Source: Salipaludibacillus neizhouensis (GTDB lineage: Bacteria; Bacillota; Bacilli; Bacillales; Salisediminibacteriaceae). Taken from it: DNA of 64,000 bases. Made by a program: the position numbers and the translations under genes. The notes under the pieces were generated by a model. The model was not told the DNA's origin. It made no database searches and worked only from the letters and a program-made list of their open reading frames with translations. The stretch lies in the NCBI RefSeq assembly GCF_002886185.1, contig NZ_KZ614147.1, positions 1,027,187-1,091,186 of the forward strand, in the 5' to 3' direction. This document shows positions 1 to 64,000 of the stretch, piece after piece. Each line of letters opens with the position of its first letter. Positions within the stretch are counted from its first letter, which is position 1.

Positions 1-464
1 GCTAAAGTTCCAGTATTTGTCATACTGCGATACATTACTCCTATTTTTACTCTGAATTCAACATGTTTATACCATATAGTACAAATACATTCATTTAGGT
101 GTTTTAGTGTTTTGTGATATTTATTTAACATTTTTTATATTTTAACTGAAAAAAAGCCGTGCTATGGTTGTGAAAAGGCTTTCATTATGCCTGTAGAATT
201 AGATCAAAATTAATGGGATGCTGTCAATAACAAACGGAAAAGTTACTAGTCTCTGTCTCATTGATCTAACCGAAGCTTTATCACCGAATTCATTTAGGCT
301 TTGCTTTGGTGTCAAGCTAGCTCTGTTATTAACTGAATATATTCTATGTATTGAATGTTCTGTCTTTAAAACCTATTAATTAAAGCGCTTACTGAAAAGA
401 TTTTATTTCAATTAGGAGGTGACTGAAATATTCTAGGAATAAAAATATAATTTGGAGGGATTTC
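1..464. other. Left-edge intergenic region upstream of the rhamnogalacturonan lyase
   Basis: No complete gene is visible. On the minus strand an ATG at 33-35 (or 21-23) opens a frame that runs off the left edge, with GGAG just before the first ATG. This could be the 5' tip of a neighbouring minus-strand gene, but a dozen codons are too few to identify it. A weak AAAGCC/GGCTTT inverted repeat lies at about 153-175. The rest is AT-rich leader for the gene at 465 and holds a cre-like site listed separately. Confidence 0.4.
380..393 (+). promoter_or_regulatory. Candidate CcpA (cre) site upstream of the rhamnogalacturonan lyase
   Basis: The 14-mer TTAAAGCGCTTACT has the palindromic AAGCGCTT core of a catabolite-responsive element and differs from the usual TGWAANCGNTNWCA at two positions. 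It lies about 70 bases before the start codon. Catabolite repression would suit an extracellular pectin-degrading enzyme. The assignment rests on motif similarity only. Confidence 0.4.
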
Positions 465-3400
465 ATGTATAAAAAGAATTTTGTCGTGTTTATGATTGTT
501 GTCTTATTCATATCGACGTTTGGAAATGTTGGTTCGTTTAATCACTCAACAGCAGAGGCCAATGATGTTGAGCAGCAAAGTTTTCGATTTGATTTTGGGA
601 CAGGCCCAGTAGCAGAGGGCTACACGCAGGTTACGAATACGATGGTATACGATAGTCAAACTGGGTACGGGATTGATAAGAATGTAGCTGAGCGAGATCG
701 CGGAGCACCAGATGATCTCAGACGTGATTTCATTCTTGATGGGGATTATGAATTTATGGTTGATATTCCTGACGGGGAGTATTTTGTCAGAATTATTGCA
801 GGGGATGACATTGCTTTTAACCGGACAGGTTTTACGGTTGAAGGAGAAGACAAAGGTAATATCTCTTCAAGCGCTGGCGAATATGCGGAATTAACTACTA
901 TGACGACAGTATCAGACGAACAGTTAAATATCGACATCAGAGAAAATGGTCGGATTAATGGAATTGAAATTACACCTATGTCTGAACTAACTGGCTTAGA
1001 AGTAGAGTCTAAATCTCTTGGAATGCAAGAGTCAGTTACTTTAACTTGGGACAGCAATGATGCAGCTGTAAGCTACCAGGTTTATCGAAAAGCTGAAGGT
1101 GAAGAAACATTTTCTAAAATAGGCAGTAGTGATACAAATAACTATACCGATGAAACAGCAGAATTAGGTTATTCGTATACCTATGCAATAACATTTATGA
1201 ATGAACAGGGTATTGAATCACCAAACAGCAATGAGGTCGAGGTTGACATGTTTGATGAATCGGTCACAGTCCCGGCGGCTCCCGGTAATCTTGAGGTGGA
1301 AGATGCTACTGCCGAATCTGTGTCCATTTCTTGGAGCGACACGGATGATGCAATTAAATATTATGTCTACAGATCAAGATTTGAAGATGACAAATTTTCA
1401 AAAATTGGTGTAGCAGAGGAATCTGCATTTACAGATGATTCAATCTCCACTTTCGCACATTATTATTATAAAGTTCGAGCTGTTAATGAAGGAGGGATAT
1501 CCGAGTATTCAGACCCTCTAGAATCACCGATTGTTGCTGAACGTTTGCGGCAAATGGAAAAGTTAAATCGCGCACCAGTTGCGGTTGATACTGAAGATGG
1601 GATTTATGTCGGGTGGAAAATGCTCGGTACGGACCCACAAGAAGTGAGTTTTGACTTGTACCGTGATGGTGAAAAAATCAATGATACTCCTATTACAGAG
1701 AGTACGAACTATCTTGATGAGGGCGGGACGGTATCATCCACTTACCAAGTTCAAGTCAATAATGGTAGTGGTGAATCAGAAACGGAAACATTTGAAGTAT
1801 GGAATGAACAGTTTTCTAGTATTCCGCTTGATAAGCCAGAAGGTGGAACGACTCCCGATGGTGTAGATTTTGAATACTCCGCAAATGACGCGAGTGTGGG
1901 AGATGTTAACGGAGATGGTAACTACGAGGTCATTTTAAAGTGGAATCCGTCTAACGCACAAGATAATTCACGACCAGGGTATACCGGGAATGTTTATATA
2001 GATGCGTATACATTGGAAGGAGAAAGGCTTTGGAGAATTGATGCAGGAAAGAATATCCGAGCTGGGGCTCATTATACACAATTTCTAGTCTATGATTTTG
2101 ATGGAAACGGAAAATCAGAAGTGGTCTTTAAAACAGCTGATGGTACTGTAGACGGACAAGGAACGGTGATTGGAGATGCAGATGCCGATCATAGAAATAG
2201 TGCGGGATATATATTAGAAGGAGATGAATTTTTAACGATTTTTGACGGAGAAACAGGGGCAGCGCTCGATACAATTGATTATAATCCACCAAGAGGAAAT
2301 GTAAATGACTGGGGTGATGGATACGGAAACCGAGTCGATCGTTTCCTAGCTGGAGTTGCTTACTTGGATGGAGAAAGTCCAAGCATTGTCATGGCACGGG
2401 GTTATTACACAAGAGCAGTTCTTGCAACGTATGATTTTAAAGATGGTAAATTACAGGAAAACTGGGTTTTTGATAGTGATGAAGAAGGTAATGGTGCTTA
2501 CGCGGGACAAGGTAACCACAGTCTTTCCATTAACGACGTAGATGGAGACGGATATGATGAAATTGTTTACGGTGCTGCGGTGATAAATCATGATGGCACT
2601 GGTCTTTATTCTACTGGCTGGGGACATGGAGATGCGCAGCACGTCAGTAACTTAAATCCCAACCGAGCGGGTATGGAAATTTATGGGGTTCAAGAATCAT
2701 CAGGATCACCGGTTGGTTATGGCATTCGAGATGCAGAAACTGGCGACTTGCTGTGGGGAGTGGAGACTGGATCTGATGTAGGTCGCGGTCTTGCTGCGGA
2801 TATTGATCCAAGATATGATGGAGCAGAGCTTTGGGCTTCTGATAGTTGGGATGGAAGCAGTGGTGGTAGTGGTTTATTCTCTGTAGAAGGGGAGCGAATT
2901 ACAGATAAATCTCCAGCTTCTATTAACCATGCAGTATGGTGGACTGGTGACTTATTACGAGAACTACTAGACCATGATTTTGCTGAAGGCAGCGATACGT
3001 ATGGGGTAGGACGAATTGACAAATGGAATTGGGAGAGTGAACAGTTAGAAAATGTTCTTACTCCAGAAGGCACTCGTACAAGTAATGGTACGAAAGGAAA
3101 TCCAACGTTGCAAGCCGATTTATACGGAGACTGGAGAGAAGAAGTGATTTGGGCTTCTGCTGATAGTGAAGAGCTTCGTATTTATACGACAACGGACGTG
3201 ACAGAAGAAAGAATTTTCACATTGATGCACGATCCTACGTATAGACTAGGTGTAGCATGGCAAAATGTGGCTTACAATCAGCCTCCACATACCGGATTCT
3301 TCCTCGGACACGGTATGGAAATGCCTCCTATGCCAGCAATTACGACAGGAGATGAAGTCACAGAACCAGAACTAGAGCTAAGTTTTGAAAACCTATCTTC

Positions 3401-3626
3401 ATTAACAGAAGAATATGTTCTGGCGAATAGCGGTAAAAAAGGAAAAGTGAACGGATTTCTAGCAAAAGTGAATGAAGCAATGAGTTCAGATGAAAAAGGA
3501 AACATAAAAGCAAGGAACAACCAACTTGGTGCATTTATTAATCACGTGGAAGCACAAACTGGTAAAGCACTTACCGAAGAACAAGCTGAAGTTTTAATAA
3601 GTATGGCACATCAATTGCAAAAATAA
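465..3626 (+). CDS. Secreted rhamnogalacturonan lyase (PL11) with two Fn3 domains and a C-terminal FIMAH-like domain
   Basis: A large extracellular enzyme expected to cleave the rhamnogalacturonan-I backbone of pectin by beta-elimination. Residues 1-32 form a signal peptide (basic start, hydrophobic core, AEA-N junction). Residues about 37-170 are a beta-rich domain of the type seen in front of rhamnogalacturonan enzymes (RFDFGTG at the start). Two fibronectin type III repeats follow (about 176-262 and 272-357). The YesW-like PL11 beta-propeller spans about 362-950, with repeated Asp/Gly-rich calcium-loop motifs such as DVNGDGNYE, DFDGNGKSE and DVDGDGYDE. A helical FIMAH-like domain ends the protein (about 970-1053). 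At 1053 residues it is longer than plain YesW because of the extra modules. The ATG follows TTTGGAGGGATTTC. It stands alone between a cre-like site and a terminator. Enzyme class is confident; the role of the C-terminal domain is not known to me. Confidence 0.93.
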   Translation: MYKKNFVVFMIVVLFISTFGNVGSFNHSTAEANDVEQQSFRFDFGTGPVAEGYTQVTNTMVYDSQTGYGIDKNVAERDRGAPDDLRRDFILDGDYEFMVDIPDGEYFVRIIAGDDIAFNRTGFTVEGEDKGNISSSAGEYAELTTMTTVSDEQLNIDIRENGRINGIEITPMSELTGLEVESKSLGMQESVTLTWDSNDAAVSYQVYRKAEGEETFSKIGSSDTNNYTDETAELGYSYTYAITFMNEQGIESPNSNEVEVDMFDESVTVPAAPGNLEVEDATAESVSISWSDTDDAIKYYVYRSRFEDDKFSKIGVAEESAFTDDSISTFAHYYYKVRAVNEGGISEYSDPLESPIVAERLRQMEKLNRAPVAVDTEDGIYVGWKMLGTDPQEVSFDLYRDGEKINDTPITESTNYLDEGGTVSSTYQVQVNNGSGESETETFEVWNEQFSSIPLDKPEGGTTPDGVDFEYSANDASVGDVNGDGNYEVILKWNPSNAQDNSRPGYTGNVYIDAYTLEGERLWRIDAGKNIRAGAHYTQFLVYDFDGNGKSEVVFKTADGTVDGQGTVIGDADADHRNSAGYILEGDEFLTIFDGETGAALDTIDYNPPRGNVNDWGDGYGNRVDRFLAGVAYLDGESPSIVMARGYYTRAVLATYDFKDGKLQENWVFDSDEEGNGAYAGQGNHSLSINDVDGDGYDEIVYGAAVINHDGTGLYSTGWGHGDAQHVSNLNPNRAGMEIYGVQESSGSPVGYGIRDAETGDLLWGVETGSDVGRGLAADIDPRYDGAELWASDSWDGSSGGSGLFSVEGERITDKSPASINHAVWWTGDLLRELLDHDFAEGSDTYGVGRIDKWNWESEQLENVLTPEGTRTSNGTKGNPTLQADLYGDWREEVIWASADSEELRIYTTTDVTEERIFTLMHDPTYRLGVAWQNVAYNQPPHTGFFLGHGMEMPPMPAITTGDEVTEPELELSFENLSSLTEEYVLANSGKKGKVNGFLAKVNEAMSSDEKGNIKARNNQLGAFINHVEAQTGKALTEEQAEVLISMAHQLQK

Positions 3627-3633
3627 TGTGTTG

Positions 3634-3669
3634 AGGAAAGGGGCTGCCCAATTTGGGTAGCTTCTTTCA
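3634..3669 (+). terminator. Terminator after the rhamnogalacturonan lyase
   Basis: The arms GAAAGGGGCTGCCC and GGGTAGCTTCTTTC surround an AATTT loop just past the stop codon and end in a short T-rich tract. Confidence 0.75.
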
Positions 3670-3777
3670 TTTTAACTATCTAGGAACTATACTTTCTGAA
3701 CGAAAGAGGACGCTAGGACTAATCCATTTTCCTTTTTCGAACTAAATTCCACCGATAATGCACGTATCTCTCTAACA

Positions 3778-3825
3778 AACAGCACGTTTCTCCTATAGAA
3801 ACGTGCTGTTTCTATAGGAGAAACG
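3778..3825 (+). other. Overlapping, mutually exclusive hairpins upstream of the sigma factor
   Basis: Two perfect 14-bp stems share sequence. Stem A pairs 3778-3791 with 3797-3810 (AACAGCACGTTTCT with AGAAACGTGCTGTT, 5-base loop). Stem B pairs 3785-3798 with 3812-3825 (CGTTTCTCCTATAG with CTATAGGAGAAACG, 13-base loop). They cannot form together. Neither is followed by a T-run. The region lies about 100 bases before the sigma-factor gene; a switch function is only a possibility. Confidence 0.6.
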
Positions 3826-3834
3826 CAATTTATC

Positions 3835-3905
3835 GTCATTCGCTCGATTTTCGATAGCGCTCTAAAATGAAGTTACCGCGGAATAAGCGGAAGCGCGCTT
3901 CCAAG
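3835..3905. repeat. Possible degenerate copy of a dispersed GC-richer repeat
   Basis: This short stretch is GC-richer than its surroundings (GATAGCGCTC, ACCGCGGAATAAGCGG, GAAGCGCGCTTCC) and loosely resembles the better-preserved elements at 14398 and 30735. Such degenerate non-coding repeats are common in Bacillaceae intergenic regions. The similarity is partial, so the family assignment is weak. Confidence 0.35.
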
Positions 3906-3918
3906 CAGGAGACATCCC

Positions 3919-4440
3919 TTGGAGAAAATGGAGACAAGAAATGACTATGAATTTGAGAAGGTTTGCGAACAGTTTATGCCGATGATTTATGGGCTCATTC
4001 GCAAGTGGAATCTAGGCATGGAAAAAGAAGAGTACATTCAAACTGGAAGAATTGCTTTATATGAGGCTTGGTCAAGATATGATGAACAACTTGGGGCTTT
4101 CCCGGCGTATGCGAAAAGCTATGTATATGGACGGATCCAGCAGTCACTCGAAAAAAAAGAGCGATGGAACTCCAGACATGTCGCCACGGAACCGTTTATC
4201 ATGAGCGAAACAAGTCTTCTAATTGTTGGGAACGAAGAAGAGTTGCTGGTTTTGCAAGATTGGCTTTCGCGAACAAGTTTAAGCCCGAGAGAAAAAGAGT
4301 GGGTACGCGAATCCTTATTCTATGGTTCTAAATCAACAGAAATAGCAGAATCTAGAAACGTTTCTGTTTCTACTGTGAAAACGTGGCGAAAAACTGCTTT
4401 GAAAAAGTTACGTGCAGAAAATTTTGATATAATGTTTTAA
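3919..4440 (+). CDS. Small sigma-70 family RNA polymerase sigma factor
   Basis: A 173-residue protein with a sigma region 2 near residues 10-80 (helices around FMPMIYGLIRKW and YIQTGRIALYEAWSRYD) and a region 4 helix-turn-helix near 115-170 (SPREKEWVRESLFYG then STEIAESRNVSVSTVKTWRK). Region 3 is absent, as in ECF-like factors. TTG is taken as start because AGGAG lies seven bases upstream; an ATG nine bases further has GGAG only three bases away. No anti-sigma gene adjoins it. The next genes make nucleotide sugars, but a terminator follows this gene, so it is probably monocistronic. Its regulon cannot be inferred. Confidence 0.8.
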   Translation: MEKMETRNDYEFEKVCEQFMPMIYGLIRKWNLGMEKEEYIQTGRIALYEAWSRYDEQLGAFPAYAKSYVYGRIQQSLEKKERWNSRHVATEPFIMSETSLLIVGNEEELLVLQDWLSRTSLSPREKEWVRESLFYGSKSTEIAESRNVSVSTVKTWRKTALKKLRAENFDIMF

Positions 4441-4446
4441 AGGTTG

Positions 4447-4485
4447 TAGCAAAAGGTTTTTTGACCCTTTTGCTATAATCTTTTT
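4447..4485 (+). terminator. Terminator after the sigma factor
   Basis: The stem TAGCAAAAGG/CCTTTTGCTA is followed by TAATCTTTTT within 10 bases of the stop codon. Confidence 0.85.
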
Positions 4486-4686
4486 GAATATATCGAAATA
4501 AATCATATATTTTAAACGAAAAGAATATAAGAAAAAAATTCAATGAATTAGTAAATTGTTTCAGGTTTCTGTCTAAGATGGTAAACTTATATTATTAAAT
4601 GTTAGATCAAATGGAATGCTTAAATATACATACTGAAGGGTAACAAAAAGAAAAGAGTATTCTTAAACGATGAGGGTGTGGAAAGA

Positions 4687-5853
4687 ATGAAAATTGCAGT
4701 CGCTGGTACAGGATATGTAGGGTTATCAAATGCAGTTTTACTAGCTCAAAACAGTGAGGTAGTTGCAATTGATATCATTAAAGAAAAGGTTGACATGATT
4801 AATCGAAAGGAATCACCGATTGTAGATCATGAGATAGAGAAGTTTTTGGCAACAAAAGAATTAAATCTTGTTGCTACAATGGATACCCATCTGGCATACA
4901 AGGATGCTGAGTTTGTCATTATAGCAACTCCGACCGATTATGATCCTTTAAAAAACTATTTTAATACATCTACAGTTGAAAAAGTTATCGAAACGGTAAT
5001 GAATATAAATCCAGATGCAGTAATGGTGATTAAATCCACGGTTCCAGTAGGATACACGAAAGAAATTAAAGCAAAATATAAAACTGATAATATTATTTTT
5101 TCTCCGGAATTTCTCCGGGAAGGAAAAGCTCTCTATGATAACCTCCATCCATCACGAATTATCGTTGGAGAAAAATCAAACCGGGCAGAGAAATTTGCAA
5201 GTTTATTGGTGAATGGTGCTGAGAAGAAAGATATCGATGTTTTATTCACAGACTCGACGGAAGCTGAAGCAGTCAAATTATTCTCAAATACGTATTTGGC
5301 ACTGCGAGTTGCTTATTTTAATGAGCTAGATACTTATGCTGAAACAAAAGGACTGGATTCAAAGCAAATCATTGAAGGGGTAGGACTTGATCCGAGGATT
5401 GGTAATCACTATAATAACCCATCATTCGGATATGGTGGATATTGTTTACCAAAAGACACCAAACAACTACGAGCAAACTATGAAGACATTCCAAATAATC
5501 TCATCGGGGCAATCGTAGATGCAAATAGCACCCGAAAAGATCACGTAGCAACTAAAATAATCGAAAAAGATCCGAAAATAGTAGGAATATACAGATTAAC
5601 GATGAAGACGGACTCTGACAACTTCAGAGCTTCAGCTATACAGGGAATTATGAAGAGAATTAAGTCAAAAGGGATCGAAGTTGTTGTCTATGAACCAGTT
5701 TTGAAAGAAGAAGAGTTCTATCACTCCCGAGTTATCAAAGACTTTGAAGAGTTTAAGGAAATTTCTGATATCATTGTCTCAAATCGTTTAAATCCTGAAT
5801 TAATTGATGTAAAAGATAAAGTTTATACAAGAGACTTATTTAATATTGATTGA
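4687..5853 (+). CDS. ugd: UDP-glucose 6-dehydrogenase, short form
   Basis: Oxidises UDP-glucose to UDP-glucuronate with two NAD+ in the cytoplasm, supplying glucuronate for acidic wall or capsule polymers. The protein has 388 residues, the length of the E. coli-type short family. An N-terminal Rossmann motif GTGYVG lies at residues 7-12, the KSTVPVG signature and FSPEFLREG follow, and the catalytic Cys is at about residue 253 in [10 protein letters not shown]. The C-terminal UDP-binding domain is complete. ATG at 4687 is preferred over an in-frame GTG nine bases upstream because GAGGGTG sits at normal distance from the ATG. It precedes an epimerase and a second dehydrogenase but is separated from them by a hairpin, so it may be transcribed alone. 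Confidence 0.93.
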
Positions 5854-5859
5854 TGCTTG

Positions 5860-5893
5860 GAAGTCACTTATCAAAACTTTGGTAAGTGACTTC
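5860..5893 (+). terminator. Hairpin after ugd
   Basis: A perfect 11-bp stem, GAAGTCACTTA/TAAGTGACTTC, begins a few bases after the stop codon. It lacks a clean T-run, so it may be a weak terminator or an mRNA-stabilising hairpin. Confidence 0.6.
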
Positions 5894-6044
5894 GTCCATG
5901 TGATTTTATAAGCTCTTGTATTGATCATATAAAAGAGCTTGGTGATAAGCCTGTTGATACAAATAGGAATACACTAGAGAATGTAGTAAAATAGAGAAAG
6001 TTATTAATATTATAAATGAAAATATAAATATGAAGAGGTGGACT

Positions 6045-7022
6045 ATGATCTTAGATCGTTTTAAAAGTAGTGATAAGTTTTTAATCACAGGTGGAGCCGG
6101 CTTCATTGGCTCGAATCTGGCTGATTTTTTATTACAGCATGGTTTTGAAGTCAAAGTTTTAGATGATTACTCTAACGGACGTCATGAAAATATCAAAGAT
6201 TTGAAGTCAAAATATGAGTTTGAATTTATTGAAGGCGATATTCGAGATTTAGAGACGTGCAAAGCAGCGGTCAAAGGTGTCGATTATGTCCTTCATCAAG
6301 CTGCATGGGGTTCGGTACCCCGCTCGATTCGTATGCCACTTGTGTATGATGAAGTTAACATTCACGGAACATTAAATATGTTAGAAGCTGCAAAAGATGC
6401 AGGTGTTAAGAAGTTTGTGTACGCCTCATCTTCGTCAGTATATGGGGATGAACCCACTCTTCCAAAAGTAGAAGGAAGAGAAGGAAAGCCGCTCTCGCCA
6501 TATGCGATAACGAAAAAAGTAAATGAACTTTATGCAAAGAACTATTTCGAATTATATGGGTTAGAAACAGTTGGCCTACGTTATTTTAATGTATTCGGAC
6601 GAAGACAGGATCCGCACTCTACATATGCAGCAGTCATACCTATTTTCATTCGGGATTTACTGAAAGATCAAGCACCGAATATTAATGGGGATGGTTCTCA
6701 GACAAGAGACTTTACGTATATTGATAACGTGATTGAAGCTAATCTACTGGCATGCTTAGCTGGTACAGAGGCAAGTGGAGAAGCATTTAATATAGCTTAT
6801 GGAAAGAAAATTACACTGAATGAATTGTACGAGATTATTTGTAAGTTGTTAGATAAAGAGATTAAACCTAATTATCGAGAGCCGCGTGAAGGCGATATCC
6901 CTCACTCTCTAGCTGATATTTCTAAAACTAAAAAGCTTTTAGGATATGATCCGAAGATCGATGTCTTTGAAGGATTAGAACGAACAATGGCATGGTATGT
7001 AGAAAACTTAGGAGCTAAATAA
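6045..7022 (+). CDS. UDP-N-acetylhexosamine 4-epimerase of the WbpP/TviC type
   Basis: An extended short-chain dehydrogenase/reductase expected to interconvert UDP-GlcNAc and UDP-GalNAc (or UDP-Glc and UDP-Gal) using bound NAD+. The dinucleotide motif GGAGFIGS lies near residue 17, the ASSSSVYG serine stretch follows, and the YAITK catalytic Tyr/Lys pair is near residue 152. Blocks GLRYFNVFGRRQDP and NGDGSQTRDFTYIDN closely resemble WbpP/TviC. I start at the ATG at 6045 because AGAGGTGG lies directly before it; the ATG at 6030 lies on that ribosome site. It sits 26 bases before a TviB/WbpO-like dehydrogenase, the partner found beside this enzyme in Vi and O-antigen clusters, which favours an N-acetylated substrate. 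Confidence 0.85.
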   Translation: MILDRFKSSDKFLITGGAGFIGSNLADFLLQHGFEVKVLDDYSNGRHENIKDLKSKYEFEFIEGDIRDLETCKAAVKGVDYVLHQAAWGSVPRSIRMPLVYDEVNIHGTLNMLEAAKDAGVKKFVYASSSSVYGDEPTLPKVEGREGKPLSPYAITKKVNELYAKNYFELYGLETVGLRYFNVFGRRQDPHSTYAAVIPIFIRDLLKDQAPNINGDGSQTRDFTYIDNVIEANLLACLAGTEASGEAFNIAYGKKITLNELYEIICKLLDKEIKPNYREPREGDIPHSLADISKTKKLLGYDPKIDVFEGLERTMAWYVENLGAK

Positions 7023-7048
7023 ATTCATACCGAAGAGGTGTATTAAGC

Positions 7049-8329
7049 ATGAACAGAAAGATAGGTGTGGTAGGGCTCGGTTATGTAGGCTTACCCGTAG
7101 CTGTAGCTTTTGGACAGGAACATAAAATTATAGGGTTTGATATTAATGAGCATCGTATCTCTACACTGAAGCAAAATCAAGATTATACAAATGAAGTGGA
7201 GAGTCATGAGCTTGAGAAAGCAAATGTGGAGTTTACGACAGAAGCATCACGATTAAGTGAGTGTGACTTCATTATTGTTGCAGTACCGACTCCGATTAAT
7301 GAAAATAAACAACCTGATCTAACACCATTGGAAAAGTCATCAGCAACAGTTGGGAAAAATCTTAGCAAGGGAACGATCGTTGTTTTTGAATCAACTGTTT
7401 ATCCAGGTGCGACAGAAGAAGTATGTATTCCTATATTAGAAAAGGAATCAGGGCTAAAAGCTGGAGAAGAATTTTTTGTCGGATACTCACCGGAGCGAAT
7501 TAACCCTGGAGACAAGGAACATACTTTCAGAACTATTATGAAGGTTGTTTCAGGACAAACACCTGAAGTGCTTGATATCGTTGCTGAGGTTTATGAATCG
7601 GTCGTTACTGCTGGTGTGTACAAAGCAAGTTCTTTAAAAGTGGCGGAAGCGGCTAAAGTAATTGAGAATACACAACGAGATTTAAATATTGCTCTTATGA
7701 ATGAACTTTCTCTTATTTTTGATCGTATGGGTATTGATACGAAAGAAGTCTTAGCAGCAGCTGGAACGAAGTGGAATTTCCTTCCTTTTGCGCCGGGGCT
7801 AGTAGGCGGTCATTGTATTGGTGTTGATCCTTATTACTTAACACATAAAGCCGAAAGTATCGGCTATCATCCTGAAATGATTTTAGCTGGACGTAGAATC
7901 AATGACCGAATGGGAAAACATATTGCCACTTCGTTAATTAAAGAAATGATTCATAAAAATATGGCTGTTCAAGGCGCAAAAGTTACGGTGCTAGGGCTAA
8001 CCTTCAAGGAAAATGTTCCTGATTTGCGTAATTCTCGTGTTATTGATGTCATCAATGAATTAGAAGAATTTGGTGTAGATGTACAAGTGACAGATCCTTA
8101 TGCTGTTCCAAAAGAAGCAAAAGAGGAATATGGGATAGACCTTGTAAACTATGAGGAATTAAAACCATCTGAGGCAGTTGTCCTTGCTGTTCCCCACCAA
8201 TATTATCTGGATAAAGGCTGGCAACAATTTGATACTTTATTAAAACATAGAAAAGGAATTGTTATGGACGTTAAAGGTAGTTTGAACAACAAAACATGTC
8301 CAGATGCTATTACATTATGGCGCCTATAG
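7049..8329 (+). CDS. Nucleotide-sugar dehydrogenase of the WbpO/TviB (UDP-HexNAc 6-dehydrogenase) type
   Basis: A four-electron NAD-dependent dehydrogenase expected to turn UDP-GlcNAc or UDP-GalNAc into the matching uronic acid. The 426-residue protein has GLGYVGLP near its start, FESTVYPG and FVGYSPERINPGD, and the catalytic Cys near residue 256 in LVGGHCIGVDPYYL. The C-terminal domain carries the conserved GLTFKENVPDLRNS block. It is clearly a different subfamily from Ugd at 4687. The AGAGGTG ribosome site and the short distance from the epimerase indicate a two-gene operon. Together they would make UDP-GalNAcA, a precursor for acidic polymers. No glycosyltransferase is present nearby. Confidence 0.87.
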   Translation: MNRKIGVVGLGYVGLPVAVAFGQEHKIIGFDINEHRISTLKQNQDYTNEVESHELEKANVEFTTEASRLSECDFIIVAVPTPINENKQPDLTPLEKSSATVGKNLSKGTIVVFESTVYPGATEEVCIPILEKESGLKAGEEFFVGYSPERINPGDKEHTFRTIMKVVSGQTPEVLDIVAEVYESVVTAGVYKASSLKVAEAAKVIENTQRDLNIALMNELSLIFDRMGIDTKEVLAAAGTKWNFLPFAPGLVGGHCIGVDPYYLTHKAESIGYHPEMILAGRRINDRMGKHIATSLIKEMIHKNMAVQGAKVTVLGLTFKENVPDLRNSRVIDVINELEEFGVDVQVTDPYAVPKEAKEEYGIDLVNYEELKPSEAVVLAVPHQYYLDKGWQQFDTLLKHRKGIVMDVKGSLNNKTCPDAITLWRL

Positions 8330-8682
8330 ATTTACTAGAAATATTTAAAAACACTGTTTAATATGAGTACGGATAAGGTTATGATAAAATTATTTCACGT
8401 TTATCTAAGCTGAATTTAAAAGTAAGCAGGTATCTAGTAGGTATCTGCTTACTTAATTTAAGAGGAAACATTGTGTATTCAAAATTGTTATGGAATAAAA
8501 GGTATTGGAAAGGTCTGATTAATTTATAGAAAGTTTTGATGAAACTAAGTTGTCTATTTGAAGATATTTGATTCTGAGTGTGTTAGAGTTAATATCGAAA
8601 ATCTTCCAATAGTTGGCTGAAGAGTATATTTTTCAAGTGATGTTGATTGTCAGGATCCATCAATTAAGGAGGCGGATGAGAA
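8330..8682. other. Intergenic region before galU
   Basis: No coding frame with a ribosome site is visible. It contains the hairpin at 8420-8454 and otherwise AT-rich sequence that must include the galU promoter. I cannot place -35 and -10 boxes with confidence. Confidence 0.5.
8420..8454 (+). terminator. Hairpin terminator after the epimerase-dehydrogenase operon
   Basis: The arms AAGTAAGCAG and CTGCTTACTT form a 10-bp stem followed by AATTTAA. The T-tract is short, so strength is uncertain. Confidence 0.6.
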
Positions 8683-9558
8683 GTGAAAGTTAGGAAAGCG
8701 ATTATCCCAGCTGCTGGATTAGGCACTAGATTTCTACCAGCGACAAAAGCACAACCGAAGGAGATGTTACCAATAGTCGACAAGCCGACTATACAATATA
8801 TAGTTGAAGAAGCGATTGCTTCGGGCATAGAGGATATCATTATAATTAGTGGTCGTGGAAAACGAGCAATTGAGGATCATTTTGATAAATCCTATGAACT
8901 TGAAGAGACGTTATTGAAAAAAGAAAAAATGGAGCTACTGGCTGAAATACAGCAAATTTCGAATATGGCTAATATTCATTACATCCGACAAAAGGAACCA
9001 CACGGTCTTGGTCATGCGATTGGTTGTGCCAAACATTTTATTGGTAATGAGCCGTTTGCTGTGTTGCTTGGCGATGATATTGTTCAATCTGATATTCCGT
9101 GTTTAAAGCAATTAATTAATGTATTTGATAAATATAATTCTTCAGTTGTCGGAGTTCAACCTGTACCTGATGAAGATGTATCAAAATACGGAATTGTTTC
9201 CCCTAAGTCAATGGAAGTCGAGCAAGGTGTTATCCATGTTAAAGACTTAGTTGAAAAGCCTAAGCAAGGAGAGTCTCCATCGAATTTTGCTATCATGGGA
9301 CGTTATGTTTTACGCCCGGAAATATTTCAGATCTTAGATGAGTTGCCACCTGGTGCAGGCAATGAAATTCAGTTAACTGATGCTATAAAGAAATTGAATG
9401 AGAATCAAGTCGTTTTAGCTTATGAATTCACTGGAGACCGATACGATGTGGGAGACAAGCTTGGATTTGTAAAAGCTACCATTGACTTTGCTTTACAACG
9501 AGATGATTTGAAAAAGGATGTTCAAGAGTATTTAAAAAAGATTACAAATAACGAATAA
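8683..9558 (+). CDS. galU: UTP-glucose-1-phosphate uridylyltransferase
   Basis: Makes UDP-glucose from UTP and glucose-1-phosphate, the substrate of the Ugd encoded upstream. The 291-residue length is normal. The nucleotidyl-transferase signature [21 protein letters not shown] is near the N-terminus (its Lys/Arg bind UTP), followed by LLGDDI and VEKP around the sugar-binding site. A GTG start is chosen because AGGAGGCGG lies at suitable distance upstream. A hairpin follows the stop codon, so it appears monocistronic, although functionally it belongs with the nucleotide-sugar block. GtaB-like paralogues in Bacillus serve teichoic or teichuronic acid and glycolipid synthesis. Confidence 0.93.
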
Positions 9559-9632
9559 TAAACTGTTATTGAAGTTTCTATTTGTGACTGGTATTAATGG
9601 AAAAATGGTCCATCAAATAATTAAATAACTGG

Positions 9633-9657
9633 GAGATGGTTAAATCTCATCTCTTTT
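9633..9657 (+). terminator. Terminator after galU
   Basis: A short GAGATG/CATCTC stem is followed by TTTT. The stem is only six pairs, so strength is moderate. Confidence 0.55.
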
Positions 9658-9700
9658 AGTCATTATAAGTAATTAGTTTTGTTGAGAGGAGTTTGTATGA

Positions 9701-10087
9701 GTGAAATTAACTAGAATTCATCATGTTGCAGTTATATGCAGCGATTATGAAAAATCAAAAGACTTCTATGTAAGGATTCTCGGACTTGAACCTAGAAATG
9801 AGGTCTTTCGTGAAAAACGTAATTCTTATAAATTGGAGTTAGCAGTAAACGATACATATCAAATTGAATTATTTTCGTTCCCAAATTCTCCAGAGCGTCC
9901 CAACTATCCAGAGGCAGCGGGACTAAGACATCTGGCCTTCGAAGTAGAAGATATTAAAGATGCTGTCATCCATTTAGCGAGTAAAGGCCTTACAGTAGAA
10001 GCAATAAGAATCAATACCGATACAAACAAAAAGTATACATTTGTTTCGGATCCAGATGGCCTCCCGATTGAGTTGTATGAGAAGTAA
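9701..10087 (+). CDS. VOC family protein (YaeR-like, glyoxalase fold)
   Basis: A 128-residue single-domain vicinal-oxygen-chelate protein. Paired beta-alpha-beta-beta-beta modules are visible: IHHVAVICSDYEKSKDFY at the start with a metal-ligand His, LRHLAFEVEDI in the middle with a second His, and DPDGLPIELYEK at the end with the expected Glu. The sequence resembles the YaeR/GloA2 group, whose substrate is uncertain. A GTG start is preferred because GAGAGGA lies ten bases upstream; an overlapping ATG four bases earlier opens only five codons. It is a single gene closed by a strong terminator, with no context that gives a substrate. Confidence 0.85.
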   Translation: MKLTRIHHVAVICSDYEKSKDFYVRILGLEPRNEVFREKRNSYKLELAVNDTYQIELFSFPNSPERPNYPEAAGLRHLAFEVEDIKDAVIHLASKGLTVEAIRINTDTNKKYTFVSDPDGLPIELYEK

Positions 10088-10113
10088 TATGAAGTAGTGT
10101 TTGGTCCACGCAT

Positions 10114-10164
10114 AAAAGAGGAAGCCCGCATCCTAATTACAAGGATATGGGCTTCCTCTTTTTA
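10114..10164 (+). terminator. Strong terminator after the VOC gene
   Basis: Long near-perfect arms (AAAGAGGAAGCCC... and ...GGGCTTCCTCTTT) flank a short loop and end in TTTTT. A-runs on the other side may make it work in both directions, which would also terminate the small minus-strand gene at 10303. Confidence 0.9.
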
Positions 10165-10302
10165 TGGGTCTAATCGGAAAGAAAGTTAACTATATTGATA
10201 ACTTATTTCATGTATAAAGGAAAGTAACATGCGTAGATTGACGAAAATGTTTAGGGTGAGACTTCTGTATGTTTCCTGAAAAATTTATAGACACGATTTA
10301 CT

Positions 10303-10407
10303 CTAGGAAAGTACATACTTAATTACCACAAAAACGGATATCCAAAATGGACTACTGAAAAGGATGCCCCAAAACATTCCAATAAAAAATGAACCTTCTT
10401 TAACCAT
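10303..10407 (-). CDS. 34-residue membrane peptide of unknown function
   Basis: A short minus-strand gene missed by ordinary length cut-offs. ATG at 10405-10407 follows AAGGAGGTGT at ideal spacing and the frame runs 34 codons to TAG. The product begins MVKEGSF and is then almost wholly hydrophobic and aromatic (FFIGMFWGILFSSPFWISVF), ending VIKYVLS, so it should be a single-pass membrane peptide. It stands alone between the VOC terminator and the cellulase. I do not recognise the family. The near-perfect ribosome site and membrane-like composition are the reasons to call it; expression is unproven. Confidence 0.6.
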   Translation of the reverse strand: MVKEGSFFIGMFWGILFSSPFWISVFVVIKYVLS

Positions 10408-10721
10408 AGTACACCTCCTTCATTTCCCTATTCCGAAAGGACAGACGATTGAAAGGCTATCTATCTCTAAGGATTAACAAGAGAGCTATTTTTTATAAGG
10501 AAATCTTTTTTTGGGGGCGAAATCAGGTAAATCATAATATAGAAAGTGGTGACAGCAGGAATGAGGGAATGATAGGATAGAGACCTTAAAAATAGAGGTT
10601 AATTTGCGTTGGTTTCAGTAAACAAAAGGTTCAGCTTGATGCAAAGTAAATGAAAGGACAATACGGAAAGTATTCGATTAGTTCATATAACAAAAAATTC
10701 ATGATACAATGTTTTCGTAAA
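10408..10721. other. Intergenic region with no recognised gene
   Basis: AT-rich sequence between the small membrane peptide (whose promoter should lie here, on the minus strand) and the cellulase terminator. I see no frame with a convincing ribosome site and no repeat. Confidence 0.5.
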
Positions 10722-10763
10722 AAACACAGAGCTGGTAGTTTTTACTACCAGCTCTGTGTTTAA
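10722..10763. terminator. Bidirectional terminator after the cellulase
   Basis: The arms ACACAGAGCTGGTAG and CTACCAGCTCTGTGT form a perfect 15-bp stem around TTTTTA, with A-runs on one side and T on the other. It lies just past the minus-strand cellulase stop. Confidence 0.85.
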
Positions 10764-10796
10764 GGAATTTGTCAGGATAAAAGTTACTCATACTTG

Positions 10797-12581
10797 CTAT
10801 TTTTTCTTTTTCTTTGGTTTTTGATCAAGAGAAGTAGGGTCTGCCGAGATGCTCTCCACAGTATCTCCTTCTTTGATGATTGTGTATGTTATTTTCTCGC
10901 CACTCCAGAAATGGAAGGTCAAGATTACTTCTTCTCCATCTCTAATCTCATTGAAAAAATTCTGAGACAATATAATTTGATTTGTGTCGTAAGAAGGTTT
11001 GAAAGTATAGGCAAATTCCTTGAAGGATGTCCAATTTTGTGGACCAGCATTCTCGCCAGTACCGTAAACAGCTTCCATTGTTGCAAGTGTATCGCCATTA
11101 AACAACGTTGGTATGACAAATTCATTGGCAGTACCTTCCGCACTTTGAAGAGCAGGGGTATCATAGGTAGTTAAGTGAAAGTTCCAATCGGCCCCTTTGT
11201 CGAAATGGGCGGTCACTGTTGCATCCACACCTAGATTATCAAAGTTAGTTAGTCTAGCAAGTACTTTCTTTTTGAATATCAATACATCACTTTTTACCTC
11301 ATAGTCACTGCCATGGACTAACTCTCTGCCATCTACACTAAGGGAGGTCATCTCGTTTCCATTTAAATTCAACTGCATGGAGATATCTTTAATTTCATCC
11401 CCTTTCTTTAAATGGACTAGATTAGACTCGGCGGTCGATGAACGAGTTGTCCAGCTAGCCTTCATCATTTCGTATAATTCTGGGTCACTCCATTCGAATG
11501 TATGCCGGTTAAAATGCTGACCGTTATCCCACAGCATATGTGTAATTTGTTTTTCTTGGGCATAATGAGTCATAAACTCAAAAAATTTGAGCTTTTCACC
11601 TTGTTGAATTACTCCAGTGTGCTGATCAAAACCGAGCAGACCATATTCTCCAAGGATTACTGGAATCCCATTTGCAACAAACTTATCATGGACCCGATCG
11701 AAGGTAGCAATAATATCATTTTTCGTTTCATTATCAAATGTCGTATGACCAGCAATATTCACACTAAATGGCCAATATCCATAGTAGTGAATGGTAGATA
11801 TAATATTTGGATCGTTTAATTTCTGTATTGTATCGTATAATGCATCTAGTTCGCTAGCCGAAGATGCGGTATCCATTGTTGGTAAAACTAGTGGGCGAAC
11901 GTCATTTCCTCCACCTGACTGCCTAACAATTTTGTGAAAAGAGGTGTTCAATTCATTCAGATACTCGTTTCTTTCCGAATCGGTACCAAAAAAACGAGGT
12001 TCATTAATACTCTCGAACATTAGCTTGTTAGAGTAATCCTTAAAATGTTCAGCGAGCTGGGTCCATATTGCATCATAGCGGGCAAGCGATCTGTCATAAT
12101 CACTTTGCATTCCCTCTTCTAACCACAACCATGAATCATGATGAATGTTGATCATTACATACATATCTTCTTCGAGTGCCCAGTTGACTGCTTGATCAAC
12201 GCGCGCAAGGAAATCTGGGTCTATCATATAGTCACCGTTTTCTTCCATTCTTTCATCCCATGTAATAGGGATTCGTATACTTTTATATCCTTCTGCAGCA
12301 ATTTCTTTAATAAACTCTTGTGTCACGTAAGGGTTACCCCAAGCCGTTTCGTCCTCTCCAACAGCATCAAACGAATTACCCAAGTTCCATCCAGGCTGCA
12401 TTGCGTTTGTATAAGTTTGGATGCTACTCTCTTGGTTATTTTGAGATTGATCATTAATGTTAGCGTGGGTTATGGCAGGGGCAATCAAAGTACCAAGCAG
12501 AAAAATGGTGATTAACAACAGATTCTTAGGTTTTTGAAATAGAGAATGATTGAATGGGAAATTAGTTAAAGTATCCTTCAA
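10797..12581 (-). CDS. Secreted endo-beta-1,4-glucanase (GH5) with Ig-like and CBM46 modules
   Basis: An extracellular cellulase or beta-glucanase. The signal peptide spans about residues 1-40 (LLLITIFLLGTLIAPAITHA). A GH5 (beta/alpha)8 barrel covers about 58-370 with acid/base Glu194 in ESINEP and nucleophile Glu312 in ILGEYG. An Ig-like CBM_X2 module (about 378-460) and a CBM46 module (about 470-590, ending FHFWSGEKITYTI) follow. This order matches BhCel5B of Bacillus halodurans, in which CBM46 takes part in substrate binding. The start is TTG, preceded by AAAGGAGG at seven bases. The tail is Lys-rich (PKKKKK). A cre box lies about 90 bases upstream, so catabolite repression is likely. The gene is monocistronic. 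Confidence 0.93.
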   Translation of the reverse strand: MKDTLTNFPFNHSLFQKPKNLLLITIFLLGTLIAPAITHANINDQSQNNQESSIQTYTNAMQPGWNLGNSFDAVGEDETAWGNPYVTQEFIKEIAAEGYKSIRIPITWDERMEENGDYMIDPDFLARVDQAVNWALEEDMYVMINIHHDSWLWLEEGMQSDYDRSLARYDAIWTQLAEHFKDYSNKLMFESINEPRFFGTDSERNEYLNELNTSFHKIVRQSGGGNDVRPLVLPTMDTASSASELDALYDTIQKLNDPNIISTIHYYGYWPFSVNIAGHTTFDNETKNDIIATFDRVHDKFVANGIPVILGEYGLLGFDQHTGVIQQGEKLKFFEFMTHYAQEKQITHMLWDNGQHFNRHTFEWSDPELYEMMKASWTTRSSTAESNLVHLKKGDEIKDISMQLNLNGNEMTSLSVDGRELVHGSDYEVKSDVLIFKKKVLARLTNFDNLGVDATVTAHFDKGADWNFHLTTYDTPALQSAEGTANEFVIPTLFNGDTLATMEAVYGTGENAGPQNWTSFKEFAYTFKPSYDTNQIILSQNFFNEIRDGEEVILTFHFWSGEKITYTIIKEGDTVESISADPTSLDQKPKKKKK

Positions 12582-12667
12582 AATAAAACCTCCTTTTAGT
12601 GATGGGAACTTTTCTATAAATGATTAGATACAAAATGAAAACATTCTCGTATAAAAAAACCTCCTTT

Positions 12668-12681
12668 TGATAACGCTTTCA
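12668..12681 (-). promoter_or_regulatory. CcpA (cre) site in the cellulase promoter region
   Basis: Read on the minus strand this is TGAAAGCGTTATCA, a full match to TGWAANCGNTNWCA. It lies 87 bases before the TTG start. An extra AAAGGAGG-like stretch at about 12659-12667 on the minus strand duplicates the ribosome-site region but is not followed by a useful frame. Promoter boxes were not placed. Confidence 0.75.
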
Positions 12682-12947
12682 AGGTTAACTTTAACATGGT
12701 GATATTTAAGTGGATACTGTAAAAATAAGTGGAAAATTCAGTTATTTATTATAGGTACAGGCTAATATGTATGTTCCTAATTTAGATTTAGTTAATGCTA
12801 ATTTGCTTTTATTTTATTTATACACATGAAAAGATGTTTTGGGATACAGCATTTCCAGAATAATTTGCACGAATCTAACAAAACATGTTTAAGACGAATT
12901 CAAATAGGGGAATAAACATCGAACGGATTATTGAGGAGGCTGATGTT

Positions 12948-14354
12948 ATGTTAAGTGATTTAATTGCGTTTGGTAACGATCTGTTATGGACGTATGTTCT
13001 TATCGGATTACTTTTAATCTTAGGACTTTATCTTTCAATTAGAACGAAATTTGTTCAATTTAGAATGTTGCCTTCCATGGTGAAAGAGTTAGTAAAAGGA
13101 ACAGATCGGAAAGCATTTAGAGAAAGAAAAGGAACCACCCCGTTTCAGGCATTTGCGATAAGCACGGCTGCTCGAGTTGGTACGGGGAATTTAGCGGGGG
13201 TAGCTTTAGCGATATCTGTTGGGGGACCTGGTGCAATTTTTTGGATGTGGATTGTCGCTATTATAGGAGCTGCAACTGGTTTTGTTGAAAGCACACTTGC
13301 ACAAATTTACAAGGTGAAAGACAAGGATGGTTTCCGCGGTGGTCCAGCGTATTACATGGAAAAAGCGCTTGGGGCACGATGGTTTGGATTATTATTTGCT
13401 ATACTACTGATATTATGTTTCGGTCTCATATTTAACGGTGTTCAGACACATACAATTGCTGATGCTTTCAGAGGTGCGTATGACGTTAGTCCGCTTCTAG
13501 TTGGGCTCATCATTGCAGCTATTATGGGGGTTATTATCTTCGGTGGAATACGGCGTATTGCCGTTGTTGCAGAAATTATTGTCCCAATTTTTGCTATTAC
13601 ATATGTTATGGTAGCTCTCATTATTATGATCGTTAATATTACAGAAGTGCCTGCAGTTTTTGCGCTCATTTTTAACAATGCATTTGGTCTTCAAGAAGTA
13701 GTTGGAGGCGGTATCGGTGCTGCGATTATGAATGGGGTTCAGCGTGGTCTCTTTTCCAACGAAGCTGGGATGGGAAGTGCGCCAAACGCGGCGGCTACAG
13801 TATATACGTCACACCCAGTCAAGCAAGGGTTGATTCAGTCGTTAAGTGTTCTCATTGATACGCTGATTATTTGTAGTGCAACTGCATTTATAATTTTACT
13901 TACCGACGTTTACACGGTTGGAGATATGGAAGGAATTCAGTTAACTCAAGAAGCACTGGCTGCACATATGGGTGACTGGGCGACAATATTTATTACGATC
14001 GCTATCTTCTTTTTCGCTGTGAGCTCGTTATTAGGTAACTATTACTACGGACAAGCGAACATAGAATTTATTACTGAAAAACCAATTTATTTGACACTAT
14101 TCAGAATTGCTTTTCTCATCATGATTCTGGTCGGTTCCACAAGTGATTTAGATATTATTTGGGCAATGGCCGATTTGTTTATGGGATCGATGGCGGTAGT
14201 AAACTTGATTGCTGTAGCATTGTTGAGTAAAATTGCGTTTAAAGCTTTGAAGAATTATCAGGATCAGCAAAAGCAAGGTCTCGATCCAGTGTTTTTCCGT
14301 GACAGTATTAAAGGCTTGAAAAATATTGAAAGCTGGGAAGATAAAGAAAAGTAA
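12948..14354 (+). CDS. Sodium:alanine/glycine symporter (AGCS family)
   Basis: A cytoplasmic-membrane carrier expected to import alanine or glycine with Na+, a coupling ion common in alkaliphiles. About ten or eleven hydrophobic segments are visible. The family blocks TPFQAFAISTAARVGTGNLAG, FRGGPAYYMEKALG and GLFSNEAGMGSAPNAAAT are intact. I start at ATG 12948 rather than 63 bases earlier because GAGGAGG lies eight bases before it and the protein then begins MLSDLIAFGNDLLW like AlsT homologues. Length is about 468 residues, normal for the family. It stands alone. The exact amino acid cannot be fixed from sequence. Confidence 0.9.
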   Translation: MLSDLIAFGNDLLWTYVLIGLLLILGLYLSIRTKFVQFRMLPSMVKELVKGTDRKAFRERKGTTPFQAFAISTAARVGTGNLAGVALAISVGGPGAIFWMWIVAIIGAATGFVESTLAQIYKVKDKDGFRGGPAYYMEKALGARWFGLLFAILLILCFGLIFNGVQTHTIADAFRGAYDVSPLLVGLIIAAIMGVIIFGGIRRIAVVAEIIVPIFAITYVMVALIIMIVNITEVPAVFALIFNNAFGLQEVVGGGIGAAIMNGVQRGLFSNEAGMGSAPNAAATVYTSHPVKQGLIQSLSVLIDTLIICSATAFIILLTDVYTVGDMEGIQLTQEALAAHMGDWATIFITIAIFFFAVSSLLGNYYYGQANIEFITEKPIYLTLFRIAFLIMILVGSTSDLDIIWAMADLFMGSMAVVNLIAVALLSKIAFKALKNYQDQQKQGLDPVFFRDSIKGLKNIESWEDKEK

Positions 14355-14397
14355 TGTTAAAAGAAGCAGTTTTGGACTTAGGTTCGAGACTGTTTTT

Positions 14398-14458
14398 TTT
14401 CCTCGAACGGAGAGCTTGAATCCGTCGAGACAACTCGAAGCATCAGTCCTAAGCCTAA
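14398..14458. repeat. Degenerate dispersed repeat between two convergent genes
   Basis: The stretch CTCGAACGGAGAGCTTGAATCCG is close to part of the element at 30735 (TCGAACAGAGAGGCTCGAATCCG). It lies between the convergent symporter and AEC genes, next to a T8 run at 14392-14400, and may help terminate both. Confidence 0.5.
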
Positions 14459-15400
14459 TTACGATAACCAGTGGACAGATAGATAAGAAATAAGTGGTAT
14501 TGTCAGGAGTGAAAATATCGTAGAAAAGGCGATGGTCATCACTGCAGTTTCCTCATCACCGGTGTAGCGAGAGAATAATATCGCTGCCAGAGTAAATGTT
14601 GGCATCGCTGATAAGATAATGACAATATGAATAATCAAGTCCTCCAAATTAGTTAAAGAAATCAGCAACAGAGCAAGGATCGGGATGATGATTAACCTAA
14701 TGCCCAGAGGGAACCAGATTTGCGGATAAATAGTGAACCTTGTTTTTGCAAATAGACCCTGGACCAGTATCCCTAAGTACAGCATGGCTAAGGGTGCTGC
14801 CAATCCAGATAGAAGAGCTGTTAACTGCTTGATTATTTCAGGTGGTTGGAAGCCGATGAAAGCAGAGGTTAGACCAATGATTACAGCTAAAAGAGGAATA
14901 TTTACTAAGGATTTTAATTGCTGTCTAATATTCAATCCTCTTCCTGATTGGAGCATATAAATAACGACGGAAAATAGAATGATATCAAGCCCAGCATCGA
15001 AAATAGCCGCCAGTAATCCGCCCACAGGACCGAAAATGGTCGCGCATAAAGGGATCCCGATAAAACCGGTGTTGCCAAGCGCAGCGAGTATCGTCATTTT
15101 CTTGGCAAATACGGATTCAAAGCGGAAAATCTTTGTGAAGACCCAAGCCAATAAGAGAGCCCCTAAATGAAAAATAATCGATATCCCAAAAATAATAATT
15201 GCTTGATTTAAAAGTTTATCGGATACTTCTGTATTGAAAACACCATTTAAAATGACGGATGGAACGGCAATATTTAAAACGATTAAAATTAACGTTTGTT
15301 TTATTTCAGCGGTCACAACGACCTTAAAAGCAAAGAAAACTCCTAAAGCAATCATTATTCCCATGACAGCAATGGAAGTGATAACGACGGTTATATCCAT
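14459..15400 (-). CDS. AEC family (auxin efflux carrier-like) transporter
   Basis: A membrane carrier of 313 residues with about ten hydrophobic segments in the two-bundle pattern of the AEC family. Blocks LGNTGFIGIPL in the first half and ILSAMPTFTLAAILFSRYTGDEE in the second half are typical. Bacterial members carry malate, malonate or other small acids; the substrate here cannot be told. The ATG follows AAAGGAGCTTTAAAA. A 17-base TA repeat lies about 20 bases before the start codon. The gene is convergent with the AGCS symporter. Confidence 0.85.
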   Translation of the reverse strand: MDITVVITSIAVMGIMIALGVFFAFKVVVTAEIKQTLILIVLNIAVPSVILNGVFNTEVSDKLLNQAIIIFGISIIFHLGALLLAWVFTKIFRFESVFAKKMTILAALGNTGFIGIPLCATIFGPVGGLLAAIFDAGLDIILFSVVIYMLQSGRGLNIRQQLKSLVNIPLLAVIIGLTSAFIGFQPPEIIKQLTALLSGLAAPLAMLYLGILVQGLFAKTRFTIYPQIWFPLGIRLIIIPILALLLISLTNLEDLIIHIVIILSAMPTFTLAAILFSRYTGDEETAVMTIAFSTIFSLLTIPLISYLSVHWLS

Positions 15401-15419
15401 TTTTAAAGCTCCTTTCTTC

Positions 15420-15436
15420 TATATATATATATATAT
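15420..15436. repeat. TA dinucleotide repeat upstream of the AEC transporter
   Basis: Seventeen alternating T and A bases lie about 20-36 bases before the minus-strand ATG, that is between the ribosome site and the presumed promoter. Length variation here could alter expression, but nothing shows that it does. Confidence 0.8.
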
Positions 15437-15609
15437 GTACTCTCTATACAGCTTACGGATTTTTTACTATGCTGTAAAGATTTTTAGGGAAGGGGGGATA
15501 AGTTATATTTTTGGTTTTAGTAAAATAACATTGATTGGATTTTTATTTACAATCACATTGTTATAAACTATAGAAAGATAAAAAATTAAGTATGGATCGG
15601 AGGATTTAA

Positions 15610-16005
15610 ATGATTGAAATAAAAGGACTGCATCACGTGAGTTTATGTGTGACCGATTTGACAAAAGCAAAAGAGTTTTACGGGGAGGTACTTGGGTTTG
15701 CTGAGTTGCAGCGACCGGATTTTGATTTTTCGGGTGCTTGGTATAGCCTGGGGGATCAACAATTACATTTAATTGTTTACCCAGAATCTAATACACTCAG
15801 GAAAGAGAACAATATCAATTCAAGAGATGGGCATTTTGCAATCCGCGTTAGAGATTATCATCAGACGCTGAGTTCTTTGAAAAATAAAGGGGTGCAAGTG
15901 GTTGAAAAGCCTAAAAGCAAAAGCGGATTCGCGCAAATCTTTTGCATGGATCCAGATCACAATTTGATAGAGTTTAATGTAGAGCAAAAAGATTTAGAGG
16001 AGTGA
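15610..16005 (+). CDS. VOC family protein (glyoxalase/bleomycin-resistance fold)
   Basis: A 131-residue single-domain VOC protein. The first module starts IKGLHHVSLCVTDLTKAKEFYGEVLG with a metal-ligand His; the second has GHFAIRVRDYHQTLSSLKNKG; the last strand MDPDHNLIEFN supplies the Glu ligand. FSGAWYSLGDQQLHLI in the middle is common to a broad Bacillus group of uncharacterised VOC enzymes. The ATG follows CGGAGGATTTAA. A strong terminator follows, so it is monocistronic. It differs from the VOC protein at 9701. A role in detoxification is possible but not shown. Confidence 0.85.
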   Translation: MIEIKGLHHVSLCVTDLTKAKEFYGEVLGFAELQRPDFDFSGAWYSLGDQQLHLIVYPESNTLRKENNINSRDGHFAIRVRDYHQTLSSLKNKGVQVVEKPKSKSGFAQIFCMDPDHNLIEFNVEQKDLEE

Positions 16006-16024
16006 AACAATAACTATATAATCA

Positions 16025-16052
16025 GAAAGGCTTGGGTTTCCAAGCCTTTTTG
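16025..16052 (+). terminator. Terminator after the VOC gene
   Basis: The arms AAAGGCTTGG and CCAAGCCTTT around GTTT are followed by TTTG. The sequence directly precedes the araN promoter region. Confidence 0.85.
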
Positions 16053-16124
16053 CTTTGGGATTTAGAGATAAGAGAAAGAAAAGCAAGTCAACTAAGCAGG
16101 TTTTTGGAATTATTAAAAAAGGAC

Positions 16125-16153
16125 TTGCGTATAAGTTGGGTCTGTTTTATAAT
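16125..16153 (+). promoter_or_regulatory. Sigma-A-type promoter of the araN operon
   Basis: TTGCGT at 16125-16130 and TATAAT at 16148-16153 are separated by exactly 17 bases. It lies about 300 bases before araN, leaving a long leader that holds operator-like sites, a cre-like site and an 11-codon frame. Confidence 0.7.
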
Positions 16154-16165
16154 TGAATCACACCT

Positions 16166-16178
16166 CATACGTACAAGT
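16166..16178 (+). promoter_or_regulatory. Candidate AraR operator just downstream of the araN promoter
   Basis: CATACGTACAAGT resembles half or more of the palindromic AraR box of B. subtilis (core like TTGTACGTACAA, from memory). It starts 12 bases after the -10 box, so bound AraR would overlap the transcription start. An araR gene with a similar site in front of it lies in the same cluster. Confidence 0.6.
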
Positions 16179-16190
16179 TGTAAAACAATC

Positions 16191-16204
16191 TGTAAGCGTT
16201 TCAT
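16191..16204 (+). promoter_or_regulatory. Candidate cre site in the araN leader
   Basis: TGTAAGCGTTTCAT keeps the AAGCGTTT core of a catabolite-responsive element with one or two deviations near its 3' end. Its position downstream of the promoter would suit a CcpA road-block. Confidence 0.5.
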
Positions 16205-16283
16205 TTCAATGGTGCATCAATCATCATAGAATAGATTACCATTTTAAGAGAGACGATTAACCTAAGTTTAACGCTGTTTGAGC

Positions 16284-16333
16284 ATATACGTAAACAGAAA
16301 TGCTAGATTATAAAAAAGCATATACGTACGTGT
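16284..16333 (+). promoter_or_regulatory. Two further TATACGTA sites in the araN leader
   Basis: The decamer GCATATACGT occurs twice, at about 16282-16291 and 16318-16328, continuing as AAACA and ACGTGTCAT. Both share the TACGTA core of the AraR-like site upstream. They may be auxiliary operators spaced about 36 bases apart (between three and four helical turns). Confidence 0.45.
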
Positions 16334-16354
16334 CATGTATGAGGAGGAAGAAAT

Positions 16355-16390
16355 ATGTTTGATAAGGCGTTGTTGTTCCTAGATTACTAG
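16355..16390 (+). CDS. 11-codon open frame with a strong ribosome site in the araN leader
   Basis: ATG at 16355 follows GAGGAGGAAGAAAT and reads MFDKALLFLDY before TAG. It lies about 60 bases before araN's own ribosome site. It could be a leader peptide that couples translation, a decayed gene start, or chance. The quality of the ribosome site is the only support. Confidence 0.3.
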   Translation: MFDKALLFLDY

Positions 16391-16451
16391 GGATTACGAT
16401 GAAGGCAGTTGGTTTTTCAACACTTTATTAAGAAATAGGAGGGGTTCGAGA

Positions 16452-17819
16452 ATGAAAAAGTTTTTATTTTTAATGGCATCTGGAGCATTGTTACTGTCAG
16501 GTTGTGGAGATAATGGCAACGATGGTGGCAGCGATAATAGTGGAAATGAAGAGGCTTCTGATGGTCCAAATTTAGAAGCGACACAAGTTATTGGTGACGA
16601 TGTTGAAGGTGCTACAGAATTAACGTTTTGGAATTTTAATGAGCTTCATACAGGATTTTTTGAAGACGCTGTCACGCGCTGGAACGAAGAGTTTCCTGAT
16701 CGAGCGATTCAACTAACAGCTGAAACATATCCTATCGATCAGATGCACAACAATTTACTTTTATCCTTACAATCAGGAAGCGGAGCACCTGATATTGCAG
16801 ATATCGAAGTCAGTATGTTTGCTAACTTCTTGCAAGGGGAACCGCAGATGTTACCTTTAAATGATAAGATCGAACCAGAGCTAGATAATTTGGTCGAATC
16901 GAGATACCAGATGTATGCGAAAGATGGACAGTTCTATGGTATGGATTATCATGTAGGTGCAACAGTGATGTATTATAACGAGGAAATTATGAACGAAGCT
17001 GGCGTTGATATCGATTCTATTAAAACATGGGATGATTATGTTGAAGCTGGTAAAAAGGTCGTAGAAAACACAGATGCGATGATGACAACGGTAGAATCAG
17101 ATGAGACTTGGTCATTCCAACCGTTGATTAGTCAGAGAGAATCCGACTATTTTGACGAAAATGGCGATGTTATTTTAGACAACGACATTAATGTCGACAC
17201 GCTACAATTTTTACATGATTTAGTTTACGAGCATGAAATCGCTGAGCTTACTCCTGGAGGTTTTCACCACGCAGAAGAGTACTACGGTTACATGAATGAA
17301 GGTGGAGCAGCATCCGTTATGATGCCAATGTGGTACATGGGACGTTTCTTAGACTATATGGAAGATCTTGATGGGAAAATGCAAATTCGTCCACTTCCAT
17401 TGTGGGAAGAAGGCGGAAATCGTTCCGCAGGTATGGGTGGTACTGGTACGGTTGTAACAAACCAGACTGAAGAACCAGAACTTGCTAAAGACTTCTTAGC
17501 ATATTCGAAACTTACTGAAGAAGGAAATATTCAATTATGGAAAATTCTAGGATTCGATCCACCAAGACACGACGTTTGGGATAACGAAGAAATGAGAGCA
17601 GACAACCGTTTCTATGACTACTTCCATGATGATATTTTTGATATTCTGCTTGATGTTAGAGATGAAATTGCAGAAGTGAATATCACGGAACAGACATCAA
17701 ATGCAACACAGGAAATTCAATCAAATGTCATGCACTCTGTTCTGCGTGATCAGAGCAAGACTCCTGAAGAAGCATTAACAGATGCAGCTGATGCTGTAAG
17801 AAGTAGAATGAGTGAGTAA
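16452..17819 (+). CDS. araN: Arabino-oligosaccharide ABC transporter, substrate-binding lipoprotein
   Basis: The extracytoplasmic binding protein of the AraNPQ importer, which brings arabinose oligomers from arabinan breakdown to the membrane permeases. A lipoprotein signal ends in LLLSGC, with a low-complexity Gly/Asn/Asp/Ser linker after the cysteine. The rest is a family 1 solute-binding fold of 455 residues in all, with ELTFWNFNELHTGFFEDAV at the first strand. The ATG follows AGGAGGGGTTCGAGA. araP and araQ follow directly, and their strong likeness to B. subtilis AraP/AraQ supports the name. Transcription should be controlled by AraR and CcpA. No ATPase is encoded here; as in B. subtilis an MsmX-like shared ATPase would be needed. 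Confidence 0.88.
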   Translation: MKKFLFLMASGALLLSGCGDNGNDGGSDNSGNEEASDGPNLEATQVIGDDVEGATELTFWNFNELHTGFFEDAVTRWNEEFPDRAIQLTAETYPIDQMHNNLLLSLQSGSGAPDIADIEVSMFANFLQGEPQMLPLNDKIEPELDNLVESRYQMYAKDGQFYGMDYHVGATVMYYNEEIMNEAGVDIDSIKTWDDYVEAGKKVVENTDAMMTTVESDETWSFQPLISQRESDYFDENGDVILDNDINVDTLQFLHDLVYEHEIAELTPGGFHHAEEYYGYMNEGGAASVMMPMWYMGRFLDYMEDLDGKMQIRPLPLWEEGGNRSAGMGGTGTVVTNQTEEPELAKDFLAYSKLTEEGNIQLWKILGFDPPRHDVWDNEEMRADNRFYDYFHDDIFDILLDVRDEIAEVNITEQTSNATQEIQSNVMHSVLRDQSKTPEEALTDAADAVRSRMSE

Positions 17820-17837
17820 TAAAAATCAGATAGTTAT

Positions 17838-17880
17838 GTATCCCAGGGGGGAGAGATTCTTTCTCCTGGGGTATCATTTT
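17838..17880 (+). terminator. Intercistronic hairpin between araN and araP
   Basis: An imperfect stem built on CCCAGG/CCTGGG and AGA/TCT is followed by ATTTTTG just before the araP ribosome site. It probably lowers read-through or stabilises the araN message, giving excess binding protein over permeases. Confidence 0.55.
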
Positions 17881-17897
17881 TGAAGGAGGCAAGAACC

Positions 17898-18836
17898 GTG
17901 CAAAACTTTCTCTCAACTGAGAAGAAACCAATCGGACCTGGTCCTCAAAAAAACCGATTAAAGTTTCTATACTCTAAGAAGGCAGCACCTTACATTTTTG
18001 TTTCGCCATTTATTATCTCCTTTTTATTCCTCTTCCTTTACCCGTTTGCCAGCGCTGTAAATATGAGTTTTCAGCGGGTATTACCGGGACAAGTGGAATA
18101 CGTTGGATTATCTAATTTTGAGCGGGTGTTCAACCCGACTTTTTATCAGGCGCTTCAAAATACGAGTGTTTACGTGATTTTAACCGTTGTAATCCTAACG
18201 GTATTGCCCATGATTTTTGCAATATTCTTGAACCATAAACTGATGAAGTACTCGACTTTTTTCCGTGCAGCGATTTTTATCCCGGCACTCACCTCTGTCA
18301 TTGTGGCAGGTACTATTTTCCGCATGATATTTGGTGATTCTGACGGAGCTATTGCAAACCAAATTCTTAACCTTATAGGATTATCACCACTTGAGTGGCG
18401 TTATGGAGCAGGGACAGGGATGTTTCTGATGGTAACACTCGCTTCTTGGAGATGGATGGGTGTTAATATCCTTTATTTTCTAGCTGCATTACAAAACGTA
18501 AGTAATGATTTATACGAAGCGGCTGATATTGACGGAGCTAATGTTTGGCAAAAGTTCAGAAATGTCACTTTTCCAGCTATAAAGCCAGTAGTTATTTTCC
18601 TGACAACAATTTCGATCATTAATGGGTTCCGAATGTTTGAAGAAAGTTTTGTTTTCTGGGAAACAAGCTCTCCGGGGAACATTGGTTTAACTGTCGTAGG
18701 ATATATCTATCAGGAAGGGATTCAGCGGAATGATATGGGATTTGGAGCCGCAATTGGAATCGTTCTTCTGATTGTTATCTTGATCATAAGTGCCATTCAA
18801 CTTTATTTAACTGGCGCATTTAAAAAGGATGATTAA
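17898..18836 (+). CDS. araP: Arabino-oligosaccharide ABC transporter permease
   Basis: An inner-membrane permease of the MalF type for the AraN-bound sugar. Six hydrophobic segments follow a cytoplasmic start; SKKAAPYIFVSPFIISF and ASWRWMGVNILYFLAALQNV match B. subtilis AraP closely. The EAA loop reads [20 protein letters not shown] at about residues 209-228 and docks the ATPase. I take the GTG at 17898 as start because GAAGGAGGC lies in front of it. It overlaps nothing upstream and lies one base before araQ. Confidence 0.92.
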   Translation: MQNFLSTEKKPIGPGPQKNRLKFLYSKKAAPYIFVSPFIISFLFLFLYPFASAVNMSFQRVLPGQVEYVGLSNFERVFNPTFYQALQNTSVYVILTVVILTVLPMIFAIFLNHKLMKYSTFFRAAIFIPALTSVIVAGTIFRMIFGDSDGAIANQILNLIGLSPLEWRYGAGTGMFLMVTLASWRWMGVNILYFLAALQNVSNDLYEAADIDGANVWQKFRNVTFPAIKPVVIFLTTISIINGFRMFEESFVFWETSSPGNIGLTVVGYIYQEGIQRNDMGFGAAIGIVLLIVILIISAIQLYLTGAFKKDD

Positions 18837-18837
18837 T

Positions 18838-19686
18838 ATGAAGGAAAAAACATCTCAAGGAAAATTATTCACGACACTTTTGGTAGTGCTTTTCAGCATT
18901 GTCGCATTTCTAGCGTTATTTCCAGTTATTTCACTAGTTGTTGCCTCTCTTAGTCCGGCATCTGATTTAATGAGATTTGGACTTTCGGCAGAGTTGTTCT
19001 TGTCTTCTTTGGAATTCGAGAACTTTGAGGCAATCTTCAGTGCAAGCGGCGCACAATATTGGCAGTGGTATGTAAATAGTTTAATCATATCTGGTGTACT
19101 GATTGTACTCTCGTTATTTTTCTCATCTATGGTGGGATATGCATTGGCTTTGTATGACTTCAAAGGGAAACGTTTTATTTTCTTGCTTGTCTTGTTAATT
19201 TTAATGATTCCTTTTGAAATTCTCATGCTTCCACTTTTCCAAATGATGATTGCATTTCAATTAGTAGATTCTTATTTAGCGGTGATGCTTCCATTAATTG
19301 TGGCCCCAATTGCTGTATTCTTCTTTAGACAATATGCGGTAGGTCTGCCAAAAGAATTAATGGAATCAGGAAGAGTAGACGGTTGTACAGAATACGGGAT
19401 TTTCTTTAAAATCATGGCACCATTGATGTTACCTTCGTTTGCTGCAATGGCAATTTTACAAGGGTTAACGAGCTGGAATAACTTCCTATGGCCGTTACTT
19501 GTATTAAGATCGAATGACATGTTTACTTTACCTGTTGGATTAGCAACGTTGCTGACTCCATATGGAAACAACTATCAACTTCTGTTTACAGGTTCAGTAC
19601 TTAGTATTGTACCGATTATTATTTTGTTCTTGTTTTTCCAACGTTTCTTTATTGCTGGATTAACGTCTGGTGGGGTAAAAGGTTAA
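18838..19686 (+). CDS. araQ: Arabino-oligosaccharide ABC transporter permease
   Basis: The MalG-type partner of AraP. Six hydrophobic segments are present and the EAA-like loop reads ESGRVDGCTEYGIFFKIMAP, followed by the typical tail FFQRFFIAGLTSGGVKG. ATG at 18838 is chosen because AAAAGGATG, which includes the araP stop, precedes it; an ATG nine bases upstream overlaps that site. A dispersed repeat carrying a terminator-like hairpin follows, so the downstream DUF624 and glycosidase genes may depend on read-through or another promoter. Confidence 0.92.
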   Translation: MKEKTSQGKLFTTLLVVLFSIVAFLALFPVISLVVASLSPASDLMRFGLSAELFLSSLEFENFEAIFSASGAQYWQWYVNSLIISGVLIVLSLFFSSMVGYALALYDFKGKRFIFLLVLLILMIPFEILMLPLFQMMIAFQLVDSYLAVMLPLIVAPIAVFFFRQYAVGLPKELMESGRVDGCTEYGIFFKIMAPLMLPSFAAMAILQGLTSWNNFLWPLLVLRSNDMFTLPVGLATLLTPYGNNYQLLFTGSVLSIVPIIILFLFFQRFFIAGLTSGGVKG

Positions 19687-19721
19687 TCAACCTGTATTTA
19701 AAAGATAAAAAATATAATTGG

Positions 19722-19859
19722 TAGCTACCTTCACACCGCACGTATCAAGGGAAAACCATCCTCATTTCGAGTAGCCCCTACACTCAATACGTAGGTGCTA
19801 CTCGAGGCGGTGGAAGCTGACGCTGCATTTAATAAAAGACGGCTATGCCGTTTTTCTTA
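19722..19859 (+). repeat. Dispersed structured repeat, copy 1
   Basis: The first of five related ~137-bp elements. The outer stem pairs CTTCACACCGC (19729-19739) with GCGGTGGAAG (19807-19816) with one bulged A. An inner hairpin pairs 19768-19781 with 19791-19804 (one mismatch). The 3' end has ACGGC-TAT-GCCGT followed by TTTTCTT, a terminator-like hairpin. It lies between araQ and the DUF624 gene, and could reduce read-through. Compared with the copy at 54059, an A-T pair replaces a G-C pair in the outer stem. Confidence 0.85.
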
Positions 19860-19888
19860 AGAACCAAGATGAGAGGAGGAAGAACGAT

Positions 19889-20515
19889 ATGATGGAAAAA
19901 CTAGATTCATTCGCTCGAATCTTTACTAAATTTGCATTGTTAAATATATTGTGGCTTTTTTTCACCGTACTGGGTCTAGGGGTGCTTGGTCTATTCCCTG
20001 CTACAGTAGCGATGTTTTCGATCTCAAGGAAATGGATTCAAGGCGATCGAGATATTCCTGTTGTGAAGACATTTTGGACGATGTTTAAAAGTAACTTTAT
20101 GAAAGCAAATATATACGGATGGATGATCGCTTTGGCTGGTGTTGTTCTCTATGTGAATTACCTCATCATTGTTGCAGCGGGAACAGAAACTCCTATTTTC
20201 GTTGTTATAGCGTTTATCCTGGTGGTAATCAGTTATTTGTTAATGATCGTGTCCGTTATACCTGTATCGATTCATTTTGAAGGGAATGGACGAGAAATAC
20301 TCCGGAAAACATCGATGTTTGTTCTTGGGAGAATTCACATCGCATTGTTGTTTCTTCTCATTGTCTGGACAGTAGGATATATGTCATTAGCTTTGCCAGT
20401 CTTTATTCTATTTTTCTCTGGAAGCGTTTTGTCTTATATAATGATGTGGTTCTTTACCCAAACTTTGGAAAAATTCGAAAAAAAGCAGGCACTTCAGATG
20501 ACGGAAAGGGTGTAA
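19889..20515 (+). CDS. DUF624 (YesL-like) membrane protein
   Basis: A 208-residue integral membrane protein with about five hydrophobic segments, beginning FTKFALLNILWLFFTVLGLGVLGLFPA, the DUF624 signature. Such proteins are repeatedly encoded beside family 1 sugar-binding ABC transporters and glycosidases in Bacilli; their job is not established. The ATG follows AGGAGGAAGAACGAT. The stop is three bases before the abfA ATG, so the two genes are surely co-translated. Confidence 0.85.
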   Translation: MMEKLDSFARIFTKFALLNILWLFFTVLGLGVLGLFPATVAMFSISRKWIQGDRDIPVVKTFWTMFKSNFMKANIYGWMIALAGVVLYVNYLIIVAAGTETPIFVVIAFILVVISYLLMIVSVIPVSIHFEGNGREILRKTSMFVLGRIHIALLFLLIVWTVGYMSLALPVFILFFSGSVLSYIMMWFFTQTLEKFEKKQALQMTERV

Positions 20516-20518
20516 TAG

Positions 20519-22024
<1,506 letters not shown>

Positions 22025-22064
22025 ATGAAAATGACTACACTGATGAACAGGGGAGAGAGTTTTG

Positions 22065-23024
22065 ATGAATACAAACTATGACTATCGTAATCCAATCATT
22101 GAGCAGAGAGCAGATCCTTGGGTTTATAAACATGAAGACGGCTATTATTATTTCACTGGTTCTGTACCGGAATACGATCGGATTGAAGTAAGAAGAGCAA
22201 CGACGATTGAAGGCTTAGCCGAGGCGGATCCTGTAACTGTTTGGAAAAAGTACGAATCGGGACCTTTAAGTGCAAATATTTGGGCGCCGGAAATTCACTT
22301 TATCAATAATAAGTGGTATATCTACTTCGCTGCTGCAGGAACAACAGAGACGACCGATGGCTTGTTTGACCACAGAATGTTTGCACTAGAGTGTGATGCG
22401 GAAAATCCGCTTGAGGGTTCATGGATGGAGAAGGGGCAAGTAAAAACCAAGTGGGAAACCTTTTGTCTTGATGCAACATCATTTGAACATCTTGGAGAAC
22501 AGTATTATGTGTGGGCGCAGAAAGATCCTGAGATTAAAGGGAATTCTAATTTGTATATATCCAAGATGGAGAATCCTTGGACACTGACAGGTGACCAAGT
22601 GATGATTACTACCCCTGAATATGAATGGGAAAAAATCGGTTATCTTGTGAATGAAGGAGCTGCTGTGTTGAAACGGAATGGTAAGATTTTTATGACTTAC
22701 TCCGCTAGCGCAACAGACCATAACTATTGCATGGGTATGTTGCATGCTGATGAGTCTTCCGATTTGCTTGATCCAGCTTCATGGAAAAAATCTGACGTAC
22801 CTGTGTTTCAAACGAGTGAGAGAAACGGGCAATATGGTCCAGGTCATAACAGCTTTACCGTGAGCGAAGATGGTGAAAAAGATGTGCTCATTTATCACGG
22901 AAGAAATTATAAAGAAATCGAAGGAGATCCTTTGTATGACCCAAACCGGCACACAAGGGCTCAGGTAATAGAGTGGGGAGAGGATGATTTTCCGGTATTT
23001 GGAGAGCCGAAACCTGACGCTTAA
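22065..23024 (+). CDS. GH43 family glycosidase, probable exo-alpha-L-arabinofuranosidase
   Basis: A 319-residue five-bladed beta-propeller without signal peptide, so cytoplasmic. The N-terminal block NPIIEQRADPWVYKHEDGYYYFTGS contains the general-base Asp; WAPEIHFINNKWYIYFAAA and the later NEGAAVL region, with the expected acid Glu, are present. The pattern resembles GH43 subfamily 26 exo-1,5-alpha-L-arabinofuranosidases. ATG at 22065 is taken (GGGGAGAG upstream); a TTG immediately before it is also in frame. It would complement AbfA on imported oligomers. A terminator follows. Linkage specificity is inferred from context. Confidence 0.85.
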   Translation: MNTNYDYRNPIIEQRADPWVYKHEDGYYYFTGSVPEYDRIEVRRATTIEGLAEADPVTVWKKYESGPLSANIWAPEIHFINNKWYIYFAAAGTTETTDGLFDHRMFALECDAENPLEGSWMEKGQVKTKWETFCLDATSFEHLGEQYYVWAQKDPEIKGNSNLYISKMENPWTLTGDQVMITTPEYEWEKIGYLVNEGAAVLKRNGKIFMTYSASATDHNYCMGMLHADESSDLLDPASWKKSDVPVFQTSERNGQYGPGHNSFTVSEDGEKDVLIYHGRNYKEIEGDPLYDPNRHTRAQVIEWGEDDFPVFGEPKPDA

Positions 23025-23047
23025 TTCGGGGTTCCTTTCTACTAATG

Positions 23048-23084
23048 GAGAACAGAGCACAAGTACCAAGCTCTGTTCTTTTTT
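23048..23084 (+). terminator. Terminator after the GH43 gene
   Basis: The arms AGAACAGAGC and GCTCTGTTCT are followed by TTTTTTC. Confidence 0.85.
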
Positions 23085-23135
23085 CTCACAAGATACTTAC
23101 AGATGGACTTTTAGATAAAGGGGAGATGAGGAGCG

Positions 23136-24188
23136 TTGAAGTCAAAAAAACTTTATGCAGGGGTTGGAATACTAGTTGTTGTCGTAGTCGTTTCAGCGGT
23201 CATGCTGGGTTTCCCACTTCGAGATGAAGGAAAGACCGATAATGGAAATCTGGATAAAGGGGAATTAACAATGTTCGGTGACATTGGGGACTACATTCAA
23301 GATGAGGTTGACGACCCCGCTCATGACCCTGCAATAATCAAGGACCAAAATACATATTATGTTTTTTCCACAGGGAAATTGCAAAATCAAGAAGATCCGG
23401 GTGGAATTTACATTAGAAAATCAGAAGGTACTTTGGAAGGGGAATGGGAAGCTATTGGTGAAATTCCAGTTCCTGACTGGATAAAAGAGTATGGACCAAA
23501 TCACTTGTGGGCTCCACAAGTTGTAAAAAGAGAAGATGAATACTATTTGTATTATGCTACTTCTTCTTTTGGCTCGAATAATTCTGCAATTGGTGCGGCA
23601 AGTTCGAAAACACCAGGAGATCCTGAAAGCTGGATTGATCACGGACCCGTTCTTACTTCACAGCAAGGGTCGGAAGATTATAATGCCATTGATCCCCACG
23701 TGTTTGAAGCCGATGACTCGTGGTGGATTGCCTTTGGTTCCCATTTCAGTGGCATCAAGCTACAGAAAATGGCGAGTCAGACGGAGGTAGAGGGAGAAAT
23801 TTATACGCTTGCAAACAGGCCCGGGGTCGCGCATAACCCAATTGAAGCACCTACAATAATAGAAAAAGGAAATTACTTTTATTTATTTACATCTTGGGAT
23901 CAGTGCTGTAATGGAACAGATAGCACTTATAAAATTGCAGTTGGCCGCTCGGAGTCTGTTACGGGACCTTATGTTGACAAAGATGGTGTTCCTCTTGAAG
24001 AGGGAGGAGGAACAGTAATTCTTAGTACAAAAGGTGATCAGATTGGTCCAGGAGGTCAAGATATTCTCCAAGAAGGTGAGATAGATTATTTAATTTACCA
24101 TTATTACGACGGAGATGCAGATGGGGTCATCCGAATGCAAATCCGCACATTGGACTGGCAAGAGGATTGGCCGAAACAAATCAATTAA
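23136..24188 (+). CDS. abnA: Extracellular endo-1,5-alpha-L-arabinanase (GH43)
   Basis: Expected to cut the arabinan backbone outside the cell into oligomers for AraNPQ. The N-terminus (KKLYAGVGILVVVVVVSAVML) is a signal peptide or membrane anchor. The GH43 propeller begins DPAHDPAIIKDQNTYYVFSTG with the general-base Asp; GPNHLWAPQVVKREDEYYLYYATSSFGSNNSAIG and NAIDPHVFEADDSWWIAFGSH are close to Bacillus AbnA, and the acid is the Glu of HNPIEAPTII. At 350 residues it is the short AbnA form. The start appears to be TTG after GATGAGGAGCG. A terminator precedes it, so it may have its own promoter. Confidence 0.9.
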   Translation: MKSKKLYAGVGILVVVVVVSAVMLGFPLRDEGKTDNGNLDKGELTMFGDIGDYIQDEVDDPAHDPAIIKDQNTYYVFSTGKLQNQEDPGGIYIRKSEGTLEGEWEAIGEIPVPDWIKEYGPNHLWAPQVVKREDEYYLYYATSSFGSNNSAIGAASSKTPGDPESWIDHGPVLTSQQGSEDYNAIDPHVFEADDSWWIAFGSHFSGIKLQKMASQTEVEGEIYTLANRPGVAHNPIEAPTIIEKGNYFYLFTSWDQCCNGTDSTYKIAVGRSESVTGPYVDKDGVPLEEGGGTVILSTKGDQIGPGGQDILQEGEIDYLIYHYYDGDADGVIRMQIRTLDWQEDWPKQIN

Positions 24189-24376
24189 TAGAATGATGTC
24201 TGGTTCTTTCCTGCGATTTACTAAGAGGTGGTTCAAGTTTCCCTCACGCTTATTGCATTAACCTAGTCAGTAAAAAATAGGGATTAACTTGTATGTATTA
24301 TTCAGTTGACTAATTTCTAAAGTAATATTTTTAAAAAGAAACCCTCTAAAACAGGGATTTAGATATGTTACTTTGA

Positions 24377-24398
24377 TATAATACACTGTACGTATAAG
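24377..24398 (+). promoter_or_regulatory. araR promoter -10 region with overlapping AraR-like operator
   Basis: TATAAT at 24377-24382 is followed directly by ACTGTACGTATAAG at 24385-24398, which shares the TGTACGTA core with the site in front of araN. The position over the transcription start suggests autoregulation. No good -35 box is visible. Confidence 0.6.
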
Positions 24399-24417
24399 TT
24401 TAGATTGAGAGGTGTTT

Positions 24418-25524
24418 ATGGGGACAAAATATAGTAACGTTAAAGATAAAATAAAGTCGGCAATTTTAGAAGGTTACTTTCAACCTCATCAAAAGATAGG
24501 GTCTGAAAGCGACTTGATGAAACAGCATCAAGTCAGTAGGCATACGGTTCGAAAGGCAATTGACGATTTGGTGAATGAAGGATGGCTTTATAAAAAGCAA
24601 GGCGTCGGTTCATTCTGCGCAGATCGCTCACTTAATAAAGAAAGCGCTATAGGAATAGGTAAAAATATTGCTGTGATAACGACCTATTTCTCTGATTATA
24701 TTTTTCCAACAATCATTCGTGGTGCTGAAGCCTTTCTAAGTGAAAATGGATATCAGGTCACCATATTTAGCACGAACAATAATATTGACCAAGAACGGCG
24801 ATGCATTGAGGCTGTGATATCACAATCTTTTGATGGTTTAATTGTGGAACCAACAAAAAGCGCATTACCAAATCCAAATATCAATTACTATTTAAACCTT
24901 GAAAGAATGCGGATTCCTTATGTGATGATAAACGCTTACTACGAAGAGCTGGAACCGATTCACGTTATTATGGATGATGTAGGAGGTGGATATTTGCAAA
25001 CGGAGCATTTGATAAAACTAGGACATGAAAATATCATCGGTTTTTTCAAAAATGATGATATACAAGGGTCTAAGCGGTTGAAAGGTTTTATTAAAGCCCA
25101 TCGAAGCGCAGGTCTTCCTGTGAGTCCTCAAAATATTATCACGTACACTACCGAATCAAAGGATTCGCATCCGGTTGAGGAATTACGTAAAAAGTTACAA
25201 AATACTCAAAGACCAACGGCGATTGTCTGTTATAACGATCAACTGGCCTTGAGTCTATTAGATGTTATCAGGGAAATGAATATACAGATTCCCGAGCAAA
25301 TATCCATTGTAGGGTTTGATGATTCACCACTATCAATGGCCTCAGAAGTAAAGTTGACGACAATCAAGCACCCAAAGGTCAACATGGGGATAGATGCTGC
25401 GAAAACTATTTTAAAGTTAATCGAGCAAAATAATGAGTCCTCCGGCAAGTTTGATGTAGTTTCCACACAGTATAAACCAGAATTGGTTGTGAGGAACTCT
25501 ACGGGGGAAAAGTACATTTTTTAA
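24418..25524 (+). CDS. araR: Arabinose-responsive repressor (GntR HTH fused to LacI-type sensor)
   Basis: A repressor with the chimeric layout of B. subtilis AraR. Residues about 1-72 are a GntR winged helix (KYSNVKDKIKSAILEG, HQVSRHTVRKAIDDL, KKQGVGSF) and residues about 80-365 a periplasmic-binding-like arabinose sensor (NIAVITTYFSDYIFP, IVGFDDSPLS). Length after start correction is 368 residues. ATG 24418 is used because GAGAGGTG precedes it. It follows the arabinan genes and has its own terminator. Operator-like sites occur before araN and before itself. Arabinose should be the inducer. Confidence 0.92.
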   Translation: MGTKYSNVKDKIKSAILEGYFQPHQKIGSESDLMKQHQVSRHTVRKAIDDLVNEGWLYKKQGVGSFCADRSLNKESAIGIGKNIAVITTYFSDYIFPTIIRGAEAFLSENGYQVTIFSTNNNIDQERRCIEAVISQSFDGLIVEPTKSALPNPNINYYLNLERMRIPYVMINAYYEELEPIHVIMDDVGGGYLQTEHLIKLGHENIIGFFKNDDIQGSKRLKGFIKAHRSAGLPVSPQNIITYTTESKDSHPVEELRKKLQNTQRPTAIVCYNDQLALSLLDVIREMNIQIPEQISIVGFDDSPLSMASEVKLTTIKHPKVNMGIDAAKTILKLIEQNNESSGKFDVVSTQYKPELVVRNSTGEKYIF

Positions 25525-25539
25525 GAGATAAGAATTTAT

Positions 25540-25594
25540 AAAATTGGCAGGTGTGAATGCGGTATTGAACCGCACTTATGCTTGCCAATTTTTG
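25540..25594 (+). terminator. Terminator after araR
   Basis: The outer stem AAATTGGCA/TGCCAATTT encloses a second stem GCGG/CCGC and is followed by TTTTTG. The 260 bases from here to the next start contain no other feature I can support. Confidence 0.85.
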
Positions 25595-25857
25595 TTGTGT
25601 ATATTTCACATTACCAGGATACATTTATTGTTACTATAAACCAAAAAGATTTCTGCAGACGAGTCAGGAAGGAACAAGAGTAACATAGAAAAGGATAGTT
25701 AATGAAATTAGCAAGGTGAGAAACCGAATACCCAAGGAAAAACAAATCTGTGGAAATTTTTGGTGCTATTCTCTAAAAAATATTTTATCATAAAGATAGA
25801 ACTGCAATGTTTTGTTTGGAAATGCTGATGAATATATACAGAAAGGTGCTGAAACTG

Positions 25858-26811
25858 ATGGGAACTAGATATTCTGATCATAATGTAAAACATTTGAAAT
25901 CCACCACTGATGAACACACCTTTAATGAATATGTATTTCCAGATATGAAAATTGGATTTGAAATCCACCGGATGCATGTAAGAAGTGCCAAAAGCACCTG
26001 GTATTATCCATCGCACGAGCATCCGCTGTATGAGATTAACTTAGTCACGCGAGGTAAGCAGGTTTTTTATATCCAAGGGGAAAGGTACGAGCTAGAAGAG
26101 GGGGACCTAGTACTGATCCGACCAGGTGACGTTCATTCCAGCTCTAGTTTGGAAAATTCTAAGGAAGGTTTTAATTATTTCTGTGTACATTTTAATATCG
26201 ATGATAAATTATTATTACCTTATTTCAAAAAAACAAAGGATACTTTCTATCATGCGAACTCGATGTTAACTAGAAGCATTCGCCCTCTATTAGATCGACT
26301 TGTGAACTTCTCACAACAATCTAAAATAAATTTTACAGATAAGATGAATTTGCACTCGATTATGTTTGAACTACTGGCAATTACGGTGTCATGTTTAGAA
26401 AAAGACCAACAGAAACTCGGGAAAATTTCTGAACAGACATTTAAAGTAGCATATCAAATCGCCGAGGAAATTGACCAATTGATTAGAAAACCATCCCATG
26501 AGGATGATATCCTGGAAAGTGTTGTTCGTATTGAAGAGATTGCCAATCACTTAGACATTAGTGTTTCTTATTGTAATAAAGTATTTAATAAAGTTTTTGA
26601 TATGTCTCCGCGACAATACGTTACGTTCAGAAAGTTGAATGATTCAAAAAGCCTCCTTGTTCAAGAAAAGTATTCGATTGAACAGATTGCCTTTATGATG
26701 GGCTATCATGACTCGTCTCACTTCAGTCGTCAATTTAAAAGATGGACGGGCCTATCCCCAAGTCAATATCGAGAAACTCAACACAGTATACCCGAGATGG
26801 GTGAGTCTTAG
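25858..26811 (+). CDS. AraC family regulator with cupin sensor domain
   Basis: A 317-residue transcription activator. The N-terminal cupin (about 20-160) contains PSHEHPLYEINLVTRGKQVF and LIRPGDVHSS; the C-terminal AraC double helix-turn-helix (about 215-310) has IEEIANHLDISVSYCNKVFNK and IEQIAFMMGYHDSSHFSRQFKRWTG. ATG 25858 follows GAAAGGTG; an in-frame ATG 51 bases earlier lacks a site. It precedes the ThuA and Gfo/Idh genes in the same direction and probably controls them or the neighbouring sugar genes; its ligand is unknown. Confidence 0.88.
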   Translation: MGTRYSDHNVKHLKSTTDEHTFNEYVFPDMKIGFEIHRMHVRSAKSTWYYPSHEHPLYEINLVTRGKQVFYIQGERYELEEGDLVLIRPGDVHSSSSLENSKEGFNYFCVHFNIDDKLLLPYFKKTKDTFYHANSMLTRSIRPLLDRLVNFSQQSKINFTDKMNLHSIMFELLAITVSCLEKDQQKLGKISEQTFKVAYQIAEEIDQLIRKPSHEDDILESVVRIEEIANHLDISVSYCNKVFNKVFDMSPRQYVTFRKLNDSKSLLVQEKYSIEQIAFMMGYHDSSHFSRQFKRWTGLSPSQYRETQHSIPEMGES

Positions 26812-26833
26812 GACGTTACTATCTCGGTTTTTT
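26792..26833 (+). terminator. Terminator overlapping the end of the AraC-type gene
   Basis: CCGAGAT and ATCTCGG pair across the stop codon and are followed by TTTTTT. Confidence 0.75.
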
Positions 26834-26944
26834 AACATGAAAAATTCAGTTTTGAAACCGCAAATTACCGATTTGGATAAATCGTCATATCGAAATGTAC
26901 ATCGCTAAAAGTACTATCTGTTGATATGATGAACTAAATAATTG

Positions 26945-26958
26945 TGTATACGCTTACA
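26945..26958 (+). promoter_or_regulatory. cre site upstream of the ThuA operon
   Basis: TGTATACGCTTACA matches TGWAANCGNTNWCA at 13 of 14 positions (T for A at position five). It lies about 185 bases before the ThuA start and suggests CcpA control. Confidence 0.65.
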
Positions 26959-26991
26959 AAATCTAGAGGTGCATAATCTTTACTAAAGGTA

Positions 26992-27030
26992 CCCAAGAAG
27001 GTGTTAGTCCTTCACCGAACCTTCTTTGGG
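26992..27030 (+). other. Long hairpin in the leader of the ThuA operon
   Basis: CCCAAGAAGGTG (26992-27003) pairs with CACC...ACCTTCTTTGGG (27013-27030) with small internal bulges. No T-run follows, so it is not a simple terminator. It lies between the cre site and the ribosome site and may be an RNA control or stability element. Confidence 0.55.
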
Positions 27031-27140
27031 CTAAGAAACAAAGCAGTATTAGAGGCTGTTACAGAGTCTTCAAACACAAAAAAATGGGTGGAGGTTTCAG
27101 ATCCGAAATAACATCTCACAAACTGAGTGGAGGATTTTAA

Positions 27141-27791
27141 ATGAAAAAAGCTTTAATATTTCAGGGTGGTTGGCAAGGGCATGAGCCAGCAGAGGTAGCC
27201 GATATACTTGCTGGTGTATTAAAAAATGAAGAATTTGATGTGAAAATTACCGATACGTTAGAAACGTTAGAGCAAGATGACTTAACTGTTTATGATTTAA
27301 TTGTACCAAATTGGACGCAAGATACGATATCAAAAGAGCAATTAAAGCCATTAATGGCTGCCGTAGCAGCAGGAACAGGTTTAGCTGGGTTACACGGAGG
27401 AATGGGTGATAGTTTTAGAATGGCAGTTGATTATCAGTTTATGGTGGGTGGGCAATGGGTGGCTCATCCCGGTGACGACCTCATTCATTACAATGTGAAA
27501 ATTCTTGATTCCGATCATCCGTTAACGGAAGGAATGAAAGACTTCCCTGTCGTTTCCGAGCAATATTATATGCATGTTGATCCCGCGATAAATGTTCATG
27601 CTACAACAAGGTTTCCAAATGAGGAAGGTCCTTATGCCACGAATCGGGAAGTTGATATGCCAGTCGTGTGGACAAAAAAATGGGGACAAGGAAAGATCTA
27701 TTATTGTTCGCTAGGCCATGTGGCAGAGATTGTTAGAATGCCAGAAGTTATCAAGTTAATGAATCGAGGAATGGTGTGGGCATCACGATGA
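27141..27791 (+). CDS. ThuA domain protein
   Basis: A 216-residue protein of the ThuA family, which has a class I glutamine-amidotransferase-like fold and is linked with use of trehalose or other glycosides. Visible blocks are ALIFQGGWQGHEPAEVADIL, LTVYDLIVPNWT, GTGLAGLHGGMGDSFR, VAHPGDDLIHYNV, SEQYYMHVDP and PVVWTKKWGQGKIYYCSLGH. The ATG follows GTGGAGGATTTTAA. A Gfo/Idh/MocA oxidoreductase starts 25 bases after it, the common ThuA partner. The exact reaction is not known to me. Confidence 0.87.
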   Translation: MKKALIFQGGWQGHEPAEVADILAGVLKNEEFDVKITDTLETLEQDDLTVYDLIVPNWTQDTISKEQLKPLMAAVAAGTGLAGLHGGMGDSFRMAVDYQFMVGGQWVAHPGDDLIHYNVKILDSDHPLTEGMKDFPVVSEQYYMHVDPAINVHATTRFPNEEGPYATNREVDMPVVWTKKWGQGKIYYCSLGHVAEIVRMPEVIKLMNRGMVWASR

Positions 27792-27816
27792 GACAAGTAG
27801 AGGAGGAGATTATCAT

Positions 27817-28905
27817 ATGAAGATTGGAATCATAGGGTGTGGAAATATTAGCGGGATTTACTTGGAAAACTTGGGGAACTTTGCGGGTGTGGAAGTTAAA
27901 GGGATTACTGATTTAGACCTTTCCAAATCAAAAAAACAAGCGGATAAATATGATGTACCGCATGTATATCAATCGGTGGAAGAGCTTCTTGGCGATCAAG
28001 AGATTGAGTTAGTTATTAACTTAACAATTCCAAAGGTACATGCAAACGTTTGTAGGCAAATTTTAGAGTCTGGAAAGCATGTGTATGTTGAAAAGCCTTT
28101 GGCATCAGATCTAATCGATGGAGAGGGGTTACTTGCTTTAGCGAATGAAAAAGGACTGCGCATCGGTGGTGCACCTGACACTTTTTTAGGTGCTGGCATA
28201 CAAACGTGCCGAAAGTTGATTGATGATGGTGCAATAGGCAGACCGCTATCTGTTATAGGTTTTATGATGGGGGGAGGACATGAAAATTGGCATCCAGATC
28301 CAGCATTTTTTTACGAACGAGGTGGAGGACCAATGTATGACATGGGGCCATATTATTTGACCGCTTTTGTTAACCTTTTAGGGCCAATTCGTCGTGTAAC
28401 TGGCTCAGCTTCAATGGCATTTACGGAACGGACGATCAAAAGTGAACCTAAATACGGCCAAAAAATCCCTGTAGAAACACCAACTTTCTTAACGGGGACA
28501 ATAGACTTTGAGAATGGAGCTGTCGGTACACTGATTACTAGCTTTGATACTTTCACAAAGGCTGATTACCCTAATATTGAGATTTATGGCACTGAAGGAA
28601 CAATTCGAGTACCAGATCCTAATACATTTGGAGGACCCGTTTTACTTAGGAAACCTGGAGAATCAGAATGGTCAACGGTAGATTTGACTCATAAATACGA
28701 AGGTAATTCTCGAGGAATTGGAGTCCTAGATATGTTGTCTTCTATTAAAAGTAACAAAGAACATCGAGCGAATGGAAAATTAGCCTTACATGTTTTAGAG
28801 GCAATGCATGGGTTTCATGTAGCGGCGGAAGAAGGTAAACATTATGAATTAAATAACAGGTGCGATGTACCAGAGTCACTTCCCATTTCGGGAATTCAAG
28901 TGTGA
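27817..28905 (+). CDS. Gfo/Idh/MocA family oxidoreductase
   Basis: A 362-residue NAD(P)-dependent sugar or sugar-derivative dehydrogenase. The Rossmann motif GIIGCGNISGIY lies at the start, the EKPLASD signature with its catalytic Lys near residue 93, and the dimerisation domain with YDMGPYYLTAFVNLLGP carries the usual Asp/Tyr pair. It starts after AGAGGAGGAGATTATCAT, 25 bases after the ThuA gene, so they form an operon. ThuA-Gfo/Idh pairs are thought to process oxidised (3-keto) glycosides; the sugar here could be a plant oligosaccharide like those of neighbouring clusters, which is inference. Confidence 0.87.
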   Translation: MKIGIIGCGNISGIYLENLGNFAGVEVKGITDLDLSKSKKQADKYDVPHVYQSVEELLGDQEIELVINLTIPKVHANVCRQILESGKHVYVEKPLASDLIDGEGLLALANEKGLRIGGAPDTFLGAGIQTCRKLIDDGAIGRPLSVIGFMMGGGHENWHPDPAFFYERGGGPMYDMGPYYLTAFVNLLGPIRRVTGSASMAFTERTIKSEPKYGQKIPVETPTFLTGTIDFENGAVGTLITSFDTFTKADYPNIEIYGTEGTIRVPDPNTFGGPVLLRKPGESEWSTVDLTHKYEGNSRGIGVLDMLSSIKSNKEHRANGKLALHVLEAMHGFHVAAEEGKHYELNNRCDVPESLPISGIQV

Positions 28906-29038
28906 TTTTACCTGAGTATTAGCCTACTTCATCTTTACGTACTGCCGAGAAAAAAATCAACCTCTCCTCGATTAGATATGGCTAAATTACGAGCACCGTG
29001 AGTTTGGAGCGGAAGCAGGAACAGAACTATTGAAATTG

Positions 29039-29075
29039 CTACAGACCATCAGACTTATTGTCTGATGGTCTGTAG
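29039..29075 (-). terminator. Terminator of the Gly/Tyr-rich minus-strand gene
   Basis: CTACAGACCATCAGAC and GTCTGATGGTCTGTAG form a perfect 16-bp stem around a 5-base loop. It stands between two convergent genes and may serve both, although the T-runs are poor. Confidence 0.7.
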
Positions 29076-29093
29076 CTCTTTAACAATTTTGTG

Positions 29094-29552
29094 CTAATAG
29101 AAAAATGGGAATAGTAATCGCCTTATTCCAAAAAACGGAAAACGGTGACGCCTGAACCGCCGAAATCGTCTTGGATACCCATATCCTGGACCACCATATC
29201 CATACCAGGGAGCTCCGCCAAAACCACCATATCCGCCATACCCAAAACCGAATTGACGCTCATATTCATTGTGATTATTATCCGTATCACCATCTGGCAT
29301 AAGCACCTCAACGCCGTTCTGATCAACGCCATTAATAATTCCGTCGTGAACTTGCCCATCAGTAGTTTCTAATTGTACTAAATAATTATTGTACTGTTGA
29401 CACAAGTCGTGCATTTGTTGTTGATGTGCCGCAGGATCTACACCTCCCGATTGTTGCATTTGGTCGTTTTGCTGACCACCACCGAAACCAGGACCATGTC
29501 CGTGTCCAGGGCTATTGTGCATCTGATTCATATTATTATAAGTCATATTCAT
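29094..29552 (-). CDS. Gly/Tyr-rich, His/Gln-rich protein, possibly spore-surface
   Basis: A 152-residue protein I do not recognise by name. The N-terminal third is rich in Asn, Met, Gln, His and Gly (NSPGHGHGPGFGGGQQ). The middle (YLVQLETTDGQVHDGIINGVD, then NGVEVLMPDGD) reads like a small LSm/SH3-like beta-barrel. The C-terminus is Gly/Tyr-rich (GYGGYGGFGG) and ends in a basic, aromatic tail (RRFRRFRRHRFPFFG). There is no signal peptide. Such low-complexity composition is common in spore coat and exosporium proteins of Bacilli, which is only a hint. AAGGAGGGAGA precedes the ATG; a second ATG two codons on is equally possible. Monocistronic. Confidence 0.7.
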   Translation of the reverse strand: MNMTYNNMNQMHNSPGHGHGPGFGGGQQNDQMQQSGGVDPAAHQQQMHDLCQQYNNYLVQLETTDGQVHDGIINGVDQNGVEVLMPDGDTDNNHNEYERQFGFGYGGYGGFGGAPWYGYGGPGYGYPRRFRRFRRHRFPFFGIRRLLFPFFY

Positions 29553-29813
29553 TCTCCCTCCTTACACGGTTATCATATTGAGATAAGTGGGTGTTTGTGC
29601 ATAAAAATTTTAGGCTTTATAACTAAAAAAATTGTTGTGATATTGAGAAGGTGAAATTATCTAACTAGTTTTTATCCATAGGGTTGGCATGGTTATCAAA
29701 TACATTAGCTTCATAAGGAGTACCAATTATTAAAACAATAAATGGAAACGGGTATTTCATATGATATAATTTATAAAATGTGTATTCGAGTCATAAAGTA
29801 GGAGGAAATACTT

Positions 29814-30659
29814 TTGCAATTTTTAAGAAAAGGTCATTACAAAGATTTAGAACAGGCTGCTATAGATGTATTGAAAAGATTAAGCCAGTTTATTGATATA
29901 AATACCGTGTTTATTGCAAAAAATGATAAGGAAACAGTTGAAATCACTCACTCCTTCAATCGCGATTATATGATCATTGAAGAGGGTTTTGAGACAAAAT
30001 ACAGTGAATCATATTGACAATTTATCGTTGAAAATGGCCGTGAGTCATTTCTCGTGGAAGATTTAAATGAACATGTTTTGACTAAGGGAATGCTCGTAAC
30101 AAAAGAACTTGGTGGCGGGACGTTGCTTGGTGTTCCTATCACGTATGGAGATTCACAAAATAACTACGGAACACTTTGTGGAATAGATAATAAGCCCCGT
30201 AAGTTCAAGGATGAAGAAAGAGAATTATTCCAAACGATGGCAACACTTCTTGGTTACGTCATAGATTTAGACGAAGCGAAGAGCAGGATTCAAAATTATT
30301 CTGTGCCGATTGTTCCGATAGAGGAGGGAGTTGTAGTCTTACCGCTTGTAGGCGAGGTGGATGAGGTTCGCTCTGAGATTATTTTGGAACAGGTATTAGC
30401 GAAGAGTTATCAGGATGGCATTAATTATTTTATTATTGATGTTTCGGGTCTCGTTCATGATGATAAATCGGTTATAAGGAACCTTTTCAAACTTACCCAA
30501 TCCTTGAAATTACTAGGAGCGATCCCTGTACTGACAGGTGTAAGGCCAGATCAAGCGATGGATTTTCAAAAAAACGAAACAGGTATTTCTGATCTAACGG
30601 TAAAGGCAAATTTGAAAGAAGCATTAAATTGGATTGGGATTCAATTAATAAAAAAATAA
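29814..30659 (+). pseudogene. GAF-STAS (RsbR-like) protein gene interrupted by an in-frame TGA
   Basis: A single reading frame is broken by TGA at 30015-30017 and continues in the same frame to 30659. The first part (TTG start after AGGAGGAAATACT) begins QFLRKGHYKDLEQAAIDVLKRLSQFIDINTVFIAKND, the start of a GAF domain. After the stop the frame continues QFIVENG, GTLLGVPITYG and GTLCGIDNKPRKFKDEE, completing GAF, then a STAS domain (VVVLPLVGEVDEVRSEIILE, FIIDVSGL, PVLTGVRP). Intact homologues would be sensors related to stressosome RsbR proteins. Restart at a GTG at 30054 would lose the GAF core and has no ribosome site. A true nonsense mutation, a sequencing error or recoding could each explain it. 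Confidence 0.8.
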
Positions 30660-30665
30660 ATCAAT

Positions 30666-30696
30666 GGATCCTCTGTATATAAGGGGATCTTTTTGT
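30666..30696 (+). terminator. Terminator after the GAF-STAS gene
   Basis: GATCCTCT and AGGGGATC pair with one mismatch and are followed by TTTTTG. Confidence 0.65.
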
Positions 30697-30734
30697 TTAC
30701 AAGATAATATATAAAATTATCGTTTTTTTAGAGA

Positions 30735-30818
30735 TTGTTGTTTTCGTCGAACAGAGAGGCTCGAATCCGCTCTAGGCAGTTGCTTTCCGCGGGCAATGCT
30801 TCAGTCTCCTTGGATAAA
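30735..30818. repeat. Degenerate dispersed repeat
   Basis: TCGAACAGAGAGGCTCGAATCCG, then GCTTTCCGCGGGCAATGCTTC and CAGTCTCC, resembles the sequence at 14398 and the common GC-rich intergenic repeats of Bacillaceae. It is GC-richer than its surroundings and has no coding frame. Confidence 0.55.
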
Positions 30819-30966
30819 TAAATGTGTCTCTTCCTCTACCAGTAAGACTCTGAACTAAATAGATATAGCGTAATTTGTAAAAATTTGTTGTATAAGTGTG
30901 CAGATATTAGTACAATTGGCTTATTATAGTAAAAAATAAAGTTTAATAGAAATATAGGTGGATGCG

Positions 30967-31539
30967 ATGGTATTCGATGGTATTGTTCTATCAATTTTGG
31001 TTGGTTTTATTAGAAAAGGCAGTTTAAAAGGCTTAGCTTATTTAGAATTAAAAGGTGCACTTATTTTTCCTATCATCTTAGTAATACAAGTTCTTGTCTA
31101 TCTATTTCAGGATGAGTTTCCATTTTTAGGTGCCGCAAGTAGCTATATTTTTATGGCTGTTTATATAGTAGGGTTATATTTCCTTTGGTTGAACAGGAAT
31201 TTACACGGATTTCTATTAATATTTACAGGAGTCTTTTTGAATTTCTTAGTGATGGCAGTTAATGGTGGGAGAATGCCAGTATCGCTTGAGGCAGCGGAAA
31301 TACTCGATCCAATATATATCGAAGTTTTAAAGAACGGTATATATGGTAAACATGCTTTACTAACAGAAAGTACAAGGTTAGCTTTTCTAGGGGATGTTAT
31401 TCCCGTGACGCTTCCATTTCGGAACGGGCAAGTAATAAGTATAGGTGATGTCTTCATGAATATTGGAGTATTTTTGTTTATTCAGGTAGTTATGATGAAC
31501 CATGAGAAAAATACAACAGATAAAGGTAAATTAACTTAA
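30967..31539 (+). CDS. DUF5317 membrane protein
   Basis: A 190-residue protein with about five hydrophobic segments, starting MVFDGIVLSILVGFIRKGSLKGL. The block VNGGRMPVSLEAAEILDP and the region from STRLAFLGDVIPV to ISIGDVFMNIGVF are typical of DUF5317, a family of unknown role. ATG at 30967 is preferred because AGGTGG lies five bases before it; a GTG nine bases earlier overlaps that site. A 30-residue peptide gene and a GGDEF/HD-GYP gene follow in the same direction, so it may act in the same signalling unit. Confidence 0.78.
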   Translation: MVFDGIVLSILVGFIRKGSLKGLAYLELKGALIFPIILVIQVLVYLFQDEFPFLGAASSYIFMAVYIVGLYFLWLNRNLHGFLLIFTGVFLNFLVMAVNGGRMPVSLEAAEILDPIYIEVLKNGIYGKHALLTESTRLAFLGDVIPVTLPFRNGQVISIGDVFMNIGVFLFIQVVMMNHEKNTTDKGKLT

Positions 31540-31555
31540 AAAGGAGGTGATAAAT

Positions 31556-31648
31556 ATGAAAAATATTAAAATCACAAAGGTTATTGTGAACATTGCTATT
31601 TTAACTTCTGTTATTGTAGCATTAACATCAGGTTTTAAAGTGGTATAA
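31556..31648 (+). CDS. 30-residue hydrophobic peptide between DUF5317 and the GGDEF/HD-GYP gene
   Basis: ATG at 31556 follows AAAGGAGGTGATAAAT, one of the best ribosome sites in the window, and the frame runs 30 codons to TAA. The product has a basic start (MKNIKITKV), a hydrophobic stretch (IVNIAILTSVIVALTSGF) and the end KVV. It could be a secreted signal peptide precursor, a membrane micropeptide or a leader. It starts 16 bases after the DUF5317 stop. A hairpin (AAGGGAGT/ACTCCCCTT, 31657-31681) separates it from the next gene. I do not recognise the family. Confidence 0.65.
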   Translation: MKNIKITKVIVNIAILTSVIVALTSGFKVV

Positions 31649-31703
31649 TAATTTTAAAGGGAGTTGAGAGACTCCCCTTAAAAATATAAAAAGAGTGTGA
31701 TGT

Positions 31704-33503
31704 ATGTTGAGTAAAATTTCTGAATTCGGTATATACATATTTATTATATCAATACTTGGAACTACTATATTTCTATTAAATATTAATAATTCTTTTAGCC
31801 TTAGTCCTATGAATTGGACTACCATATTACTTCTCGTTATTGCTATTATTTTACTTAATCATTTCATCGTTCTCCTTCCACCGAAGGGAAATGCTATGTC
31901 CATGGATTCTGCTATTTATTTAGCATCATCCTTTGTTTTTGGTATTGAGTTAACCCTAATTGTATTGTTTTGGAGCAGTATAATCTTCGGCTTGTATCAG
32001 AGTAAAATCGTCTGGTGGAAGCATGTATTTAACTTTTCAATTTATTCCTTAATGATCATCGCAGCATATCACTCGTTTATTTATACGGGAGGAACTGTTG
32101 GGGCGATAGAGATTGAACAGCTTGTTCCTTATGTTATTGCGTTACTAATCTATTTTGCTTTGAATGTTCTTTTAGTAGGGGGTTATTTCAAAGTATTAGA
32201 AACAGTGAGTCTTTATAATGTGATAATAGGGATGGTCAAAGAAACGATTCCTAGTTACTTAAGTACACTCGTTCTTTCAATTATATTAGGTATGTTAATG
32301 ACATCTTATCAAAATTTCGGCTTAATTTTATTCACTAGCGTTGTTGTTCTACTTTCTATTGTATTTAGACAATATTTTGTTCTCTACGATGAAGTTTCAA
32401 AAAAAGCAAACTTTGATGAGTTAACTACGCTTTATAACCATAGTCATTTTAAAGAAGTAATTGATGATTATCTTATAAACAAGAAAGCTGATACATTGAG
32501 TTTGGCTTTTATCGATATCGATGATTTTAAGAAATACAATGATTATCACGGCCATGTATCCGGAGATGAATTACTAAAGTACTTTGGCAAGCAATTAAGA
32601 GAAAAATGTGAAAAGGATGGTTGGTTTGCAGCTCGTTATGGTGGAGAAGAGTTTGTGATCATATTGCCAGATGTAAAGGGATGCGAAGCTTCAAAATACT
32701 TAAATAAACTGCGAAAAGAGATTAATGATTCTTATTTCAAAGGTGTGGAGGTACTCCCACATGGATGTTTATCCTTTTCTGGTGGAGTCGTGGAATACGA
32801 AAGTGATTTTTATAACTCTGCGGAATTTATCGGCAAGGCAGACCAGGCAATGTATCGGGCCAAGTCTGAAGGGAAAAATGCCATTCACCTTTATCACAAA
32901 AATGATCTCGATTCTTCTTTAATAGATTATGAAAAAGAGGTTGATCACTTAGAACAGCAGTTAAGATTTTTTCTATATAAAGATATTTCTACCTATCAGC
33001 ATAGTAAACGAGTCTTTCAGTATGCCGTTAAATTTTCTAATGAGATAGATCTCACAGATCATGAAAAAAAGGTCTTAGTTTTAGGGGCTTTAATTCATGA
33101 CATAGGTAAGATTGAAATTCCTAGAGAGATTATTAATAAAAAAACGAAATTAGAAGAGGCTGAATGGGAAATGATTAAACAACACGTTACGTGGGGCAAA
33201 GAAATTGTCTCTACGGATAAAGCATTACAGCATTTAGTTCCATTAGTAGAGCTTCATCATGAAAGATACGATGGAAAAGGTTATCCGCATGGTTTAAAAG
33301 GGGAAGAAACACCGAAACTGGCACGAATCCTTTGTATCATAGATTCGTTTGATGCGATGACAACCGAGCGACCTTATCAATCAACAAAGTCGTTTGCCCA
33401 AGGGATTGAAGAGCTTGAAAAATGTTCGGGAACACAATTCGATCCAGAGTATGTGCCGCACTTTATTGAAATGATCAAACGGCAGTACCAGATTGATAAA
33501 TAA
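31704..33503 (+). CDS. Membrane-bound GGDEF and HD-GYP cyclic-di-nucleotide enzyme
   Basis: A 599-residue signalling protein. Residues about 8-225 hold seven or eight transmembrane segments, a putative sensor. A GGDEF domain (about 232-395) follows with its active loop as RYGGEEF near residue 311 and the metal-binding FIDIDDFKKYND; the usual RxxD inhibitory site before it is not evident. An HD-GYP domain (about 415-595) has HDIGK near 466 and HHERYDGKGYPHGLKGEE near 518, intact. It may therefore both make and break cyclic-di-GMP. ATG follows AGAGTGTGATGT. It is the last gene after DUF5317 and the small peptide, with a terminator behind it. Confidence 0.9.
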   Translation: MLSKISEFGIYIFIISILGTTIFLLNINNSFSLSPMNWTTILLLVIAIILLNHFIVLLPPKGNAMSMDSAIYLASSFVFGIELTLIVLFWSSIIFGLYQSKIVWWKHVFNFSIYSLMIIAAYHSFIYTGGTVGAIEIEQLVPYVIALLIYFALNVLLVGGYFKVLETVSLYNVIIGMVKETIPSYLSTLVLSIILGMLMTSYQNFGLILFTSVVVLLSIVFRQYFVLYDEVSKKANFDELTTLYNHSHFKEVIDDYLINKKADTLSLAFIDIDDFKKYNDYHGHVSGDELLKYFGKQLREKCEKDGWFAARYGGEEFVIILPDVKGCEASKYLNKLRKEINDSYFKGVEVLPHGCLSFSGGVVEYESDFYNSAEFIGKADQAMYRAKSEGKNAIHLYHKNDLDSSLIDYEKEVDHLEQQLRFFLYKDISTYQHSKRVFQYAVKFSNEIDLTDHEKKVLVLGALIHDIGKIEIPREIINKKTKLEEAEWEMIKQHVTWGKEIVSTDKALQHLVPLVELHHERYDGKGYPHGLKGEETPKLARILCIIDSFDAMTTERPYQSTKSFAQGIEELEKCSGTQFDPEYVPHFIEMIKRQYQIDK

Positions 33504-33514
33504 GATGTAGAAGT

Positions 33515-33552
33515 AAAACGAGGTAGAGTACGATATCTATCTCGTTTTTTTT
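33515..33552 (+). terminator. Terminator after the GGDEF/HD-GYP gene
   Basis: AAAACGAGGTAGA pairs with TCTATCTCGTTTT and is followed by a T8 run. Confidence 0.85.
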
Positions 33553-33985
33553 GTGCAACTTTTCCATGTAATGACTTACACTGTGTTAGTGAATCTCTGA
33601 ATAAACAGTACCGAGTATTGAAAAATCTGGTAGTTTATCTTACATAAAACCGTAATACTACAACCTTTGCATATAGAATATGCTATACATAAGGTAAAAG
33701 CTAATTTATGTTAGAAATAGTTATATATCAAGCGAAGTAATCTTTACTAGGAGAGGAAGAGAGATCATATATGAAGTTGCGAGGTACTTCTATTTTACAA
33801 TTTGATCATTCAGAATCTAGGATCATTTAACGTTATGTATAGTGTATTGTACAACAATTCCCCGTACAATCGATTTAACCTTACAATAGTCAGTAAATTA
33901 ACAATATTCAAACTACGGAGGTTATAATAAAAGGGAGACAAGGTTTTACTAAATTAGAGTCCTAATTTCCAAGGAGGGGATAGTA
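33553..33985. other. Leader and promoter region of the pyrimidine-catabolism cluster
   Basis: No convincing gene. A 19-codon frame at 33771-33830 (MKLRGTSILQF...) has purine-rich sequence upstream but at poor distance, and I do not call it. TTGTAC and GTACAA at about 33848-33870 form a spaced inverted repeat that might bind a regulator such as the PucR protein of this locus. The region must hold the promoter for the gene at 33986. Confidence 0.45.
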
Positions 33986-34876
33986 ATGTCAGATAATGTT
34001 AAAATCGGCTTAATACAAGCTTCTAATGATGTTCATGGAGACCAATCGATTGAGATTCATAAAGAAAAAGCAATTGAAAAGCATATTAAACTTGTAAGAG
34101 AGGCTAAAGATAAAGGTGCTCAAATCATCTGTTTACAGGAGATCTTTTACGGCCCTTATTTTTGTTCGGAACAAAATACAAAATGGTATGATGCTGCGGA
34201 GGAAATTCCAAATGGTCCCACAACAAAATTATTTCAGGATTTGGCCAAAGAATTAGAAGTCGTTATCGTCTTGCCTATTTATGAGAGAGAAGGAATCGCT
34301 ACTTATTATAATACAGCCGCGGTGATTGACGCCGACGGGTCCTATTTAGGGAAATATCGCAAACAACATATCCCTCAGGTAGGTGTAGGAGATAACGGTC
34401 ATGGTTTTTGGGAAAAATTCTATTTTAAACCTGGTAATCTAGGTTATCCGGTTTTTGACACAGCTTATGCAAAGATTGGTGTCTATATTTGTTATGATCG
34501 CCATTTTCCAGAAGGTGCAAGATTACTAGGCTTAAATGGCGCCGAAATTGTTTTTAATCCTTCAGCGACTGTAGCTGGATTATCGGAATATTTATGGAAA
34601 CTTGAACAGCCAGCTCATGCCGTTGCGAACGGTTATTATGTTGGTGCAATTAATAGAGTCGGACTAGAGGCTCCCTGGGAAATGGGAGAATTTTATGGTC
34701 AATCTTATTTAGTTAACCCACGAGGAGAATTTGTTTCGATGGCAAGTCGTGACCAAGACGAAGTCATCATTGGTGACATGGATAAAAAATTGATTCGCGA
34801 AGTCCGTGACACCTGGCAGTTTTATCGGGACCGTCGACCAGAAACTTACGATGATATGACTTCGCTTCTTCCGTAA
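33986..34876 (+). CDS. pydC: Beta-ureidopropionase (N-carbamoyl-beta-alanine amidohydrolase, nitrilase family)
   Basis: Catalyses the last step of reductive uracil/thymine breakdown, hydrolysing N-carbamoyl-beta-alanine to beta-alanine, CO2 and ammonia. The nitrilase triad is visible: Glu in CLQEIFYGPYF, Lys in YRKQHIPQV, Cys in GVYICYDRHFPEGARLLGL. HAVANGYYVGAINRVG and QSYLVNPRGE are typical of this branch. The 296-residue length is normal. ATG follows AAGGAGGGGATAGTA. It is the first gene of a complete pathway cluster, separated from preT by a dispersed repeat. Context makes the reaction secure; related carbamoylases have similar sequences. Confidence 0.9.
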   Translation: MSDNVKIGLIQASNDVHGDQSIEIHKEKAIEKHIKLVREAKDKGAQIICLQEIFYGPYFCSEQNTKWYDAAEEIPNGPTTKLFQDLAKELEVVIVLPIYEREGIATYYNTAAVIDADGSYLGKYRKQHIPQVGVGDNGHGFWEKFYFKPGNLGYPVFDTAYAKIGVYICYDRHFPEGARLLGLNGAEIVFNPSATVAGLSEYLWKLEQPAHAVANGYYVGAINRVGLEAPWEMGEFYGQSYLVNPRGEFVSMASRDQDEVIIGDMDKKLIREVRDTWQFYRDRRPETYDDMTSLLP

Positions 34877-34928
34877 AAAACTGATTTTCGAAAAGGTTTT
34901 TTATTCCAAGGTAAAAAAGTATAAGATG

Positions 34929-35066
34929 ACAGCTTTCTTTACGCCTCACGTATCAAGAGAAACCTACCCTCCTTTCGAGTAGCACTTACACTCAGTATGA
35001 AGGTGCTACTCGGGGTGGTGAAAGATCACGCTGTATTTAATAAAAGACGCTGCGCGTTTTTCTTAG
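34929..35066 (+). repeat. Dispersed structured repeat, copy 2
   Basis: Related to the element at 54059. The outer stem pairs TCTTTACGCC (34936-34945) with GGTGAAAGA (35017-35025) with the same bulged A; the C-G pair of copies 1 and 5 is T-A here. The inner hairpin (around 34976-35012) is partly decayed. The 3' hairpin is ACGC-TGC-GCGT plus TTTTTCTT. It ends about 20 bases before the preT ribosome site, so a terminator-like hairpin lies in the preT leader. Confidence 0.82.
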
Positions 35067-35095
35067 AAACTAACTCTGTAAAGGAGGAATTACTA

Positions 35096-36466
35096 GTGAC
35101 CAATAAGGGACCGAACATCTCGCTTCATGATTTAGAGAGTAACTTTGAAGAAGTAACAAAAGCATTAACAAAGCAAGAGGCGAATGAAGAAGCCACACGT
35201 TGCCTCTATTGTTATGACGCCCCCTGTATTAAAGCTTGCCCAACAGACATTGATATTCCAAAATTCATTAAAAAGATTGCGACAAATAATTTAAAAGGAT
35301 CTGCTAAAACAATTATGATAGCAAATCCAGTTGGTGCAAGCTGTGCTCGTGTGTGTCCGACCGAAGAACTATGTGAAGGGGCATGTGTTCTCAATCATTC
35401 TACAACGCCAATCATGATCGGTAACTTGCAACGGTACGCTACAGATTGGGCGATTAAAAATGAACAGGTGCTATTTAAAGCAGGCAAAAAAAACGGCAGG
35501 AAAGTAGCTATTGTAGGTGGGGGACCAGCCGGTTTGTCCGCTGCACGTGAACTGGCATTACTAGGGTATAAAGTAACGATATTCGAAGCGGAAAAAGAAT
35601 GTGGTGGTTTGAATACCTATGGGATCGTTTCTTTTCGATTGCCCCAAGCTATTTCATTTTGGGAAGTTGATCAAGTAAGGAAACTAGATGTGGAGATTAA
35701 GACGAATACAAGAGTCGGTAAAGATGTTTTACCGGAAGAGTTGTTGGAAAACTTTGATTCCGTTGTTTTAGCCATCGGTATGGCCAACGTACCAAGCTTA
35801 GGGATAGACGGAGAAAACTTAACAGGTGTTCACGATGCGATTGATTTTGTGAAATCTACTAAATCCGGTGAGCTCAGTGATGAATTTAAACAAAAGCGTA
35901 TCGTTGTCATTGGCGCAGGAAATACGGCAATTGATGGAGCCACCTGTTCTGTCAGACTAGGTGCAGAAAATGTGAAAATTTTATATCGACGTACAGAGCA
36001 AGAGATGACTGCGTATGATTTCGAGTATGAATTCGCCAAACAAGATGGTGTAGAGTTTCGTTGGTTGACTTCCCCTAAGAGAATCATTGGCGATGAAAAT
36101 GGGGTTGTCAAAGGAATCGAATGTTTGAAAATGGAACTGGGGGAAGCGAATGAAGATGGTCGAAGACGACCGGTTCCAGTGGAAGGTTCTGAGTTTGTGC
36201 TGGAAGTCGATGGTGTGATAAAGGCAATTGGTCAGTCACGTTACACATCTTTCATTGAAAGTTTTGGATTAGAACATAAAAATGGTGTGGTAAAAGTAGA
36301 TCTGGAAACCCACCAGACTTCAAATGAGAAGGTGTTCTCTTGTGGAGATGTTATTTTTGGCGAAGGACAAGGGGAAGCAATGGTCGTTTCAGCAGCTCAA
36401 CAAGGTAAAAATACCGCCTATGCCATACACAAGCTACTGTTTATGAAAGCTTCGGAAACAGCATAA
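35096..36466 (+). CDS. preT: NAD(P)-dependent dihydropyrimidine dehydrogenase, PreT subunit
   Basis: Electron-entry subunit of the two-part enzyme that reduces uracil and thymine. The N-terminus has Fe-S cysteines (CLYCYDAPCIKACP, GASCARVCPTEELCEGACV), then an FAD motif VAIVGGGPAGLSAARELALLG and an NAD(P) motif RIVVIGAGNTAIDGA; FSCGDVIFGEGQG near the end contacts FAD. Length is 456 residues. I take GTG at 35096 because AAAGGAGGAATTACTA precedes it; a longer frame to 34997 only reads through the dispersed repeat. preA follows about 120 bases later. Confidence 0.92.
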   Translation: MTNKGPNISLHDLESNFEEVTKALTKQEANEEATRCLYCYDAPCIKACPTDIDIPKFIKKIATNNLKGSAKTIMIANPVGASCARVCPTEELCEGACVLNHSTTPIMIGNLQRYATDWAIKNEQVLFKAGKKNGRKVAIVGGGPAGLSAARELALLGYKVTIFEAEKECGGLNTYGIVSFRLPQAISFWEVDQVRKLDVEIKTNTRVGKDVLPEELLENFDSVVLAIGMANVPSLGIDGENLTGVHDAIDFVKSTKSGELSDEFKQKRIVVIGAGNTAIDGATCSVRLGAENVKILYRRTEQEMTAYDFEYEFAKQDGVEFRWLTSPKRIIGDENGVVKGIECLKMELGEANEDGRRRPVPVEGSEFVLEVDGVIKAIGQSRYTSFIESFGLEHKNGVVKVDLETHQTSNEKVFSCGDVIFGEGQGEAMVVSAAQQGKNTAYAIHKLLFMKASETA

Positions 36467-36585
36467 AGAATAGTTTACATGATGTTGCACGCGAAAAAGT
36501 GTGTGCCTAGAGTGAATTTGAGTGCTATACCATTTTTCTATAATAAGAGATGTCATGCGAATGATTAAAATGAGGGGGTCATAGA

Positions 36586-37872
36586 ATGGCTGATTTACAG
36601 ATTAATCTAGCAGGAATTAAATCGCCAAACCCGTTTTGGCTTGCATCGGCTCCTCCTACCAACACTGGTTATCAAGTGCAACGAGCGTTTGAAGCAGGTT
36701 GGGGAGGTGCGGTATGGAAAACCTTAGGGGATCCGATTTTGAATGTTACCTCGCGATTTTCTTCATTGGATTTTAATGGACAGAGGATGGCAGGCTTTAA
36801 TAATATTGAGCTAATTACAGACCGTCCACTAGAAGAAAATTTAAGAGAAATATATGAAACGAAAAAGAGATTTCCTAATCACGCGATCATCGTTTCATTG
36901 ATGGTGGAACCGCAACAGGATAAATGGCATGAAATTGTGAAACGAGTAGAAGATGTAGGTGTAGATGGGTTGGAGCTTAACTTTGGCTGTCCCCATGGAA
37001 TGGCCGAACGAGGCATGGGTTCTGCCTCTGGACAAGTTCCTGAATTAGTGGAAAAGCAGACTTACTGGGCAAAAGAAGTTGCGCAAACGCCCGTGATTGT
37101 AAAACTGACGCCTAATATTACAGACATTACAGTAACTGCAGAAGCAGCTGTTCAAGGTGGAGCAGATGCCATTAGTATGATTAATACGATTAACAGTCTG
37201 ACGGGAGTTGATTTGGATACCTGGAATACGGTACCAAATGTTGCGGGGAAAGGAGCGCATGGGGGCTATTGTGGCCCAGCAGTTAAACCAATTGCGTTGA
37301 ACATGGTAGGGGAATGTGCCAAGAACCCGCGAATTAACGTACCTATTTCTGGAATAGGGGGTATTTCCAATTGGCAGGATGCCGCTGAATTTATGTTAAT
37401 GGGAGCAACTGGAGTGCAAGTATGTACTGCTGTCATGCATCACGGATTTAGTATTGTTGAAGATATGATCGACGGGCTTAGTAATTACTTGGATGATAAA
37501 AAGGTTAAATCGGTGAATGAGCTAATCGGTAAATCCGTCCCGAAATATACAAATTGGGGAAATTTAGATTTGAATCATACGGTTATTGCAAGAATTAATA
37601 ACGATGTTTGTATTAACTGTAACAAGTGTCATATTGCCTGTGAGGATGCCTCACATCAATGTATTGATATGCTTAAAGACAGCAACGGAGTGGAGTATTT
37701 ACAGGTGCGAGAGGAAGACTGTGTCGGTTGTAATTTATGTTCGATCGTCTGTCCGGTTGATGGGGCTATCGATATGCTCGACATTCCTAGTAACCAACCG
37801 ATGACGTGGAATGAAAGAGAAGCGGTGATTAAGGGGACAAAAGTAAAATCAGAGGTGAATATCGGTAAATAA
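36586..37872 (+). CDS. preA: NAD(P)-dependent dihydropyrimidine dehydrogenase, PreA subunit
   Basis: The FMN catalytic subunit, reducing uracil to dihydrouracil with electrons from PreT. A dihydroorotate-dehydrogenase-like barrel spans about 1-310 (NPFWLASAPPTNTGYQ, LELNFGCPHGMAERGMGSASGQ, PISGIGGISNWQDAAEFMLMGATGVQVCTAV). Two C-terminal 4Fe-4S clusters are CINCNKCHIACEDASHQC and CVGCNLCSIVCP. At the place where mammalian enzymes have their active-site Cys (LACGQ) this protein reads SASGQ, so Ser may be the acid; bacterial homologues vary here. Length 428. ATG follows GAGGGGGTCATAGA. hydA starts 15 bases after the stop. Confidence 0.92.
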   Translation: MADLQINLAGIKSPNPFWLASAPPTNTGYQVQRAFEAGWGGAVWKTLGDPILNVTSRFSSLDFNGQRMAGFNNIELITDRPLEENLREIYETKKRFPNHAIIVSLMVEPQQDKWHEIVKRVEDVGVDGLELNFGCPHGMAERGMGSASGQVPELVEKQTYWAKEVAQTPVIVKLTPNITDITVTAEAAVQGGADAISMINTINSLTGVDLDTWNTVPNVAGKGAHGGYCGPAVKPIALNMVGECAKNPRINVPISGIGGISNWQDAAEFMLMGATGVQVCTAVMHHGFSIVEDMIDGLSNYLDDKKVKSVNELIGKSVPKYTNWGNLDLNHTVIARINNDVCINCNKCHIACEDASHQCIDMLKDSNGVEYLQVREEDCVGCNLCSIVCPVDGAIDMLDIPSNQPMTWNEREAVIKGTKVKSEVNIGK

Positions 37873-37887
37873 AAGGAGGCTGCTGCA

Positions 37888-39273
37888 ATGAAAAAAATTG
37901 TTAAAAACGGAACGATTGTAACTGCATCAGACACGTATCAAGCAGATCTAGCTATTGTAGATGGGAAAATAGCCATGATTGGAACGGATTTGAATGAAGA
38001 AGGCGCAGAAGTAGTAGATGCGGATGGTTGTTACGTCTTTCCTGGAGGAGTAGATCCGCACACTCATTTTGAAATGCCATTTGGTGGTACCGTCTCAAAG
38101 GATGACTTTGAAACTGGAACGATAGCTGCTGCATACGGCGGGACTACAACGGTGATTGATTTTTGCTTGTCCAGTAAAGGTGAACCGTTAAAAAACGCGA
38201 TACAAACATGGCATGATAAATCCAAGGATAAAGCAGTTATCGACTATGGTTTTCACCTGATGATAGGCGAAATCACAGATGACGTTTTAAACGAATTACC
38301 AATGGTGATAGAGGAGGAAGGTATTACCTCCTTTAAAGTATTTATGGCTTATAAAAACGTCCTGCAAGCCGACGATGAAACATTATTTCGGACTCTGATT
38401 ACTGCTAAAGAGCTTGGAGCACTGGTGATGGTTCATGCGGAAAATGGAGACGTGATCGATTACCTTGTGAAAAAGGCATTGGCTGAAGGAAATACTGATC
38501 CGATTTACCATGCGTTAACGAGGCCGCCAGAAGCTGAAGGAGAAGCGACCGGGCGAGCTGCACAGTTAACGGGACTTGCAAATTCGCAACTTTATGTAGT
38601 TCACGTTTCGTGTGCAGAAGCTGTTGAAAAGATTTCAGAAGCTAGAAATAAAGGCTATGACGTTTGGGGAGAGACATGCCCGCAATACCTCGTTCTTGAT
38701 CAAACCGCATTAGAGAAACCTGATTTCGAAGGGGCGAAATACGTTTGGTCACCACCACTTCGTGACAAATCAAATCAAGAAGTACTTTGGAAAGCATTGA
38801 AAAATGGACAGCTGCAAACATTAGGATCTGATCAATGTTCTTTTGACTTCAAAGGACAGAAGGAATTAGGGAAAGGCGACTTCACTAAAATTCCTAACGG
38901 AGGTCCTATGGTCGAAGACAGGGTAAGTATTTTATTTTCTGAAGGCGTCAAAAATGGCCGAATTACTTTGAATCAATTTGTGGAGATTATGGCCACACGA
39001 ACGGCCAAGTTATTTGGAGTGTTCCCGCAAAAGGGGACGATTGCCGTGGGCTCAGATGCTGATATTGTTATTTTTGATCCAACCATTGAACGTATCATAT
39101 CGGTTGACACTCACCATATGGCTGTAGATTACAATGCATTTGAAGGAATGAAAGTAACCGGAGAGCCAGTCACTGTTTTGTCACGTGGTGAGTTTGTCAT
39201 TAAAGATAAACGATTTGTCGGAAACCCAGGAAGCGGTCAGTATTTAAAACGAAGAAAATATAATGAACAGTAG
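37888..39273 (+). CDS. hydA: Dihydropyrimidinase
   Basis: Hydrolyses 5,6-dihydrouracil to N-carbamoyl-beta-alanine, the step between PreTA and the beta-ureidopropionase. A cyclic amidohydrolase of 461 residues with a binuclear metal site: HTHFEMPFGG, the Lys of SFKVFMAYKN that becomes carboxylated, HAENGDVIDYL, YVVHVSCAEA and the Asp of LGSDQCSF. The small sandwich domain is completed by VGSDADIVIFDP. ATG follows AAAAGGAGGCTGCTGCA and lies 15 bases after preA. Hydantoinase side activity is common in the family, but the pathway context favours dihydropyrimidines. Confidence 0.93.
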   Translation: MKKIVKNGTIVTASDTYQADLAIVDGKIAMIGTDLNEEGAEVVDADGCYVFPGGVDPHTHFEMPFGGTVSKDDFETGTIAAAYGGTTTVIDFCLSSKGEPLKNAIQTWHDKSKDKAVIDYGFHLMIGEITDDVLNELPMVIEEEGITSFKVFMAYKNVLQADDETLFRTLITAKELGALVMVHAENGDVIDYLVKKALAEGNTDPIYHALTRPPEAEGEATGRAAQLTGLANSQLYVVHVSCAEAVEKISEARNKGYDVWGETCPQYLVLDQTALEKPDFEGAKYVWSPPLRDKSNQEVLWKALKNGQLQTLGSDQCSFDFKGQKELGKGDFTKIPNGGPMVEDRVSILFSEGVKNGRITLNQFVEIMATRTAKLFGVFPQKGTIAVGSDADIVIFDPTIERIISVDTHHMAVDYNAFEGMKVTGEPVTVLSRGEFVIKDKRFVGNPGSGQYLKRRKYNEQ

Positions 39274-39437
39274 GAAGGTATTCAAGCATTAACAGTTTCC
39301 CAAAGTAAGTGATCGATGTTCAAGCGAACAGACGTGACTGCATCCAGAGTAATAGCTGATGAAAGCCTAATAGATAACACCGTTTAAATAAAAAGTCGTT
39401 AGATGATTTTTATTAAAATGAAATAAGGGGTGTTGGG

Positions 39438-40898
39438 ATGAGTAAAAAGAGTAGCTATTTAAAGTCACCGGATTTATTGCCTATTAAACATGCTGACAAA
39501 AAAATCAGTTCCTTTGGTTTTATGCTGATGTGGGTCGGTATGGCAGTTGTGTTAGCGGCATTTGCGATAGGTGGCGCTGGTGTTGGAAGCTTACCGTTGG
39601 GATGGGTTATTGTTGCTGGCTTTGTGGGATGTGTTGCCGTCGGGGTGTCCATTTCGATCACAGCTGACATAGGTATTGAACATGGACTCTCATTTCCTGT
39701 TTATATGAGAGCGCCATTCGGAACGGTAGGAACACATATCCCTTCCGTTACAAGAGGTCTGGCTGCTTCTTTCTGGTTTGGGATAAATACATTTTTTGGC
39801 GCAACAGCGATAAACGGTATCCTTATTGTTTTATTCAACTTTGACAATTGGTTCCTCTGTTTCAGTATTTTCGCTTTCGTTCAATTATTAAATACTGCGC
39901 TCGGGATAAAAGCAATCGAACGTTTTGCAGATTTAGCGGCACCAGTAATTATCATCATCTCAATTTGGATTTATAGTACACTGTCGGGACGTGCACTCGA
40001 GCAGGGGCGTGATATTTGGGTTTGGGTCGAAAATCCTGTTACTGGAGGAGCTGTAGTCACTGCTTTTTTCGTCGTCGTATTCAGTGTTATGGGATTTTGG
40101 GTAACCCTAGCTGCTGATATTCCTTCGATTTCCCGTCATATAAAAGCTCCAAAACATGAGAGAAATTGGTTTAAACGGAACAAAGCATCTCTGCTTGGAA
40201 GTCTAGTAGCAATGCCATTGGCGCAAACATTTATCATTGTTATTGGTGCGGTTTCCTATATCGCAGTCTCTAACGCGGATCCAGTTGTTGCGCTTCAAGA
40301 AGCAGCGAGTGGCATCATACTTGTTATTTTACTAGTCATGATCGTGTTCGCTCAGTGGTCGACAAATATAGCTGCTAACTTGGTTCCGGCAGCAACGATA
40401 TTCTCTAATGTAGGAGGACCAAAAGTTCCGTATTGGGCAGGCGTGTTCATGGCAGGTATTGCCGGAACAGTCGTTCAACCGTGGAATTTATTCGATATCT
40501 TAATTCCCGTGTTACTAATAGTTGGAGGAATTTTATCGGCGATTGTTGGTATCTTATTTGTTGATTATTATGTCCTGAGAGGAAGAAGAGTGAATGTTCC
40601 TGATTTATATGAAAGTAAAGGTCAGTATCGATATTTGAATGGTTTTAATGTCGCTGGATTTATTGCCTGGATAGTTGGTGGCGTAACAGCTTCTATATTA
40701 TCCAATTATTCATTCGTAGTCGGGTTTGTTGTCGGGGGTGGCGTTTACTACGTTTTAGCTAAATACTGGTGGTTTAAAAAATATAAACAGGCTGAAATTG
40801 AAGATCCAGATGATGACAAATATTTAGGAATTACTGTTGGAAGAGACTGGATAATCAAAGATGGAGAAGATGATAAGGACAAAACAATTGTAGGATAG
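39438..40898 (+). CDS. NCS1 family nucleobase permease (uracil/thymine or related)
   Basis: A 12-TM membrane carrier of 486 residues from the nucleobase:cation symporter-1 family. Blocks are FGFMLMWVGMAVVLAAFAIGG, GLSFPVYMRAPFGTVGTHIPS, TRGLAASFWFGINTFFGA and WVTLAADIPSISRHIKAPK. Placed between hydA and a PucR regulator it most likely imports a pyrimidine base for breakdown, though members also carry allantoin or hydantoin. ATG follows AAGGGGTGTTGGG. A small hypothetical gene follows at once. Confidence 0.88.
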   Translation: MSKKSSYLKSPDLLPIKHADKKISSFGFMLMWVGMAVVLAAFAIGGAGVGSLPLGWVIVAGFVGCVAVGVSISITADIGIEHGLSFPVYMRAPFGTVGTHIPSVTRGLAASFWFGINTFFGATAINGILIVLFNFDNWFLCFSIFAFVQLLNTALGIKAIERFADLAAPVIIIISIWIYSTLSGRALEQGRDIWVWVENPVTGGAVVTAFFVVVFSVMGFWVTLAADIPSISRHIKAPKHERNWFKRNKASLLGSLVAMPLAQTFIIVIGAVSYIAVSNADPVVALQEAASGIILVILLVMIVFAQWSTNIAANLVPAATIFSNVGGPKVPYWAGVFMAGIAGTVVQPWNLFDILIPVLLIVGGILSAIVGILFVDYYVLRGRRVNVPDLYESKGQYRYLNGFNVAGFIAWIVGGVTASILSNYSFVVGFVVGGGVYYVLAKYWWFKKYKQAEIEDPDDDKYLGITVGRDWIIKDGEDDKDKTIVG

Positions 40899-40910
40899 GT
40901 GGGAAATCTA

Positions 40911-41141
40911 ATGTCAACTCACAATGAATTTATTGCTGAAAGAGATAAAATTGATTTTTTAATAGATCAAGGCTACCGAATAACGGCAGTGACAGAAAAT
41001 TTAAGCGGTGATTTAGTTGAGTTTCAGCAAGTAGATGAAGCAGGAGTACTTGGAGAAAAAAAGGAGACTACATCCTTACTAATAATGAACGCAAATGCAA
41101 GAAAGTATTTTTCTACGTTGATGATGGAACAACAGCAATAA
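40911..41141 (+). CDS. Small hypothetical protein at the end of the pyrimidine cluster
   Basis: A 76-residue soluble protein I do not recognise. It begins MSTHNEFIAERDKIDFLIDQ and contains ITAVTENLSGDLVEFQQ, suggesting a small alpha-beta fold; there is no signal peptide or membrane segment. ATG 40911 follows AGGTGGGAAATCTA, 12 bases after the permease stop; an in-frame GTG overlapping that ribosome site is less likely. Position suggests co-transcription with the permease. A terminator follows. Confidence 0.7.
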   Translation: MSTHNEFIAERDKIDFLIDQGYRITAVTENLSGDLVEFQQVDEAGVLGEKKETTSLLIMNANARKYFSTLMMEQQQ

Positions 41142-41155
41142 TATGTTGAAAAAAG

Positions 41156-41182
41156 AAACAGGGATATCCTCCCTGTTTTTTA
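41156..41182 (+). terminator. Terminator of the pyrimidine-catabolism operon
   Basis: AAACAGGGA pairs with TCCCTGTTT and is followed by TTT, just after the small hypothetical gene. Confidence 0.85.
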
Positions 41183-41191
41183 CTATTCATG

Positions 41192-41349
41192 TAACAAAAG
41201 ACGGCTATGCCATTTTTCTAAACTGAAAGTATAAGTTGACAGCTATCTTTACGCCACGCGTGTCAAGGGAAACCCACCCTTGACACTTAAATGATGGTGG
41301 CGAAAGATCACGCTGTATTTAACAAAAAACGGCTATGCCGTTTTTTGTT
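41192..41349 (+). repeat. Dispersed structured repeat, copy 3, with a tandem remnant
   Basis: The main element (41238-41349) has a 12-pair outer stem, ATCTTTACGCCAC (41245-41257) with GTGGCGAAAGAT (41297-41308), including the conserved bulged A. The inner hairpin of other copies is replaced by AGGGAAACCCACCCT and a short remnant. The 3' hairpin ACGGC-TAT-GCCGT plus TTTTTT is perfect. A separate 3'-end remnant (AAAAGACGGCTATGCCATTTTTCT, interrupted pairing) lies at 41196-41219. Confidence 0.82.
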
Positions 41350-41407
41350 AAAAAATTCTCAGTATTTGTTTAGATATCTACTATAATAACAATAGGGGGT
41401 GTTTTGA

Positions 41408-43006
41408 ATGCAATCAATGTTAACCATTGGAGACATCTTAGACAGAAAATACTTTTCAAATATAGAAGTGGTGGCTGGTGCTACTGGATTAGGAAGACAA
41501 GTAAAGTGGGTCCACGTCGTTGAAGTCATAAAGATAAAATCGTTATTGAACGGAAATGAGCTGATATTAACAACTGGTTTAGGTTGGAAGACGGATGAAG
41601 CGTTGTTTATGTCCTTGCTTAAACAGCTTATCGAATGCAATGCATCAGGTCTTTGCATTGAAATGGGGACAAGTACTTCTTCTATTCCACAGGAAATAGT
41701 TGATTATGCTAACACACACCATTTTCCAATAATCATTTTTCATGAGGAAGTACCGTTTGTAGAAATCACTCAAGACATTCACTCATTGCTTATTAATAAA
41801 CAGTATCAGATGATTTCTGATTTAGAAAACTACACGCAACAATTAAATAAAAAGATGCTCGAAATCGATCATTATGAGGAGATACTAACTTTTTTTCACA
41901 GATATTTAGATGTCCAAATTATTGCCAAATTCAATATGAATGATATAAAGTTTATCCCGGAATTAGGTCGGGAGGAGAGAGAACGACTTCTGCTTAAGAT
42001 TAATAGAACAGAGGAAACAAATGAATACAGTGTAGCAAAGCAACCGGTGCAACTCTTAGGAAACCAGTATGCAGAAATTATTATTTTTGCTGATACAAGA
42101 GAACTCAGTGAATATGATTATTTGCTTCTTGATCGAACAGCTACTGCTCTAGCTCAACATTTACTCCGAGACTTACTCGTTGAAGAGAAAAAAAGGATGG
42201 AAGAAACCGAGTGGATGCTAGATTGGTTAGATGGAGAACACAGTGAGGAGGAAATTCGTGAATACCTTTCTTACCACCAGGCAGACATAGATGCAAAGGA
42301 TGGCGTTGTATGCGTATGCCGATTAAGTAAAGGACAGATTAAAAATATGGACAGTACGTACTTTAAGCTTGTTTTTCGTACTATATTCGAGCAATATGGA
42401 TTCTCTACTTATTCTACGGAAGTGAGGAATCAACTTATTTTTATCTTTGTTAATCAACGAGAGTCCATAAACTGGAGAGAGAGAATGGAAAAAGGATTCA
42501 TGCGATTTAAAACGAATCACTCAACAAAACTTGATATGTCATCTATTTCATTTGGCGTTGGTAAATTTGTTGGGAGTCTAAAAGAGATACATAAAAGTTA
42601 TCAAGCAGCGAAAGAAACGTTACTTCTTCAACATACATTACCTGAATCAAATAGAAGATTATTCTACGATGATTTACATATCTATCATATTATATCTCTT
42701 ATTAATAAGCATGGAGATCTCCCGGAAATGGTGATGAACCATTTAACACCTGTCATTGAATATGATAAGAAAAACAATGGGACACTGTTGTATACATTAA
42801 AAACGTATTTGGCTTGCAATGGTTCAAAACAGGAAACAGCAAAAAAATTATATGTTGTACGTCAAACTTTATATCATCGGATTGATAAACTCGAAAAGTT
42901 ACTTGGTGAAGACTTTATGAGTCCTGAAAAAAGGTTAGTGATGGAACTTATGCTTGTTGCACACGATTATCTGGTGAACCAAGAGACGAAGAAAAGTGTG
43001 GAATAA
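41408..43006 (+). CDS. PucR family transcriptional regulator
   Basis: A 532-residue regulator with an N-terminal PucR sensor domain (about 1-125, starting LTIGDILDRKYFSNIEVVAGATGLGRQVKWVHVVE), a middle degenerate GGDEF-like region (about 300-410) and a C-terminal PucR-type helix-turn-helix near 480 (LYTLKTYLACNGSKQETAKKL, then VVRQTLYHRIDKLEKLLG). The family controls purine and pyrimidine use. Its place next to the reductive pyrimidine genes makes it the probable activator of that operon. ATG follows AGGGGGTGTTTTGA. Effector unknown. Confidence 0.9.
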   Translation: MQSMLTIGDILDRKYFSNIEVVAGATGLGRQVKWVHVVEVIKIKSLLNGNELILTTGLGWKTDEALFMSLLKQLIECNASGLCIEMGTSTSSIPQEIVDYANTHHFPIIIFHEEVPFVEITQDIHSLLINKQYQMISDLENYTQQLNKKMLEIDHYEEILTFFHRYLDVQIIAKFNMNDIKFIPELGREERERLLLKINRTEETNEYSVAKQPVQLLGNQYAEIIIFADTRELSEYDYLLLDRTATALAQHLLRDLLVEEKKRMEETEWMLDWLDGEHSEEEIREYLSYHQADIDAKDGVVCVCRLSKGQIKNMDSTYFKLVFRTIFEQYGFSTYSTEVRNQLIFIFVNQRESINWRERMEKGFMRFKTNHSTKLDMSSISFGVGKFVGSLKEIHKSYQAAKETLLLQHTLPESNRRLFYDDLHIYHIISLINKHGDLPEMVMNHLTPVIEYDKKNNGTLLYTLKTYLACNGSKQETAKKLYVVRQTLYHRIDKLEKLLGEDFMSPEKRLVMELMLVAHDYLVNQETKKSVE

Positions 43007-43090
43007 TAGGTAAAGTCTTGTGAGAAGTGAAATCCTCATGAGGCTTTGTTAATAGTTAAATACTTTTAGTGAAATTTTAGTATTTAGAGA

Positions 43091-43165
43091 TAACACTTAC
43101 ACGCAATCCAAAGTTGCTACTCGGGGTGGCGAAAACTCACGCTGTATCTAACAAAAGATAGTCAT
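43091..43165 (+). repeat. Dispersed structured repeat, copy 4 (3' part only)
   Basis: Only the 3' half remains: ACACTTACACGCAATCCAAAG, GTTGCTACTCGGGGTGGCGAA, CTCACGCTGTATCTAACAAAAG. The left arm of the outer stem and the terminator hairpin are lost. Confidence 0.7.
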
Positions 43166-43221
43166 CGTAGAAACGTAGTAAAATTACAGCAATTGCATAT
43201 TAATAGTATTTTGTAAGGATG

Positions 43222-43256
43222 GTCCTCACTAGGTTGTAGTGGGGATTTTTTTGTTT
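43222..43256 (+). terminator. Probable terminator downstream of the PucR gene
   Basis: CCTCACT and AGTGGGG pair (one G-T pair) and are followed by ATTTTTTTG. It lies about 220 bases after the gene, beyond the repeat remnant. Confidence 0.55.
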
Positions 43257-43275
43257 TTTAAGAAAAGCGTTTGAA

Positions 43276-43331
43276 TTTTTAGTAAAAATAATATATAGTT
43301 TAAGTTAAATAAACAATTATTTTACTAAAAA
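43276..43331 (+). promoter_or_regulatory. Paired TTTTAGTAAAA-type palindromes upstream of the alpha-galactoside operon
   Basis: TTTTTAGTAAAAA (43276-43288) and TTTTACTAAAAA (43320-43331) are near-palindromes about 43 bases apart, roughly four helical turns. A similar CTTTACTAAAATTTTAC stands before the LacI regulator gene at about 49110-49126. They could be its operators, but the region is AT-rich and such sites could arise by chance. Confidence 0.4.
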
Positions 43332-43376
43332 CAGTTAGACTCGCATATAATTGAGCGATATTTTAATTGTTAGTTA

Positions 43377-43390
43377 TGTAAGCGGTTTAA
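43377..43390 (+). promoter_or_regulatory. cre site upstream of the alpha-galactoside operon
   Basis: TGTAAGCGGTTTAA matches the cre consensus at all but one position (A for C at 13). It lies about 140 bases before the binding-protein gene. Confidence 0.6.
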
Positions 43391-43519
43391 TGTTTGGTGA
43401 AAATAGTTGGTGTCTCTATTTTTTATGTTTCACAAAGTGGAGGATAATGAGATTTATTTATTTGGATTTTTGCTTGCTGCTCAGGTCAAGGTATCAGAAA
43501 AACTACTTAAGGGGGAAAC

Positions 43520-44830
43520 ATGAACATGAATAAATCAATTTTTAGTCTGTCGTCTGTTACTTTTCTTTTGGTCGCACTTACTGCCTGCAATTCTGGTGAT
43601 AATGAAACGAATGGAGACTCAAATGAAAGTGGCTCAAATGAAGGTGAAGTAACTTTAACTTTTTATTCAACGATGGGGGAAGAAAATGAAATCGATGCCT
43701 TTGAATCAATTTTTGCAGACTTTGAAGCTGAAAACCCAGGTATAAAAATTGAAGGGAATTTTCCATCTGGTTCCTATGAGGATACGTTACGTGTAAGAAT
43801 GGCTTCCAATGATTTGCCAGATTTGTTTGATACACATGGATGGGCAAAGAATCGTTATGGTAATTATGTTGCCGACTTAAGTGATATGGATTGGGCAGAT
43901 CATTTTGACGAATCAATGGAACCAATTTTAAAAGATGAAGATGGAAAAGTATACGCATTTCCTATTAATCAAGCTAAAGACGGAATTATGTATAACGCAA
44001 CGTTATTAGAGGAGTTAAATATAAAGGTTCCGGAAACGATGGATGAGTGGATAGCGGCAATGGAAACGGTGAGAGACGAAGCGGAAGGTGATGTTGCTCC
44101 GTTATGGATCCCTGGGAATGATCAGTTTGCGATTGGGCAAATCCTTGATCAACTTTCTACACCTTTGTTAGTAACGGATGACGACAATAATTACGAAGAC
44201 GAACTGTTAGATGGATCGTTTGACTGGTCGAATTACAATTTGTTGCCGGAAAAGCTATTGGAAATGCAAGAGAAAGACTTATTAAATGTCGATGCTCTAA
44301 CGGCAAATGATGCGCAAAGAGCACAGCTCATGTCACAAAATTTAATTGCTTTCACGTTTGCTGGGGGAGCTTTTGGACCAGATGTACAGGAATTGAATTC
44401 TGAAGTGGAAATTGGATCGATGCCTGTACCGGCATTTTTTGAAGGAGATGAGCCGAGTTGGATAGGTGGCGAGCGTCATACTGTGGCGGCATCAAAAGAT
44501 TCAGAAAATCTTGAAGAAGCAAAAATGTTTATTGAATTTTTAGCTCAACCTGAGAACGCGAAAAAGATTGCAGAAGCTACGACATTACCTTCTGGTTTAA
44601 CCAATGTCGATGCAGAAAACTTCTATGCAGAATATTACGAAAAGTGGTCTCACATCGAGGTACAACCTTATTTTGACCGTGTGTATCTTCCTAGTGGGAT
44701 GTGGGATGTGTACGCCACAACTGGCGCCGATCTACTAGCAGGGTCATTAACACCAGAGCAAGTCGCAGATGTGATGGAAGAGGAATATCAACGCTTAAGA
44801 GATGAGGGTGCTGAGGAAACAGAAGAATAA
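43520..44830 (+). CDS. Sugar ABC transporter, substrate-binding lipoprotein (alpha-galactoside type)
   Basis: The extracytoplasmic receptor of a CUT1 sugar importer. The signal peptide ends in the lipobox LTAC (Cys about residue 23), followed by an Asn/Ser/Gly/Glu-rich linker. The mature part is a family 1 binding protein (VTLTFYSTMGEENEIDAFESIF, PDLFDTHGWAKNRYG, YAFPINQAKDGIMYN). Length 436. ATG follows AAGGGGGAAAC. Two permeases and a GH36 alpha-galactosidase follow, so raffinose, melibiose or galactomannan fragments are the likely load. No ATPase is encoded here, as for araNPQ. Confidence 0.87.
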   Translation: MNMNKSIFSLSSVTFLLVALTACNSGDNETNGDSNESGSNEGEVTLTFYSTMGEENEIDAFESIFADFEAENPGIKIEGNFPSGSYEDTLRVRMASNDLPDLFDTHGWAKNRYGNYVADLSDMDWADHFDESMEPILKDEDGKVYAFPINQAKDGIMYNATLLEELNIKVPETMDEWIAAMETVRDEAEGDVAPLWIPGNDQFAIGQILDQLSTPLLVTDDDNNYEDELLDGSFDWSNYNLLPEKLLEMQEKDLLNVDALTANDAQRAQLMSQNLIAFTFAGGAFGPDVQELNSEVEIGSMPVPAFFEGDEPSWIGGERHTVAASKDSENLEEAKMFIEFLAQPENAKKIAEATTLPSGLTNVDAENFYAEYYEKWSHIEVQPYFDRVYLPSGMWDVYATTGADLLAGSLTPEQVADVMEEEYQRLRDEGAEETEE

Positions 44831-44930
44831 GTTAATTTAGAAGAGGGGGATATCATATAATTCCCCTCTCCAAAAATATAGCCTTAATATGTTTTTCCTA
44901 GTCATGCTAACAGCTAAGGAGTTGGAAATT

Positions 44931-45851
44931 ATGAATCAGGAGATTATCAATAAAGAATTATCTGCAAAAAAAAGTAAAATAAAACGGAAGAAACAATCTT
45001 CTCTTTGGTGGATGTATCTTCCAGCTGTTGCTGCTATCACAATGTTTATCATTTACCCATTTTTTAACGGCTTGCAAATAACTTTCACAGATTGGGATGG
45101 ATTTTCTCAGACATCTAACTGGGTGGGGTTAGATCAATACGCACGGTTATTTTCTGATCCTCTTACATGGCTCGTCGTTAAGAACACGTTACTTTATGGA
45201 GTCGGTAGTACCATATTACAGATGACAGTTGGACTACTTTATGCACTCCTCTTGAACAGAAGTATAAAATTTAAAGCCTTGACAAGAACGATTGTTTACT
45301 TACCGGTTATTGTTAGTCCGTTAATTATGGGATACATTTGGATGTTCATCTTTGCTTATCAGGGTGGAGCATTGAATGACATAGTCATGTTATTTGGACT
45401 TGATAAAATCAATGCTTTAGGGAATCCAAGTTTAAACCCATGGATTATTGTTTTAGTAAACACTTATCAATTTGTTGGAATTTCGATGATCATCTATCTA
45501 GCCGGTTTACAAAGTATACAGAAAGACTATTATGAAGCTGCAGATATAGATGGTGCTACTGCTTTTCAACAATTCAAAAATATTACAATGCCACTATTAA
45601 TGCCTGCAATTACGATCAATGTTGTTTTAAATTTAATAGGTGGCTTAAAGTTATTTGATGTGATTGTCTCTCTTACCGGCGGTGGACCTGGGAATGCTTC
45701 TCAATCTATGTCAACATTCATGTATTCTCTATACTTCCGCAGAGAAGATGCTGGGTATGCAGCGACTCAAGGAATTCTAATGACATTTATCATATTATTT
45801 ATTAGTCTAGCATCACTCATTTACTTTAAGCGTAAGGAGGTCGAGGCATAA
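44931..45851 (+). CDS. Sugar ABC transporter permease (MalF type)
   Basis: A 306-residue inner-membrane permease. The charged N-terminus ([22 protein letters not shown]) leads to six hydrophobic segments; the EAA loop is [20 protein letters not shown] and the tail carries [16 protein letters not shown] use ATG 44931, preceded by AAGGAGTTGGAAATT; a longer frame 42 bases upstream has no site. Its stop codon overlaps the next permease start (TAATG). Confidence 0.9.
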
Positions 45852-46678
45852 TGAGTACGAAAACACTAAATAAATGGCTCCTGACAATTTTAGCTTTAGT
45901 CATATCCGTTGTTCATATTGTCCCATTTTACATTTTACTAACGACTGCCTTCAAGGAGACAGGGGATTTTAGCTCAAAATGGTTGTTTCCTGATTATTTC
46001 ACCTTATCTAACTTTACAGAGGCTTGGGAGCGAGCGAATTTACTGAATGCTTTTACAAACACATTTATTATTACGGTAGGAGCAGCTGTATTGCTTATCG
46101 TGTTTGGATCAATGGCGGCATATCCACTTGCGAGGGTAAAATCTAAGTTAAATCAGTTTGTTTTTTATCTTTTTGTAGCCATCATGGTTATTCCTCCACT
46201 GGCAGCATTAGTGCCCTTATACAATTTAGTAGTTAGGATGGGGATGATTAACACGCATGAAATTGCAATATTAAATAACTTTGCAGGTTTTCTTCCTTTA
46301 ACAATCTTTTTATACTCTGGTTTTATCCGTTCGACGATTCCGAAAGAATTAGAAGAAGCGGCTAGAATCGATGGTGCTGGTGTAATGACTATATTCTTCC
46401 GAATTGTCTTTCCGTTATTAAGACCAGTAACAGCCACAGTGCTTATTATTTCTTCGATATTTATTTGGAACGATTATCAGTTTGCAATCTTCTTCTTACA
46501 GGATAGCAGTGTGCATACGTTGACTGTCACGTTATCCAGTTTCTTCGGAGAAAATCAAAGCAATTTAAATCTCGTTGCCGCTGCAGCGTTAATGGCATCA
46601 TTGCCGATGATTGTCTTGTTTCTTTTACTCCAAAAGCAGTTTATCGCGGGACTTTCGGCTGGCTCGGTAAAGGGATAA
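45851..46678 (+). CDS. Sugar ABC transporter permease (MalG type)
   Basis: The 275-residue partner permease with six hydrophobic segments, the EAA loop ELEEAARIDGAGVMTIFFRIV and the usual end LLLQKQFIAGLSAGSVKG. It overlaps the preceding gene by one base, and AAGGAGGTCGAGGCATA lies before its ATG, so the two are translationally coupled. The alpha-galactosidase gene follows 53 bases later. Confidence 0.9.
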   Translation: MSTKTLNKWLLTILALVISVVHIVPFYILLTTAFKETGDFSSKWLFPDYFTLSNFTEAWERANLLNAFTNTFIITVGAAVLLIVFGSMAAYPLARVKSKLNQFVFYLFVAIMVIPPLAALVPLYNLVVRMGMINTHEIAILNNFAGFLPLTIFLYSGFIRSTIPKELEEAARIDGAGVMTIFFRIVFPLLRPVTATVLIISSIFIWNDYQFAIFFLQDSSVHTLTVTLSSFFGENQSNLNLVAAAALMASLPMIVLFLLLQKQFIAGLSAGSVKG

Positions 46679-46731
46679 TACTTGAAAAAAGAGCTAAGAA
46701 GTGTAGACGTAATTTGTTAGGAGGTTATAAC

Positions 46732-48918
46732 TTGGGTATTACATTTAAGTCATCAGAACAAACGTTTCATTTACAATCGAAGAATACCAGTTATATTTTT
46801 ATGGTGAAAGAGGGGGGATATCTCGTTCATCTCTACTGGGGGAAAAGAATTAGAGAATACAATCATTCAAATAAGGTGAGATTTGAAGACAGAGGTTTTT
46901 CCCCAAATCCACTGGAATCTGATCGAACATTTTCTTTAGATACGTTGCCTCAAGAGTATCCACAATTCGGAACAACCGACTTTCGCGATCCGGCATATCA
47001 GGTGCAGAGTGAGAATGGTTCTACAATAACAGACCTTCGTTATAATTCTCACAAGATTGTTAAAGGCAAACCAAATTTAGAAGGGTTGCCTTCAACTTAT
47101 ATTGAAGAGGAAGAAGAAGCGGAAACACTTGAAGTTACACTGATAGATTCTGAGCTTCATTTAAAGGTTGTTCTATCTTATACAACCTTTAAAGATTTTG
47201 ATGTCGTCACGCGTTCCGTTCGTTTTGTAAATGAAGGCGTGGAGAAACTTCGACTATTAAAAGTAGCTAGTATGAATGTTGACTTTCATGATGCCGATTT
47301 TGATATTATTACTTTACCCGGAGCACGTATTAGAGAGAGGCATATTTCTAGAACGCCCTTAAGAGAAGGAGTTCAATCAGTAGAAAGCAGACGCGATGCG
47401 AGTAGTCATCAGCACAATCCCTTTCTGGCTCTCGCACGTAAGGAAACGGATGAAAATCACGGAGAAGTATTTGCGTTCAACTTTGTTTATAGTGGAAATT
47501 TTCTAGGTAGCGTTGAGGTAGATCAATTTAATCAGACGAGAGTAAATATGGGGATTAACCCGTTTGATTTTACTTGGCTATTGGAGCCAGATGAGTCGTT
47601 CCAGTCTCCTGAAGTCGTAATGGCTTATTCTGGGAATGGATTCGGAGGAATGTCTAAAACCTTTCATAAGCTATATAGAACGAGGCTTTGTAGAGGGAAA
47701 TTCAGAGATGAAGAACGTCCAGTATTAATTAATAACTGGGAAGCAACGTATTTTGATTTTAACGAAGATAAATTAACGGGTCTGGCGACACAGAGTGGGG
47801 CATTGGGAATTGAATTATTTGTTCTAGATGATGGCTGGTTCGGAAAACGAGACGATGATTACTCTTCCTTAGGGGATTGGTTTGTTGATAAGAAAAAGCT
47901 TCCTAATGGACTGAAAAACTTAGCAGAAAATATTCAACAAGAGGGTATGCAATTTGGCTTATGGTTTGAACCTGAGATGGTATCAGAGGATAGTGAATTA
48001 TATCGAAAACACCCAGATTGGTGTATTCATGTACCAGAAAGACAACGCTCCAAGGGGCGAAGTCAGTTGATCTTAGACTTCTCGAGGGAAGACGTTTGCG
48101 AGGAAATTATTCAGCAAATTTCTAATACTCTTTCGAGTGCTCCAATTACTTACGTAAAGTGGGATATGAACCGCCATATGACAGAAGTTGGTTCTGGCGC
48201 ACTATCAAAGGAAAGACAAAGAGAGACAGCGCATCGGTATATGCTTGGTTTATATAAGGTGATGGAAGAGATAACTACCCGTTTTCCAAATATTTTATTT
48301 GAAAGCTGCTCTGGTGGTGGTGGGCGCTTTGATCCAGGGATGCTCTACTATATGCCACAAACGTGGACGAGTGATAATACGGATGCTATTTCACGGTTGA
48401 AAATTCAATATGGTACAAGTCTCGTCTATCCAATTAGTTCTATGGGTGCTCATGTTTCTGCCGTACCTAATCATCAAGTTCATCGTAACACGTCATTAAA
48501 AACAAGAGGGATCGTAGCAATGTCGGGTAATTTTGGATACGAGTTGGATATTACAGAGTTGACGGATGAAGAAAGAGCGGAAGTTATGAAACAAACCTTT
48601 TTCTATAAAGAGAATCGTTCGGTTATTCAGTTTGGTGAATTCTATCGATTAAAAAATCCATTTGAGGGCAACGACACGTCATGGATGTTCGTGTCAGAAG
48701 ATCAACAAGAGGCGATTATTGCATATGTACAAGTGTTGGCCGATCCAGCTCCAGCATTTTCAGTTATTAAATTAAAAGGCTTGGCCCCTTATAAAAAGTA
48801 TCGAATTGACGAGCAAGAGAAGACTTTTTATGGCGATGAGTTAATGAATGTAGGTATAAACGTTCCTATGATGAAGGGTGATTTTCAAAGTTTTATGTGG
48901 AAGCTGATAGAAGTCTAA
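46732..48918 (+). CDS. Alpha-galactosidase (GH36)
   Basis: Cytoplasmic enzyme releasing galactose from raffinose-type or galactomannan oligosaccharides. The 728-residue length fits tetrameric bacterial GH36 enzymes. An N-terminal beta-supersandwich (about 1-330) precedes the barrel, which has LFVLDDGWFGKRDDD, the nucleophile Asp478 in KWDMNRH and the acid/base Asp548 in WTSDNTD, with CSGGGGRFDPGMLYYMPQ between. The start is TTG at 46732, preceded by TTAGGAGGTTATAAC; the longer frame from 46714 overlaps that site. It is the last gene before a regulator gene and is co-oriented with the ABC genes. Confidence 0.93.
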   Translation: MGITFKSSEQTFHLQSKNTSYIFMVKEGGYLVHLYWGKRIREYNHSNKVRFEDRGFSPNPLESDRTFSLDTLPQEYPQFGTTDFRDPAYQVQSENGSTITDLRYNSHKIVKGKPNLEGLPSTYIEEEEEAETLEVTLIDSELHLKVVLSYTTFKDFDVVTRSVRFVNEGVEKLRLLKVASMNVDFHDADFDIITLPGARIRERHISRTPLREGVQSVESRRDASSHQHNPFLALARKETDENHGEVFAFNFVYSGNFLGSVEVDQFNQTRVNMGINPFDFTWLLEPDESFQSPEVVMAYSGNGFGGMSKTFHKLYRTRLCRGKFRDEERPVLINNWEATYFDFNEDKLTGLATQSGALGIELFVLDDGWFGKRDDDYSSLGDWFVDKKKLPNGLKNLAENIQQEGMQFGLWFEPEMVSEDSELYRKHPDWCIHVPERQRSKGRSQLILDFSREDVCEEIIQQISNTLSSAPITYVKWDMNRHMTEVGSGALSKERQRETAHRYMLGLYKVMEEITTRFPNILFESCSGGGGRFDPGMLYYMPQTWTSDNTDAISRLKIQYGTSLVYPISSMGAHVSAVPNHQVHRNTSLKTRGIVAMSGNFGYELDITELTDEERAEVMKQTFFYKENRSVIQFGEFYRLKNPFEGNDTSWMFVSEDQQEAIIAYVQVLADPAPAFSVIKLKGLAPYKKYRIDEQEKTFYGDELMNVGINVPMMKGDFQSFMWKLIEV

Positions 48919-48978
48919 ACGAGTGTTTTTAACTATAGGAAGCATCTCACGTAGCTTTTGTAAAGTAGGGTGATTTCA

Positions 48979-49044
48979 ATGACAGTTGCAAATTTCGGTA
49001 CCTTGGTTTTGGCTAGCTTTTTCCTATGCATGAAGTTAAAGTAA
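48979..49044 (+). CDS. Possible 21-residue hydrophobic peptide
   Basis: ATG at 48979 follows AGGGTGATTTCA and reads MTVANFGTLVLASFFLCMKL to TAA. It lies between the alpha-galactosidase and the LacI regulator. The composition suits a membrane micropeptide, but the ribosome site is only fair and the frame is very short. Confidence 0.25.
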   Translation: MTVANFGTLVLASFFLCMKLK

Positions 49045-49149
49045 AGATTCATCGAGGAAAATAAGGTGATTAAGTGGTGATCATAGAAGCAAAATGATAC
49101 ACTATATATAACTTTACTAAAATTTTACTTCGAAAGGTCTATAAGGTGA

Positions 49150-50187
<1,038 letters not shown>

Positions 50188-50201
50188 TTAGATCATTTAA
50201 G

Positions 50202-50244
50202 AAAAGGGTAGTATTCCGTTCTATGGAATACTACCCTTTTCTTT
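50202..50244 (+). terminator. Terminator after the LacI regulator
   Basis: AAAAGGGTAGTATTCC pairs perfectly with GGAATACTACCCTTTT, followed by CTTTCTTT. Confidence 0.9.
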
Positions 50245-50463
50245 CTTTCGTTGTACGGTCTACTAAAGAGATTGGAGTGAAGCCCATTTCAAACAAAAAA
50301 ATCACAGTCAACGAGGATGATAGCGGCAAAACATTCATTATGTGGAACATCTAAGCTGTGTATTTTTACATTGTGTCTAATGAAAGTATGTGTGAAATCA
50401 TAGATAATGAGGATATTAATTTATAAATTCTGAAAATTTAGAATAAATATAGGAGGGGTTACG

Positions 50464-51927
50464 ATGTCTATCACTAAAAGTCAAACGAATGTCTTAAAGA
50501 ACTATATTAATGGGCAATGGGTCGAATCCAATACGGATGAAACGTTGGAGGTGCCAAACCCTGCAACAGGTGAGATATTAGCACATGTTCCAATCTCGAC
50601 AAAGGAGGATGTTGATTTTGCGGTAAAGTCAGCTAAAACAACTTTTGAGAAGTGGAAAAATGTCCCTGTCCCTAAACGGGCAAGAATCTTTTTTAAGTAT
50701 CACACTTTGCTATCGGAGAATCACGAAGAACTTGCAAGACTAATTGTTCTAGAGAATGGAAAAGCGTTTAAAGAAGCTTATGGAGAAGTGCAAAGAGGTA
50801 TTGAGTGTGTCGAATTTGCAGCAGGTGCACCTACGTTAATGATGGGAGAAACATTATCAGGAATTGCAGAAGGAATTGATTCGGAGATGTTCCGCTACCC
50901 GCTTGGTGTCGTAGGTGGAGTTACACCGTTTAATTTTCCGATGATGGTTCCTCTGTGGATGTTCCCCTTAGCGATAGCATGCGGGAATACATTTGTTTTA
51001 AAGCCCTCTGAAAGAACACCCTTGCTTGCGAATAAACTTGTTGAATTATTTAGTGAAGCTGGAGCTCCAGGTGGAACCCTGAATCTTGTTCATGGTGCGC
51101 ATGATGTTGTGAACGGCTTACTGGATCATAAAGATGTCAAAGCGATATCTTTTGTCGGATCACAGCCGGTAGCGAAATATATTTACGAACGGGCAGCATC
51201 ACAAGGAAAACGAGTGCAAGCCCTTGCCGGTGCTAAAAATCATCATATTGTTATGCCTGATGGCAATATTGAAAAAGTCGTGCAACAAATTATCAGCTCT
51301 ACGTACGGGAGTGCCGGACAACGATGTATGGCATGCAGCGCAGTAGTTGTGGTGGGTGATAACGACGAATTTGTGAAAGCTCTGAATGAAAAAGCCGGGC
51401 AATTAAACATGGGTAATGGGTTAGATGACGAGGTCTTGTTAACACCGATGATCCGTCGGGAAAATAGAGAAAAGACATTAGGCTATATCAGAACTGGCGT
51501 TGAAGAAGGAGCATCACTCATTCGGGATGGTCGAAATGAAATGGATGAGACTAAAAAAGGTAACTTTTTAGGTCCAACCATTTTTGACCACGTTACTCCG
51601 GAAATGACAATTGCAAAAGAAGAAATTTTTGCCCCTGTCTTAAGTTTACTAAGGGCTAAGGATTTAGATGAAGGGTTAGAGTTTATACGGAAGTCACGGT
51701 TTGGCAATGGTGCCACAATTTACACAAAAGATGCAAAAGCCATTCGTCAGTTTAGAGAAGAAGCGGATGCAGGAATGCTTGGGGTAAATGTTGGTGTCCC
51801 TGCAACGATGGCATTTTTTCCTTTCTCAGGCTGGAAAGATTCATTCTACGGGGATCTTCATGTGAATGGAAGAGATGGAGTAAACTTTTATACACGAAAG
51901 AAAATGATTACATCAAGACACGATTGA
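50464..51927 (+). CDS. mmsA: CoA-acylating (methyl)malonate-semialdehyde dehydrogenase
   Basis: Converts malonate semialdehyde (or methylmalonate semialdehyde) with CoA and NAD+ to acetyl-CoA (or propionyl-CoA), CO2 and NADH. An aldehyde dehydrogenase of 487 residues with [31 protein letters not shown], the nucleophile Cys288 in [13 protein letters not shown] and the MmsA/IolA signature [15 protein letters not shown]. The usual catalytic Glu of other ALDHs is not seen in its place, as known for this CoA-dependent group. ATG follows AGGAGGGGTTACG. With the omega-aminotransferase 30 bases later it can degrade beta-alanine, the product of the pyrimidine cluster. Confidence 0.92.
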
Positions 51928-51957
51928 CCAAATTTAATCGAAAGAGGAGGGTTTTCA

Positions 51958-53316
51958 TTGGAGATAAAGGACCATCATCAAACGGCACTTAAAAAGGACG
52001 AAGACTATATTTGGCACTCCATGAAGCCTTACAATCCAGAGGGAACGATGGTGGTAAAGGAAGCGGAAGGTTCGTGGATAACAGACACAGACGGAAAGAA
52101 ATATTTAGACGCGATGTCAGGGTTATGGTGTGTTAATGTCGGGTATGGTCGATCAGAATTGGCGGAAGCAGCGTATAAGCAACTAAAAGAATTAGCATAT
52201 TATCCGTTAACCCAAAGTCACCTGCCTGCAATTAAATTGGGAGAGATACTGAATGAGATATTGGACGATGACTACGTAATTTTTTTCTCGAATAGTGGTT
52301 CTGAAGCAAATGAAGTGGCGTTTAAAATCGCTCGACAATATCATCAGCAAAACGGAGAGCCTCATCGGTATAAATTCATTTCGCGATATCGCTCCTATCA
52401 CGGTAATACGATGGGGGCACTTGCTGCCACAGGGCAAGCACAACGTAAATTTGCGTATGAACCACTCTCACCGGGTTTCATTCATGTTGCGCCACCTGAT
52501 TTATATCGTACGAATGAAAAAAGAGACAGCAAACCTAAGGATCTTCAATCTGTAAAGGATATAGATCAAGTGATGACATGGGAGTTAAGTGAAACAGTTG
52601 CTGGCATGATAATGGAGCCTATTATTACTGGTGGAGGCGTGCTTGTTCCACCTGATGAATATATGTCATCAGCTAAAAAAGTGTGTGAAAAGCATGGTGC
52701 CTTGCTTATTGTTGACGAGGTCATTTGTGGGTTTGGCAGAACAGGGGAACCATTTGGATTTATGAACTATGATGTAAAACCAGACATTATAACGATGGCA
52801 AAGGGCTTAACGAGTGGTTATCTGCCATTATCGGCAACGGCTGTGAAAAAAGAAATCTATGAGTCATTCAAAGGAACGGACCAATACGACTATTTTCGTC
52901 ATATCAATACCTTTGGTGGGAATCCAGCAGCTTGTGCATTAGCGTTAAGAAACTTGGAGATCATGGAAGAGGAAAATCTTGCAGCGCGATCGAAAAAACT
53001 GGGAGAACAATTAAAAAGTGAATTAACTTCTCTTTTGGAAACACACCCTTTTGTCGGGGATGTTCGTGGCAAAGGATTACTCATTGGAATTGAACTTGTA
53101 AAAGATAAACAATCAAAAGAACCTATAGAGGAAAAGGTCATAAACAAAGTGATAGCATCCTGCAAACGAAAAGGGCTTATCATTGGGAAAAATGGTGCAA
53201 CGGTTGCAGGTTTCACCAATGTGCTTACTCTTGCCCCACCTTTAACTATAAAGGAAGAAGATTTAGCTTTTGTAGTTAGTACTTTAGTAGAGACATTGGG
53301 GGAAGTGAAAGATTAA
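51958..53316 (+). CDS. Class III omega-aminotransferase (beta-alanine:pyruvate type)
   Basis: A PLP enzyme of 452 residues expected to move the amino group of beta-alanine or another omega-amino acid to pyruvate. Blocks: DAMSGLWCVNVGYGRSELA, FFSNSGSEANEVAFKIAR, SYHGNTMGALAATGQ, LLIVDEVICGFGRTGEPFG, and the PLP Lys282 in ITMAKGLTSGYLPLSA. A TTG start follows AGAGGAGGGTTTTCA. The semialdehyde dehydrogenase upstream would take the product, which supports beta-alanine as substrate; class III enzymes vary in specificity. A terminator follows. Confidence 0.88.
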   Translation: MEIKDHHQTALKKDEDYIWHSMKPYNPEGTMVVKEAEGSWITDTDGKKYLDAMSGLWCVNVGYGRSELAEAAYKQLKELAYYPLTQSHLPAIKLGEILNEILDDDYVIFFSNSGSEANEVAFKIARQYHQQNGEPHRYKFISRYRSYHGNTMGALAATGQAQRKFAYEPLSPGFIHVAPPDLYRTNEKRDSKPKDLQSVKDIDQVMTWELSETVAGMIMEPIITGGGVLVPPDEYMSSAKKVCEKHGALLIVDEVICGFGRTGEPFGFMNYDVKPDIITMAKGLTSGYLPLSATAVKKEIYESFKGTDQYDYFRHINTFGGNPAACALALRNLEIMEEENLAARSKKLGEQLKSELTSLLETHPFVGDVRGKGLLIGIELVKDKQSKEPIEEKVINKVIASCKRKGLIIGKNGATVAGFTNVLTLAPPLTIKEEDLAFVVSTLVETLGEVKD

Positions 53317-53342
53317 TAATCCATAGAAATTATATGTACTTA

Positions 53343-53379
53343 AAAGACTGGCCAAGTATTATTTGGCCAGTCTTTTTTA
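53343..53379 (+). terminator. Terminator after the aminotransferase
   Basis: AAAGACTGGCCAA pairs perfectly with TTGGCCAGTCTTT, followed by TTTT. Confidence 0.9.
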
Positions 53380-53404
53380 CAGAATTTATAGCATGCATGC
53401 TTTT

Positions 53405-53465
53405 GAACAGTGTGTTCGAATCTGCTCGAGGAGGTTGGCGAATCATCTCCGGGATTTCGCGGATG
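53405..53465. repeat. Degenerate dispersed repeat at the 3' end of mscL
   Basis: GAACAGTGTGTTCGAATCTGCTCGAGG and CTCCGGGATTTCGCGG loosely match the elements at 14398 and 30735. It overlaps the last codons of the mscL frame, whose C-terminus may derive from it. Confidence 0.4.
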
Positions 53466-53939
53466 CCATTCGTACAATCGGATCTTGCGGATTACGATTT
53501 CTTGTTTCTTTAATAGTGGAGGTGCATTTCGGACACCTTAATGCGCGAGCTGGAATATCAGAAAAGCAGTGGGGACAGGTCTTTACTTTTGTTGATTCAA
53601 TGGATGTATTTTTAAGTTTAACCATGTTTATAATTACGATATAGGCAGCAAATGCAACAATGATAAAATGGATAACTGTCTCAATAAATCTTCCATAATT
53701 AATTGTTACCGCGCCAGCGCTTCTGCATCAGCCAAAGTATCAAAGTTTCCACCTGATAGGTTTACATACAAATTTGAAAACTCCACTGCTCCTAGTAAGA
53801 GACCCAGAGGAGGCATCAGCATATCCGACACGAATGATGTTACAATACTTCCAAAAGCAGCTCCAATGATAAGACCGATACCCATATCTACGACGGTTCC
53901 TCTCACTGCAAAATCTTTGAATCCTTTAAAAAAACTCAT
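53443..53939 (-). pseudogene. mscL: Large-conductance mechanosensitive channel gene with a frameshift
   Basis: MscL releases solutes during sudden osmotic downshock. The first part (77 codons from 53939) reads [30 protein letters not shown] and ends [12 protein letters not shown]-stop at 53706. In the next frame the protein continues without a gap: [23 protein letters not shown], the second transmembrane helix, then a C-terminal zinc ribbon (CPHCFSDIPARALRCPKC) and a stop at 53443. One missing base near 53718-53722 (after the GAAGC of the coding strand) explains both parts. The first fragment has TM1 but not TM2, so no channel should form. A sequencing error is possible. The CPxC pairs after TM2 are a variant known from some Bacillaceae MscL proteins, as far as I recall. 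Confidence 0.85.
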
Positions 53940-54058
53940 TCAAATCCATCCCTTCAGAACAAAAGATCCTGTTCCAAAGTATATGAGGTTGTCCATTAGA
54001 AATATACCAGATGGAAGAAAGGGATATTTCTCTTATTGAATGATAATTTATTAAATTA

Positions 54059-54197
54059 GCAGCTACCTTCACGCCGCAAGTATCAAGGGAAAACCATCCT
54101 CCTTTCGAGTAGCACCTACACGCACTACGTAGGTGCTACTCGTGGCGGCGGAAGCTAACGCTGTATTTAATAAAAGACGGCTCTGCCGTTTTTCTTA
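54059..54197 (+). repeat. Dispersed structured repeat, copy 5 (best preserved)
   Basis: The most complete copy. Outer stem: CTTCACGCCGC (54067-54077) with GCGGCGGAAG (54145-54154), one bulged A. Inner hairpin: a perfect 14-bp stem, 54106-54119 with 54129-54142. Between them lies the conserved loop CAAGGGAAAACCATCC. The 3' hairpin ACGGC-TCT-GCCGT (54177-54189) ends in TTTTTCTT. It lies upstream of the minus-strand mscL in antisense orientation, so it cannot be a leader of that gene. Confidence 0.88.
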
Positions 54198-54202
54198 AGT
54201 AT

Positions 54203-54251
54203 AAAAACGGGCGTCTCATGAGGTCAAATAGACCTGAGACACCCGTTTTAC
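54203..54251 (-). terminator. Terminator of the L,D-transpeptidase gene
   Basis: On the minus strand the arms AAAACGGGTGTCTCAGGTC and GACCTCATGAGACGCCCGTTTT are followed by T. The stem overlaps the stop codon. Confidence 0.85.
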
Positions 54252-55033
54252 TCCATAACTTGTGAATGATCCTGCAAAAGACTAACGAATAGCAAAGAGG
54301 TTTTCTTGCGAGTTTCGCGATCGGCGATGCCATCCACTTCTAAATCATGATCTTGTTGAAATGCTTTTACGGCTTCATTTGTTGCAGGACCAAAACTTCC
54401 ATCAATTCCTTTTGTGTCATAGCCTAGAATTGTTAGGCGCCTTTGTAACATTTCTACACCCTCGCCGTGACTTCCATTAGTAAACTTAGCATGTGTACTT
54501 ATCACTGTAGAACTGCTGGCTCCAGTTAAATCGTACCCATGCTCTTCCCCTATTTTGTCAAAGGATTGATCAGAACTGGTAATGATAACAGGGGTATCGA
54601 CCTCAAGTTCTTCAAAAAAGCTTTCAATTTCTTCATTGTGCATTCTGATACAGCCGGCACTCACATTGTAGCCGATAGAATTAGGATTATTGTTTCCATG
54701 GATGGCGTATGTATTGCCATTTGTTCCAAAGGGATTAATTCCTATCCACCTTCTTCCCAAAGGGTTACTTGGATCTCCGCCTGGAATTTCTTCTTTATAA
54801 TAAGGCCTATCGACAATTTTATTGATGACCTTAAACTCTCCTTCAGGGGTTAAATCAGCAGTTGCACCTGTGGCCACATCGTATATTTCGGACACACGAT
54901 TATTCTCATAAAAAACAAGCTGATTTTGAGTTTTGTTTATAATGACTAATTGTTCATCATCAGCTGATACTTCAGAAACTTTAAATAAAAATAATAAAAA
55001 TAAAATAACAAAAGGGGTCATTAATTTTTTCAT
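54248..55033 (-). CDS. Secreted L,D-transpeptidase (YkuD) with peptidoglycan-binding domain
   Basis: A cell-wall enzyme expected to form or exchange L,D-crosslinks in peptidoglycan. Signal peptide at 1-24 (KKLMTPFVILFLLFLFKVSEVSA). The YkuD domain (about 28-155) has YAIHGNNNPNSIGYNVSAGCIRMHN with the catalytic His and Cys. A C-terminal PG_binding_1 domain (about 195-250) reads GVEMLQRRLTILGYDTKGID then FGPATNEAVKAFQQDHDLEVDG. I start at the ATG at 55033 because GGAGGAATGTAC precedes it; the ATG six bases earlier touches the ribosome site. Monocistronic. In Bacillus such enzymes often act on the spore cortex or wall. Confidence 0.9.
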   Translation of the reverse strand: MKKLMTPFVILFLLFLFKVSEVSADDEQLVIINKTQNQLVFYENNRVSEIYDVATGATADLTPEGEFKVINKIVDRPYYKEEIPGGDPSNPLGRRWIGINPFGTNGNTYAIHGNNNPNSIGYNVSAGCIRMHNEEIESFFEELEVDTPVIITSSDQSFDKIGEEHGYDLTGASSSTVISTHAKFTNGSHGEGVEMLQRRLTILGYDTKGIDGSFGPATNEAVKAFQQDHDLEVDGIADRETRKKTSLLFVSLLQDHSQVME

Positions 55034-55284
55034 GTACATTCCTCCAATTCTTCTTCACTCAATCATGTATATTACTGAGGAGCTGGTGGGATTCAGTTTT
55101 TTAGAAAAAAATCAAAAATGATTAATTTACAATGATTTTAAGTTTCTAATTCAAATGAAAGAACTAATAAATATTAAAACAGTTTTAAAATAAATCCGAG
55201 TAAGTATACAGCAAAGGTAATTCCATCCCGTGTGCCGAATAAGTATTTAGAACAAATAATAATAAGAAAGCGGGGGAATAGCCT

Positions 55285-55701
55285 GTGAATGAGAAACAAA
55301 AGTATAGTAAGGTGGAGCACGAAACCTCAGACAATGAACACACTAAGATGAGCTATGAATCACCTGTTAGACCACTATTTGAAAAGTTCTCTAAAGGAAG
55401 GGACGTAACACTAATTTATGGTGATCCGATTGAACTTGGAGATATGAAAATTCTACCGGTTGCTAAAGTTAATTACAGTTTCGGAGGTGGGGGCGGCAAG
55501 TCGCTTGGAACGGAAAAGGCTCCACCTTCTGAGGGAGAAGGCGGAGGAGGTCACGTATCGATTACTCCGGTGGGAGTTTTCCACATAAGCCCAACGGAGA
55601 CAATCTTCAAGCCAGTGAAGGATGTGAAAAAAACAATAGGTATGATGATGTTGGGGATTTTAACACTTGGGTTCGTTTGGTTCAGTAGGGAAATTAAATA
55701 A
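55285..55701 (+). CDS. GerW (YtfJ) family sporulation protein
   Basis: A 138-residue protein with the GerW/YtfJ fold: RDVTLIYGDPIELGDMKILPVAKVNYSFGGGGG, a Gly/Glu/Pro-rich loop, then GGGHVSITPVGVFHISPTETIFKPV, and a hydrophobic C-terminal segment (GMMMLGILTLGFVWF). In B. subtilis YtfJ/GerW is made in the forespore and affects germination. The N-terminus here is an extended polar tail. GTG is the start, after GGGGGAATAGCCT. The C-terminal membrane segment differs from the soluble YtfJ I recall and suggests a membrane-tethered paralogue. Confidence 0.82.
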   Translation: MNEKQKYSKVEHETSDNEHTKMSYESPVRPLFEKFSKGRDVTLIYGDPIELGDMKILPVAKVNYSFGGGGGKSLGTEKAPPSEGEGGGGHVSITPVGVFHISPTETIFKPVKDVKKTIGMMMLGILTLGFVWFSREIK

Positions 55702-55802
55702 TTCGGTCTTTTAATTAGAACAGAGAGTTACGCGAATTCGTTTTAAGTTTTCGGACGATCATCATTGAAGGGGGATGATCAAATATTTCCGCATGCCAAT
55801 TA

Positions 55803-57125
55803 TTAATGAGGTTTGAAGCTTTCGCTATGGTTCGTAGCTTTCGCAAGAGACTCTAAATCTTTATTAATATAGCGCCTGTCTAATGAAAGTAAAGATTCTT
55901 TGGAAACTCCTTCATTAATATACATTCCTAGTTCCCAAACTTTCTCTTTTATAGGCTTTGAATTGTTTTCTGCAACAAGTGTCAATGCTTTAATGACGGC
56001 AATTAACACAGAGATGTCTGAAAAACTGTTTCGGACGATTTGATAAAAACTTCTATTCAGATAGTGTGTAAAATCTGGTTTTGCCCAGATTACTCGGAGG
56101 TTTTTATTACGGTCATGATGAAATGACTCGGGTAAATGTTTACTTCCGAGTTTATTTAAAATTCTTCCTAAGTTATTAATGCAATTAATCGCTGTGTAAG
56201 GATCGTTCATACTAGGCGATAAAGCCCTGAGAGCAATTTCAACAATTTTTGTGATATCAAATTCAATATTTTCAACGGACGCTAATTTTGTACTGATAGA
56301 AAAATATTTTTCATACTTTTCAAAAGACTTGTTGGTAGTTGCCCAAACAGAAAGAATAGAAATGTCAGGATTTACGTATTCACCAACGAGCCGTTCCAAA
56401 CGAATGATACAATCATCTTTCTCTGCTTGTTTGACGAGCTTATTAATATGAATATTTCTAATATAGCCAGCTTTATTAGCGTGTATTTTTAGGGGAGTCA
56501 TATGCTTTATTTCTTCGGATTCCCAATCTTCCCAAGGAGCATCTTTGTGGAATTCTTTTTCATTTAGAAGCTGAGTATCTATTTTTTTCATAACACCAAG
56601 AGTGATATTATGGATTAAGTTACTAACTTGAATCCAATTCGAGGTGTGATGAATAAAGAAAACAAACACCATTAAACAGACGATGGCTAAAAAAACAGCA
56701 AAGACAGGAACAAAAAAGTGTGTGGCTATTTCTGATTCTTTTAAAAAGAGAAGTACTAGAATGGAGTAGACAAAACCTCCGACAAACACTCCTAAAACTT
56801 GTTGTGTACTGGTATTCGTTATGAAATTTTGAAGAGTCCTTGGGGAGAATTCAGACAGAAAAGTTGTGAGAACGACTAAAATCATTGAAAATGTAATGGT
56901 AGTCATCGTGAGTAAAGAAGCAGAAATAGAGCTCAAAATTAAACGAGCCAAGTCAATGTCAGTTAATAAAATTTGTGGAATTAGATCATTAATATCTGTG
57001 TGATTCATCATAATAACATCTACTTTAAGACTTACAAGGGCTAAGATAATAGCAAATATAGCGTAAACCAGAGGAATACACCAAAAACTCGATTTCATCT
57101 TCAATAACAAAGCTGATAATGACAT
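55803..57125 (-). CDS. DUF2254 membrane protein
   Basis: A 440-residue protein with four N-terminal hydrophobic segments (about residues 10-160) and a large cytoplasmic part. Family blocks are DIDLARLILSSISASLLTMTTITFSMILVVLT, FSPRTLQNFITNTSTQQVLGVFVGGFVYSI and IVEIALRALSPSMNDPYTAINCINNL. DUF2254 proteins are widespread and uncharacterised. I use the ATG at 57125; a GTG codon directly before it is also in frame, and AGGTATCGGTG is the only ribosome-site-like stretch. No operon partner. Confidence 0.85.
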   Translation of the reverse strand: MSLSALLLKMKSSFWCIPLVYAIFAIILALVSLKVDVIMMNHTDINDLIPQILLTDIDLARLILSSISASLLTMTTITFSMILVVLTTFLSEFSPRTLQNFITNTSTQQVLGVFVGGFVYSILVLLFLKESEIATHFFVPVFAVFLAIVCLMVFVFFIHHTSNWIQVSNLIHNITLGVMKKIDTQLLNEKEFHKDAPWEDWESEEIKHMTPLKIHANKAGYIRNIHINKLVKQAEKDDCIIRLERLVGEYVNPDISILSVWATTNKSFEKYEKYFSISTKLASVENIEFDITKIVEIALRALSPSMNDPYTAINCINNLGRILNKLGSKHLPESFHHDRNKNLRVIWAKPDFTHYLNRSFYQIVRNSFSDISVLIAVIKALTLVAENNSKPIKEKVWELGMYINEGVSKESLLSLDRRYINKDLESLAKATNHSESFKPH

Positions 57126-57211
57126 CACCGATACCTGCCCGATACATTGACGTACGTATAGTATTCGGTTTTTTTACTTTTTCTATTCTACTGAATTCTA
57201 GATGAGGGTAT

Positions 57212-57250
57212 AAAAAAGAACCCATTAGGCTAGAAAAGTTTCAAGGGTTC
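57212..57250 (-). terminator. Terminator of the small minus-strand gene
   Basis: On the minus strand GAACCC and GGGTTC flank a 21-base loop and are followed by TTTTTT. Confidence 0.7.
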
Positions 57251-57297
57251 CCTCTGACTACTTATTTAGATTGTTTTAATCAAAGTTTAAAGAATTT

Positions 57298-57582
57298 TTA
57301 ACCTAAAAACTCTTCGTTTTTGCTATAGAAATCCATAAGACTTTTACCAAGGATTTCTCGATCCCCCATGTGAGTTAAATAAGGATAAAGATAACTGTGA
57401 TGTTGTTTGGAATGGATGATTCGTTCATCATTTTCTACTATAAGCTCTAAATCGGGTGCTCCTCTAGTAAGTAACGTAGCTGCGGAATAATATGTTTTCC
57501 CACTTGTATCCTTTAATGGGATATCTAAAACAACTACGACTCCTTCTTGGCTTTCATGTTTATAAACTAGTAATCTTGCCAT
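57298..57582 (-). CDS. Hypothetical protein, 94 residues
   Basis: I do not recognise this protein. It begins MARLLVYKHESQEGVVVVLDIP and contains GKTYYSAATLLTRGAPDLEL, DERIIHSKQHHSYLYPYLTH and a charged end. It is soluble, without signal peptide or membrane segment, and looks like a compact alpha-beta domain. AGGTGAAGGTTAAACC precedes the ATG. It is a single gene with its own terminator, downstream of the agr-type operon and on the same strand, but separated from it by a terminator. Confidence 0.7.
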   Translation of the reverse strand: MARLLVYKHESQEGVVVVLDIPLKDTSGKTYYSAATLLTRGAPDLELIVENDERIIHSKQHHSYLYPYLTHMGDREILGKSLMDFYSKNEEFLG

Positions 57583-57812
57583 GGTTTAACCTTCACCTTA
57601 GCTTTCTATATTATATTTTGTAGTTATATATATCTATATGTAAAATTCATGTATAAACTTGATGATTACATTATACCTAACAAATAGGAATATTGATACT
57701 TATATAGCTTAATATATAGATAAAAAGACTCTTATATTGTAAAAAGTATCTTAAATAAATGTTAAATAGTACTATAATAGGGATCGGGTAGATATGTAAG
57801 CCGCATTCCTAT

Positions 57813-57859
57813 GAAAAAAAGCTTCAGAAAAATTAAAATAAATTTTTCTGAAGCCTTTT
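57813..57859. terminator. Terminator of the agr-type operon
   Basis: GCTTCAGAAAAATT and AATTTTTCTGAAGC pair perfectly, with a T7 run on the minus strand and TTTT on the plus strand. It closes the operon just after the peptide gene. Confidence 0.9.
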
Positions 57860-57877
57860 AAAATTGTAAACTAGTAT

Positions 57878-58000
57878 TTACTTTGAGACTCTAAGACTTT
57901 TAGGAATTTTTGGAACATGGACGAGCGGACTAGAGGCACTAACAAAAACGGTAGACAACTGACGAGTCATACTTGATAACACTTTAGCTGTTTTTCTCAT
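57878..58000 (-). CDS. agrD: AgrD-like autoinducer prepeptide with serine in place of cysteine
   Basis: A 40-residue prepeptide gene overlapping the 3' end of agrB by 17 bases, with AAAGGGGGTGATAATC before its ATG. It has the three-part AgrD plan: an amphipathic leader (RKTAKVLSSMTRQLSTVFV), a short core (SASSPLVHV) and a C-terminal recognition tail (PKIPKSLRVSK) whose P-x-x-P-x-x-L pattern is usual in AgrD and cyclic-lactone autoinducers. There is no Cys, so ring closure would use Ser21, Ser23 or Ser24, as in the serine lactone GBAP of the enterococcal Fsr system. AgrB would cut after the core. The peptide identity is inferred from position and pattern. Confidence 0.78.
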   Translation of the reverse strand: MRKTAKVLSSMTRQLSTVFVSASSPLVHVPKIPKSLRVSK

Positions 58001-58574
58001 GATTATCACCCCCTTTCAAGGTAAGAATATTTATTTTGGAAATGAAATTAATACCATAGGGAGTCAGCAATAATGATTGAAGTAGTGCACCTAGAATAAG
58101 TCCTGGTTGATGGAAGAAATGAAAGAACAATAAAGATAAGGCTAACCATAAATAGGCCAGTTGTTTCTTTTTAAATTCCCATTCTTTTGAGTGAGTCACT
58201 TGGTGAGGTTCATAATAGGGGGCATAAATGATAACTAACAAAACGATTATGATCAGATAAGTATAAATAAGAATAGAAGATATCGGGAAAAAGCTAAAGG
58301 CTAAAATTATTAAAATACTGGTTAATGAGCAAGCGAGTGAATGATCTAAATGAGCACCACCAGTTAACATGCGTAATACCATAAAGGAAACGGCCACTTG
58401 CAAGAGAATAAATAAGTGGTCTAATAAGAACCCAGTAATGAAAAGCAGGAGAAACGTAAATAGTAAGTTAAATATAATGGTGAAGCCAAAGACTAATACT
58501 TCTACAGAATCAGTTTCATCGGGATTGATTCTTTTAATCAAGTCTGCGAACAAAATAGCCCATCTTTCAAACAT
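57984..58574 (-). CDS. agrB: AgrB family membrane peptidase
   Basis: A 196-residue membrane cysteine peptidase expected to cut and cyclise the AgrD-like peptide. It starts MFERWAILFADLIKRINPDETD; several hydrophobic helices follow. Arg68, His75 (TGGAH) and Cys82 (SLAC) match in spacing the essential Arg70, His77 and Cys84 of S. aureus AgrB. I start at 58574 because GGGAGGAAACCTGC precedes that ATG and the length becomes normal; a longer in-frame start at 58739 has no ribosome site and adds an unrelated 55-residue stretch. The gene follows the AgrC-like gene after 183 bases and overlaps agrD. Confidence 0.9.
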   Translation of the reverse strand: MFERWAILFADLIKRINPDETDSVEVLVFGFTIIFNLLFTFLLLFITGFLLDHLFILLQVAVSFMVLRMLTGGAHLDHSLACSLTSILIILAFSFFPISSILIYTYLIIIVLLVIIYAPYYEPHQVTHSKEWEFKKKQLAYLWLALSLLFFHFFHQPGLILGALLQSLLLTPYGINFISKINILTLKGGDNHEKNS

Positions 58575-58757
58575 GCAGGTTTCCTCCCTTAATATTTTAT
58601 GAGATTGAGAGCAACGAGTGATGTATTGGAATTCAAACGATACATAAACGAAATCTGGTAATTCATAAAACGTAAGGGAGTGGTTTTCTAAAGCCTCTGT
58701 TAAATCCTGTTGTTGTAATGTTACGAATTCACCCATCAAAAAATCTTAAGGAAGAAG

Positions 58758-60038
58758 TTAAACAAAGGAGCAAATTATAGTTAGTTTAACTGGGTTTAAT
58801 TCATAGTCAATTTTCGCATTGTCTTGTTTAAATAAGGTAATCGCATCAATAATCTTTAAATTGGATGATGTCTGTGCATCAACATCGCATGTAATCAGAA
58901 ATTCCATTTCTTGTTCGCGAATACTGATATGGAATTCAATCTTTTTATCAATGGATGAGGGTGTTTGATAGAGAACGAATAAAAGTTCATCCATAATGAT
59001 ATTCAAATATTTAATTTGCCTTAATGTAATCCGGCTGTTGTCTGATTCAATATTGGCCGAAACAAAGATGATTATGCCAAATAGTCTAGCTAAGCGACGT
59101 TTGTTAATTAACAGAGCATACAGAAGTTCGTCTAAACCTTCCAAACCTTTTCTAAGATCATTTTTGGTCGTCCAAGCTGGTGACGCTGTAAAGTTTTGTT
59201 CTTTTTCTATAAATGCTTTGATAGATTGAATGGAATTATCTTTTTCTGTTAGCTTTAAAATTGCATTGTTACGAACTTCCTTCTCTCTTACTAGTTTTTC
59301 AATAATTGTACTTGCTTGTTGATCTTGATCTAAAAATATTTTTTTGGCTTCCATCAGTCGCTTCGTTTGAAATTGAGTGTACAGGATATGATATCCAGAC
59401 ATAATGATAAAGATCACGATAATGCATAATAAAACGAGTGTGTCTCTTATCACTAATTCACCTTCCACTAATACAAAAGCCGCTAGGCAAATAAATACAT
59501 AAGTAAGTACAGAAAGAGTAATGATGATATTTCTAAGTCTTTTTGTGAGATTAGGTTCTCTTAAGTGAACCCTTAATTCATCCAAATAATACGTGTATTT
59601 ACTTAAGAGATAGCATAGCGAAACTGTAATTATTATTGTGAGGATTTGTAAAATAACTGGTAGGGATAGATTTGAAAATATAATGTCAAAATAACTGAAA
59701 TTGGAAAGGGACATCATCATTTCCGCAATTAAAAGTTGAATGAAAATATAAAATCCGTAGCCTATCCCAGTGATAACGAACATTTCAAGATAATTTACTC
59801 GGAAAAATTGTTTGACTAATACCATTAATAATAAGATTTGTAATGCGATAATGACTGCTATTGGCAAGGGAGTATATCGTATTACTACCGCAAACAGGCT
59901 CATGATTAGTGCAATGAGAATAATTCTTTTTATATACTTTCGATAGAAATAACCTAGTAAAATTACGGGAAGGGATAGTAGGGTTATCCATTCCATAATA
60001 GAAACGACATTTTTAATTATAAAGTACAAAGCATTCAC
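58758..60038 (-). CDS. AgrC-like 7-TM membrane sensor without kinase motifs
   Basis: A 426-residue protein. Residues about 5-225 contain seven hydrophobic segments in the arrangement of AgrC-type peptide sensors, and the C-terminal half (about 230-426) looks like a cytoplasmic dimerisation helix plus an ATPase-like fold (KYLNIIMDELLFVLYQTP, KIEFHISIREQEMEFLITCD). The expected phospho-acceptor His, the Asn of the N-box and the Gly-rich ATP-binding boxes are all missing. It is therefore a probable pseudokinase receptor. The GTG start is 27 bases after the histidine-kinase stop with only a weak ribosome site, suggesting coupled translation. Signalling would need the separate kinase upstream. Confidence 0.7.
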   Translation of the reverse strand: MNALYFIIKNVVSIMEWITLLSLPVILLGYFYRKYIKRIILIALIMSLFAVVIRYTPLPIAVIIALQILLLMVLVKQFFRVNYLEMFVITGIGYGFYIFIQLLIAEMMMSLSNFSYFDIIFSNLSLPVILQILTIIITVSLCYLLSKYTYYLDELRVHLREPNLTKRLRNIIITLSVLTYVFICLAAFVLVEGELVIRDTLVLLCIIVIFIIMSGYHILYTQFQTKRLMEAKKIFLDQDQQASTIIEKLVREKEVRNNAILKLTEKDNSIQSIKAFIEKEQNFTASPAWTTKNDLRKGLEGLDELLYALLINKRRLARLFGIIIFVSANIESDNSRITLRQIKYLNIIMDELLFVLYQTPSSIDKKIEFHISIREQEMEFLITCDVDAQTSSNLKIIDAITLFKQDNAKIDYELNPVKLTIICSFV

Positions 60039-60065
60039 CAGATTTCTTTTGAAGACATAGGGGAA

Positions 60066-60869
60066 TTAATTCCTGTAATACGTATGCTTACTCGCTGGCA
60101 ATCTCATAATAACGTGTGTACCTGTCTGTTTTTGATGATTTTTAATTTCAAGCGTTCCATTTAAAGTCTCGATAATAGCCTTGCAGATTGGTAACCCTAT
60201 ACCGGTTCCTTCATCTTTTGTTGTATAAAAAGGAAAGAAGATTTGATCAATATGCTCCTCAGCTATCCCGGGACCATTATCGGAAATATTGATATATACA
60301 TAGTCTTCGTTTTTAGTTAACGTGATATCAATTTTTCCTTTGTTGTTCTCGAAGGCTTCTATAGAATTATTGAACATGTTTGTAAGAACTCGTTCAAACC
60401 GTGTCTCATTCCCGGTAATATATGTTTCATCTGTTGTTTGTGCGCTAAAGGAAACGTTGTCGAAGGATTGATTCATTTCAAATAGACGAATCACTTTATT
60501 TATGCTTAATTTAACATCAATGATAGATAGATTATCCTGATGCAGATGGGTATTCGATAAACTTAACAACTCCTGTATTAAAAGCTCCATTTTTACGGCT
60601 TCATCTTTAATGATAGAAATATAGTTTGAGACGTTAGGGTCGCCTTTTACTGTATCATCGCGCTCTAAAACCTGAGTGAATCCAATAATAGAAGTAAGTG
60701 GATTTCGAATTTCATGAGCGAAAAATGCAGACATTTTGCCAATTGCTTTGTGGTAGTCATCTGTCGATTGGTTGCCTTCTGTTTGATCGAATGACTTATC
60801 TTGATTTAATTCAATCTGAGTCTTTGTATTTCCGTTCTTAGTCGGTTGTTTCTTTAAAAAAGGCCACAC
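60066..60869 (-). CDS. Soluble histidine kinase resembling sporulation-type kinases
   Basis: A 267-residue kinase without membrane segments or sensor domain. After a polar 35-residue start it has the HisKA motif FFAHEIRNPLTSIIGFTQVL with His52, an N-box (FERVLTNMFNNSIEAF), G1 SDNGPGI, the F-box PFYTT and G2 GTGIGLPICK. The HisKA sequence is close to that of KinA-KinE and similar Bacillus kinases, which feed the Spo0F phosphorelay. GTG follows AGGAGTGTTGTA. It is the first gene of the operon with the AgrC-like protein, AgrB and the peptide. No response regulator is nearby, so its partner is elsewhere. TATAAT (minus strand) lies at 60943-60948. Confidence 0.87.
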   Translation of the reverse strand: MWPFLKKQPTKNGNTKTQIELNQDKSFDQTEGNQSTDDYHKAIGKMSAFFAHEIRNPLTSIIGFTQVLERDDTVKGDPNVSNYISIIKDEAVKMELLIQELLSLSNTHLHQDNLSIIDVKLSINKVIRLFEMNQSFDNVSFSAQTTDETYITGNETRFERVLTNMFNNSIEAFENNKGKIDITLTKNEDYVYINISDNGPGIAEEHIDQIFFPFYTTKDEGTGIGLPICKAIIETLNGTLEIKNHQKQTGTHVIMRLPASKHTYYRN

Positions 60870-60987
60870 ACTACAACACTCCTAGACAATAAGCACTACA
60901 ATCAAAAAGAGAAACGTTTATTTTAAATATTCCCTTTTATACATTATAGTGTAAAAAAACCGATAAAGTAACATGTATTTTGTACAA

Positions 60988-61023
60988 TAAAAAAAAGACA
61001 CCAAAGTTTTTAGGAAAGGTGTC
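60988..61023 (-). terminator. Terminator of the truncated PucR gene
   Basis: On the minus strand GACACC and GGTGTC are followed by T8. It separates this gene from the agr-type operon. Confidence 0.8.
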
Positions 61024-61037
61024 AGATCTAACTAAAC

Positions 61038-61910
61038 TTATTTCGTTGCTTTATTTTCCATAAGAGAACCAATAAACAGAGCAATTCGTAACCTGAGTGT
61101 TTCATCATCCTTTTTAAAATCAGTCCCCATCAGTTTCTCGCACTTTTTCATTCGATAAATAACCGTATTCCGATGTATATACATTTCTTTTGCTGTGTCG
61201 GAAATCTGGCAATTATTATTTAAATAGCTTGTTAACGTATTGACAAGGTCTTCTTTTTCCTTGTCCTGCGGATAAGCTAATTCCTTTAAAGACGATTTAT
61301 AAAACTCTTTTAACTTTTGCAGGGGAATAGTTTTGAATAACTCTGTCAGTTCTTTAATGCGATAGTTTTTAATAAATCTTTTTGTGTTTTCTCTATAGCC
61401 GGAGCGCAATGCGTCCACGGCTTCATGGAACACAGTGGGAAGGTCTGTCACTGTTTCTTTGTAATTACTGATCCCGAAGGATAACGAAGAATTCAACGTT
61501 TGAAAAATATCCAATTGAATGGCGGCAATCGTTTCTTGAACTTTTTGCTCCATCATTTCATCATAGAATTCAAAGCCTAATAAAATGATAAATAAATCAC
61601 CTTTTGTAAACAAAATACTATTTTCAAATTGACTACCTAACAAAGACTCAAGTAATTCATATATTCTATCCCGCTGGTGACTGATTTCTCTTTCCGTTTG
61701 CATAGGTGCAGGGTATAAATGAAAATCAGAAGCAGCATCCATTTTACAAGAAATGCATATATAGTGAAGCTTTTTATCAAGCTTGTATTCGCGACCTCTG
61801 TTTAGAATCTCCTCAGGTGAGACAACTTCCATTAAATCTGTAAAAAATTCATTTTTCAGTCTACGAGAATGTTCTTCAATCGCGTGTATTTTCATAAATT
61901 CAAGACCCAA
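61038..61910 (-). pseudogene. PucR family regulator lacking its N-terminal half
   Basis: The frame of 290 codons matches only the C-terminal part of PucR regulators: the linker MKIHAIEEHSRRLKNEFF, the degenerate GGDEF-like region and the helix-turn-helix (DTAKEMYIHRNTVIYRMKKCEKLMG). The sensor domain of about 240 residues is missing, and the sequence changes to pucG coding sequence of opposite orientation at about 61897-61902. By chance a TTG with GAGGTG upstream stands inside the pucG remnant, so a DNA-binding fragment could still be made. It is distinct from the intact PucR at 41408. Confidence 0.8.
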
Positions 61911-63038
61911 GCTTCACCTCGATGATGAATGAAACAATGGAGATGCTCCGGAAAGTTCTGCAAACAGGTAACGAGTGGGCTTTTTCCGTCGATGGGACTT
62001 CCCGGGCTGGTATAGAAGCAATGCTTTGCAGTATTATTGAAGAAAAAGATAAAGTTCTTATTCCGGGATTTGGACGATTCGGCTTTTTACTAGCAGAAAT
62101 AGCAGAGAGATGTGGAGCTGAGGTCTATTTTATGGAATGTGAATGGGGCGAAGTATTTGATCCTGAAACGGTTATTGCGGAAATAAAAAAAGTCCGGCCA
62201 AAGGTTGTGGCAATGGTTCATGGAGATACCTCAACTGGCCGAATGCAGCCATTAAAAAAGATAGGGCAAGCTTGTCGTGAAGCGGACGCACTTTTTGTCA
62301 TTGATGCGGTGGCAACTGTAGCAGGAACAGAAGTGAAAACAGATGAGTGGATGATTGATGGTTTGATTACGGGTACACAAAAATGTATTTCGGTTCCGTC
62401 AGGGATGGCACCTCTTACATACAATGACCGAATTGAAAAAGTTTTAGCACAACGAAAATCGATTGAAAAAGGTCTTGCTTCTTCACAAAAACTTTCGAAC
62501 GATTTAGGCAGGCGTATTCGCAGTAATTATTTGATTTAAGTCAACTGCAGGATTACTGGAGCCCAGCCCGGCTTAACCATCATACGGAAGCTACATCGAT
62601 GCTTTATGGATTATATGAAGGCTTAAGAGTCATTTTGGCGGAAGGATTGGAAGAACGGTTTAACCGTCACCGATTAAATGAAAAGGCACTAATGGCTGGA
62701 ATTGAAGCAATGGGGCTCTCGTTATTTGGAGATCCGGACTGCAAGCTGCCAACTGTAACATTGTGGTGATTCCAGAAGGGGTGGACGGAGATTCCGTCAG
62801 ATCGATGTTACTAGGGGAGTTTGGGATTGAAATTGCGAGTTCGTTTGGTCCGTTACACGGAAAAATTTGGCGAATCGGTACGATGGGCTATAGCTGTCAA
62901 AAGAGAAATATTCTTTTAACTTTAGCAGCGTTTGAAGCAGTGCTCATTCGGCATGACGTGAAGGTGAATACTGGTATGGGGGTGCAGGCAGCACTTAATG
63001 TGTATCAGCTAAAAGAAACTGTTGTAAATAACAGCTAG
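61901..63038 (+). pseudogene. pucG: PucG-like ureidoglycine/alanine-glyoxylate aminotransferase, 5'-truncated and frameshifted
   Basis: Three consecutive frames together match PucG, a PLP aminotransferase of purine (allantoin) breakdown. Homology begins abruptly at QDPSFTSMMNETMEMLR, so about 40 N-terminal residues are gone. Frame 1 holds FSVDGTSRAGIEAML, VHGDTSTGRMQPL and the PLP-Lys block GTQKCISVPSGMAP, ending IRSNYLI-stop at 62539. One missing base near 62530 moves reading to LQDYWSPARLNHHTEATSML, which stops at 62769; another near 62760 restores VVIPEGVDGDSVRSMLLGEF and IASSFGPLHGKIWRIGTMGY to the end. It cannot make an active enzyme. The truncation point coincides with that of the pucR remnant. 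Confidence 0.88.
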
Positions 63039-63049
63039 TTATAAGAGTG

Positions 63050-63086
63050 ACCCCACGTGAGAGAATTCTCACGTGGGCTATTTTTA
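63050..63086. terminator. Terminator between the pucG remnant and the right-edge gene
   Basis: CCCACGTGAGA and TCTCACGTGGG pair perfectly around GAAT, followed by CTATTTTT. It can serve both convergent genes. Confidence 0.85.
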
Positions 63087-63087
63087 G

Positions 63088-64000
63088 TCACCTTTTCCTG
63101 CTCGTTTGTTCCAATATGGTTTCACCTTCATTGATCTCTCTATTAAATTCTCCAGGAAAAGTGTCTTCCATTGCATCCTTTATCGTGACTTTAATATACG
63201 TTCTGTCGTCATATGAAATACGCTCTTTACTTAAGCCTCTGATTGCACTATTCTCCTTGATGCATAAAGGATCAATTGTCAGTATCTTTTCTAAGTACTG
63301 TTCCGTTTCAGACAAAGAATCAAAAAGCCTCGGGTATCCATCGGAGCCCATTGAAAAAGACGTCACATGCGCAGGGACATCGACAGCTTTAATACTTTCT
63401 GTATACATCGGAAAACCGTTAATCACTTCGTAGCTAAAGCGTTCGTTGGGTGGTCGATTCTGAAACTGATATTGGCGCTGCAGGAGCGGGACAATCTGGT
63501 CAAAACTCGTGTCATTATCCATGATCTCCTGGACCGTTTTTCCTTGGGCGAGTTGAGACTCTATCAGCATGGCCCGAGCTTGACTGGTAATGAGGTCCAC
63601 TTCTTTTAAATGTTGATGGTTTACTCCGTCTACGTAACATTGGCAATCACCAATCATCCAAATTTTTCGGTGGTAGTGACTATAAAGTGACATCACAGCA
63701 GATGGTCTGATAAAGGGTTTCTTTAAGACTTCTTCAACCATGGAATGTTCGTGGTAAAAAATCTGGAACTTTGCATTAATTGCAGTAATGATTTCCTCAA
63801 TAGACTCCGGGCCGTTTAATTCAACTATGGCCTCCTTAGTTAAAACTGCTGCATGCTGTCCGGGAGTTTTGCCGGCAATGAGTTGATTAGAAACGTTGGA
63901 TGCCCCATCGATAACAGCTGCGAAGTCAGGGGTAACAAGAAAGGTATCTTCGACGTTATCCAGTGTTCCGGTTTTGGATTCACAATGGCTCTCCTGTATG
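63088..64000 (-). CDS. PP2C-like phosphatase-related protein (partial, 5' end beyond the window)
   Basis: The frame is open from the right edge to the stop at 63088, giving about 303 residues. Near the edge it reads NVEDTFLVTPDFAAVIDGAS and later RKIWMIGDCQCYVDG. These resemble the DG and GDS-type metal-binding motifs of PP2C phosphatases, placed in the right order, but the similarity is distant and the GDC-Q form is unusual. An ATG at 63741 is internal, not the start, because the frame continues upstream with plausible protein. It may belong to the neighbouring purine-catabolism remnant or be independent. Confidence 0.55.
   Translation of the reverse strand, partial: IQESHCESKTGTLDNVEDTFLVTPDFAAVIDGASNVSNQLIAGKTPGQHAAVLTKEAIVELNGPESIEEIITAINAKFQIFYHEHSMVEEVLKKPFIRPSAVMSLYSHYHRKIWMIGDCQCYVDGVNHQHLKEVDLITSQARAMLIESQLAQGKTVQEIMDNDTSFDQIVPLLQRQYQFQNRPPNERFSYEVINGFPMYTESIKAVDVPAHVTSFSMGSDGYPRLFDSLSETEQYLEKILTIDPLCIKENSAIRGLSKERISYDDRTYIKVTIKDAMEDTFPGEFNREINEGETILEQTSRKR

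What the first reader, a model, noticed from the sequence alone, without database searches (positions are those of the whole stretch)
57878..60869. agr-type signalling operon with a split receptor and kinase and no response regulator
Four minus-strand genes in order: soluble HisKA/HATPase kinase, 7-TM AgrC-like protein, AgrB, AgrD-like peptide, closed by one terminator. AgrB keeps Arg68/His75/Cys82 with the spacing of S. aureus AgrB. The usual AgrC-AgrA pair is absent: the membrane protein has no phospho-acceptor His and no ATP-binding boxes, while an intact kinase without any sensor is encoded beside it. The kinase HisKA block resembles KinA-KinE, and no response regulator is present. Inference: the peptide is sensed by the pseudokinase, which controls the soluble kinase, and phosphate may enter the Spo0F/Spo0A relay, linking cell density to sporulation.
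Basis: partly seen in the sequence, partly recalled or inferred. Interest (0 to 1): 0.85.

Follow-up and report, generated by a model that had tools for sequence, protein, structure and literature searches.

The report
Agr signalling through separate sporulation-type kinase
A four-gene cell-to-cell signalling operon in Bacillus relatives whose peptide receptor has lost its own kinase activity and sits next to a separate kinase that carries the recognition code of sporulation kinases, suggesting a direct line from cell density to the decision to make spores.

Summary
Window 57878-60869 (minus strand) encodes a soluble HisKA kinase, a 7-TM AgrC-derived pseudokinase, AgrB and an AgrD-like peptide; the nearest receiver gene is 82.8 kb away. 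I found 15 such loci in 14 genomes; 10 keep all four genes in order, and none has an adjacent receiver; one host genome has no LytTR match. The receptor family matches AgrC (hhalign 99.2%, E 1.4e-19) but 0 of 13 members has histidine in the phospho-acceptor column. Two otherwise near-identical contigs share a 100% identical kinase while receptor (from residue ~80) and AgrB fall to 61-77% DNA identity: a specificity cassette as in S. aureus agr, with the kinase constant. An ASSP-core peptide without core cysteine lies by AgrB in 14 of 14 loci that have AgrB. The kinase groups with this genome's orphan HEIRNPLT kinases; its specificity residues (TSGFQV) are one change from verified Spo0F kinases, as in 13 of 13 agr kinases, against two or more in 17 of 17 HisKA domains near receivers. 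Phosphotransfer and receptor-kinase contact are unproven, and spo0B is interrupted in this genome. A new agr variant.

The parts
60066..60869 (-). soluble orphan histidine kinase (P0001, 267 aa): low-confidence N-terminus without recognised sensor domain, HisKA with HEIRNPLT H-box, intact HATPase_c; specificity residues TSGFQV
58758..60038 (-). AgrC-derived 7-TM pseudokinase, presumed peptide receptor (P0002, 426 aa): long helix 198-265, C-terminal GHKL-like fold without ATP lid; phospho-His replaced
57984..58574 (-). AgrB peptidase (P0003, 196 aa), Arg68/His75/Cys82 conserved
57878..58000 (-). AgrD-like pro-peptide (P0004, 40 aa), core and tail SASSPLVHVPKIPKSL, no cysteine
57816..57859 (-). 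intrinsic terminator hairpin closing the operon
   Evidence: z -7.1
60943..60971 (-). possible promoter of the operon: TATAAT with a poor -35 (TTACTT), 17 bases between
   Evidence: weak, and consensus matches in the region (20) do not exceed shuffles (mean 18.1, sd 4.3)

Best explanation
This is an agr-type peptide signalling operon in which the classical AgrC-AgrA pair is replaced by a split sensor. AgrB cuts AgrD and releases a small peptide, most likely a serine-lactone ring around S-S-P-L-V. The AgrC-derived 7-TM pseudokinase binds it outside the cell. Its cytoplasmic long helix and dead kinase domain then switch the separate soluble histidine kinase encoded beside it on or off. That kinase, an orphan of the KinA-KinE type, passes phosphate to Spo0F and so into the Spo0B-Spo0A relay, coupling cell density to entry into sporulation. 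Shown by sequence: gene set and order, conservation, loss of catalytic residues in the receptor, intact kinase, Spo0F-type specificity residues, no receiver nearby, a receptor/AgrB cassette that differs while the kinase stays constant (one pair of genomes). Inferred: ring chemistry, peptide binding, receptor-kinase contact, phosphotransfer to Spo0F, effect on sporulation.
For: Conservation: P0002 relatives in 9 of 397 genomes of the order (7 of 135 genera), named relatives and a class-wide search: 15 loci in 14 genomes, 10 with all four genes in order. Receptor: hhalign to 12 canonical Bacillales AgrCs 99.2%, E 1.4e-19; phospho-His column has 0 His of 13, the two N-box Asn columns 1 Asn of 13 each; Foldseek finds AgrC cytoplasmic domain 6e95/6e52 at 4-5e-5 and AgrC ATPase 4bxi at 3e-4. 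Cassette: L020 v L019 are 98-100% identical in kinase and flanks apart from the 100-base bin at the contig edge, 61-77% across receptor and AgrB; peptide core V to L. Kinase: in one supported group (100/98) with the 12 other orphan HisKA kinases of the genome and one paired kinase; 13 of 13 agr kinases (12 distinct) are 1 residue from a verified Spo0F-kinase code, 17 of 17 HisKA domains within 3.5 kb of a receiver are 2-5 away (code from PMC6136694); Spo0F of this genome reads QGILEVD as in B. subtilis. No LytTR match in genome G200. Spo0F and Spo0A in 11 of 11 host genomes searched.
Against: No experiment. spo0B of this genome is broken by an insertion, so the relay is probably open here. The best named NCBIfam model for the kinase is AtoS (165 bits), ahead of KinD (140 bits), both far below their cut-offs. 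The agr kinases have FF before the histidine and no Lys at H+10, which 10 of the 12 other orphans have. Orphan status plus six residues is a prediction signature, not proof; 2 of the 12 other orphans are 2-3 residues away. A histidine five columns after the phospho-acceptor column is kept in 11 of 13 receptors, though not in the window's. One locus (L021) has receptor-AgrB-AgrD without an adjacent kinase, though the same genome keeps a kinase-receptor pair elsewhere (L014). A receiver with its own kinase lies 4.4 kb from the operon in L020.
Confidence: 0.6

Rival explanations
1. Same split receptor-kinase logic, but the kinase phosphorylates a different unlinked response regulator (or Spo0A directly), not Spo0F.
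For: The genome has 62 receiver matches; the sixth specificity residue of the agr kinases (V, F, Y or M) differs from the L or I of B. subtilis kinases.
Against: Residues 1 and 3-5 (T, G, F, Q) are those of the B. subtilis Spo0F kinases in 13 of 13, residue 2 is S or T; M and F at position 6 occur in D. acetoxidans orphan kinases that the authors say may target Spo0F (PMC6136694 Table 1, passages; the one they assayed has L).
Confidence: 0.2
2. The receptor-like protein does not talk to the kinase; the two are merely co-transcribed, the kinase sensing something else and the receptor acting through an unknown partner.
For: No contact evidence; receptor (AgrC-like) and kinase (HisKA) belong to different kinase subfamilies, so ordinary heterodimers are unlikely (inference); L021 lacks an adjacent kinase.
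Against: Kinase directly followed by receptor in 14 of 15 loci, including L014 where AgrB and AgrD are absent; neither protein looks like a complete signalling device alone.
Confidence: 0.12
3. A decaying agr system: the receptor is a dead relic and the operon has no function.
For: Lesions in some relatives: a transposase gene inside the receptor gene in L004/L013, AgrB in two frames in L017, an IS110-like element between AgrB and AgrD in L018; neighbours of the window operon look decayed.
Against: Intact frames at 32-43% identity to the window's receptor with 29 invariant columns of 13 sequences and a strongly conserved peptide point to long purifying selection; the catalytic residues are missing throughout the family rather than in one member.
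Confidence: 0.05
4. AgrB-AgrD make a peptide bacteriocin or other secreted product rather than a density signal.
For: AgrB-like peptidases might mature other cyclic peptides (recalled, untested).
Against: An AgrC-derived receptor gene accompanies AgrB in 14 of 14 loci with AgrB, and receptor and AgrB differ together as a cassette; the loci were found through the receptor, so the first count leans that way.
Confidence: 0.03

Closest known systems
Staphylococcal/Listeria agr (AgrB, AgrD, AgrC, AgrA)
   Same: AgrB with conserved Arg/His/Cys, AgrD-type pro-peptide, receptor homologous to AgrC over most of its length, variable receptor/AgrB cassette between constant flanks (S. aureus pattern recalled)
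   Different: no AgrA; receptor is a pseudokinase; kinase is a separate HisKA protein; peptide core has no cysteine; gene order kinase-C-B-D
Enterococcus Fsr (recalled; listing of PMC7028047 only)
   Same: a serine-based lactone peptide is expected here too
   Different: Fsr has an active FsrC kinase and a LytTR regulator FsrA (recalled)
Sporulation kinases KinA-KinE
   Same: orphan HisKA kinases with TxGFQ[LI] specificity code (PMC6136694, passages)
   Different: this kinase has no recognised sensor of its own; sensing seems delegated to the agr receptor; sixth residue V
Clostridial agr-sporulation links (C. difficile Agr1, RgaS-RgaR)
   Same: an AgrD peptide promotes sporulation
   Different: there through an unknown pathway (PMC11210211 passages; PMC10602386 listing only)
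Regulatory pseudokinases RetS and DivL (recalled)
   Same: a degenerate histidine kinase tunes a real one
   Different: not quorum-sensing peptide receptors of AgrC origin

Membership tests
agr quorum-sensing system | AgrB peptidase with catalytic Cys/His | tested here: met
   PF04647 80 bits; Arg68/His75/Cys82 invariant in 9 of 9
agr quorum-sensing system | AgrD-type pro-peptide beside AgrB | tested here: met
   TIGR04223 17.1 bits, below the cut-off of 19; but an ASSP-core peptide with P-x-[IV]-P tail lies by AgrB in 14 of 14 loci with AgrB
agr quorum-sensing system | AgrC receptor with active kinase | tested here: not met
   homologous to AgrC but phospho-His absent in 13 of 13 and ATP-site residues lost
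agr quorum-sensing system | AgrA-type LytTR response regulator encoded alongside | tested here: not met
   nearest receiver 82.8 kb; no receiver in 13 of 14 relatives' stretches (flanks 0.4-8 kb), the one found having its own kinase 4.4 kb away; genome G200 has no LytTR match
agr quorum-sensing system | secreted cyclic (thio)lactone signal | not testable with these tools
   no Cys in the core; serine lactone is inferred
Spo0F-directed sporulation kinase | orphan HisKA kinase | tested here: met
Spo0F-directed sporulation kinase | TxGFQ[LI]-type specificity residues | tested here: inconclusive
   TSGFQV, one conservative change from KinC TSGFQI; the sixth residue is outside the B. subtilis set
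Spo0F-directed sporulation kinase | N-terminal PAS domain (frequent, not universal) | tested here: not met
   no PAS match in the Pfam scan; residues 1-37 below pLDDT 50
Spo0F-directed sporulation kinase | phosphotransfer to Spo0F | not testable with these tools
   needs biochemistry

The most novel reading that the evidence does not exclude
A quorum-sensing peptide system wired straight into the sporulation phosphorelay: an AgrC descendant that has given up catalysis acts purely as receptor and allosteric switch for a separate KinC-like kinase, and receptor-AgrB cassettes are exchanged between strains to change signal specificity without touching the kinase or the relay.
Probability: 0.5. Interest if true: 0.88.

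Novelty: new variant of a known kind. Interest (0 to 1): 0.74.

Why it matters
If true, it gives sporulation in this Bacillus lineage a dedicated cell-density input with a named receptor, signal and kinase, something still missing for the agr-sporulation link of C. difficile (PMC11210211 passages: AgrD1 acts through an unknown pathway). It would also be a natural case of a histidine-kinase receptor reduced to a regulatory pseudokinase acting on a kinase of another subfamily, and a case of agr-style specificity switching with a fully separate output module.

Tried and rejected
AgrA lost only here: rejected, because no relative has a receiver next to the operon. In nine host genomes LytTR matches lie on other contigs or at least 105 kb off, or (G200) are absent. 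Of 36 strong AgrB matches (E below 1e-20) in 397 genomes of the order (12 weaker rows not followed), 10 are of this type (L067 starts at a contig end and was typed by its AgrD), 19 of the other 26 have a receiver in the fetched stretch and 7 do not (up to about 5 kb each side, some cut by contig ends).

Receptor as an active kinase: rejected by the missing catalytic columns. Sequence searches of P0002 and its profile against solved structures gave nothing useful, and Pfam no kinase family in any of 13 members; the best was YukC, 6.5e-5, in one. Foldseek's first three hits are DesK, and whole-model TM-scores are low (0.2-0.3 by query).

Control by sigma-H: a perfect sigma-H-like site upstream of the kinase in L014, one mismatch in L015 and L017, none in the window; 7 of 12 loci with at most 2 mismatches against a shuffle mean of 2.2 and maximum of 7: inconclusive (consensus recalled). 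Spo0A boxes: no consistent site.

Distance correlations between kinase, receptor and AgrB (10 of 15 loci, those lacking or breaking a gene and L096 left out) are all positive and do not separate co-evolution from shared descent. The two L-type peptides (L010, L022) do not go with similar receptors (60.9%), unlike the two V types. Base composition (31-34% GC) does not mark the operon as foreign.

The count (15 distinct peptide tails) used a pattern that demands [AG]SSP and so cannot show invariance; the 14-of-14 count rests on what lies beside AgrB in each locus.

Paper searches in which I saw no description of this arrangement. I judged by titles and starts of abstracts in lists that were partly capped (for instance 20 of 270 and 12 of 214 papers), and most subscription papers are not held, so absence in print is not shown.
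Full report
WHAT IS THERE. The minus strand of window 57878-60869 holds four compact genes: a 267-aa soluble histidine kinase (60066-60869), a 426-aa membrane protein (58758-60038), AgrB (57984-58574) and a 40-aa peptide (57878-58000). A strong terminator follows (-21.9 kcal/mol, z -7.1, 0 of 200 shuffles as good). Pfam gives HisKA and HATPase_c for the kinase, AgrB for the third gene, and no kinase domain for the membrane protein. The peptide reaches 17.1 bits with the AgrD model, below its cut-off of 19.

NO RESPONSE REGULATOR. The whole genome holds 30 HisKA and 62 receiver matches; the receiver nearest to the operon is 82.8 kb away.

IT IS A CONSERVED SYSTEM. The membrane protein has relatives in 9 of 397 genomes of the order, in 7 of 135 genera; in the family search 2 of 35 genomes match, one of them this one, and none of the 7 other genomes of its genus. 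Named relatives include Halalkalibacter urbisdiaboli, Bacillus solitudinis, Caldalkalibacillus mannanilyticus, Halalkalibacterium halodurans and Lederbergia galactosidilytica; a class-wide profile search (6 of 398 genomes, two of them weak matches to other agr types) added G468 and again the C. mannanilyticus locus (G496). In total I count 15 loci in 14 genomes, setting aside a remnant (L012) and an AgrB-AgrD pair at a contig end (L067). Ten loci keep kinase, receptor, AgrB and AgrD in that order (window, L003, L005, L006, L009, L010, L016, L022, L023, L096). Three have lesions: a transposase gene inside the receptor gene (L004/L013), AgrB in two frames (L017), an IS110-like element between AgrB and an intact AgrD frame (L018). 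H. urbisdiaboli has the set in two parts: kinase + receptor (L014) and receptor + AgrB + three AgrDs (L021). Of 14 relatives' stretches scanned with a receiver profile (flanks 0.4-8 kb), 13 had none; the exception (L020) has a receiver with its own kinase on the other strand 4.4 kb away. LytTR matches in nine host genomes lie on other contigs or at least 105 kb from the operons, and genome G200, whose receptor is identical to that of H. halodurans DSM 497, has none. As positive control, 19 of the other 26 strong AgrB loci of the order do show a receiver in the same kind of stretch.

THE RECEPTOR IS AN AgrC PSEUDOKINASE. Profile comparison with 12 canonical Bacillales AgrCs from the control loci gives 99.2% probability and E 1.4e-19 over model columns 1-402, at 16% identity. 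In the aligned columns the phospho-histidine is never histidine (0 of 13), the two N-box asparagines are kept in 1 of 13 each, and the glycine boxes fall outside the alignment; a histidine five columns later is kept in 11 of 13 but not in the window's protein. The predicted structure (mean pLDDT 79, pTM 0.59, 13 sequences) has seven membrane-type helices, a long helix 198-265 and a C-terminal alpha/beta domain in GHKL order without an ATP lid. Foldseek ranks DesK first and the AgrC cytoplasmic kinase (4-5e-5) and AgrC ATPase domain (3e-4) among its best hits. Loss of catalysis is thus family-wide, with 29 invariant columns kept.

A SPECIFICITY CASSETTE WITH A CONSTANT KINASE. Two contigs, L. 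galactosidilytica DSM 15595 (L020) and one labelled B. subtilis DE0224 (L019), are 98-100% identical per 100-base bin over the kinase gene and for 2.7 kb downstream of AgrD, apart from the first bin at the contig edge (54%); between, from receptor residue about 80 to the end of AgrB, identity is 61-77% (84% in the first, transitional bin; AgrD bins 93 and 98%). The kinases are 100% identical, the receptors 72.8% (99% in residues 1-80, 62-72% after), the AgrBs 68.2%; the peptides differ in the core by V to L. The DSM 15595 receptor is closer to that of another strain with the same V peptide (L023, 79.6%) than to its near-twin; the two L types do not show this (60.9%). This resembles S. aureus agr groups (recalled) and separates a variable receptor/processing module from a constant kinase. 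It rests on one pair of genomes.

THE PEPTIDE. In 14 of 14 loci with AgrB an adjacent small frame carries an ASSP core followed by two variable residues, then H, N or Y, and a P-x-[IV]-P tail. None has a cysteine in the core, though two have one in the leader. In the canonical loci 12 of 14 AgrD candidates have a cysteine core such as SSCFWF or TCFLGL. By position against the AgrD tail I predict a five-residue serine lactone S-S-P-L-V; the S. aureus comparison and ring size are recalled and inferred.

THE KINASE POINTS TO SPO0F. A tree of the genome's 30 HisKA domains plus agr kinases puts the agr kinases in a supported group (100/98) with the 12 other orphan kinases and one paired kinase (orphan = no receiver within 3.5 kb; L041 is just outside at 4.0 kb). 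Davidson et al. (PMC6136694; abstract and passages) list six specificity residues: KinA TAGFQL, KinB TVGFQL, KinC TSGFQI, KinD TGGFQL, KinE TAGFQL, Dtox_1918 TTGFQL. Read at H+7, 8, 11, 12, 14, 15 (positions deduced by me), the window kinase is TSGFQV. All 13 agr kinases examined (12 distinct) are one residue from one of these; the 17 HisKA domains near a receiver (hybrid kinases included, one protein counted twice) are two to five away; 10 of the 12 other orphans are zero or one away, two are two and three away. Spo0F of this genome, next to an aldolase gene, reads QGILEVD as in B. subtilis. Of the 14 host genomes 11 were searched: all have Spo0F and Spo0A, and a Spo0B match. The kinase lacks any recognised sensor: residues 1-37 are below pLDDT 50, with a short aromatic/basic start that may hold it to the membrane (inference). 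Among solved structures its third-best match is sporulation kinase B of Geobacillus (3d36, 3.4e-25; organism recalled); among NCBIfam models AtoS scores above KinD, both below cut-off.

RESULTS AGAINST. In the window's own genome spo0B is in two pieces either side of an IS110-type transposase gene (L099), so the relay is probably open in this strain. The agr kinases keep FF before the histidine and lack the lysine at H+10 that 10 of the 12 other orphans have. No tool here could test contact or phosphotransfer.

VERDICT. What it works like: an agr system whose output is a sporulation-type kinase. Membership: it fails two defining features of canonical agr (active AgrC, adjacent AgrA), so I file it as a new agr variant, not as a standard agr operon.

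Noticed in passing
L099 (G000:C1:2663800-2670500), 1721-4109: spo0B of the window's genome is interrupted by an IS110-type transposase gene (2396-3670); obg follows intact and an orphan HEIRNPLT kinase (4200-5324) lies directly upstream.
   Followed up: partly
L063, L064, L065, L066, L077 (probably L075): A second receiver-less agr type in Bacillales: a small membrane protein of about 155-165 aa (202-aa frame in L064), a 276-287 aa GHKL kinase with RHDLNNHL and intact boxes, AgrB, and (seen in L063, L064, L066, L077, L075) an AgrD with a serine core; no receiver in the fetched stretch.
   Followed up: partly
L097 (G764), 5336-6500: AgrC-like protein reduced to its membrane part (221 aa) overlapping an AgrB gene; no kinase or receiver hit in the 11.5-kb stretch.
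   Followed up: no
G000:C1:2413471-2413782 and G000:C3:21101-21412: The genome has two Spo0A-type output domains (frames of 289 and 286 aa), against one in each of the 10 other genomes searched.
   Followed up: no
window 61038-63038: Neighbouring genes look decayed: a PucR-like regulator of 290 aa whose best matches in three congeners lie in frames of 553-571 aa (43-47% identity), and a PucG-like aminotransferase in three pieces (names recalled).
   Followed up: partly
L019 (NZ_VTQV01000041.1): A contig labelled Bacillus subtilis DE0224 is nearly identical to Lederbergia galactosidilytica outside the agr cassette, so the species label is doubtful.
   Followed up: partly
L021 9826-10280: Three tandem AgrD genes with cores SSPLA, SSPFS and SSPFS.
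   Followed up: no
L014, 95 bases upstream of the kinase: Perfect sigma-H-like promoter (0 of 300 shuffles as good); one mismatch in L015 and L017, none in the window.
   Followed up: partly
window 58575-58757: 183-base spacer between receptor and AgrB genes, where seven relatives measured have -23 to 16 bases; purpose unknown.
   Followed up: no
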